Assembly (NCBI GenBank): GCA_015489415.1
Contig: WFZT01000117.1
Coordinates: forward strand, 1 to 35,432
DNA from: Caldifarciminota bacterium
GTDB lineage: Bacteria; Hydrothermota; Hydrothermia; B15-G9; WFZT01
Reading direction: 5' to 3'
Length of the DNA: 35,432 nt
Shown: positions 1 to 35,432 of the stretch, piece after piece
Layout of the letters: the number at the start of each line of letters is the position of its first letter
Position numbering within the stretch: position 1 is the first letter of the stretch
The notes under the pieces: generated by a model
Seen by the model: only the letters and a program-made list of their open reading frames with translations
Told to the model about the DNA's origin: nothing
The model's database searches: none
Position numbers and translations under genes: made by a program

Positions 1-344
1 AAGGTATAAGGAGGGGAGAAGAGATGGCGATGAGAAGGATGGAGATGGCGGGGGTGGAGAAGAGGGCACAGCGTCCAACGGAAAGTAGTGAAACAGATGT
101 AAACATATTTTAGGCAGGCAGAAAGAGGAAAAAATTCAGATTTTGTCCAGCAGTTTAGCAGTTTAAAAGGGGGGTAATATTGTCAAAAATCACAAAGGCA
201 ATGGAAAGCAGTGGTAAAAATATTTTACGATATCAGTAATATCAGATTTTATGACACTGTTATTATCAATCTTGACAAATATTATTGTTATCTTCCCGGA
301 GGGAAGGAGGGAAATTTACATAATTGAACACGCTCAGAAGACTC
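1..344. other. Left edge, no confident gene
   Basis: No gene can be called with confidence. On the plus strand an AGGAGG precedes an ATG at 24, and the frame runs to a TAG at 111-113. It is also open back to the window edge, so it could be a 29-residue peptide or the tail of a gene entering from the left. On the minus strand a frame starting at 106 reads hydrophobic out of the left edge. The two overlap and neither resembles a known family. From 114 to 344 the DNA is AT-rich, with a weak hairpin (CTTCCC, GGA loop, GGGAAG) near 292-306, just past the end of the CitE-like gene. Confidence 0.35.
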
Positions 345-1184
345 TTAATATCCGCGTTGGTTGATTTCGGCAGAATATTCGAGTATCTTCAGTGCCCTCC
401 TGTAATGAATCCTCTCTATCATCTTACCATCGAGGGTGGTCACTCCCCTACCCTGCTTCAGAGCCTTTTCAAAGACCTCCTTCACCCTCTTTGCCCATTC
501 AACTTCCTCCCCTCGAGGACTGAAGACCTCATTAATTACATCAAGCTGTGCAGGATGAATTGCCGTCTTGCCATCAAAACCCATAATCTTTGCAAATTCG
601 GCCTGCTTCCTCAGGGCTTCCTCGTCCCTGAGATCAAAGGCCGGTGTATCTAAAACAAAGAGGTTACGGGCATGAGCAACTGTAACAACAGCGGACATGA
701 AATAAATCATTTCGTTTCTGAACCTTGTGAGTGTCATATTGAGCTCACCAGTAAGGTCTGCTGCCCCAAAGAAAAATCCAATTAGCCTCCGACATCTCGA
801 AATATTGTTAAGGTTTAAAATAGCCTGCGGGGTCTCTATCATGGAAACAAGGGGTATGTCACCAGTTATCTCAGCCACCACCTCTAAATCCCTTAAATCT
901 TTAACCTTGGGTACCACAACGGCATCGGGTTTTATTGACCTCACAACCTCGGCGTCTCTCCTTCCCCAAATTGTTTCAAATGCATTGATCCTCACAAATA
1001 CAGATTTGTAGCCAAAATCGAGCTCCCCCAAAAACCTCTCGAGTCTCTCTCTTGATGCATCTTTCTCCTCAGGTGCAACTGCATCCTCCAGGTCGAGGAT
1101 GACCCCATCAGCACGAAAAGTCTGGGCCTTCCTCATCATCTTCTCACTATGGGTGGGAACAAATATAAAAGACCTTGTGAGCAT
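345..1184 (-). CDS. CitE/HpcH-HpaI family CoA-ester lyase-like protein
   Basis: A 279-residue TIM-barrel aldolase/lyase of the HpcH/HpaI family, closest in layout to citrate lyase beta subunit (CitE) and malyl/citramalyl-CoA lyases. It carries the Mg/acyl-CoA site D31-L-E33-D34 in the N-terminal third, the substrate arginine in a VRIN motif at residue 65, an ETPQA motif near 116-120 and a GAADL motif near 139 (family consensus GAEDL). The start has a perfect AGGAGG on the minus strand. It follows purL by 9 bases and is probably co-transcribed. No other citrate lyase genes (citD, citF, citC) are nearby, so a true citrate lyase subunit is unlikely. A free-standing citramalyl-CoA or malyl-CoA lyase is more plausible. 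The exact substrate cannot be told from sequence. Confidence 0.85.
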   Translation of the reverse strand: MLTRSFIFVPTHSEKMMRKAQTFRADGVILDLEDAVAPEEKDASRERLERFLGELDFGYKSVFVRINAFETIWGRRDAEVVRSIKPDAVVVPKVKDLRDLEVVAEITGDIPLVSMIETPQAILNLNNISRCRRLIGFFFGAADLTGELNMTLTRFRNEMIYFMSAVVTVAHARNLFVLDTPAFDLRDEEALRKQAEFAKIMGFDGKTAIHPAQLDVINEVFSPRGEEVEWAKRVKEVFEKALKQGRGVTTLDGKMIERIHYRRALKILEYSAEINQRGY

Positions 1185-1193
1185 TTTTACCTC

Positions 1194-3359
1194 CTATTTC
1201 ATGAGATCAGGGATTGCCCCAAAATAACGGCTTTTAATTTCATCAAGAGGAATGGAATACTCATTAAATCGAAGGTCACCCGCATCTGTCACCCTGCCGA
1301 TAAGCTCAAAGGACATAGTTCCCATAATCTTTTTAAATTTATCTAAATTGACAGGAGAGACCGTAACCACAAATCGGGACTGCCACTCTCCAAAGGCAGA
1401 GACCTCATCAAACCTGAAGGTTAATTCGGTACCTAATTCACCATACATGAGCATCTCCGCAATTGCCACAAGGAGTCCCCCATCGCTCACATCGTGAACT
1501 GCCGTAAAAATTCCATTCTCTATGCCAAGCAATACCCTTTCCTGCAACTCTTCCTCAAAATCCAAATCCGTGGTATCGATTTTACCTGTTGAATCACCAT
1601 AGAAGACATCAAGAAATATACTTCCCCCTATCTTCCCCGTCTCTTTCCCCACAACAAAAATAAGGTCTCCCGGGGCCTTGACCTGCATGTCCATACGTTT
1701 TTCAATATCCTCAAGAAATCCCACCATTCCTACAATGGGAGTGGGATAAATCTTTCTCGTCTCGGACTGATTGTAAAAACTCACGTTACCTGACACAAAA
1801 GGCACGTTGAAGAATTTTGCCACCTCATTCATCCCCCGAACCGCTTCTTTGAAAGTCCAGAACACCTCTGGATCATTGGGATTGGCAAAGTTGAGGCCAT
1901 CTGTAATACCAATGGGCCTCGCTCCGACAGCAACGAGATTTCTCATTGCCTCCAAAACCGTATTTTTACCACCCTCGAAAGGATCAAGGTAAACTAACTT
2001 CCCGTTCCCATCAATGGTTACAGCAATACCGAATGGTTTCCCTTTAATCCTCAGAACAGCTGCATCTCCGTGACCCGGTAAAAGAACGGTGTTGGTGCCC
2101 ACCATGTGGTCATACTGGGTATATACCCACTCCTTGCTCGCAATGCTCGGGTGTGATATGAGCTTGAGCAGTTTCTCATCGAGATTGTCCGAGGAGCGGA
2201 CAATTTGAATTTCCCTTATTTTTTCAAGATACTCTGGCCTTTTAACGGGCAGGTTTTTGACAGGAACCCCTTCTGTCAGGGCATCAATGGGGATTTCTGC
2301 GATTGTTTCACCATCTTTGACAATTCTAAATACCCTTTCTTCAATAACTCTTCCGATCACGGCAAAATCTATGTCCCATTTTTCTGCAACTTTCCTGACT
2401 TTCTCAACCCCCTCAGGCTTCACAGAGATGACCATCCTCTCCTGTGATTCAGAGAGAAGAACCTCATAGGGGGTCATATCCCGTGAGCGTGTTGGAACCT
2501 GATTTACATCAATTTCAACACCAACTCCCGATTTTGATGCCATCTCAGGTGGAGTGGTAGAAAGGCCACCGGCTCCAAGGTCCTGAATACCATCCACTTC
2601 GGGTATTTCAATTATCTCCATCGTCGCTTCAATGAGAAGCTTTTCCATAAAGGGGTCACCCACCTGAACATTGGGAACCTTCTTTTCAACTTCACCAACG
2701 AGGTCTTCTGATGCAAAGGTAGCCCCGTGGATACCGTCCCTGCCTGTTTTATTGCCAATCAAAACCAGCAGGTTCCCGGGCTCTCCTGCACGGCTCATCT
2801 TGATCTTATCCAGCTTCACAAGCCCCACAGCCATGACATTGACAAGACAATTGTCCTCGTAAGGCTCATCAAAATAGACCTCACCACCCACTGTGGGCAC
2901 ACCTATGCAGTTCCCATAAAAGCTTATACCACTTACAACACCCTCAAAAAGTTGCCTCGAGCGGGGAGATGTAAGGGGGCCGAATCTCAAGGAGTCGAGA
3001 AGGGCTATAGGACGTGCTCCCATGGATATCACATCACGAATAATTCCACCAATCCCTGTTGCTGCCCCGTGAAAGGGTTCCACAGCCGATGGGTGATTGT
3101 GACTTTCAACTTTGAAGGCAACACCCAATTCATCATCGAGATATAGGACACCTGCATTTTCTCCGGGACCCTGAAGTATCCTTTCCCCTTTTGTGTGAAG
3201 AGTTCTGAGAACCGGCTTAGAGCTTTTATACGAGCAATGTTCTGACCATGAGGTGGAGAATATGCCGAGCTCTAAGAGATTGGGCTCTCTTCCCAAATAC
3301 TCCAGAATCTTTTGATACTCTTCTTTGGTGAAACCGTGAGCCTCAATAATTTCCTGCAT
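1194..3359 (-). CDS. purL: Phosphoribosylformylglycinamidine synthase, small-type PurL
   Basis: The ATP-dependent synthetase subunit of FGAM synthase, which makes formylglycinamidine ribonucleotide in purine synthesis. At about 721 residues it is the small type that works with separate PurQ (glutaminase) and PurS, neither of which is in this window. It has the N-terminal FGAR/ATP segment ESHNHPSAVEPFHGAATG, the DGIHGATFASEDL segment and a second AIRS-like half containing VHDVSDGGLL. I chose the ATG at 3359 (protein begins MQEIIEAHGF). A frame-extending TTG at 3386 is possible, but a TATAAT box (3366-3371) lies between the two, so a transcript from that promoter could not contain the TTG. There is no Shine-Dalgarno upstream of the ATG, so the mRNA may be leaderless. 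Followed after 9 bases by the CitE-like gene. Confidence 0.95.
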   Translation of the reverse strand: MQEIIEAHGFTKEEYQKILEYLGREPNLLELGIFSTSWSEHCSYKSSKPVLRTLHTKGERILQGPGENAGVLYLDDELGVAFKVESHNHPSAVEPFHGAATGIGGIIRDVISMGARPIALLDSLRFGPLTSPRSRQLFEGVVSGISFYGNCIGVPTVGGEVYFDEPYEDNCLVNVMAVGLVKLDKIKMSRAGEPGNLLVLIGNKTGRDGIHGATFASEDLVGEVEKKVPNVQVGDPFMEKLLIEATMEIIEIPEVDGIQDLGAGGLSTTPPEMASKSGVGVEIDVNQVPTRSRDMTPYEVLLSESQERMVISVKPEGVEKVRKVAEKWDIDFAVIGRVIEERVFRIVKDGETIAEIPIDALTEGVPVKNLPVKRPEYLEKIREIQIVRSSDNLDEKLLKLISHPSIASKEWVYTQYDHMVGTNTVLLPGHGDAAVLRIKGKPFGIAVTIDGNGKLVYLDPFEGGKNTVLEAMRNLVAVGARPIGITDGLNFANPNDPEVFWTFKEAVRGMNEVAKFFNVPFVSGNVSFYNQSETRKIYPTPIVGMVGFLEDIEKRMDMQVKAPGDLIFVVGKETGKIGGSIFLDVFYGDSTGKIDTTDLDFEEELQERVLLGIENGIFTAVHDVSDGGLLVAIAEMLMYGELGTELTFRFDEVSAFGEWQSRFVVTVSPVNLDKFKKIMGTMSFELIGRVTDAGDLRFNEYSIPLDEIKSRYFGAIPDLMK

Positions 3360-3365
3360 GGGACT

Positions 3366-3394
3366 ATTATATTTGAAAACCCTCAAAATGTCGC
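3366..3394 (-). promoter_or_regulatory. purL promoter, predicted leaderless
   Basis: On the minus strand a -35-like GCGACA (3389-3394), a 17-base spacer and a consensus TATAAT (3366-3371) end 6 bases before the purL ATG. Transcription would start at or within one base of the start codon, which agrees with the missing Shine-Dalgarno. Confidence 0.6.
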
Positions 3395-3444
3395 CAATGA
3401 ACCTACACTTAATAAGTGTATTCGATAGCCACCTCGTGCGAAGA

Positions 3445-4746
3445 TTAATTCGTCCTTGTTGGGACTCCCATGACTCTTAGACATCTTGTTTCTGTCGTAT
3501 CAGAATCACCTGTAATTGATCCCTCCCACATGTGATAAGAATGTACACCATTTCGCAATCCCCTGATGTCCACCGAGAAATACCAGTAGTTCAATTTCTC
3601 AAGGTCGTTATGATAGAGAATCTCTATATCATGTTGACTCAGGGCTCTATTGTAGATTTTTACCTCATCCAACCTGCCGTCATAAAAATACCAGGGATTT
3701 CGGTTTAGCATCTCTGATCCCAGCATGAGAGAGTGTGGAAATCTGGGGAATCCGTGTAAAGGAAGGCTTGCGACCAGAGTGCCGTTCAAATATAACCTGA
3801 CATACTCACCATCGTATGTCCCGGTAATAAAATACCAATGCCTTCTGGATAGCATTCGTTCCGGAATTTTCACATGAGCTTCAGCATCATAGGTTGTCAC
3901 ATCCATTACAAGGGCCCTTTGAACCTTACTAAGATAAAAATTATACGGACGAAGACTGGAATATATGACTCCTGCAAAATCCCTATCAAGCTCACCGGGT
4001 AAAGAATTTAAGTAAATCCAGAAGGCAACCGTGAATTGTTTAAATGGGTCCTCGCGATTTAAATTCTTAAATCCATAGATTTTGCTGTTACAGCCACCGG
4101 GGTCATTTAATATATAAAAAATTCTATGAATATCATCATAATCCAGACCTTCATTCAGACCCTCCTGCACCCTTCCTACAACAGTTCCATCCTTTTTCAC
4201 CTTCCATACAAGATTATCATAGCCGGAAACCAGATACAGGAAGTGCCCATCGTGCGTAATTCCTTGAATAAATTTCACTGCGTTGGAAAGATTTATTCTT
4301 CCAATATAGTGGAAATCTCTCATCGAGTATTTAAAAATGTGACGGGAATCGCAAAAACTCGTAACGTAGAAAGCATCTTCATCTGGGACGACTGTTAAGG
4401 ATGAAACTTCGTGTTTGTATCTCGACACATCATGACAACCCAAAAATTCGAGACTTGCTGCTTTCCACACACATATCTTCGATGGAAGGTATGAGTTGCA
4501 ACTATGGAAATTATCCGCGACGACGTAAAGATACCCGTTATAATAATCCCCATCTCCCAGATGAGAAACACCGCATTCTTGGTTTACATTGTAATCAGCT
4601 CCTACAAGCTCCCAATCCTTAGTATATTTCAGTATTGCGTTGTTGTGAAACACGTAAAAATAATTTCCGTCAGTTGCAATACCCTGGTGTGCATGAATAA
4701 CTGGAGATTCTGAAACCTGTTTAAAAGAGAATAGACCTTTCTGCAA
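3445..4746 (-). CDS. C-terminal piece of interrupted LamG/beta-propeller protein
   Basis: The 433-codon piece would start only at a weak TTG (4746), but the frame is open without a stop back to the TGA at 4906-4908, giving 53 more sensible codons. Those codons read as the first part of a LamG (concanavalin A-like) domain (FDYSSYHNNGHIWGR, then FGKSLEFDRGFIKIPD). Then comes a beta-propeller-like stretch of about 220 residues with repeated 'ATDGNYFYVF' / 'THDGHFLYLVSG' type strands. After it the LamG fold resumes (FTVAFWIYLNSLPGE, YFITGTYDGEYVRLYLNG, GRLDEVKIYNRALS). No signal peptide or ribosome site is seen at the TTG, so this is almost certainly the downstream part of the gene whose start is at 5811, not an independent gene. 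Confidence 0.6.
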   Translation of the reverse strand: MQKGLFSFKQVSESPVIHAHQGIATDGNYFYVFHNNAILKYTKDWELVGADYNVNQECGVSHLGDGDYYNGYLYVVADNFHSCNSYLPSKICVWKAASLEFLGCHDVSRYKHEVSSLTVVPDEDAFYVTSFCDSRHIFKYSMRDFHYIGRINLSNAVKFIQGITHDGHFLYLVSGYDNLVWKVKKDGTVVGRVQEGLNEGLDYDDIHRIFYILNDPGGCNSKIYGFKNLNREDPFKQFTVAFWIYLNSLPGELDRDFAGVIYSSLRPYNFYLSKVQRALVMDVTTYDAEAHVKIPERMLSRRHWYFITGTYDGEYVRLYLNGTLVASLPLHGFPRFPHSLMLGSEMLNRNPWYFYDGRLDEVKIYNRALSQHDIEILYHNDLEKLNYWYFSVDIRGLRNGVHSYHMWEGSITGDSDTTETRCLRVMGVPTRTN

Positions 4747-4905
4747 ATCTGGTATCTTTATAAATCCCCTGTCAAACTCTAAAGATTTTCCAAAAATTCC
4801 GTTACATTCATAGACTCTCCCCCAAATGTGCCCGTTATTATGATAAGACGAGTAGTCAAAAACGATTTTATCAAATCTATCACCGTAATTTTCTCCGAGA
4901 TAATT

Positions 4906-5811
4906 TCAGTTCTCAAAGCTGTACGAGAGTAACAGGTTCATGTCAGATGGATTTGTGTATAAAATAGCCTTTTGGGCGTCTAAAACGCAGTTTATTTTAT
5001 CAACAAAGTTTGACCCACTATAGAAATTCAAAATTTCCTGCCTATCAAGCCGAATATTCATGGAATCCCAGAGAATCCCTACGTTGTCAAGATGCTCGTC
5101 CTTAATTCTTGATCTAATTGTAACTGTATTTCTAAGGATATAAGCATTGTTCCGTGGCGTTGGATAAATGAATACGATTTTCCTGGATTTAAAATCCTTA
5201 TCGACAGGTCTTCCTTTCTGGACGCCAACGTTTGATTTGACGACTTTAACAGTGATCACGCTATCCAAACAACCAACCACTAAGGTAGTTTCTTCTGGCG
5301 TAACAAGAAAAACCTCGGAATGCGAATCAAACCTAAAGTGAACTTTACACGGCAAATTGTCCGATGGTTTTAGAAGCAGATAAGGGGATTTGACACCCTT
5401 AAGATGCAAAAACTTATATACATGCCCGTCCATTTTAAGGAAATAAACTCCCGGTGATAAGGAAAAATTCAGAATACCAGGGCCTGGCCCTAAAACCCTG
5501 CCTTTTATGGGTATCTCCCGACCTGTGATGTCATAGATAGAAATGGAATCACCATGGGATGAGTATGCCAATACCTGGCGTAATTCATATTTCCCGGAGA
5601 ACGCAGACTCCTGGCACTCACATACTTTACGCCTTTTTAATTCTATTTCTCCTTGAAAATTAGTGGTATCTTCAAATGCTGAATCCCCGTATCGAATATT
5701 CAAAGTTAAATGTGGAATTTGATTGTCTCTTTGATCCAAGATCCTGATCTTTATAGTCTGGTGGGGATGATTAAGGCACAAGAGTATAAAGATAAAAACA
5801 ATTTTCCCCAT
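4906..5811 (-). CDS. N-terminal piece of interrupted secreted LamG protein
   Basis: A 301-codon frame beginning with a signal peptide (MGKIVFIFILLCLNHPH) and probably exported. Residues about 19-62 look like a small beta-sandwich (carboxypeptidase-regulatory-like). Residues about 90-140 resemble a type IX-style sorting-tail fold placed internally (SISIYDITGREI and then GVYFLKMDG). The rest is unrecognised until the end, where MNLLLSYSFEN is the first strand of a LamG domain. That domain is cut by the TGA at 4906-4908 and resumes in the same frame. The ATG follows the trmI stop immediately, with AAGGAG very close upstream, so it is translationally coupled to the rib/trmI operon. Confidence 0.6.
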   Translation of the reverse strand: MGKIVFIFILLCLNHPHQTIKIRILDQRDNQIPHLTLNIRYGDSAFEDTTNFQGEIELKRRKVCECQESAFSGKYELRQVLAYSSHGDSISIYDITGREIPIKGRVLGPGPGILNFSLSPGVYFLKMDGHVYKFLHLKGVKSPYLLLKPSDNLPCKVHFRFDSHSEVFLVTPEETTLVVGCLDSVITVKVVKSNVGVQKGRPVDKDFKSRKIVFIYPTPRNNAYILRNTVTIRSRIKDEHLDNVGILWDSMNIRLDRQEILNFYSGSNFVDKINCVLDAQKAILYTNPSDMNLLLSYSFEN

Positions 5812-6564
5812 TCACTCCTTTTTGATATTCCAGGCAAACGTTAAATACCCGGTATGGGAAACCATTCGTTCCCTCGGACGGGTCTTGCCGGGTCTTACGA
5901 GCATCTCGCGCTCAAGGATTTCCACACACTTGAGCCTTATAAACCCCACATCCTTCAAAGCCTCGTGGGTCTTCTGAACCTGCTCAATGGTTGGGGAAAG
6001 TGAAACCCACACATGCCCGGGCTTCAAAACCTTGTAAACTGGCTCAACCAGCGTCCAGGGCTCGGGAACATCAATAAATGCAGCATCCACAGGCTCAATG
6101 TTGAAGCCCTCAACCACCGGGTCCCTGTGATGAAATTCGACCCTATGGTCAAGACCAGCATCCTTTACATTTTTTATGGCATTATTGAAAAACTCTTCGC
6201 GTCTTTCAAAGGTATAGACCTTCCCTTCATCTCCCACAATGGTCGCAAGAATTATAGTCAATGCTCCTGAGCCTGTCCCGGTCTCAAGCACCTTTGAACC
6301 TGCTCCGATACCCGTTTCAACTATCATATACCCGGCATCCTTTGGGTAAATGATGGTGGTCGTCCTTTTTACCCTCATGGAAATTTCGCGTGTGGTTGGG
6401 AAAAGAACGTAGAAAGATTTTCCGAGGTGTGTTTCAAGCCTTTTGCCAAATTCTATTTTTTCAGGCAGGGTAAGAACCCCTAAATGGGTCTGTATTTTCC
6501 TACCGGGCTCAAATTTTACAAGATATTCGGCCTTTTTGCCCCCGTATAAAAGTATTTTGTCCAC
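5812..6564 (-). CDS. trmI: tRNA (adenine-N1)-methyltransferase, TrmI family
   Basis: A 250-residue SAM-dependent methyltransferase of the TrmI/Trm61 family, which makes m1A58 (and in some lineages m1A57/58) in the T loop of tRNA. An N-terminal beta domain (FEPGRKIQTHLG) is followed by the Rossmann fold with motif I VLETGTGSGALT near 90-101, the acidic motif YTFERREEF, and the IDVPEPW motif (the family has DxPxPW) in the catalytic region. The C-terminal SHTGYLTFAW is family-typical. The start is GTG, 1 base past the ribH TGA, with no strong ribosome site, so translation is likely coupled to ribH. m1A58 is important for tRNA stability in thermophiles, which fits the suspected lifestyle but does not prove it. 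Confidence 0.93.
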   Translation of the reverse strand: MDKILLYGGKKAEYLVKFEPGRKIQTHLGVLTLPEKIEFGKRLETHLGKSFYVLFPTTREISMRVKRTTTIIYPKDAGYMIVETGIGAGSKVLETGTGSGALTIILATIVGDEGKVYTFERREEFFNNAIKNVKDAGLDHRVEFHHRDPVVEGFNIEPVDAAFIDVPEPWTLVEPVYKVLKPGHVWVSLSPTIEQVQKTHEALKDVGFIRLKCVEILEREMLVRPGKTRPRERMVSHTGYLTFAWNIKKE

Positions 6565-6565
6565 T

Positions 6566-7027
6566 TCAGATATTCTCGATCACAGAAAGGGTTTCGAGCA
6601 GGGAGATAACGGCATCGCGTCCCTTATTGCCCATTTTTCCGCCAGCTCTGTCCTCTGCCTGCTCAAACGTATCAGCGGTTATGACACCATAAGCTATGGG
6701 AACATCTTCGTCTAACATCACCCTGGCAATTCCCTTTGTAACCTCAGCCGCAACGTAATCGAAATGAGGGGTTTCACCACGAATCACAGCGGAAAGTGCT
6801 ACAAGCCCATCGTATTTTCCGGACTTTGCGAGTTTCTTTAAAACCAAAGGCACCTCAAACGCCCCCGGCACCCAGTAAATATCCACAAGGTCAAGGTCAC
6901 CACCCAACTGTTCAACCGCATCAAGGGCACCATCTACGAGTTTTGAGGTTATGAAATCATTGAACTTTGAGGCAACAATGCCGATCCTCTTACCGGCAGC
7001 ACTGATTTTCCCCTTGTATTCAGCCAT
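6566..7027 (-). CDS. ribH: 6,7-dimethyl-8-ribityllumazine synthase
   Basis: Lumazine synthase (153 residues, usual length), which condenses the ribA-derived aminouracil with the ribB-derived dihydroxybutanone phosphate. Visible motifs are [26 protein letters not shown] with the conserved active-site histidine, and [16 protein letters not shown] followed by a phosphate-binding NKG. It overlaps the end of ribBA by 8 bases, and its AAGGAG ribosome site lies inside the ribBA tail, so the two are coupled. Riboflavin synthase (ribE) and ribD are not in this window. Confidence 0.97.
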
Positions 7028-8276
7028 TTTTCTTCTCCTTTACAACCTTAAAGCCACCCCTCTTTTCGATCTCTCCGAGCAGATGGCCCAGTTTATCCCT
7101 TTTAACCTTAAGGTAAAACAAATTCACGTCGTTGGGCTCAATTATGAGAGGAACACGCTCCACAACCTTTAGCCCGTATCCTTCAAGCCCTACGATTTTC
7201 CTTGGATTATTTGTAATCAACCTGATTGTCGAAAGACCCAGATCTACGAGAATCTGAGCACCTATACCATAGTCTCTCAGGTCCGGTGGGAATCCAAGCT
7301 TTTCATTGGCCTCTACAGTGTCGTATCCCATATCCTGGAGCTCATAGGCCTTGAGTTTGTTAACCAGCCCAATGCCCCTTCCTTCCTGTCTCATGTAAAG
7401 AAGCACTCCAAGACCTTCTTTATCAATCATCTGCATGGCAGTGTGAAGCTGGTCTCCGCAGTCACATCTGAGGGAGCCAAAAACGTCTCCTGTGAGGCAT
7501 TCGCTATGAACCCTGACGAGCACGTTTTGCTTGCCCCTGACGTCTCCTTTTACAAGTGCCACATGAACCTCACCGGTGATAATATCCTGGTAGGCATGCA
7601 GTCTGAAATGGCCATACTTTGTGGGGAGGTTGGTCTCTGCCACCTTTTTGACAAGTTTTTCTCTCTGGATGCGGTAATGGATCAGGTCCCGAATGCTGAT
7701 GATCTTCATGTTGAATTTTTTAGCAAGTTCCACCAGCTTGGGTAATCTTGCCATGTGGCCATCGTCATCCAGAATCTCGCAGATGACTCCTGCAGGTTTC
7801 AGGCCAGCAAGCCTTGCAAGGTCAATGGATGCCTCTGTATGGCCAGCACGACGTAAAACCCCACCCTCCTTGCCCATGAGTGTATAGACATGACCTGGCC
7901 TTGCGAAATCATTAGGTCCCTTGGACGGATCAACTGCTTGAAGGATGGTAATTGCCCTATCAAATGCCGAAGAACCAGTGGTGGTGCCACTTTTGGCATC
8001 AATCGGTATCCCAAAGTTTGTTCCGTGCTTTGACGTATTTGTAAGGGGCATATCCAACTCGAGTTCGTGGAAACGCTTCTCATCAAGAGCAAGGCAGATC
8101 AGGCCTCTTCCGTGGGTTGCCATAAAGTTGATGATCTCCGGTGTTATCTTTTCAGCGGCTGCGACAAAATCACCTTCGTTTTCGCGGTCTTCGTCATCCA
8201 CAACGATGACCATCTTTCCTTTTTTTATATCTTCAATGGCTTCTTCAACTGGTGAAAAAATCTTCTCTTTCTCCAT
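7020..8276 (-). CDS. ribBA: Bifunctional DHBP synthase / GTP cyclohydrolase II
   Basis: A 418-residue fusion that starts both branches of riboflavin synthesis. The N-terminal RibB half has the acidic metal/substrate site [10 protein letters not shown] (residues 27-36) and the [10 protein letters not shown] and [11 protein letters not shown] segments. The C-terminal RibA half begins near 207 and has the zinc cysteines of [18 protein letters not shown], then RQEGRGIGL and [15 protein letters not shown]. Both halves keep their catalytic motifs, so both activities are expected. GAGGTAA lies about seven bases before the ATG. It is the first gene of the ribBA-ribH-trmI-LamG operon. I see no FMN riboswitch in the short leader. 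Confidence 0.97.
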
Positions 8277-8304
8277 AATTTTACCTCGCGCTAATTGGAC
8301 TAAA

Positions 8305-8333
8305 ATTATACCTCATAGGTCAGTTATTCTCAA
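8305..8333 (-). promoter_or_regulatory. ribBA operon promoter
   Basis: On the minus strand TTGAGA (8328-8333), exactly 17 bases, then TATAAT (8305-8310), a near-consensus sigma-70 promoter. The leader to the ribBA ATG is only about 20 bases and holds a Shine-Dalgarno. That is too short for an FMN riboswitch. Confidence 0.8.
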
Positions 8334-8388
8334 AGATGCTGGAAATTGGAGGCTTGAATATTTTATCATCTTAAAAAGGAGGAAAAAC

Positions 8389-9177
8389 ATGGATTTAGGT
8401 CTTGAAGGAAAAGTCGCCATTGTTGGAGGTTCCAGTAAAGGGCTTGGAAAAGCTGTAGCCATAGCTCTGGCAAAAGAGGGTGTGAGAGTCACCATAGCCG
8501 CGAGGAGCAAAGAAAGACTCGAGCAGGTTGCCGAAGAAATTAAATCCTTTGGTGGGGAAGCACTCCCGGTTCCAGCAGATTTCTCCATGCCCGGTGACAT
8601 CCGGATGGTTGTGGATAAAACCTCAGAGAAGTTTGGAGATGTGGATATCCTCGTTACTAACACCGGTGGACCACCTGCTGGAAACTTTTTTGACGTGACA
8701 GATAAACAGTGGATGAGCACGTTTAACCTCACATTTATGCACGTTGTGCGATTTGTTCGCCACGTAGTCCCCCACATGCAGGGCAAAAGATGGGGAAGGA
8801 TCGTCAATCTTACTTCCATGACCGTAAAACAGCCAAAGGACATGCTCATCCTGTCCAATGCCATAAGGGCTGCTGTGATCGGGCTTGCGAAAAGCCTCTC
8901 CTTTGAGCTTGCGAAGTACAATATAACGGTAAATAACATCGCCCAGGGAGTATTCGAAACCGACAGGATAAAGGAGCTCACCGAGAAAAGAGCCGAAAAA
9001 GCCGGTATTTCTTACGAAGAGGCTCTAAAGGAATGGACATCAAATATCCCACTCGGACGCATGGGCAAGCCAGAAGAGCTCGCAGCACTTGTTACTTTTC
9101 TTGCCTCAAATCAGGCAAGCTTCATCACCGGAGCCACGTTCCAGATTGACGGTGGTGAAATAAAATTCGTGCTCTAA
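8389..9177 (+). CDS. Short-chain dehydrogenase-like protein, atypical active site
   Basis: A 262-residue SDR-fold protein. It has the N-terminal nucleotide motif GGSSKGLGKA (TGxxxGxG type), an NTGGPPAG motif where classical members have NNAG, and a C-terminal family signature FLASNQASFITGATFQIDGG. The catalytic serine is kept (NLTS). Counting 13 residues on, the position of the catalytic Tyr is Ser, and four further on the Lys is Arg (ILSNAIRAAV). This matches an NTGGP subgroup often annotated as FabG-like 3-oxoacyl-ACP reductase, but ordinary SDR chemistry is doubtful. The ATG at 8389 has AAAAGGAGG upstream. The open frame reaching further left is antisense to ribBA and not part of the gene. 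Its stop overlaps that of the convergent M1 peptidase gene. Confidence 0.85.
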   Translation: MDLGLEGKVAIVGGSSKGLGKAVAIALAKEGVRVTIAARSKERLEQVAEEIKSFGGEALPVPADFSMPGDIRMVVDKTSEKFGDVDILVTNTGGPPAGNFFDVTDKQWMSTFNLTFMHVVRFVRHVVPHMQGKRWGRIVNLTSMTVKQPKDMLILSNAIRAAVIGLAKSLSFELAKYNITVNNIAQGVFETDRIKELTEKRAEKAGISYEEALKEWTSNIPLGRMGKPEELAALVTFLASNQASFITGATFQIDGGEIKFVL

Positions 9178-11066
9178 TATTTCAAGAATTTAAACTGGAG
9201 ACCTTTTCCTATGGCATAATAGACCCCGGGCTTCAGTGAGCCGACATACAGTTTTCTTACACCTCTTTGAAGCCTTATTTCCTTAATCATTCGTCCCGCT
9301 GCATTATAAATGCGGAGCAGGTTGTCTGACCTTACAGGTGCAGAAAACAGGAGAAAATCACCCGTAACTGTATTTAAAACCTTAACCTGAGGCATCTGGG
9401 AGCCCTCTGAAACCCCGACCAGCGTATGCTCTTCAAGAATCCATTCGTCCGGGTCAAATGCAATATTTGTTGGGGAACCCGGTAAAAGCACGGTAAAAGT
9501 CTGATGATCAAGGCTGTCCCACAGGGTAACATCGAATACCCCGGAGGTTGTGGTTATTCTAAATGGTATGGGCATTTTGTATGTGGGAACACCATAAGCG
9601 TGGGACTGAACCTGGTCAATGGTGATATTTATGGCAAAAGTATCGCCTGAAACAGGTGTTGAGCTGTAAGAATACTGATACACAGGGTGTCCAGGGGCAA
9701 AAACCCATTCATTGAAGAACCAATCAAGATTCTGGCCGGATATGGAGTCAGCAACATCAATAAACTCCGTGGTAATTGCATTACCATAGGCATATTTCTC
9801 TCCATAGGCCCTCAGGATGTGAAAGAATATGGAGTCACCAACTACCCAGCGTAACATGTGCAGGACACTTGCCCCCTTCTGATATACTACCACACCCCAC
9901 ATGTAATCTGGATCATAAACAGGATAGGGTGGATACGGCTCATACCGCAGATAATAGTTGAAAATCCCATGCATGTAGGACTGGAGCCCGGATGCTCCGT
10001 ACCTGTGCTCTGACCACAGGGCCTCAGTATATGTGGCAAACCCTTCGTTGAGCCATATATCAGCCCAGGTGCCGAGGGTTACCCAGTCACCCCACCACTG
10101 ATGACCCATTTCATGAACTATTACCCAATCCCAATCACTGCCCCACCACGCATCTGTATTGATAAATGTATTGGTCTGATTTTCCATTGCCCCGCCAATT
10201 GGAGCCGAAACATGTGAGTATTTTTCTCCCATGAAAGGATATGTGCCATAAATCTGCGATAGAAACTCGAGCATTTCAGGGGTTCTCTGAAACAGAGGTC
10301 GCAATCTTGCCGTATCGCTGACAGGGAACCAGTGGAAAACGGGTAGTGTATCACCGTTGATAACAGCAAAGTCCCTGATTTCCGCATAGTTATTAAATGC
10401 AGCAAAAACAATGAGATAGTTGGCAATTGGATAATTCTCTCGCCAGTGGAAAGTCACAGTATTATCCTGATTGAAAGTTGAGTCCACAAGCTCACCATTG
10501 GCTACAACTGAATATCCAACAGGCACGGTAATATACTGATCTGCAAGCGCCTTATCCGATGGAAGGTCATAAATTGGAACCCATCTTTTGGCTCCAAAGG
10601 GCTCGTCATCCACATAGGCAAGATGTCCATCTGCTTCAAAATGCAGTCCACCGCCAAATACACCACCACCCTGTCCAGGACGGCCATAGTAATAAATGGT
10701 AACCGCCCCGGTATCCCACTGATTCAATGGGGATGGCAGTACAAGATTTAAAATGGAATCTGAGCGGCTGTAAGATGAAGCCCCTGTGACACTGTCAATC
10801 GTAAATCCAACAAGATGCAGGAATATGCTACTCAGATTATCAACCTTACTCCTGAACTGCACCTCGTTGTAGGCCTCAATGCTGGAACTTGCAAAATTTA
10901 GCCTCACGTGAATATCGTAGTGCAGAATATCAAAATCATGAAGCGTATCCTGATAGGCCAGGGATTTGTAAGCATTAAACAACCTTGCCTTTCCTTTCCA
11001 CAACAATGCGTGGTTCGAAAAATTTGGGACCTGTGCAAGAAAAATTAACGATATAAGAAGATTCAT
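9174..11066 (-). CDS. Secreted M1 family metallopeptidase with sorting-like tail
   Basis: A 630-residue gluzincin aminopeptidase-like protein. A signal peptide (MNLLISLIFLAQ) is followed by the N-terminal beta domain, the substrate motif GAMEN near residue 292, and the zinc site HEMGH near 318-322 with the third ligand in NEGFA about 19 residues later. All catalytic elements are present. The last 80 or so residues (LRIYNAAGRMIKEI, then LKPGVYYAIGKG) look like a type IX secretion (Por-type) C-terminal sorting domain, suggesting a surface-bound or released exopeptidase. AAAGGAGG precedes the ATG, and a TATAAT lies at 11090-11095. The gene is divergent from the GNAT gene. Confidence 0.92.
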   Translation of the reverse strand: MNLLISLIFLAQVPNFSNHALLWKGKARLFNAYKSLAYQDTLHDFDILHYDIHVRLNFASSSIEAYNEVQFRSKVDNLSSIFLHLVGFTIDSVTGASSYSRSDSILNLVLPSPLNQWDTGAVTIYYYGRPGQGGGVFGGGLHFEADGHLAYVDDEPFGAKRWVPIYDLPSDKALADQYITVPVGYSVVANGELVDSTFNQDNTVTFHWRENYPIANYLIVFAAFNNYAEIRDFAVINGDTLPVFHWFPVSDTARLRPLFQRTPEMLEFLSQIYGTYPFMGEKYSHVSAPIGGAMENQTNTFINTDAWWGSDWDWVIVHEMGHQWWGDWVTLGTWADIWLNEGFATYTEALWSEHRYGASGLQSYMHGIFNYYLRYEPYPPYPVYDPDYMWGVVVYQKGASVLHMLRWVVGDSIFFHILRAYGEKYAYGNAITTEFIDVADSISGQNLDWFFNEWVFAPGHPVYQYSYSSTPVSGDTFAINITIDQVQSHAYGVPTYKMPIPFRITTTSGVFDVTLWDSLDHQTFTVLLPGSPTNIAFDPDEWILEEHTLVGVSEGSQMPQVKVLNTVTGDFLLFSAPVRSDNLLRIYNAAGRMIKEIRLQRGVRKLYVGSLKPGVYYAIGKGLQFKFLKY

Positions 11067-11089
11067 GCTCTGCCTCCTTTTTGGGAGTT

Positions 11090-11095
11090 ATTATA
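11090..11095 (-). promoter_or_regulatory. -10 box for the M1 peptidase gene
   Basis: A consensus TATAAT on the minus strand lies 23 bases before the ATG, followed by AAAGGAGG. No good -35 is seen at 16-18 bases. Confidence 0.5.
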
Positions 11096-11162
11096 AGGTA
11101 ATTGACCGGAATAGTTTTTCCTCCAAGAATGCGGCTTATACCTTTGGACGTCTCACCGACAT

Positions 11163-11168
11163 TATAAT
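11163..11168 (+). promoter_or_regulatory. -10 box for the GNAT gene, predicted leaderless
   Basis: TATAAT ends 7 bases before the ATG at 11176, and no Shine-Dalgarno lies between, so the transcript should begin at or next to the start codon. The -35 region is poor. Confidence 0.45.
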
Positions 11169-11175
11169 TTCAACG

Positions 11176-11634
11176 ATGAAAATCAGGCAGTTGAGAGAAA
11201 CGGACATCGATGAAGTAGCAAGAATAATGTCCAGCACAGAGCTCTGGCAGCGCTACGGTGTGGATTTCAAGTCCGCAAGGAAAAGATTTGAGCGAGGTCT
11301 TAAGGAAAAAGCCCATATATTCGTAGCAGAAATTGAGGGGGAAATTGCGGGTTTTCTATGGTATGTACCCCGAGGTGCCTTTGACAGGAGCGGTTACATC
11401 GAGCTCATCGGTGTCAAGGACACATATCGGGGTAGAGGCATTGGCAGAGCCCTTATGGAATTCGTTGAAAAGGAATTTAATCCAGACGACATATTCTTAC
11501 TGGTCTCAGATTTTAACAAAGAGGCCCAGAAATTTTATGAAAAACTTGGATTCGTAAAAATTGGAGAAATCAAAGACTACGTGGTAAAAGGCATAACAGA
11601 GTTTATCTATCACAAAAAGAGGAGTAAGAGATGA
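11176..11634 (+). CDS. GNAT family N-acetyltransferase
   Basis: A 152-residue acetyl-CoA-dependent acetyltransferase. The acetyl-CoA loop YRGRGIGRALMEF (R-x-x-G-x-G/A) lies in the middle of the protein. The later FNKEAQKFYEKLGFVKIG is the usual strand-helix end of the fold. The substrate is unknown; the fold resembles RimI-like enzymes. I chose the ATG at 11176 (MKIRQLRETD) because it matches the usual start of the fold. The frame is open back to 11065, but that part overlaps the promoter region. It overlaps the next gene by 4 bases (ATGA), so the two are translationally coupled. Confidence 0.85.
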   Translation: MKIRQLRETDIDEVARIMSSTELWQRYGVDFKSARKRFERGLKEKAHIFVAEIEGEIAGFLWYVPRGAFDRSGYIELIGVKDTYRGRGIGRALMEFVEKEFNPDDIFLLVSDFNKEAQKFYEKLGFVKIGEIKDYVVKGITEFIYHKKRSKR

Positions 11635-12512
11635 GCGATTTCGAAGGCATATTCCCATATCTTGTATCTCCCGTCAATCACGACGGGACAGTAAAGGAAA
11701 AGGTCATGAAAGACCTCATAAACCACCTGATCGAGTCAGGTGTTCATGGAATCACTGTACTTGGCAGCACAGGTGAATTTGCATACCTGAACTGGGAGCA
11801 GAAAAAAGAAATCGTAAGGGTTGCTATTGAGGCAGCCGGTGGATGGGTTCCTGTCATTGCCGGTGTTTCACACGCCTCATCAGTAGAAGCCGCGTTACAG
11901 GCAAAGGAGTTTGAGAAAATGGGAGTAGATGGCATCCTTGCCATTCTCGATACATATTTTCCCCTGAAGGAGGACCAGATAGTGGAATATTTCAAAACCA
12001 TAGCCGAATCCGTGAATCTCCCCATTGTGATTTACAACAATCCAAAATTTTCCCGCACCGACTTGAGTGTTTCAGTTATTGATAAACTCGCAAGAATTCC
12101 AAATATCGAGTACCTCAAGGATGCATCGGGCAATACCGGGAAACTACTCACAGTAATGACGAGGGTTGGTAACAAATTAAAAATCTTCAGTGCCTCAGCC
12201 AGTATCCCTCTATCTGTGATGATGTTTGGTGGTGTGGGCTGGATGGCAGGGCCCGCATGTGTCATCCCAAGACAGGCCGTGAAACTTTATAACCTCGCAA
12301 AAGCAAAAAACTGGGACGAGGCTATAAAACTTCAGAGAAGACTCTGGAGAATCAACGAGGTCTTTCAAAAATATGGCCTTGCTCCATGTATAAAAGCTGC
12401 TCTTGAAATTCAGGGATTTCCAGTGGGAGACCCAATTCCCCCTCTCAAACCACTTGACGAAGCCCAGAAAAAGGAAATCGCGGATATTCTCGAATATCTC
12501 GAGAGCGAATAA
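11631..12512 (+). CDS. DapA/NAL family class I aldolase (DHDPS-like)
   Basis: A 293-residue TIM-barrel lyase of the dihydrodipicolinate synthase/N-acetylneuraminate lyase family. Seen are the carboxylate-binding loop GSTGEF (residues 45-50), the catalytic Tyr135 in a YNNP motif and the Schiff-base Lys163 in YLKDASG. Length and order are normal. True DapA often has GTTGE and a YNVP/YNIP motif; the variants here and the GNAT partner rather than lysine genes leave the substrate open (another 2-oxo-acid aldolase is possible). GGAGTAAGAG precedes the ATG, which overlaps the GNAT stop. Confidence 0.85.
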   Translation: MSDFEGIFPYLVSPVNHDGTVKEKVMKDLINHLIESGVHGITVLGSTGEFAYLNWEQKKEIVRVAIEAAGGWVPVIAGVSHASSVEAALQAKEFEKMGVDGILAILDTYFPLKEDQIVEYFKTIAESVNLPIVIYNNPKFSRTDLSVSVIDKLARIPNIEYLKDASGNTGKLLTVMTRVGNKLKIFSASASIPLSVMMFGGVGWMAGPACVIPRQAVKLYNLAKAKNWDEAIKLQRRLWRINEVFQKYGLAPCIKAALEIQGFPVGDPIPPLKPLDEAQKKEIADILEYLESE

Positions 12513-12736
12513 TACCAATTGGGAATCATCCTAAAATCTCCTCTTTATACAAAACGATGTATAAGACCGAAATATTGCTCACCCATTCCACCCCAGCCCT
12601 TCCTTCCCAGAGGGAAGGGAGGGAGCTTCTGAAGACCACTCCTTCACGAATCTTAGACCATTTACCCGGGAAAACCTTAAATTTCCCCTCCTTCCCTTCG
12701 GGAAGGAGGGGTTAGGGGAGAATGGGGTCGGTATAA
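12513..12736. other. Convergent spacer with two hairpins
   Basis: Lies between the ends of the DapA-like gene (+) and carB (-), so a bidirectional termination zone would be expected. No gene is seen. It holds a 7-bp hairpin CCTTCCC/AGA/GGGAAGG near 12609-12625 and the perfect 12-bp hairpin listed at 12685-12711. Neither has a clear T-run. Confidence 0.6.
12685..12711. repeat. 12-bp perfect hairpin, TTC loop
   Basis: CCCCTCCTTCCC, loop TTC, GGGAAGGAGGGG. It is very stable but lacks a T-run on either side. It belongs to the class of GC-rich three-base-loop hairpins scattered in the spacers of this window. It may act as a terminator for carB or the DapA-like gene. Confidence 0.7.
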
Positions 12737-15700
12737 TCATCCGGATATCTCTTCAAGGGAGTAAACATCGGTCCTCACACCATTTACGATTGAACGTGCG
12801 GCAAATCTCGCAGCATTTACCGATGTGTATGATGGGATGTTGTATAAAAACGCCGCTCTTCTGATCTTTACAGAATCTATATACGCACTCTTGCCTGAAG
12901 GTATATTGATAACCATCACCACCTCACCCTTTTTCATACGTCCCACTATCCCCTCACTCCCCTCGCTCAGTTTGCCCACACTTTCGACCTTTATGCCATG
13001 CTTCTCAAGATACCTCGCAGTTCCCTCAGTGGCTATTATTTCAAGACCTGCTTTTTTAAGCATCTCTGCAATATCCAATATCCTGGGCTTTGCAGAATCT
13101 CTGACACTGATAAAAACCTTTCCTTTTCCATCACCGGGCAACTGGAAACCTGCCGCAATTTGAGATTTGTAAAATGCCTCTCCTGGTGTCCGCCCTACCC
13201 CCATAACCTCACCGGTTGAGCGCATCTCTGGGCCAAGGATCGGGTCAACTCCCGGGAACTTGTTGAATGAAAAAACTGCTTCCTTGACAGCATAAAAACC
13301 GTGATTTCTGCTTCCAAGACCAAACTCCCTGAGCCTTCGACCTAACATCACCTTTGTGGCAACCTTTGCAAGAGGTACTCCAGTTGCCTTTGAAATAAAT
13401 GGCACAGTCCTCGAGGCCCTCGGATTAACTTCTATTACGTAAACCTCACCTTCCATCACCGCATACTGGACGTTCATTATACCTTTGATCTTCAACTCCT
13501 TCGCAATTTCCACAGTAATCTCTTCCACCTGTTGGATTATCCCATCCGGGAGCATGTACGGAGGCAAAATCATCGCAGAGTCACCAGAATGGATACCTGC
13601 TTCATGGATGTGCTCAAGGATACCGCCAATATAAACATCTTCACCGTCGGAAATGGCATCAACATCAATTTCATAGGCATCAATAAGAAATTCATCCACA
13701 AGAAGTGGCCAGCCGATAGTTTCATTTTCAAGGTAAAATTCAAGCTCTTTTCTGTCGTGAATGATGCCCATTGCCCTGCCGCCGAGCACGTAAGATGGAC
13801 GAACAAGTACAGGATAGCCGATAAACTCAGCAACCTCAACTGCCTCGACAGGGGTTCTCGCAATACCACTCCTCGGCCGTTTAAGACCCAGCTTGTCCAA
13901 AAATTCCTTAAATCTCTCTCTATCCTCGGCACGGTCTATGGCATCAAACTCTGTTCCAAGTATTCTGACCCCGTAGCGGGCCAGTTTACGGGCCATGTTT
14001 AAAGGTGACTGCCCTCCAAATTGAACAATAACTCCAAGCGGATTTTCCTTCTCGATAATATTCATCACGTGCTCAAAATCCACGGGTTCAAAGTAAAGTC
14101 TGTCAGAGGTATCGTAATCAGTTGAAACGGTCTCCGGATTCGAATTGACCATGATTCCATTATACCCTTCCTCCTTTATGGCAAAAATACTGTGAACACA
14201 CGCGTAATCAAACTCAATCCCCTGCCCTATTCTATTGGGACCGCTACCGAGAACAATAACGCTTTTTTTGCTGGTTTTTACGTAAAGAGGGGGCTCCTCA
14301 TCTTCCTCTTCGTAGGTGGAGTAAAAGTATGGTGTATAGGCCTCAAACTCAGCTGCACATGTATCAACGACCTTAAAAACTGGCTTTATATGCTCTTTTT
14401 CACGTAAAGACCTTATAAAATCCTCATTGGTGCCGGTGAGTTCTGCTATTCTTTTATCAGAGAATCCCCATTCCTTTGCCTTCCGCACCGTCTCTGCCGT
14501 AAGACCACCTATACCCTTACCACGAATTTCGTCTTCAAGCTCAACAATTTCCTTTATCTGGTAGAGAAAAAATGGATCAACACCAGTTAGCCTCTGGACA
14601 TCATCAACGCTAAATCCAAACCTGAAGGCATCAGCAATGACGAAAATCCTCTCCGAATTGGGCATCTCAAGCTTCCGTGCTATGTATGCCCTTACTTCTT
14701 CTAAAAGGTCCCCCTTGAAAAATCCCTTATTTATCAGGGGCTGCACCACGGAGCGCAAGCCCGAAGAGCTGATCTCAAGCGAGGATATGGCCTTCAACAG
14801 AGCCTCTCTGAAATTCCTTCCGATTGCCATAACCTCACCTACAGACTTCATCTGGGTGGTAAGTGTGGGATCAACCTCAGGGAATTTTTCAAATGCAAAC
14901 CTTGGAATCTTCACGACCACATAGTCAAGGGCTGGTTCAAAGGACGCTGGAGTTTCGCGTGTTATATCGTTTGGAAGCTCATCAAGTGTATAGCCAATGG
15001 CAAGCTTTGCAGCTATTTTGGCAATGGGGAATCCCGTGGCCTTGGAGGCAAGGGCAGAGGAGCGCGATACCCGCGGATTCATTTCAATAACGTACATCTC
15101 ACCATTGGAAGGATTAACGGCAAACTGAATATTCGAGCCTCCCGTATCAACACCGATCTCGCGAATTATTGCAATTGCCGCATCCCTCATTCTCTGGTAT
15201 TCCTTATCACTCAGGGTTTGCTGTGGTGCAACTGTTATGGAATCACCTGTATGAACCCCCATGGGGTCAAAGTTCTCAATAGAACAGACGATGACTACAT
15301 TGTCATTCTTATCCCTCATCACCTCAAGCTCAAACTCTTTCCAGCCTGCAACAGACTTCTCGATTAAAACTTTACCAACAGGGCTCATCCGAAGAGCAAG
15401 CTCAACAAGGGATTTGAAATCCTCCTCTGTCTTGGCAATGTTTCCACCGGTTCCACCCAGGGTAAATGAGGGCCGAATCACAACAGGGAATCCAAGTCTT
15501 CTCGCAATTTCAAAGGCCTCTTCGACACTTCCAGCATAGCCAGACTCTGGGACTTTGAGCCCGATTCTCGTCATGGATTCGATAAAAAGCTCCCTATCCT
15601 CTGCCTTCTTTATCGCGTCAATGGAGGCACCTATGAGCTGAACCCCGTATTTTTCAAGAATTCCCGCATCATGCAGTGCAACAGCAAGATTCAGTCCTGT

Positions 15701-15979
15701 CTGTCCACCGAGTGTGGGAAGCAATGCATCGGGCCGCTCTTTTTTAATGACTTTTTCAACAAATTCAACGGTGAGGGGCTCAATATATACGGAATCAGCC
15801 ATGTCGGGGTCAGTCATAATCGTGGCCGGATTGGAGTTGATGAGTATAACTCTGATGCCTTCTTCTTTGAGGCTTTTAACAGCCTGGGAGCCGGAATAAT
15901 CAAATTCCGAGGCCTGGCCAATAATAATAGGGCCAGACCCGATGATTAGAACGGATTTTATATCCTCTCTCTTTGGCAC
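12737..15979 (-). CDS. carB: Carbamoyl-phosphate synthase large subunit
   Basis: Full-length (1080 residues) synthetase subunit that makes carbamoyl phosphate for arginine and pyrimidine synthesis. Two ATP-grasp halves are evident: the N-terminal one starts with [21 protein letters not shown] and the second with [20 protein letters not shown]. Each has its own metal/ATP residues ([25 protein letters not shown]). The oligomerisation domain lies between them, and the C-terminal allosteric MGS-like domain ([20 protein letters not shown], then YTSVNAA) covers the last 130 or so residues. The glutaminase partner carA is not adjacent. The start is GTG at 15979 with no Shine-Dalgarno, and a TATAAT lies 9 bases before it. 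Confidence 0.97.
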
Positions 15980-15988
15980 AGTTGCATA

Positions 15989-16018
15989 ATTATACGATAA
16001 ACTCTTTCATAATTTCAC
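15989..16018 (-). promoter_or_regulatory. carB promoter, predicted leaderless or nearly so
   Basis: On the minus strand GTGAAA (16013-16018), 18 bases, then TATAAT (15989-15994), which ends 9 bases before the GTG start. The expected 5' leader is 0-3 bases. It overlaps the end of the upstream receptor gene. Confidence 0.55.
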
Positions 16019-17815
16019 CGAAAGGCCAAAGGTGGGCACGGGGAAATTAATGGCTGATGGGCTACTATTCTTTGAAAGAAGGTTATAAATCCCTATGTAA
16101 AGCGAAGATTGATGAGAGCGGATTCTAAGGTTCCGCATTAGTAAGACATCCAGCCTGAAAAAACCCGGTTCCTTCTGTCCCTTAAGGAAAAATAGTTCCA
16201 TCCTCTGAACAAGTCTCATGACCCAATAGGTTTTTTCATTCCACCTCTTTGAAACCATAAGATCAAGATTTAGACCAAAATCTTTATCTGGCCGAAACGA
16301 GTGCATGCCCCAGATGCTTAATGCCAGACCTGATCTTTCTCCAACCATTCTCTGAAATTTACCATAGAATCCGAATCCAACCAGACTATCATCTATATTG
16401 TGTCTAAAAAACATCCTCATATTACCAAAACCTGTCACAAGGTAAAATGTGCGTCCAGTGGTGTCAGGATTTAAAGACAAGGCATCCTTGTTTTTGACAA
16501 GTTTAAAAAACTGGTTTGTAACGCCCGTGGAAATGTAGAACATTTTATAGGAAAAGTAATTTAAACGAAGTTTGATGCCAGGAGATGAGTTTTTTAGCAG
16601 TCCACTTGTGTCAGTTATCGTGCTAATTGGATCAATTAGAATCCTCTTGTAAACGATGAAATCAAGGTATGGCTGCAGTATTACTGACCCCGTAGCAATG
16701 TCAAACCATGCTCGAGAGAAAAGCGAATTTCTACTGAATTCAAAAGTCACTTTGGAAGGATTGGCAGTGCCAAAAATAGTGGCTATAGACTTTTGCATTT
16801 CATTAACCAGGTTTAATCGGAGATGGAAACGTTTATATTGAGTGTTAATACCCAGTAAAACTACGCGAATGTTGTCTGACTTCTCAGGTTGCTTATGACT
16901 GTAAAATCCACCAGCCAGGTAAACCGTGTATTTACTGTGACTCATCTTGAATCCAAAATCTGAGATTTTAGTATTGGATGGAACAATGTCTTTGCCTCTC
17001 TTTGAAATAATTTCTGCCATTCCAAAGAATGTAAGAGTTCTATTTGTTGAGATATTTTTACTGAAAATATCCACATGATGGATATCCATGCCGCCTTTGG
17101 ATAAAAGCTTCAGCGCAGGATAGAGAGTATAGAATTCAATCCCCCATCCTTTCATTGGAGAAATATTTGAGTAAGCAATTGACCCAAAGGGATCAAAATA
17201 CAGCTTTTTATTCCTGGTGTCAGCAGGTAGCCTAATATCAAGATGGGAAGATAAAGTCCATCCGATATTAAGGGGAATATCCAATAAGTAGAAGGACATC
17301 TGTTTAACAAGTGGCAATGGTACAAGAGAATGAGGATATTCTTGAAAAACCGGTACGGGTACACCTTCGATAGAAACTATATTTTCATCGGGACGTCCAA
17401 GAGCCGCAGAGTACTTGAGATTAAACTTCACCATTTCGTCACATACAACAAAGGGAAGTGACCTTGTCATTAGTAACGGATCGTGGAATAGAGGGGTGGG
17501 CTGAAGGGCATATTCCGTGTGACTGAAAGTCAGAAACGACCTTGAGCCCACTCTTGGAGTTGAAATAACTGAATCCACCCGATATAAGGGAAGGTGCAGC
17601 AAGATAATTGTATCAGTCGTGCCAACATAAACCGTTGTATCCAGCTCGGGGAATCCATACCCTTTTACTAAAATTTCATGTCTCCCAGGTAAAAGCTTTA
17701 CAGGCACACATGACTGATCACTTAAAAGATGGGCCACTGAATCCACCTTGATCATTCCATCGACAGGTGTTCCAAAGCATATTTTCAATGCCAATAATAC
17801 GTGAATTAGTGACAT
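16007..17815 (-). CDS. TonB-receptor-like outer-membrane protein, paralog 2
   Basis: A 602-residue protein with a short signal peptide. Next comes a PEGA/carboxypeptidase-like small domain (LLPGRHEILVKGYGFPELDT) at about 20-70. Then comes a plug-like region (SAALGRPDENIVSIEGVP, then PLPLVKQMSFY) and a long stretch of alternating beta strands ending in a terminal SVKL, as expected for an outer-membrane barrel. At about 600 residues it is shorter than most TonB-dependent receptors. It is clearly a paralog of the gene at 17826-19649, with the same block order and the same motifs, and follows it by 10 bases with no ribosome site of its own. The ligand is unknown. No TonB box is recognised. Confidence 0.7.
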   Translation of the reverse strand: MSLIHVLLALKICFGTPVDGMIKVDSVAHLLSDQSCVPVKLLPGRHEILVKGYGFPELDTTVYVGTTDTIILLHLPLYRVDSVISTPRVGSRSFLTFSHTEYALQPTPLFHDPLLMTRSLPFVVCDEMVKFNLKYSAALGRPDENIVSIEGVPVPVFQEYPHSLVPLPLVKQMSFYLLDIPLNIGWTLSSHLDIRLPADTRNKKLYFDPFGSIAYSNISPMKGWGIEFYTLYPALKLLSKGGMDIHHVDIFSKNISTNRTLTFFGMAEIISKRGKDIVPSNTKISDFGFKMSHSKYTVYLAGGFYSHKQPEKSDNIRVVLLGINTQYKRFHLRLNLVNEMQKSIATIFGTANPSKVTFEFSRNSLFSRAWFDIATGSVILQPYLDFIVYKRILIDPISTITDTSGLLKNSSPGIKLRLNYFSYKMFYISTGVTNQFFKLVKNKDALSLNPDTTGRTFYLVTGFGNMRMFFRHNIDDSLVGFGFYGKFQRMVGERSGLALSIWGMHSFRPDKDFGLNLDLMVSKRWNEKTYWVMRLVQRMELFFLKGQKEPGFFRLDVLLMRNLRIRSHQSSLYIGIYNLLSKNSSPSAINFPVPTFGLSVKL

Positions 17816-17825
17816 CGGCAGATAT

Positions 17826-19649
17826 CTACAATTTAACCTCCAGACTCAACATAGGAATGGGATAATTTATTGAGCCAGGATTGGGTTTTTTAGAAAGTAA
17901 GTTAAAAACACCCATGTAAAGCGTCGCTGGATGCCCCTTCAAATGGAAGTTTTTTGTAACCATTATATCAGTCCTGAAGTATGGGGCCTCACTCCCTCCT
18001 TTAAATAGATGGAGCGGAAATCTTTTGGTAATTCTCATGGTCAAATGTGTACTATTATTCCACCGGTGTAACAAAAAAGCATCAACATTTAAGCCATAGT
18101 TCCATGGCGGAACATACGAATACATTCCCCAAATACCAGCCTGAAGTTTTGTCCTCCTGCTTAACCCCCAGTTAAATTTCTGATACACTCCAAAACCTCT
18201 TGTGGAATCAGTAATGTCTCTTCTATAAAAGAAATAGAGCGACATGTCTTTCGTTTTCATATTTAGAATACCATACGCAATGCGGGAAAATTTGTCACAT
18301 CTTCTCTGAAAGGGGTCATATTCTTTTATGAGTGCAAAGAATTGATTGGTTATACCAGATGAAAGGTAAATTTTCATCGGAGATGAAAAATCAAGAGACA
18401 ATTTTATCCCGGGATAGAAGGAATCGAACTCAATAGTCGAATCTCTTTTCATAAATGCACTTCGATAGGACATTTTATAAAAAATGCCGTCTATGTAGGG
18501 CTTAACTGAGAGATTCCATAATTTTTCATTTTCCCATACCCTTAAAAACACGGAATTTCTCTTGTACATACCAGTTTCAGTAATCTCACCTGAAGGAGTG
18601 CCTACAAGCTCAGTGTGTTTGTAAAATTCACCCACAAAATTTGTCCTGATAGAGAGCAAGCCCGAATTGTAGTGAACACCGGCAACATAGTTGTAGGCTT
18701 TTTCGATTAAAATATATTGATCACGGTTATAAAAACCCACAGCGAGATAATATGTGAGGTTATTCCTGGATAGTTTTACACCCGCATCAAAAATTTTTGT
18801 AGCTTCAGGTTCAAGAATACCTTTAAGGGAAGAAACCTCTGCTAAAGTAAAACCTGAGAATACAGCGTTTTTATACGATCTTTTCAAAAAGAGGTCCAGA
18901 TGAGTTACGTTACCTTTTCCTTTTGAAAGTAGCAGAATGACCGGAGTAAGACTATACACCTGAATACCATAGGCGTAGTAGGATTTCCCGTTTGTTAAGC
19001 TAAAAGTTCCAAATGGATCAATATAAAGAACCTTCTCTCTTTTACTCCCTGGTAACTGGACATTCACTTGAGAGGACACTGACCACCCATTTTCAAGAGG
19101 AATGTCAAGGAGTGAAAACTCCATGTCCCTGATAAGAGGCAAAGGAACGAGAGGACGTGGATAAACTGGAAATACAAGCAAAGGTATTCCATCTATTAAA
19201 AGAGCGTTCTCATCAGGATGCCCCAGTGCCGCTGAATAATCAAGGTCATTATTCTCAATTTCATCGTAAGGTGACACAAGGACAAAAGGAAGATATTTGG
19301 CCACCAGAACCGGATCGTGAAACATTGGAACAGGGGTCAGCGATAAATTTTTGCGGCTCAAATCGAAATTACCCCCTCCACTCCCTCTCGTCGATACTGT
19401 TACCACAGAATCAACGTGATAAATTTCTGGAACAAGTAAAATACTGTCACCTTTAAAGAGAGTGTCCACTTTCTGATAACCATACGCTAATAGCTCTACT
19501 CGGTGCCATCCAGAGGGTATATTCACGCGAATACATGAATCATTTTCCAATCTGTACACTTTCCCATCAATTTTCACAATACCTTTATTAACTCCAGCAC
19601 AACATACGGTAAAAGTCAATAAAAATTGAAACAGCAGGCTACTTATCAT
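17826..19649 (-). CDS. TonB-receptor-like outer-membrane protein, paralog 1
   Basis: A 607-residue protein with the same plan as its downstream paralog: signal peptide (MISSLLFQFLLTFTVCCAG), a PEGA-like domain (VNIPSGWHRVELLAYGYQK), a serine/glycine patch (VSTRGSGGGNF) that may be a TonB-box/linker region, a plug-like block (SAALGHPDENALLIDGIP, PLPLIRDMEFSLLDIP) and a barrel-like C-terminal half ending SLEVKL. The paralogs align over their whole length by eye, so the pair arose by tandem duplication and has since diverged clearly. It follows the lipoprotein gene by 5 bases, so the three genes form one operon. The transported substrate cannot be inferred. Confidence 0.7.
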   Translation of the reverse strand: MISSLLFQFLLTFTVCCAGVNKGIVKIDGKVYRLENDSCIRVNIPSGWHRVELLAYGYQKVDTLFKGDSILLVPEIYHVDSVVTVSTRGSGGGNFDLSRKNLSLTPVPMFHDPVLVAKYLPFVLVSPYDEIENNDLDYSAALGHPDENALLIDGIPLLVFPVYPRPLVPLPLIRDMEFSLLDIPLENGWSVSSQVNVQLPGSKREKVLYIDPFGTFSLTNGKSYYAYGIQVYSLTPVILLLSKGKGNVTHLDLFLKRSYKNAVFSGFTLAEVSSLKGILEPEATKIFDAGVKLSRNNLTYYLAVGFYNRDQYILIEKAYNYVAGVHYNSGLLSIRTNFVGEFYKHTELVGTPSGEITETGMYKRNSVFLRVWENEKLWNLSVKPYIDGIFYKMSYRSAFMKRDSTIEFDSFYPGIKLSLDFSSPMKIYLSSGITNQFFALIKEYDPFQRRCDKFSRIAYGILNMKTKDMSLYFFYRRDITDSTRGFGVYQKFNWGLSRRTKLQAGIWGMYSYVPPWNYGLNVDAFLLHRWNNSTHLTMRITKRFPLHLFKGGSEAPYFRTDIMVTKNFHLKGHPATLYMGVFNLLSKKPNPGSINYPIPMLSLEVKL

Positions 19650-19654
19650 AATTG

Positions 19655-20626
19655 CTATCGAGCGAAAGGAATATCAACATACACCCATGCCCTGAAATTG
19701 GATTGATAAGTATAAAATAATCCTAAACAACAAGTTCTAAAATATCCCACATAGTCATCCCCACCCCTGAAAGGACCATCATCCTCCATGATAATGTATT
19801 CAAACGTATCTGAAACAACGGAATGATAATAAACTCTCCTATAAAATCCTTCCCAATAATTGCAGTGATTATCATTGCAGCAACTTGGATACCATATGTT
19901 AGGTTGGTTAACTTCTGTAAAATCGGTTATATCTACTTCAGGCCTACCCACATTTTTCACTTTTACATAAATCTCCATATCATTACATCCAAAAAACAGA
20001 ACTGGATCGTAGCATCTGCCAATGTATAGACCTTCAATAAATGGAATTAACCAGAAATTCTGTAAATTCTCTCTGTCTCGAGAATCCCCTATCTTCTCCA
20101 AAGAAATCAATGGTACAGTGTCTCCTTCCCACCACTCTGGAGATAATACCACTATCGGGTACTTATTAAAATCATCTACAGGAATAGTTTTTACTACCTT
20201 TCCGTTTTTGTATAAGGGGATTTCTTTTATCATTTCCTCATCAATCATAGGATCGAATGTGAAATATGGTTCCACTTCGTCTTTTTCCCACATGGTGAAC
20301 CATTCATTTCGAATGAAGAGGATGAAAGAATCATTCGGTAAGACCGTTTTAATATCATTAACAGGCACACCATTACGGATTAAATAATTTCTCACTTTAT
20401 CAAAAGAAACCTTTCTTTCGGTACCTATATCAGTAAGATAAAACATCTTACGAATTTCTTTACTGCGTATCGTAGCAATTGACAACTCTCGAGTTATTGA
20501 ATCAAGCATAGAATAAACAATCCTGTATGTTTTATCCTCTTTATAGCTATCATTCACGAATTTCCCACCTTTATCGCATGATACATTTATCATGATAACC
20601 ATCAATATTAGAACTAACTTTTTCAT
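19655..20626 (-). CDS. Predicted lipoprotein, cysteine-rich, unknown family
   Basis: A 323-residue protein with a lipoprotein signal peptide (MKKLVLILMVIMINVSC; lipobox ending in Cys17), so it is probably anchored in the outer or cytoplasmic membrane. I do not recognise the family. The central part is acidic and rich in Trp/Tyr (EPYFTFDPMIDEEM, LSPEWWEGDTVP). The C-terminal third has clustered cysteines (SCCNDNHC and TCCLG) that could form disulfides outside the cytoplasm. The ATG has a strong AAAGGAGGTC and the promoter listed at 20644-20672. It is first in an operon with the two receptor-like barrels, a lipoprotein-plus-receptor layout reminiscent of SusD/SusC, but it is too short and too different to be SusD. 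Confidence 0.65.
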   Translation of the reverse strand: MKKLVLILMVIMINVSCDKGGKFVNDSYKEDKTYRIVYSMLDSITRELSIATIRSKEIRKMFYLTDIGTERKVSFDKVRNYLIRNGVPVNDIKTVLPNDSFILFIRNEWFTMWEKDEVEPYFTFDPMIDEEMIKEIPLYKNGKVVKTIPVDDFNKYPIVVLSPEWWEGDTVPLISLEKIGDSRDRENLQNFWLIPFIEGLYIGRCYDPVLFFGCNDMEIYVKVKNVGRPEVDITDFTEVNQPNIWYPSCCNDNHCNYWEGFYRRVYYHSVVSDTFEYIIMEDDGPFRGGDDYVGYFRTCCLGLFYTYQSNFRAWVYVDIPFAR

Positions 20627-20643
20627 TGTAAGACCTCCTTTTT

Positions 20644-20672
20644 ATTATATCAATATGCAATTTTTATGCCAC
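20644..20672 (-). promoter_or_regulatory. Promoter of the lipoprotein-receptor operon
   Basis: On the minus strand GTGGCA (20667-20672), 17 bases, then TATAAT (20644-20649), followed directly by AAAAAGGAGG and the ATG. Upstream lie the inverted repeats at 20747-20911, possible operators. Confidence 0.65.
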
Positions 20673-20746
20673 AAAATCACACATTTCTCAAAAATGGCTT
20701 GATTCAACGGTTTTTCGGGATTTTTGAATTATGAGGAAGTTTGCAA

Positions 20747-20769
20747 AGTGTAAACTGATAGTTTACACT
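20747..20769. promoter_or_regulatory. Inverted repeat AGTGTAAACT, possible operator
   Basis: AGTGTAAACT, spacer GAT, AGTTTACACT: a perfect 10-bp inverted repeat. A related copy lies at 20888-20911 and a half site (AGTTTACAGT) near 20830. A half site TGTGTAAACTAA also covers the predicted -10 of the gene at 29246. This is the pattern of a dimeric regulator site; the regulator is unknown. Confidence 0.5.
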
Positions 20770-20887
20770 CATTTGTTATCGAACGCACGAAAATCTTGGT
20801 AATAACAAGACTTACGTGTGTCAACTACCAGTTTACAGTACTTTTGTACTATTTCTGGATTTTTCTAAGTATTTCTGCGGGTTTTCG

Positions 20888-20911
20888 TATGTAAACTAAG
20901 GAGTTTACATA
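20888..20911. promoter_or_regulatory. Inverted repeat TATGTAAACT, possible operator
   Basis: TATGTAAACT, spacer AAGG, AGTTTACATA: a perfect 10-bp inverted repeat. It shares the GTAAACT/AGTTTAC core of the repeat at 20747 but has a four-base rather than a three-base centre. Confidence 0.5.
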
Positions 20912-21054
20912 GGTCTAAAATCGGGCTAATCCGTCACGGGAAACATGATGAAGTTAAAGATGACAAGGTCCCATTTATATTAGGGAGGCTAAATTTGAAC
21001 GGATAGAAAGTTTTGTTATATACTACTGTTAGTGGAGAGGTTTTATTTTAATGA

Positions 21055-21085
21055 GGGAGGGGCGGCCCGAAGGGCCGCCCCTCCC
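21055..21085. repeat. 14-bp perfect hairpin after citrate synthase gene
   Basis: GGGAGGGGCGGCCC, loop GAA, and its exact complement. It lies about 30 bases past the citrate synthase stop on the minus strand, so it may be its terminator, although only A/T-mixed sequence and no U-run follows. It belongs to the same class as the hairpins at 12685, 26544 and 34683. Confidence 0.7.
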
Positions 21086-21116
21086 CCTAAATTCTAACAC
21101 ACCTAAAATTTCAACC

Positions 21117-22433
21117 TTATGCTTCAGCGTCAGGTAGCTTGTCCAGATTCTCCTTGAGCCACCTCGTTGTAATGGACTTGGGCCTTTCGATTGGTAATCC
21201 GTAAGCCCTTGTGATAATCGCCTGGGCTGTCAGACCGAGTGACCTCGATACACCAAAGAATACGGTGTAGAAGTCGTACTCTTTGACGCCATAGTGCCAG
21301 AGCAGCACACCGGAATGTGCATCTACGTTCGGCCATGGATCCTTAACCTTACCGAGCTGCTTCAAGATCGGAGGCACTACCTCATAAAGCAGGCTCACGA
21401 TCTTAAAGAGCTCATCATCCGGCATGTACTTGAGAGCAAACTCTCTTTCTGCAGTGTATCTTGGGTCTGTGACTCTAAGGACTGCGTGACCGTAGCCCGG
21501 AATCACCTGCCCACTGTTCAGTGTATCCCAGACAAACTGCTCAAGCTGCTCTTTTGTTGGAAGGCCACCAAATTTGGCTCTTAAAGCCTGTATCCAGCGG
21601 AGTGTCTCCTGATTTGCAAGACCGTGAAGTGGTCCTGCAAGACCGTTCATTGCAGCAGAGACTGAGTAATAAAGGTCTGAAAGTGCTGAATTTACCACCA
21701 AATTGGTGTGAGCACTGACATTTCCACCTTCATGATCGGCATGAAGCACAAGATAAAGCCTCATGAGCTCGTAAAACTCTTCATTATCAATCCCGAGCAT
21801 GTGACCAAAGTTGGCCGCCCAGTCAAGGTCCTTTCTGTAATCAAGCTTTGTGTCTCCCTTGTAAGTTCTCCTATAAATGTAGGAAGCAATAACCGGGAGC
21901 CTTGAAAGAAGAGTTATTCCATCCTCAAAGGTGGCATCCCAGTATTCTGTCTTTTTCATTCCCTCTTCGTATCTCTTGCGGAAGACAGAGTCATTCTCGT
22001 TGGCGAGAATAGCCATGGAAAACTGGACCATCGGGTGTGTTTCTTTTGGAAGGGAATCAATTACTTTGAAAACGTAATCGGGCACTTCTGCCCTTTTGTG
22101 AAATTCTTCTGTGATCTCCTTCACATCTTCTTCTGTCGGAATTTCACCGGTAAGAAGGAGATACCAGATACCCTCTGGAAGAGGTTCACCATCAGGTTTT
22201 GCCTTAGGGAGGAGCTTCCTCACCTCTGGAATTGTGTAACCTCTGAACTTCACTCCCTCCATGGGGAAAACTTCGGAGGTGTCGCAAACCAGAGCCTTGA
22301 GACCTCTCATTCCACCGTAGGCATGGCCTACAGTGTCATCCATTAATTTCTTGTTACCGTACTTTTTCCTGATCTCGGTGATCTCGGCCCTCCATTGAGG
22401 GACAAGCTCAGCCAATTTTTCCTTGAGTTTCAT
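21117..22433 (-). CDS. gltA: Citrate synthase, eukaryote-like type
   Basis: A 438-residue citrate synthase that condenses oxaloacetate and acetyl-CoA. The catalytic residues are in place: His in GPLHGLANQE (about 268), His in GYGHAVLRVTDPR (about 314) and Asp in NVDAHSGVLL (about 369). The C-terminal motif GLPIERPKS is also present. The long N-terminus, GPLHGLANQE and FYTVFFGVSR resemble mitochondrial and certain bacterial (for example Geobacter-type) enzymes more than the hexameric E. coli type. AAGGAGG lies about 7 bases before the ATG. The gene stands alone with its own promoter (22468-22496). Gene symbol given for function; it could equally be called citA or cs. Confidence 0.95.
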   Translation of the reverse strand: MKLKEKLAELVPQWRAEITEIRKKYGNKKLMDDTVGHAYGGMRGLKALVCDTSEVFPMEGVKFRGYTIPEVRKLLPKAKPDGEPLPEGIWYLLLTGEIPTEEDVKEITEEFHKRAEVPDYVFKVIDSLPKETHPMVQFSMAILANENDSVFRKRYEEGMKKTEYWDATFEDGITLLSRLPVIASYIYRRTYKGDTKLDYRKDLDWAANFGHMLGIDNEEFYELMRLYLVLHADHEGGNVSAHTNLVVNSALSDLYYSVSAAMNGLAGPLHGLANQETLRWIQALRAKFGGLPTKEQLEQFVWDTLNSGQVIPGYGHAVLRVTDPRYTAEREFALKYMPDDELFKIVSLLYEVVPPILKQLGKVKDPWPNVDAHSGVLLWHYGVKEYDFYTVFFGVSRSLGLTAQAIITRAYGLPIERPKSITTRWLKENLDKLPDAEA

Positions 22434-22467
22434 TTTTTACCTCCTTGTAAAAGACGTTGTTAATTTA

Positions 22468-22496
22468 ATTTTATTGACACTTTGCAAAATCATCAA
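22468..22496 (-). promoter_or_regulatory. Citrate synthase promoter
   Basis: On the minus strand TTGATG (22491-22496), 17 bases, then TAAAAT (22468-22473). The leader of about 25-30 bases contains the AAGGAGG. Confidence 0.65.
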
Positions 22497-22618
22497 CTAT
22501 CACAATTGACTTAAATCTAAAATTAAAAAGATTGAAAATATTGTCATTTATGAAAGGTTTGGAAGGCCGCTGTCAGCTTACAGATATATTTTTACGCGTG
22601 ATACAGGTACTTACAACC

Positions 22619-22777
22619 GAGCCTGTTCGGAAATTCATTTTTCACATTTGAGAGGCAACTTTATCCAAGTTTACCTTCCACACCGGGAGATTGCTCATTT
22701 TGTGCGTGAAATATGTTGTCGCAAGTATCTAAGCGATGAGAGGAGTATTTTGAATCTGTGAATATTTGAACAGACTC
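22619..22777. repeat. 159-bp segment with 19-bp inverted ends
   Basis: The left end GAGCCTGTTCGGAAATTCA (22619-22637) and the complement of 22759-22777 (GAGTCTGTTCAAATATTCA) match at 15 of 19 positions. It has no coding frame and lies between the citrate synthase promoter and the sigma-factor gene. It resembles a degraded non-autonomous element. The core GTTCGGAAA is close to the GTTCGAAAA ends at 34125. A lone half end (AACCTGTTCAAAT, inverted) occurs near 24292. Confidence 0.45.
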
Positions 22778-22836
22778 ATCCTCACGATTAATTTCTGTCA
22801 AAGGTTGTAGAATTTACTTATCATGTAAACCAATTC

Positions 22837-23304
22837 ATGGGGAAGTTCGTCATTATGAATGAGATGAAATTCAGTGAGGACCAACTGGAAATGCTTCTGA
22901 ACTTTGGCTTCAGACTGTGTGGAAATCTGGATGATGCGCGTGATCTGGTTCAGGAAGCCATTTTCAGGCTCCTGAGAAAGCGGGATTCTGTTTCGAATCC
23001 CACTGCATACATAAGGAAAACCATGGTAAACCTTTTCATAGATGAAAGACGGAAGAAAATCATACCCCTGAATATCCGGGAGCTTCCTGAAGTTACCATT
23101 CCTGACAACACAAAAATTATCCATGTTCAGAATTGTCTCGATAAACTAACAAGGATTCAGCGGGTCGTGGTCGTTCTGTTTTATATGGAGGGATACAAAA
23201 CGTCCGAAATTGCCGGGGAGATTGGAATATCTCAGGGAACGGTGAAAACCCACCTTTTCAGGGCAAGAGAAAAACTTAGAAACTGTCTGGAGGGATATTT
23301 ATGA
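22837..23304 (+). CDS. ECF-type RNA polymerase sigma factor
   Basis: A 155-residue sigma-70 family protein of the extracytoplasmic-function type, with only regions 2 and 4. Region 2 is seen in DDARDLVQEAIFRLL with the following NPTAYIRKTMVNLFIDERR. Region 4 is LTRIQRVVVVLFYMEGYKTSEIAGEIGISQGTVKTH, written here as its two halves around the helix-turn-helix GEIGISQGTVKTHLFRAREK. The ATG at 22837 lacks a Shine-Dalgarno; the ATG at 22855 has GGGGAAG upstream and may be the true start. A weak CTGTCA/TATCAT promoter sits just upstream of 22837. It overlaps the anti-sigma gene by 4 bases (ATGA). Confidence 0.88.
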   Translation: MGKFVIMNEMKFSEDQLEMLLNFGFRLCGNLDDARDLVQEAIFRLLRKRDSVSNPTAYIRKTMVNLFIDERRKKIIPLNIRELPEVTIPDNTKIIHVQNCLDKLTRIQRVVVVLFYMEGYKTSEIAGEIGISQGTVKTHLFRAREKLRNCLEGYL

Positions 23305-23624
23305 ATTGCAGGGAAATTCAAGAAAAAATTGCGCTCTTTGAGGAATTAGACGAAAAAGAGAGGAAACTCGTACTTGAGCACATAAAAGTTTGTGAGGAAT
23401 GTAGAAGGTTCTACAGAGAGGAAAAGAAATTGAGGGAAACTCTGCGGATGGTAAGGGTTGAGAGGAAGTTAAGGGTGAGGAGGGTGGCCATCACTGCATT
23501 CGCAGTGATGGCCACCCTCCTCACACTGCTTCTGACGTTCAAACCCCACAAGGCTCAGTTTCATGAGCTTATCATCTCGGAGCAGAAAAACGCAGTTGTA
23601 AAGGTTTTAATAAACGGGAGGTAA
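23301..23624 (+). CDS. Anti-sigma factor, zinc-finger membrane type
   Basis: A 107-residue protein with the zinc-binding anti-sigma signature H27-x3-C31-x2-C34 (zf-HC2/ZAS type) in the cytoplasmic N-terminus. One membrane helix follows at about 62-80, then a short outside tail of 27 residues. It is translationally coupled to the ECF sigma gene and surely binds that sigma factor. It is odd in that the DNA for the helix is a perfect 23-bp inverted repeat (23475-23524). The outside tail is too small for a usual sensor domain, so the signal may come through another protein, perhaps the TonB-C protein next door. Confidence 0.85.
   Translation: MNCREIQEKIALFEELDEKERKLVLEHIKVCEECRRFYREEKKLRETLRMVRVERKLRVRRVAITAFAVMATLLTLLLTFKPHKAQFHELIISEQKNAVVKVLINGR
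23475..23524. repeat. 23-bp perfect palindrome inside the anti-sigma gene
   Basis: Two exact complementary 23-base arms (23475-23497 and 23502-23524) flank a four-base ATTC loop. It encodes residues around 59-75, the start and centre of the membrane helix. In mRNA this would be a long GC-rich stem within a coding region. Confidence 0.95.
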
Positions 23625-23627
23625 ATC

Positions 23628-24065
23628 ATGAGAAGGTCAGAAATTTTAGATGGAATCATTGTAGGACTCCTTGCCATCAATACAATTTTGCTCTTTTTGA
23701 TTTACACCGGACTCAGGAACAGCCCTTTAATGTCATCTACATCTGAACTCAGAGTAATGCAAACCACATCAAATTTAAACGGAGAATTTCCGAGGGTTAA
23801 GAATGCAGTGACTCCCGAGTATCCAGAGGAGGCACGTAAAAATGGATGGGAAGGCACGGTGATTATCAACACGCTTGTAGGGACAGACGGCCTTGTGAAA
23901 AAGGCTTTAGTGTTGAAATCCTCTGGATATCCCATTCTCGATAGTGCTGCAGTCAAGGCAGTAAGAAAATACACCTTTGAGCCCGGAAAAGATTCCACAG
24001 GCAAAGCTGTGCCAAAATGGGTCAAAATTCCTGTAATTTTCCGATTGAGGAATGGCACCTCCTGA
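23628..24065 (+). CDS. Short TonB C-terminal domain protein
   Basis: A 145-residue protein with an N-terminal membrane helix (about 9-29), a linker of only about 30 residues without the usual proline-rich stretch, and a TonB-C domain (about 61-142; PEYPEEARKNGWEGTVIIN, then AAVKAVRKYTFEP and VPKWVKIPVIFRL). TonB normally couples inner-membrane energy to outer-membrane receptors. With so short a linker this one may not span the periplasm, so a signalling or partner role near the membrane is possible. GGGAGGTAA precedes the ATG, 3 bases after the anti-sigma stop. It is the last gene of the sigma operon, ended by the terminator at 24163-24190. Confidence 0.85.
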   Translation: MRRSEILDGIIVGLLAINTILLFLIYTGLRNSPLMSSTSELRVMQTTSNLNGEFPRVKNAVTPEYPEEARKNGWEGTVIINTLVGTDGLVKKALVLKSSGYPILDSAAVKAVRKYTFEPGKDSTGKAVPKWVKIPVIFRLRNGTS

Positions 24066-24162
24066 GAATGCAAATGAGATGGTAGTATTAATCGGGATCA
24101 GAAACTGCGAATTTATTTTTCAAAAATTGCAGATATTTAAATTATGTCAGCCATGAACTTAG

Positions 24163-24190
24163 AAACTACTCTTACATAGAGTGGTTTTTT
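24163..24190 (+). terminator. Intrinsic terminator of the sigma/anti-sigma/TonB operon
   Basis: The stem ACTACTCT/AGAGTGGT (one G-U pair, extendable by two A-T pairs) with loop TACAT is followed by six T. It lies about 100 bases after the TonB-C stop. Confidence 0.75.
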
Positions 24191-24362
24191 CATTAACTGT
24201 CTGCGAGCTTCACTGAACGTCATAATAAAGATTGACTTTTTACATGTCCTGCAGAATTCCTCATCTCATACTTACATATGCGAAATAGGATTTGAACAGG
24301 TTCATTATATTCTGGAATTCACTAATATAAAAGTGTAAAATTTATGAAAGGAGGTAAGGGGA

Positions 24363-26525
24363 ATGGTAAAATTAGTTATTGTAATGGTGCTGGCCTTTGG
24401 CCAGGGGAGTGGTTATGAGGTGAATCATTTGATGCGCAGGTTTAGCCTGCCGGATAGAGCAGGAGCGGGGCTTGAATCCGGGTTTGATTCGCTGAATGTG
24501 AGATTTATCGGTGCATGGCCTTTTGGACCTTCCTATACTATCTCAATAAATGGCAATACAGTATTCCTTGGTTCAGGTGGTGGTGTATACATACTTGATA
24601 TGAGTAATCAAGCGAATCCTCAGAAAATAAGCGAAATAGTGACAAGGGGTTTAGTATTCGACCTGTATTATTCCAGTGGGAAATTATACATAGCGGATGT
24701 AAACGGAGGGCTTGAGATATGGGATGTGAGTGACCCTACTTCACCTCAGAAGTTGAGCTCATATTTTACCCCTGGATTTGCGTCTGGAGTATATGTTACA
24801 GGTGGATATGCTTACGTGACTGAAGGGGGTTCTGGATTAAGGGTGATAGATGTGAGTAATCCCTCCAATCCTCATGAGGTGGGTTATTACGATACCCCTG
24901 GATTGGCAGGAGGGGTATATGTGACAGGAGGATATGCCTATGTGGCTGCAAGTTATGCTGGATTGAGGGTGATAGATGTGAGTAATCCCTCCAATCCTCA
25001 TGAGGTGGGTTATTACGATACCCCTGGATGGGCGGTAGAAGTATATGTAACAGGAGGATATGCCTATGTGGCTGATGATGAGGCTGGATTGAGGGTAATA
25101 GATGTAAGTAATCCAGCCAATCCTCATGAAGTGGGTTATTACGATACTCCTGGATACGCGTATGGAGTACATGTGACAGGTGGATACGCTTATGTGACTG
25201 ATTTAGCTGGATTGAGGGTAATAGATGTAAGTAATCCAGCCAATCCTCATGAAGTGGGTTATTACGATACTCCTGGATGGGCAATAGGAGTATATGTGAT
25301 AGGTGGATACACTTATGTAGCTGATTATTGGGCTGGATTGAGGGTAATAGATGTGAGTAATCCTTACAAACCTCATGAGGTGGGTTATTACAATACTCCT
25401 GGACGTGCATGGGGTATATATGTGATAGGTGGATACGCTTATGTGGCTGATGGTTATGCTGGATTGAGGGTGATAGATGTGAGTAATCCAGCCAATCCTC
25501 ATGAAGTGGGTTATTACGATACTCCTGGATGGGCAATGGGAGTATATGTGATAGATGAATACGCTTATGTGGCTGATTATGGGGCTGGATTGAGAGTGAT
25601 AGATGTGAGTAATCCGGCCAATCCTCAGGAAGTGGGTTATTACGATACTCCTGGATGGGCAATGGGAGTATATGTGACAGGTGGATATGCTTATGTGGCT
25701 GATGGTGGGGGTGGATTGAGGGTGATAGATGTGAGTAATCCAGCCAATCCTCATGAAGTGGGTTATTACAGTACCCCTGGATACGCGATAGAAGTATATG
25801 TAACAGGAGAATATGCTTATGTGGCTGATGATACGGCTGGATTGAGGGTAATAGATGTAAGTAATCCTTACAATCCTCATGAGGTGGGTTATTACAATAC
25901 CCCTGGATATACGTGGGGAGTATATCTTACAGGTGGATATGCTTATGTGGCTGATGGTGGTCTTGGATTGAGGGTGATAGATGTAAGTAATCCAGCCAAT
26001 CCTCATGAGGTGGGTTATTACGATACTCCTGGATGGGCAATGGGAGTATATGTGACAGGTGGATATGCTTATGTGGCTGATGGTGGGGGTGGATTGAGGG
26101 TGATAGATGTAAGTAATCCAGCCAATCCTCATGAGGTGGGTTATTACGATACCCCTGGATATGCGTCTGGAGTATATGTTACAGGTGGATATGCTTATGT
26201 GGCTGATGAATGGGCTGGGCTTCAGATTCATCAGTTTTACGGTGTCTGGGTTGAAGAGGATGGCACACACTCTGTTACTAACCCCTTAAAAATAAAAGTG
26301 AATTCGGTGAGTAGATTTGACATATCTCTTGAGGTTAAGCGTGGTGCGAGGGCTGAGCTTAAACTTTATGATGTAGCAGGAAGACAGGTCTGGAAAGGAT
26401 CCTACAATGCAGGAAGACACCACGTCTCAATTTCCTTACCTACCGGAACCTATTTCATTTACTCAAAAGTCAGGTATTTTAACAGGGTTGCTACTTATAC
26501 CAAAAGATTGATAATTTCGAATTGA
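24363..26525 (+). CDS. Secreted LVIVD-type beta-propeller protein with sorting-like tail
   Basis: A 720-residue exported protein with signal peptide MVKLVIVMVLAFGQG. After a divergent N-terminal part and one degenerate unit (GLEIWDVSDP), 11 near-identical units of 42 residues follow (residues about 159-619), each with LRVIDVSNP, a HEVGYYDTPG turn and VYVTGGYAYVAD. These are LVIVD-type strands that build beta-propeller blades. The last 100 or so residues (LKLYDVAGRQVWKG, then LPTGTYFIYSKV) resemble a type IX-like C-terminal sorting domain. It is likely a surface structural or binding protein. A strong AAAGGAGG precedes the ATG; the promoter is unclear (TAAAAT lies nearby). It sits next to the sigma/anti-sigma operon but has its own transcript. 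Confidence 0.9.
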   Translation: MVKLVIVMVLAFGQGSGYEVNHLMRRFSLPDRAGAGLESGFDSLNVRFIGAWPFGPSYTISINGNTVFLGSGGGVYILDMSNQANPQKISEIVTRGLVFDLYYSSGKLYIADVNGGLEIWDVSDPTSPQKLSSYFTPGFASGVYVTGGYAYVTEGGSGLRVIDVSNPSNPHEVGYYDTPGLAGGVYVTGGYAYVAASYAGLRVIDVSNPSNPHEVGYYDTPGWAVEVYVTGGYAYVADDEAGLRVIDVSNPANPHEVGYYDTPGYAYGVHVTGGYAYVTDLAGLRVIDVSNPANPHEVGYYDTPGWAIGVYVIGGYTYVADYWAGLRVIDVSNPYKPHEVGYYNTPGRAWGIYVIGGYAYVADGYAGLRVIDVSNPANPHEVGYYDTPGWAMGVYVIDEYAYVADYGAGLRVIDVSNPANPQEVGYYDTPGWAMGVYVTGGYAYVADGGGGLRVIDVSNPANPHEVGYYSTPGYAIEVYVTGEYAYVADDTAGLRVIDVSNPYNPHEVGYYNTPGYTWGVYLTGGYAYVADGGLGLRVIDVSNPANPHEVGYYDTPGWAMGVYVTGGYAYVADGGGGLRVIDVSNPANPHEVGYYDTPGYASGVYVTGGYAYVADEWAGLQIHQFYGVWVEEDGTHSVTNPLKIKVNSVSRFDISLEVKRGARAELKLYDVAGRQVWKGSYNAGRHHVSISLPTGTYFIYSKVRYFNRVATYTKRLIISN
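24837..26219 (+). repeat. 11-unit 126-bp tandem repeat array in the propeller gene
   Basis: 11 units of 126 bp (one is 123 bp) with very high DNA identity. Units starting near 25644 and 26022 are almost identical over a full unit and lie exactly 378 bp (three units) apart, which suggests block duplication. Confidence 0.95.
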
Positions 26526-26543
26526 ATTTGTTTTGAAAATAGC

Positions 26544-26584
26544 CATCGGCTTCCCCACGCACTTCGTGCGTGGGGAAGCCGATG
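26544..26584. repeat. 19-bp perfect hairpin, TTC loop
   Basis: Exact 19-base arms around a TTC loop; the inner part reads CCCCACGCAC/TTC/GTGCGTGGGG. It lies between the propeller gene and uvrB and may terminate the former, but no T-run follows. The same inner core occurs at 34185-34215. Confidence 0.85.
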
Positions 26585-26608
26585 ACAACTCTCCCAAACA
26601 GCCCCTCA

Positions 26609-26637
26609 TTGACATTAGAACCCCTGAAAGATACCTT
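26609..26637 (+). promoter_or_regulatory. uvrB promoter, predicted leaderless
   Basis: A perfect TTGACA (26609-26614), 17 bases, then TACCTT (26632-26637), 8 bases before the uvrB ATG. No Shine-Dalgarno lies between. No LexA-type box is recognised. Confidence 0.55.
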
Positions 26638-26645
26638 TTACTACC

Positions 26646-28685
26646 ATGGCTAAGTTCAAACTCGTCTCCCCGTATAAGCCTACAGGAGACCAGCCGAAAG
26701 CGATTCGCGAGCTTGTGGAAAATTTTAAAAAAGGCCATAAATTCCAGGTACTCCTGGGGGTAACTGGCAGCGGAAAAACCTTTACCATTGCCAATGTTAT
26801 AGCCGAGTTGGGTAAGCCCACACTTGTTATTTCCCACAATAAAACCCTCGCCGCCCAGCTCTACGGTGAGTTCAAACAGTTATTTCCCGAAAATGCAGTT
26901 GAATACTTCATTTCCTACTACGATTACTATCAGCCTGAGGCCTACATTCCGGAAACAGATACTTATATTGAGAAAGAATCCTCAATAAACGATGACATCG
27001 AGCGAATGAGACTCAGGGCAACTGCCTCCCTCATGGAGAGGGAGGACGTAATCATTGTTGCCTCAGTTTCAGCAATCTATGGACTGGGTGACCCAGAGGA
27101 CGTTAAAAAGCTCTTCATCCTTATTGAAAGAGGAGAAGAACTCGACAGAGACACCCTTTTAAGGAGACTTGTAGAAATTCAGTACACAAGAAACGATTAC
27201 GACCTCCAGAGGGGAACTTTCAGGGTAAGGGGAGACGTCGTGGAACTCATCCCGGCTTATGAGGAAAATATCGTGAGAATCGAATTCTTTGGTGACGAAG
27301 TGGACTCCATCGAAATCATTCACCCATTGACAGACGAAGTACTTGAGGAAAAGGAGAAAATCGCTATCTATCCCGCAGGGCACTGGGTAACCACAAGGGA
27401 TAAGATTGAAAGTGCCATCGAATCCATTGAGAAGGAGCTTGAGGAAAGGCTCAAAGAGCTCCGAATTCAGGGCAAATTCTTAGAAGCACAGAGGCTGGAA
27501 CAGCGGACGAGATTTGACCTCGAAATGCTCCGTGAAATCGGCTACTGCCAGGGTGTGGAAAATTACTCGAGGCACCTTTCAGGACGTGCACCCGGACAGC
27601 GACCCTGGACATTGATCGACTACTTCCCCGACGATTTCCTCATGGTTATTGACGAATCCCATGTAACCATCCCCCAGTTGATGGGCATGTACAACGGGGA
27701 CCGCTCGAGGAAGCTGACATTGGTTGAGTACGGCTTCAGACTCCCCTCTGCACTGGACAATAGACCCTTAAAATTCAGTGAACTTGAAGAAATGTGGGAT
27801 AAGGTGATCTTTATGTCTGCCACCCCTGGTCCCTACGAACTCAAAAAATCCGGTGGCATTGTGGTTGAGCAGATTATCAGACCCACGGGACTCGTTGACC
27901 CCAAAATCACCGTGAAACCAACAAAGAATCAGATAGACGACATAATCAACGAGATCAGCAAAAGGGTGGAAAAGAAGGAGAGAGTTTTAATTACAACGCT
28001 CACAAAGCGGATGGCCGAAGACCTGGCCGATTACCTTTTTAAAATGGGATTCAGGGTAAAATATCTCCACTCGGAGATTGACGCTATTGAGCGAGTGGAG
28101 ATACTTCGAGAGCTCAGGCTCGGGGAATTTGATGTTCTTGTTGGGGTAAACCTGCTCCGTGAGGGGCTCGACCTACCTGAAGTTTCACTTGTCATCATCA
28201 CAGATGCAGATAAAACCGGCTTTCTACGCTCGGAGACATCATTGATACAGATTGCTGGCAGGGCAGCGAGAAATTCTGCCGGTGAGGTTATCATGTACGC
28301 TGACACCATCACACCGGCTATGAAAAAGGCCATCGAGGAAACAGAGAGGAGGAGGAAACTCCAGATAGAATACAACAAAAAGCACGGAATAGTGCCCAAA
28401 ACCATTAAAAAATCCGTAGAGCAGGTTTTAAAAACCACCAAAGTTGCAGATGAGAGAATTTTGACGAAAGAGGAAAACGAAGTGGCAGAGGAAATTGAGG
28501 AGTTGAAGCGGTCCCTGGACAAATATGAGCTCATTGAAGAGCTTGAAAGACGCATGAAAATTGCAGCATCGCTCCTTGATTTTGAAAAAGCTGCCCTCTA
28601 CCGTGATGCCCTCTTTGAGGCAAAAGGACACAAAAAAGAGAGACACAGGATTAAACGGAGAAGAAAGAAAAACTACATCTTTTAG
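26646..28685 (+). CDS. uvrB: Excinuclease ABC subunit B
   Basis: A 679-residue UvrB of nucleotide excision repair, the helicase-like damage-verification subunit that works with UvrA and UvrC. Walker A GVTGSGKT is at 38-45. The damage-probing beta-hairpin region [19 protein letters not shown] is near 92-110. The DESH Walker B-like box is near 337, motif VI (QIAGRAARN) near 538-546, and the C-terminal UVR domain ([20 protein letters not shown]) near the end. A full set of parts and a normal length. The start [17 protein letters not shown] is conserved in the family; no Shine-Dalgarno. Followed 13 bases later by the DJ-1/PfpI gene. Confidence 0.97.
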
Positions 28686-28698
28686 AGGAGGTGAAGCC

Positions 28699-29199
28699 AT
28701 GAAGGTCGCTTTACTTTTAGAAGATTTCGTGGAGGAATCTGAGTTTATGTACCCCTTTTACAGGTTTAAAGAGGAAGGATGGGATGTGGTTGTTGTAGCC
28801 CCGGAGGTGAGGGAATACAAAGGCAAAAATGGCCTTAAATTCAAGTCCGATCGGTCAATTGAGGATGGCATGGAGAAAGAATTCGACCTTGTTTTTATCC
28901 CCGGTGGCTATGCCCCGGATAGATTGAGAAGAAATGGAAAAATCCTTGAATTTGTGCGAAGAATGTATGAAGCGGGCAAACCTGTTTGCACCATCTGCCA
29001 CGGCCCATGGGTACTTATCTCAGCGGGAATAATTAAAGGCAAGAAGGTAACAGGCTACTTTGCAATAAAGGATGACATCATTAACGCTGGTGGTAATTAC
29101 ACCGGTGAACCTTTTGAGAGAGACGGGAACCTCTTTACTGCTCAGGGCCCAAAGGCAATGCCAAAATACCTGAAATTCATTATAGAGAGTGTGAAATAG
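28699..29199 (+). CDS. DJ-1/PfpI family protein
   Basis: A 166-residue class I glutamine-amidotransferase-like fold of the PfpI/YajL group. It has the nucleophile Cys100 followed by His101 in TICHGPWVL and Glu15 at the usual partner position. Members act as intracellular peptidases, chaperones or glycation-repair-type enzymes; which role applies here cannot be told. I chose the ATG at 28699 (MKVALLLEDF) because GAGGAGGTG lies seven bases before it and the homologous fold begins there. The frame is open further upstream inside uvrB. Likely co-transcribed with uvrB. Confidence 0.9.
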   Translation: MKVALLLEDFVEESEFMYPFYRFKEEGWDVVVVAPEVREYKGKNGLKFKSDRSIEDGMEKEFDLVFIPGGYAPDRLRRNGKILEFVRRMYEAGKPVCTICHGPWVLISAGIIKGKKVTGYFAIKDDIINAGGNYTGEPFERDGNLFTAQGPKAMPKYLKFIIESVK

Positions 29200-29208
29200 G
29201 CCACCGAT

Positions 29209-29237
29209 TTGTGTCAGTTGTAAATATTGTGTAAACT
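29209..29237 (+). promoter_or_regulatory. Promoter-like pair before BcsB-like gene, possibly leaderless
   Basis: TTGTGT (29209-29214), 17 bases, TAAACT (29232-29237), then 8 bases to the ATG at 29246. The -10 overlaps TGTGTAAACTAA, a half site of the inverted repeats at 20747-20911. There is no Shine-Dalgarno. Confidence 0.35.
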
Positions 29238-29245
29238 AAACACGT

Positions 29246-31153
29246 ATGAAAAGGCTACTATTTTTTCTGCTTCTTATCCTGCCACTATCAGCAAAGTTTC
29301 GCTGGATCAGGGCTGCAGAGATAGGCATAAAAGTCCCCGTGGTCTTAAGAAGTCCCAGCGATTACAGCGATCAGATTTTCAAAATCCCATTCGCTGACTA
29401 TCTCAAGCCGGGAGAATCCGTTCTAAAAATCCATTACCAGATTCTTGACACCATTGCGAGGAGATTTTTCCTGAAAGTTTCATTAAACTACCACACCCTT
29501 CACAGTTCACTTATTAGCGATACATCAAACTATTTGAATCTAACTTTCCCAACCACCTGGCTCGGCAAATATAATAGACTTGAATTCTTCCTCGATGGCC
29601 CCATTGATTATGGGGTAAAAAACATCGTTGAAATTGACTCCATCGCCATCGGTGCTGACGTTGAGAGAAGAAACATACAGTTTTCTTCTCTCTCAAAATT
29701 CATAGAACTCTCATCAGGGAAACTCTATCTTGTGGCTCCAGAAAAGGCCAGTGTTAAAACACTTTCAGCGCTTTCCCTATTCTCTCAGGCCATAGGCTTC
29801 CTTTACGGTGACTCGGTTTATGTTGTTCTTGAAACCAACCCAGCGGGTGTTAAAAGTGGAGGGATAGTTGTAATCGGTACACCTGAAGAGCAGCCGTACA
29901 TTTCAGAAATCCTGGGGAAAATCCGCCAGGATGCGGGGATGAACATTGCTCGTGGTTACAAGGGGAAATTCATCTGGCAAACAATTGGAGGTAAAAAAAT
30001 CAGCAAAAAGGCGGGAGTACTCATATTTATCACAAACAATCTTGGAGTGCCTGTCTTGATCATATCTTCTGCTACTCCTGATGGAATTAGAAAGGGCCTC
30101 TCGGCGCTCCTTGACAACTCCTACGAGGTCCAAAATGGGCACGCAATTATCTCTGGGGCAGAAAGCTCTTTTTTGAATCAAAGATGGGTCGCACCGCCTG
30201 AAGGAAAGTTCAAACTCTCCGACCTGAAATGGAATGACATTTTACTGAAGGGAGAAAGGACTGATACAACAATTAGGATAAATTTCTTGCCCGGGACTAA
30301 ATTTTATCCTCAAAGTGGCCACGTTAAACTCTCATTCGTCACGGACAAAATCCTTGATCCCTTTACGTCAAAATTCAGTATATTTTTCAATGGACATCCA
30401 CTTGGAACCAATTACTTTTCTCAGGTCAAAAATGGACTCGATTTAAAAGCTCCCGGTGAGTTTATTCAGCTAAGGAATACTCTCAAAATTTATGTTGAAT
30501 TGAGAAGTGTGGCTCATGACATCGAGCCGCATGTTTTCCTGAGCAATAAATCAGCTTTTGATATAAAAAGAACCTGGAGTGTTTCTCTTCCAGACTTGAA
30601 ATACCTGAAATATATGGCATTTCCTGTGGGCGCTACCTATAAGAACCTTAAAACGGCCATAGTCATGGACCACTACACACCAGAGAAACTCAAGCTTGCA
30701 GTTAACTTCTCAAGATTTATCGGCCTGAGTGGCACTATAAATTCAACTCTTGTACTTTCCACGGCAGATAGCACTAAAAAATATGCAAAGGGGCGAAATC
30801 TTGTTCTCATTGGCCATGATTTTGATATCCTCAGCCCTGCTGATTCAAGTCTTTATGTAGAAGAGCTAATTTATCCACAGGGGAAAACATTTAGAACCTT
30901 CCTCGTGCTTCACTGTGTTGATGAGGACCAGATAGAGAAACTCTCAGACCTGTTCCAAACACTCGAGGGAGTCTCTGCTCTTTCCGGGCAGAGAGTGAAT
31001 TTTAGCGACTCTGGCGTCAAGTACATTGAACCTGTAAAGAAATTCAGACTTGCCGGAAACTGGAAAAACACGCATCTTAAACTCTACCTAATTATCGCAA
31101 ATATCTTTGTACTCCTTATCCTCCTGCTCAGGAACGTGCTAACATCTGCCTGA
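29246..31153 (+). CDS. BcsB-like exported protein, membrane-anchored
   Basis: A 635-residue protein with a signal peptide (MKRLLFFLLLILPLSAK) and one C-terminal membrane helix (about 610-630). The layout resembles BcsB, the periplasmic cellulose-synthase partner: a beta-sandwich, a flavodoxin-like part ending TPDGIRKGLSALL, a second sandwich and a second flavodoxin-like part (KGRNLVLIGHDFD) before the helix. No bcsA glycosyltransferase is in the window, so a role in an exopolysaccharide system elsewhere, or a diverged function, is possible. Its 3' end overlaps the convergent PhoU-like gene by 26 bases. Confidence 0.6.
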   Translation: MKRLLFFLLLILPLSAKFRWIRAAEIGIKVPVVLRSPSDYSDQIFKIPFADYLKPGESVLKIHYQILDTIARRFFLKVSLNYHTLHSSLISDTSNYLNLTFPTTWLGKYNRLEFFLDGPIDYGVKNIVEIDSIAIGADVERRNIQFSSLSKFIELSSGKLYLVAPEKASVKTLSALSLFSQAIGFLYGDSVYVVLETNPAGVKSGGIVVIGTPEEQPYISEILGKIRQDAGMNIARGYKGKFIWQTIGGKKISKKAGVLIFITNNLGVPVLIISSATPDGIRKGLSALLDNSYEVQNGHAIISGAESSFLNQRWVAPPEGKFKLSDLKWNDILLKGERTDTTIRINFLPGTKFYPQSGHVKLSFVTDKILDPFTSKFSIFFNGHPLGTNYFSQVKNGLDLKAPGEFIQLRNTLKIYVELRSVAHDIEPHVFLSNKSAFDIKRTWSVSLPDLKYLKYMAFPVGATYKNLKTAIVMDHYTPEKLKLAVNFSRFIGLSGTINSTLVLSTADSTKKYAKGRNLVLIGHDFDILSPADSSLYVEELIYPQGKTFRTFLVLHCVDEDQIEKLSDLFQTLEGVSALSGQRVNFSDSGVKYIEPVKKFRLAGNWKNTHLKLYLIIANIFVLLILLLRNVLTSA

Positions 31154-31808
31154 TTCTTTCCACAGAATCCTTTGCCTTATCCGATATTGAGCTCAAGAGT
31201 CTCGATAAATTCAAGATGTAAAGCGCCTCAGAGTACTTCATGTCATCATCGTGCTGAAAAACGTAGTTTAGGATATAGCTCACATATTTATCAATCTTAC
31301 TCTCAACTGTCTCAACCTTTTTGATTATTTCGTACTCCTTCTTTATCTCCTCTTCGTTGAATCCACTCTCAAGAACAACATCAAGCTGTGTGATAGCTTC
31401 GTAAACGCCCCTCACCGCATCAATGCTCTCCTTGGCCATTTCAAGCACTATTCTTCTCAGCTCCTCGGGCAAAAGGTCTTTGTTTTTCCTCAGAGGTAAC
31501 CACTTTGCCACATCCTGCGCCCTGTCTGCAATCTTATCCTGATAGTAGAGATAGAGGAGCACATCGTTTCTGCTCACGGGCATCATTATCCTGTGGCTCA
31601 ATGAATCTCTGATGGATTCCTTGAGCCTGTCCGCCTCTTTTTCAAGCTGATCCACTTTTCCACAGAGTCTCTCCATCTCATCGTAATTCTGCTTGTACCA
31701 TTCTGTAACCGCCAGCTCGAGGGTTTCCACTGTATCTTTTACAACCTTGCCATGCTCAATCATTGGTTTGAATGGACTTTTTGAAAATATCTTAAGCCAG
31801 AAAGGCAT
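31128..31808 (-). CDS. PhoU-like DUF47 protein, PiT partner
   Basis: A 226-residue all-helical DUF47 (PhoU-like) protein, a family usually encoded beside PiT transporters and thought to regulate them. The typical helical, charge-rich repeats are seen (KVDQLEKEADRLKESIRDSL, then YYQDKIADRAQDVAKWL). It follows the PiT gene by 11 bases with AGGAGGTG upstream of the ATG, so it is in the same operon. Convergent and overlapping by 26 bases with the BcsB-like gene. Confidence 0.88.
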   Translation of the reverse strand: MPFWLKIFSKSPFKPMIEHGKVVKDTVETLELAVTEWYKQNYDEMERLCGKVDQLEKEADRLKESIRDSLSHRIMMPVSRNDVLLYLYYQDKIADRAQDVAKWLPLRKNKDLLPEELRRIVLEMAKESIDAVRGVYEAITQLDVVLESGFNEEEIKKEYEIIKKVETVESKIDKYVSYILNYVFQHDDDMKYSEALYILNLSRLLSSISDKAKDSVERIRQMLARS

Positions 31809-31819
31809 AATTTCACCTC

Positions 31820-33028
31820 CTAAAAGATGTACATGAATATTTTAAAGAAAACTGCCGCCAAAACAGCAGCCACCGGTATTGTAACAAACCATGAAACCAC
31901 AATATCCCTCAAAACCCCTTTATTGATAGCACTGAGACCGCGGGCGAGCCCCACACCCACCACAGCTCCCACCACTGTATGGGTGGTTGAAATGGGGAGT
32001 CCCATTCGGGAAGCAACAAGCACAACAGTTGCAGCTGAAAAATCGATACTGAAGCCGCGAGTATTTGTAAGCTCCGTAATCCTTGTCCCCACAGTTTTCA
32101 TTACCCTGTATCCGTAGGTGGTCACCCCAATTGCAATTCCAATACCACCGTAGGCCAGAATCCACTTTGGTACCGGCACCATAAACCCCTGCAATCCCCC
32201 TTTTATTGCACTATACACAGCCGCAACAGGTCCTATCGCGTTGGCAACATCATTGGCTCCGTGAGCAAGTGCCACGTAACAGGACGTTATCACCTGAACG
32301 CTCTTGAATATATTTTCAACAGCCTGATACTCATCCGCAGCATCCCTCCTGAAGTGAACCCAGATTTTCGAGGCCAGGAAGGCCACAAGAGCAAAGCCCA
32401 GCCCCACAAGCGCTGCCTTCACGAGGTCCTTTCCGTGAACCGTTTTAATATAGAAGGTCATCCCAACGATAAAAAAGGCGAGACCTATCCAGATCGGTGC
32501 CCACTTCTTCGCATTTTCATAGGGCTTCTTTGTATTCAAGATACTCAGCCTTATAAGCCAGAAAACGGCGAAGCCCACAAGTCCCCCGAGAATGGGCGAA
32601 ATTATCCAGCTCAAAACTACATAGGTAAGCTTTGTCCAGTTGACAATTTTCGGGCCCGCATAGAGTAATCCGTAACCTACAATTCCACCTATGATAGAAT
32701 GTGTGGTAGATACAGGGAGACCGTAGTAACTGGCAATCAAAAGCCAGACACCAGCAGCAAGAAGAGCAGAAAGCGAGCCATAGATAACCACATCTACGTT
32801 GTTTATGACCATGGGATTGATTATGCCCTTTCTCACAGTCTCTGTAACGTGTTTGCCAAAGAAGTACGAGCCGGTAAATTCAAGGATAGCCGCGATGAAA
32901 ACAGCCTGTAGAGGAGTGATGGCTTTCGCACCAACTGCCGTACTCATGGAGTTGGCTGTATCGTTTGCACCTATACCCCACGCCATGAAAAACCCTATAA
33001 CAAGGGTGAGAACAACTAAGAGTTCCAT
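31820..33028 (-). CDS. pit: PiT family inorganic phosphate transporter
   Basis: A 402-residue polytopic membrane protein of the PiT/PHO4 family (H+- or Na+-coupled phosphate uptake). It shows the duplicated signature: GANDTANSMSTAVGAKA near residue 21 and AHGANDVANAIGPVAAV near 256, plus the paired LPVSTTHSIIGG and LPISTTHTVVGA motifs. About ten membrane helices are evident. The GAGGTGA ribosome site is close to the ATG, and a TATAAT lies upstream at 33071-33076 without a good -35. The PhoU-like DUF47 gene follows. Low-affinity phosphate uptake is the likely role. Confidence 0.93.
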   Translation of the reverse strand: MELLVVLTLVIGFFMAWGIGANDTANSMSTAVGAKAITPLQAVFIAAILEFTGSYFFGKHVTETVRKGIINPMVINNVDVVIYGSLSALLAAGVWLLIASYYGLPVSTTHSIIGGIVGYGLLYAGPKIVNWTKLTYVVLSWIISPILGGLVGFAVFWLIRLSILNTKKPYENAKKWAPIWIGLAFFIVGMTFYIKTVHGKDLVKAALVGLGFALVAFLASKIWVHFRRDAADEYQAVENIFKSVQVITSCYVALAHGANDVANAIGPVAAVYSAIKGGLQGFMVPVPKWILAYGGIGIAIGVTTYGYRVMKTVGTRITELTNTRGFSIDFSAATVVLVASRMGLPISTTHTVVGAVVGVGLARGLSAINKGVLRDIVVSWFVTIPVAAVLAAVFFKIFMYIF

Positions 33029-33070
33029 TTCACCTCACCTGAATTTATTCCAGGTAGCCCCTGGTGCAAG

Positions 33071-33076
33071 ATTATA
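33071..33076 (-). promoter_or_regulatory. -10 box before the PiT gene
   Basis: A TATAAT on the minus strand, about 42 bases before the PiT ATG and overlapping the spacer after terC. The -35 is poor. A small 5-bp hairpin follows in the leader. Confidence 0.35.
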
Positions 33077-33082
33077 ATGGAA

Positions 33083-34009
33083 TTACGCTGAACTTTTCTC
33101 AGCAGGAATGAGAATAGAAAGAATTACGGAAATAGCAAGGATTGAAACTATAACTGCAAGTGAAATAAGGTTGTGTATTTCAACTATTCTCGAAATGAGC
33201 ATTTTTACGCCAACAAAAACAAGGATAATAGCCACCCCATACTTCAGAAATCTGAAAAGCATAACAAGGTTACTCACAAGGAAGTAGAGGGACCGTAGAC
33301 CCAGAACGGCAAAAATGTTGGATGTATAGGCAATAAACGGGTCTCTCGTTATGGCAATCACTGCTGGAATGGAATCAAATGCAAAGATTATATCTGAGGT
33401 TTCTATCAGAATCAGAGCCAGCAACATGGTTGTAATGAAGGTTTTCCCCATCTTTTTGATAAAGAACTTACCCTGATGAGCCCTGAATGTAACCGGGAAT
33501 TTGCTTCTTATAAACTTCAGTATCTTGCTCTCTGAGGGGTCAATGGTTTTATCCTTCTCAAAGAAAAGCTTCCCACCTGTATAAATGAGTATCAATCCAA
33601 AGACATAAGTCATCCATTCAAACATCTTAATAAGCTCAATCCCTGCCACTATAAAAATTCCCCTGAAAACTATTGCACCAAGGATTCCCCACTTTAGGAC
33701 ACGCGGCTGGTATTTTGGATGAATATCAAATTTTGAGAGGATGACAACAAAGACAAACAGGTTGTCCACACTAAGGGATTCCTCCACAAGATATGCCGTC
33801 AGGAATTCGATGGCCTTCTCCTTACCAACGTAAAAATAGACCCCCACATTGAAAAGAAGGGCAACACTGATCCACATCAAGCTGTAAAGGAGGGCCTCAC
33901 GGGTGGAGATCACGTGAGACCTTCTATTTAACACCTCAAGGTCAACGTAAATGAGCCCTCCAATGATGAGAAAAAAGGCAACAGTCATTATGATTTCATG
34001 GATAGCCAT
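33083..34009 (-). CDS. TerC/Alx family membrane protein
   Basis: A 308-residue TerC-family (Alx/YgjT-like) integral membrane protein. The family signature EESLSVDNLFVFVVIL lies near 76-91, and a second conserved acidic segment ETSDIIFAFDSIPA near 201. Eight or so helices are visible. Members export Mn2+ or sit with tellurium-resistance and exoenzyme-loading partners; manganese homeostasis is the best supported role. Alx-type genes often carry a yybP-ykoY Mn riboswitch, but the promoter here (34018-34046) puts transcription start at the ATG, leaving no room for one. No Shine-Dalgarno. Confidence 0.9.
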   Translation of the reverse strand: MAIHEIIMTVAFFLIIGGLIYVDLEVLNRRSHVISTREALLYSLMWISVALLFNVGVYFYVGKEKAIEFLTAYLVEESLSVDNLFVFVVILSKFDIHPKYQPRVLKWGILGAIVFRGIFIVAGIELIKMFEWMTYVFGLILIYTGGKLFFEKDKTIDPSESKILKFIRSKFPVTFRAHQGKFFIKKMGKTFITTMLLALILIETSDIIFAFDSIPAVIAITRDPFIAYTSNIFAVLGLRSLYFLVSNLVMLFRFLKYGVAIILVFVGVKMLISRIVEIHNLISLAVIVSILAISVILSILIPAEKSSA

Positions 34010-34017
34010 AGAATCAA

Positions 34018-34046
34018 AGGATAATCAGGCTTTAGCAAATTAACAA
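34018..34046 (-). promoter_or_regulatory. terC-type gene promoter, predicted leaderless
   Basis: On the minus strand TTGTTA (34041-34046), 17 bases, TATCCT (34018-34023), then 8 bases to the ATG. No Shine-Dalgarno. Confidence 0.45.
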
Positions 34047-34432
34047 CCGGATTTGGGAGTGAAGTGCTGGAAAATAATGGAGACTAAACAGGCTTTACAA
34101 ATTGATGAGTCACTTGAAATCTAAGCCCGTTCGAAAAATCTCAAAACCTTTGATTTTTAATAAAAAATTTGCCCCCTCCTTATTCCTCCCCCACGCACAA
34201 AGTGCGTGGGGGAGGATAGGAGGGGGAATTTTCGAACGAGCTCCTCTAAATCTCCCTCTCCCACTACGTGGGAGAGGGGTGGGGTGAGGGTTCTTAATTT
34301 AAAACAGGATCTACTCGTCCATTTGGTAGTAAACCTGTATGTATCAAAAAGCGTCGGCAAATTTTATGCTTTTCTCACATCCGTCTGTGCGACACCCCAG
34401 AGGAGACATCAGTCTTTGGTCTTATATCAGGT
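34047..34432. other. Gene-free spacer with short mobile-like elements
   Basis: No coding frame is supported. It contains the 117-bp element with GTTCGAAAA inverted ends (34125-34241), the 11-bp hairpin CCCTCTCCCAC/TAC/GTGGGAGAGGG (34254-34278), and unremarkable AT-rich DNA up to the end of the cytochrome-b5-like gene. Confidence 0.6.
34125..34241. repeat. 117-bp MITE-like element with inverted ends
   Basis: The left end GCCCGTTCGAAAAATC and the complement of the right end (GCTCGTTCGAAAATTC) match at 14 of 16 positions. Inside is a hairpin, 34185-34215: CCTCCCCCACGCAC, loop AAA, exact complement. A second copy of the left end (GCACGTTCGAAAAATC) starts at 35350. No open frame inside, so it is non-autonomous. 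Confidence 0.6.
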
Positions 34433-34669
34433 CTATTCGTCAACAAGTATACCGATCTCTGGTACCCGCTGAAGCATGTCATCTCCGTGTGGTGCGTCCT
34501 TTAGCTCTTCTGTCAGGTCGCGTCCTGCATAATGCCTGACAAAGTGCTTGCCACCCTTCCAGAGAAAGCTATCCGTCACATCATAGATACGGCCTTTGTA
34601 GGCAATGTAGGCCTTGTTGCCGTTCTTTCCGTCAAAATCTGCTAATTGTTTTAGGGTTAGTTTTATCAT
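34433..34669 (-). CDS. Cytochrome b5-like heme/steroid-binding domain protein
   Basis: A 78-residue single-domain protein of the cytochrome b5-like family (the prokaryotic small 'heme/steroid binding' type). The core GGKHFVRHYAGRDLTEEL carries His42 and His46, with His61 in DAPHGDDML; the last is a candidate second axial ligand. No signal peptide, so cytoplasmic. No Shine-Dalgarno is visible before the ATG. It lies 50 bases downstream of the DPSL ferritin gene with the hairpin 34683-34711 between them. A redox partner for an iron-storage or oxidative-stress protein is conceivable but unproven. Confidence 0.85.
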   Translation of the reverse strand: MIKLTLKQLADFDGKNGNKAYIAYKGRIYDVTDSFLWKGGKHFVRHYAGRDLTEELKDAPHGDDMLQRVPEIGILVDE

Positions 34670-34682
34670 TTTGATGTTTTTT

Positions 34683-34711
34683 GGGCGGGCCGACCTTCGG
34701 TCGGCCCGCCC
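34683..34711 (+). terminator. Hairpin with T-run, terminator-like on the plus strand
   Basis: GGGCGGGCCGACC, loop TTC, GGTCGGCCCGCCC, followed on the plus strand by CTTTTTATTT. It has the form of an intrinsic terminator for rightward transcription, yet the flanking genes run leftward. For the minus strand no T-run follows the stem. Confidence 0.5.
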
Positions 34712-34719
34712 CTTTTTAT

Positions 34720-35271
34720 TTACTTCAAAAACTTCTTCACAAAGGGTGACGTCTCGCCTGTCCTCATGAAATGACCGGATGGACCCTCGCCGAGGAACTC
34801 AGAGAACCAGGACTCGTGCTCAATTTCCTCGTGGAGGATAGAAAGCGCCAGATCATAAGTTCTGTGGTCTTTCCCATAGGTCATATTACAGATCTGTGTG
34901 TACCCTCTTACTGCACACCTTTCTGCCTCAACCAGCACCTTCAGGATTGCTTTCACATCTGTTGGATCCTCTGGCAGGTAAGCCGGTGGACATGCCGACA
35001 TGTCATGAAACTCCTTCATGTCTTTAGGTAGCTGGCCACCTAACTCATAGATTCTCGGAACCAGGGCCTCAAAGTGATTTCTATCCTCAATTCTCGCTGC
35101 CTCTGCAATCTCCTTCAATCCCTCACCTTCTAATCCAATTAGATTTGCTCTGAGGATTGTGTAATAATAGTAGGTTGTGAGCTCTGCTGCTGCGTTTTTT
35201 ACGAGAAGCTCCAGGAGTTCATCAACATTGACTCCTGCATTTTCTACCATTTCTCTTGCTACTTTTGCCAT
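34720..35271 (-). CDS. DPSL (thioferritin-like) ferritin-family protein
   Basis: A 183-residue four-helix-bundle protein of the Dps-like (DPSL) group. Metal-ligand glutamates and a histidine appear in order: [33 protein letters not shown] and [10 protein letters not shown]. The pair of conserved cysteines typical of DPSL/thioferritin is seen in SACPPAYLP and [13 protein letters not shown]. Members oxidise and store iron and protect against peroxide. GGGAGGT precedes the ATG. A strong promoter lies upstream (35311-35339). Confidence 0.9.
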
Positions 35272-35310
35272 GATTTTTAACCTCCCTTATTTTAGAATTG
35301 TTATAAACAC

Positions 35311-35339
35311 ATAATAAGACCAAAATAAAATTTTGTCAA
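35311..35339 (-). promoter_or_regulatory. DPSL gene promoter
   Basis: On the minus strand a perfect TTGACA (35334-35339), 17 bases, TATTAT (35311-35316), in AT-rich DNA. No Fur- or PerR-like box was recognised. Confidence 0.75.
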
Positions 35340-35349
35340 ATAATTTGGA

Positions 35350-35432
35350 GCACGTTCGAAAAATCTTTCTCTGTATCTAAATTTGTCAAATAACTGGACC
35401 TAAGTTCCCCTCCCCCACTTGCTTTGCAAGTG
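35350..35432. repeat. Second copy of the GTTCGAAAA element, cut by window end
   Basis: Starts GCACGTTCGAAAAATC, matching the left end of the element at 34125 at 15 of 16 positions. Near the window edge is a CACTTGC/TTT/GCAAGTG hairpin preceded by CCCCTCCCC, similar in place to the inner hairpin of the first copy. The right end lies outside the window. Confidence 0.5.

Follow-up and report, generated by a model that had tools for sequence, protein, structure and literature searches.

A lone in-frame TGA in a species-specific surface-protein gene of a Hydrothermota bacterium, most probably a recent nonsense mutation

Why should a gene that otherwise reads as one long secreted protein carry a single TGA in its interior? 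The question is raised by a locus in the window, which here means the whole 35,432-nucleotide stretch of contig WFZT01000117.1, from a metagenome-assembled genome (MAG) of a Caldifarciminota bacterium, a deep-branching organism. On the minus strand, a frame running from 5811 to 3445 consists of 301 codons, a TGA at 4906–4908 (codon 302), another 486 codons and a TAA at 3445–3447, with no further stop. A sequence-only reading had proposed that the open frames 4906–5811 and 3445–4905 are one frame broken only by this TGA, and that the downstream piece has no start of its own; both statements hold. By a codon-usage measure trained on this genome, each piece scores higher in this frame than in the other five; the alternative frames contain 11–47 stops each, and synonymous-codon scores for the two sides of the TGA rank at the 7th and 34th percentile among host genes. 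The open frame of 486 codons 3′ of the TGA is not a product of chance. The 788 codons contain this single stop and nothing that suggests an insertion or deletion. ATG, GTG and TTG are all absent for 53 codons past the TGA, where the first possible restart, a TTG at 4746, lacks a Shine-Dalgarno-like sequence; the first ATG follows 194 codons on. The frame 3445–4746 given by an ORF caller is simply the TTG-trimmed form of 3445–4905.

Splits of this kind are rare in the part of the genome that was scanned. Scanning 610,587 bases, the window included (about 24% of 2.57 Mb), for same-frame splits with at least 150 codons on each side and no ATG, GTG or TTG within 20 codons of the stop gave three cases. 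One of them, on L109 (stop at 8141), is the antisense shadow of a gene of 501 amino acids, and another, on L106 (stop at 7089), lies inside a region of long minus-strand frames with near-zero synonymous-codon scores. Both were rejected, leaving the split in the window as the only convincing case among the 610 kb; the remaining genes of the window are uninterrupted. Open frames of the antisense or shadow type can mimic stop-split genes, which calls for caution in mechanical scans.

The N-terminal part of the encoded protein looks like that of an exported protein. The ATG of the gene lies immediately 3′ of the trmI TGA, AAGGAG at 5815–5820 is a possible ribosome-binding site, and the first residues, MGKIVFIFILLCLNHPHQ (5758–5811, minus strand), form a probable signal peptide, judged by inspection and not by a predictor. 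Residues 84–127 of the 788 (5431–5562, minus strand) resemble the sorting tail of the type IX secretion system (T9SS). This module is just over the NCBIfam cut-off for TIGR04183, the T9SS type A sorting domain (E 4.4e-5, 23.4 bits against a cut-off of 23), and its match to Pfam PF18962 is weak and below the cut-off. In contrast to type A cargo proteins, the module is internal and near the N-terminus rather than at the C-terminus, so that it cannot serve as a sorting tail in the normal way. A literature search for a T9SS in Hydrothermota returned no report of one.

Further along, the TGA falls inside a recognisable domain. As had been suggested from the letters, it splits a LamG domain: LLLSYSFEN is strand 1, and FDYSSYHNNGHIWG, past the TGA, is strand 2, the sequence after the stop reading FDYSSYHNNGHIWG...GKSLEFDRGFIKIPDL. 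Alignment with relatives places the first strands at 4744–4935 (minus strand), broken by the TGA, which sits in the loop between strands 1 and 2. In five relatives from the same phylum the LamG domain is one continuous stretch, with a variable loop at the position of the TGA. The second part of the domain (3625–4044, minus strand) matches positions 16–150 of the Laminin_G_3 profile PF13385 at E 3.5e-20 (73.1 bits against a gathering score of 27.6). Between IPDL and FTVAFWIYL there are about 230 extra residues (4045–4743, minus strand), which have a stand-alone relative on contig C20 of genome G074, from another member of the phylum (L003; E 5e-18 / 1.5e-20). When this segment is removed, the profile match extends to positions 7–150 (76.6 bits) and the LamG sequence can be aligned, as a single domain, with relatives such as L021, so that the TGA is probably not the only interruption of the domain, a nested segment being the other. 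The segment has no Pfam match, and its sequence pattern suggests a propeller. None of the other LamG relatives looked at contains it. Searches against solved structures returned Cas7 at chance level for the propeller-like segment and, for the LamG part, a marginal match to pappalysin-1 (E about 0.05), and AlphaFold2 models made from both pieces without an alignment had a mean pLDDT of 37.5–37.8, too low to test the nested arrangement. Like other Laminin_G_3 or ConA-like lectin domain proteins, this one has a recognisable strand 1, D-x-S-S loop and FDG-like strand; the propeller-like insertion of about 230 residues and the TGA between strands 1 and 2 set it apart. The nesting of a propeller in a LamG domain would be a modest structural curiosity.

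The surroundings of the gene bear on its age. G003, the sister genome, aligns collinearly with the window (93–94% DNA identity on both sides) but lacks the gene: the segment 3395–5827 takes up 2.43 kb here and 21 bp there. In G003, as in the congener G002 (77% DNA identity), trmI adjoins purL, and in G001 trmI is followed by a gene reading as topoisomerase I. At the left edge of the insert the end of trmI is altered: its final codons read WNIKKE here and WKVEKT in G003. Its right edge ends at the −35 element of a promoter-like site of purL (GCGACA, 17 bp, TATAAT, at 3394–3366), which is kept in both G003 and G002. A search of 147 genomes of the phylum found no full-length homologue or orthologue, only matches at the level of the LamG domain, the tail or the propeller-like segment, and no relatives of the downstream piece were found in the named genomes searched. 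The relatives that carry names are MAGs of candidate division WOR-3 / Hydrothermota. Comparison with related genomes, which had been proposed as a check, was thus informative for the locus, where relatives lack the gene, but not from gene to gene, as there is no counterpart. The adjacency of trmI and purL in both congeners makes a recent gain, specific to this species, probable. Since G002 branches outside the sister pair, a gain on the lineage of the window is simpler than two losses, and we infer this direction of change. The G+C content of the gene (0.39–0.40) is at the 8th to 10th percentile of host genes, which is within their range, and is similar to that of other probable surface genes in the window. 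Insertion by a transposon-type element was considered and rejected, as terminal repeats were not seen.

TGA had been called a normal stop here, and it is: it ends 129 of the 269 long ORFs, and RF2 is encoded in the genome, so that a UGA-reassigned code was rejected. No SelB scored over the cut-off in this genome or in 12 relatives; the best hit here covers only model positions 1–332, in an EF-Tu-like frame of 399 residues. Likewise, there is no tRNA-Sec over the cut-off in this genome (97.9% complete), and ARAGORN found no UGA-reading anticodon among 10 tRNAs in 610 kb, about a quarter of the genome. Just downstream of the UGA, which lies in a loop, there is no stable hairpin, and folding compared with shuffled sequences gave a z of −0.8. 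Selenocysteine was therefore rejected as well, and with RF2 present and TGA an ordinary stop, recoding is unsupported. The position of the TGA also lacks simple repeat tracts and inverted or invertible repeats of the kind used in phase variation. Nothing points to a programmed event at this codon.

The earlier reading had listed a nonsense mutation, an on/off state, readthrough and a base error without choosing among them. A recent nonsense mutation fits best: the frame is broken once, nothing suggests a frameshift, both sides retain coding signal, and the sister genome has no gene at this site. Neither readthrough nor phase variation has a supporting signal. We therefore favour, with a probability of roughly 0.6, a recently gained gene for a secreted multi-domain surface protein, in which a single nonsense mutation has produced a very young pseudogene or a segregating null allele. 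An accessory gene encoding a signal peptide, a T9SS-tail-like module and a LamG domain with a nested propeller-like segment would have been gained, and one nonsense mutation would have arisen at codon 302, where RF2 would terminate translation. What remains would be an exported fragment of 301 residues, which keeps the signal peptide and loses the LamG or lectin-like part, and which may be made or degraded. The rest of the frame would stay untranslated, given that no restart site is seen. The gene would then be on its way out, or an intact allele might be kept by a minority of the population. That the base is real, that the full product is not made and that the protein would have had a lectin function are parts of this account that we infer.

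If real, the mutation is young. In this gene, 4.2% of random single substitutions create a stop, and an unconstrained copy should have accumulated about six stops by 6% divergence and about one by 1%. Finding at most one stop is likely only if decay has lasted for some 1–2% divergence or less (the chance is 0.02 at 6%), on an estimate that counts substitutions only and ignores indels and selection. Among young accessory genes, pseudogenes left by failed gene transfer are reported to be common, and accessory gains that fail or prove transient and end as pseudogenes form a known class (reviewed in PMC11078800). The present gene is like nonsense pseudogenes of recently gained accessory genes in its single premature stop, otherwise intact frame and absence from close relatives; it differs in that its relatives are found only at the domain level and that the base is known from a MAG consensus alone.

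This last difference is where the main rival comes in, because an error in a MAG consensus looks identical to a real mutation. If the sequencing or the consensus is wrong at this base, the gene is in truth unbroken and codes for a single secreted protein of 788 residues. The genome is in 289 contigs with 8.2% contamination, and the contig of the nearest relative is labelled with only about 6x coverage. Apart from the TGA the gene looks undamaged, with coding signal on both sides and no second lesion, and a handful of errors per genome could suffice to yield one convincing split in 610 kb. On the other hand, single-nonsense pseudogenes are common among accessory genes, so that no error is needed to account for the data, and the other genes of the window are free of interruptions. 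Weighing these points, a base error seems unlikely, yet of the alternatives it deserves the most attention. A nonsense mutation would also be seen if the stop were one allele of a population-level on/off state, an allele that mutation or recombination removes and restores, leaving the protein to be made in some of the cells. Surface-type gene content does vary among these close relatives, the gene being absent at the locus in both G003 and G002, and one of two tandem genes of about 600 residues elsewhere in the window also appears to be missing from G003. But the stop is not accompanied by a simple-sequence tract or invertible repeat, and so by no known switch for phase variation, nor is there a second copy in the genome with which to recombine. 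Such a state is improbable.

The remaining alternatives leave the TGA in place and have the downstream frame translated anyway. With functional readthrough, ribosomes would insert an amino acid at the UGA often enough to be useful, and the protein would exist in a short and a long version. The intact downstream frame would suit this, and in E. coli reporters no bacterial stop is leakier than UGA (PMC11126739), so that traces of full-length protein might be made; low protein output from pseudogenes is also reported for Salmonella (Feng et al. 2022, as cited in PMC11078800). Against it are the presence of RF2, the lack of SelB and tRNA-Sec above their cut-offs, and RNA folding around the codon that is no better than in shuffles. 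Moreover, the stop lies inside a domain, whereas a product of two forms would be expected to have it between domains. We consider functional readthrough quite improbable, and still more so its specific version, in which a real TGA is kept and, with no selenocysteine system involved, is translated as a sense codon at a rate that is regulated or useful, with a short form and a low-level long form carrying the LamG and propeller-like parts both being secreted. Finally, the downstream piece could be translated alone, as a separate gene or by translational restart. The TTG at 4746 stands at the start of the propeller-like segment, and this segment has the stand-alone relative mentioned above. Yet the TTG lacks a Shine-Dalgarno-like sequence, the piece has no signal peptide, its LamG domain would be incomplete, and the LamG relatives are single continuous frames, so that hardly any weight can be given to this possibility.

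A recent nonsense mutation in a newly gained gene, if that is what happened, would make the locus a small example of how surface-protein genes of WOR-3/Hydrothermota come and go among their housekeeping neighbours as sister species diverge. The case is most likely one of ordinary biology and not a new way of reading genes, and it serves as a warning against taking a lone in-frame TGA in a MAG for recoding. Other features of the window were seen alongside. At 24363–26525 there is a protein of 720 amino acids with 13 matched LVIVD repeats (Pfam E 4e-164) and a weak T9SS-tail-like match at its end. Two related genes lie in tandem at 16007–19649, encoding 602 and 607 amino acids without Pfam matches; contig C65 of G003 appears to retain only the copy of 602 amino acids, and the stretch that spans 17815–20105 in the window is about 0.5 kb there. 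Between a dapA-like gene and carB, at 12549–12727, there is a dispersed repeat of about 150 bp, which occurs in more than 20 partial copies in the 610 kb of this genome and in dozens in G003.
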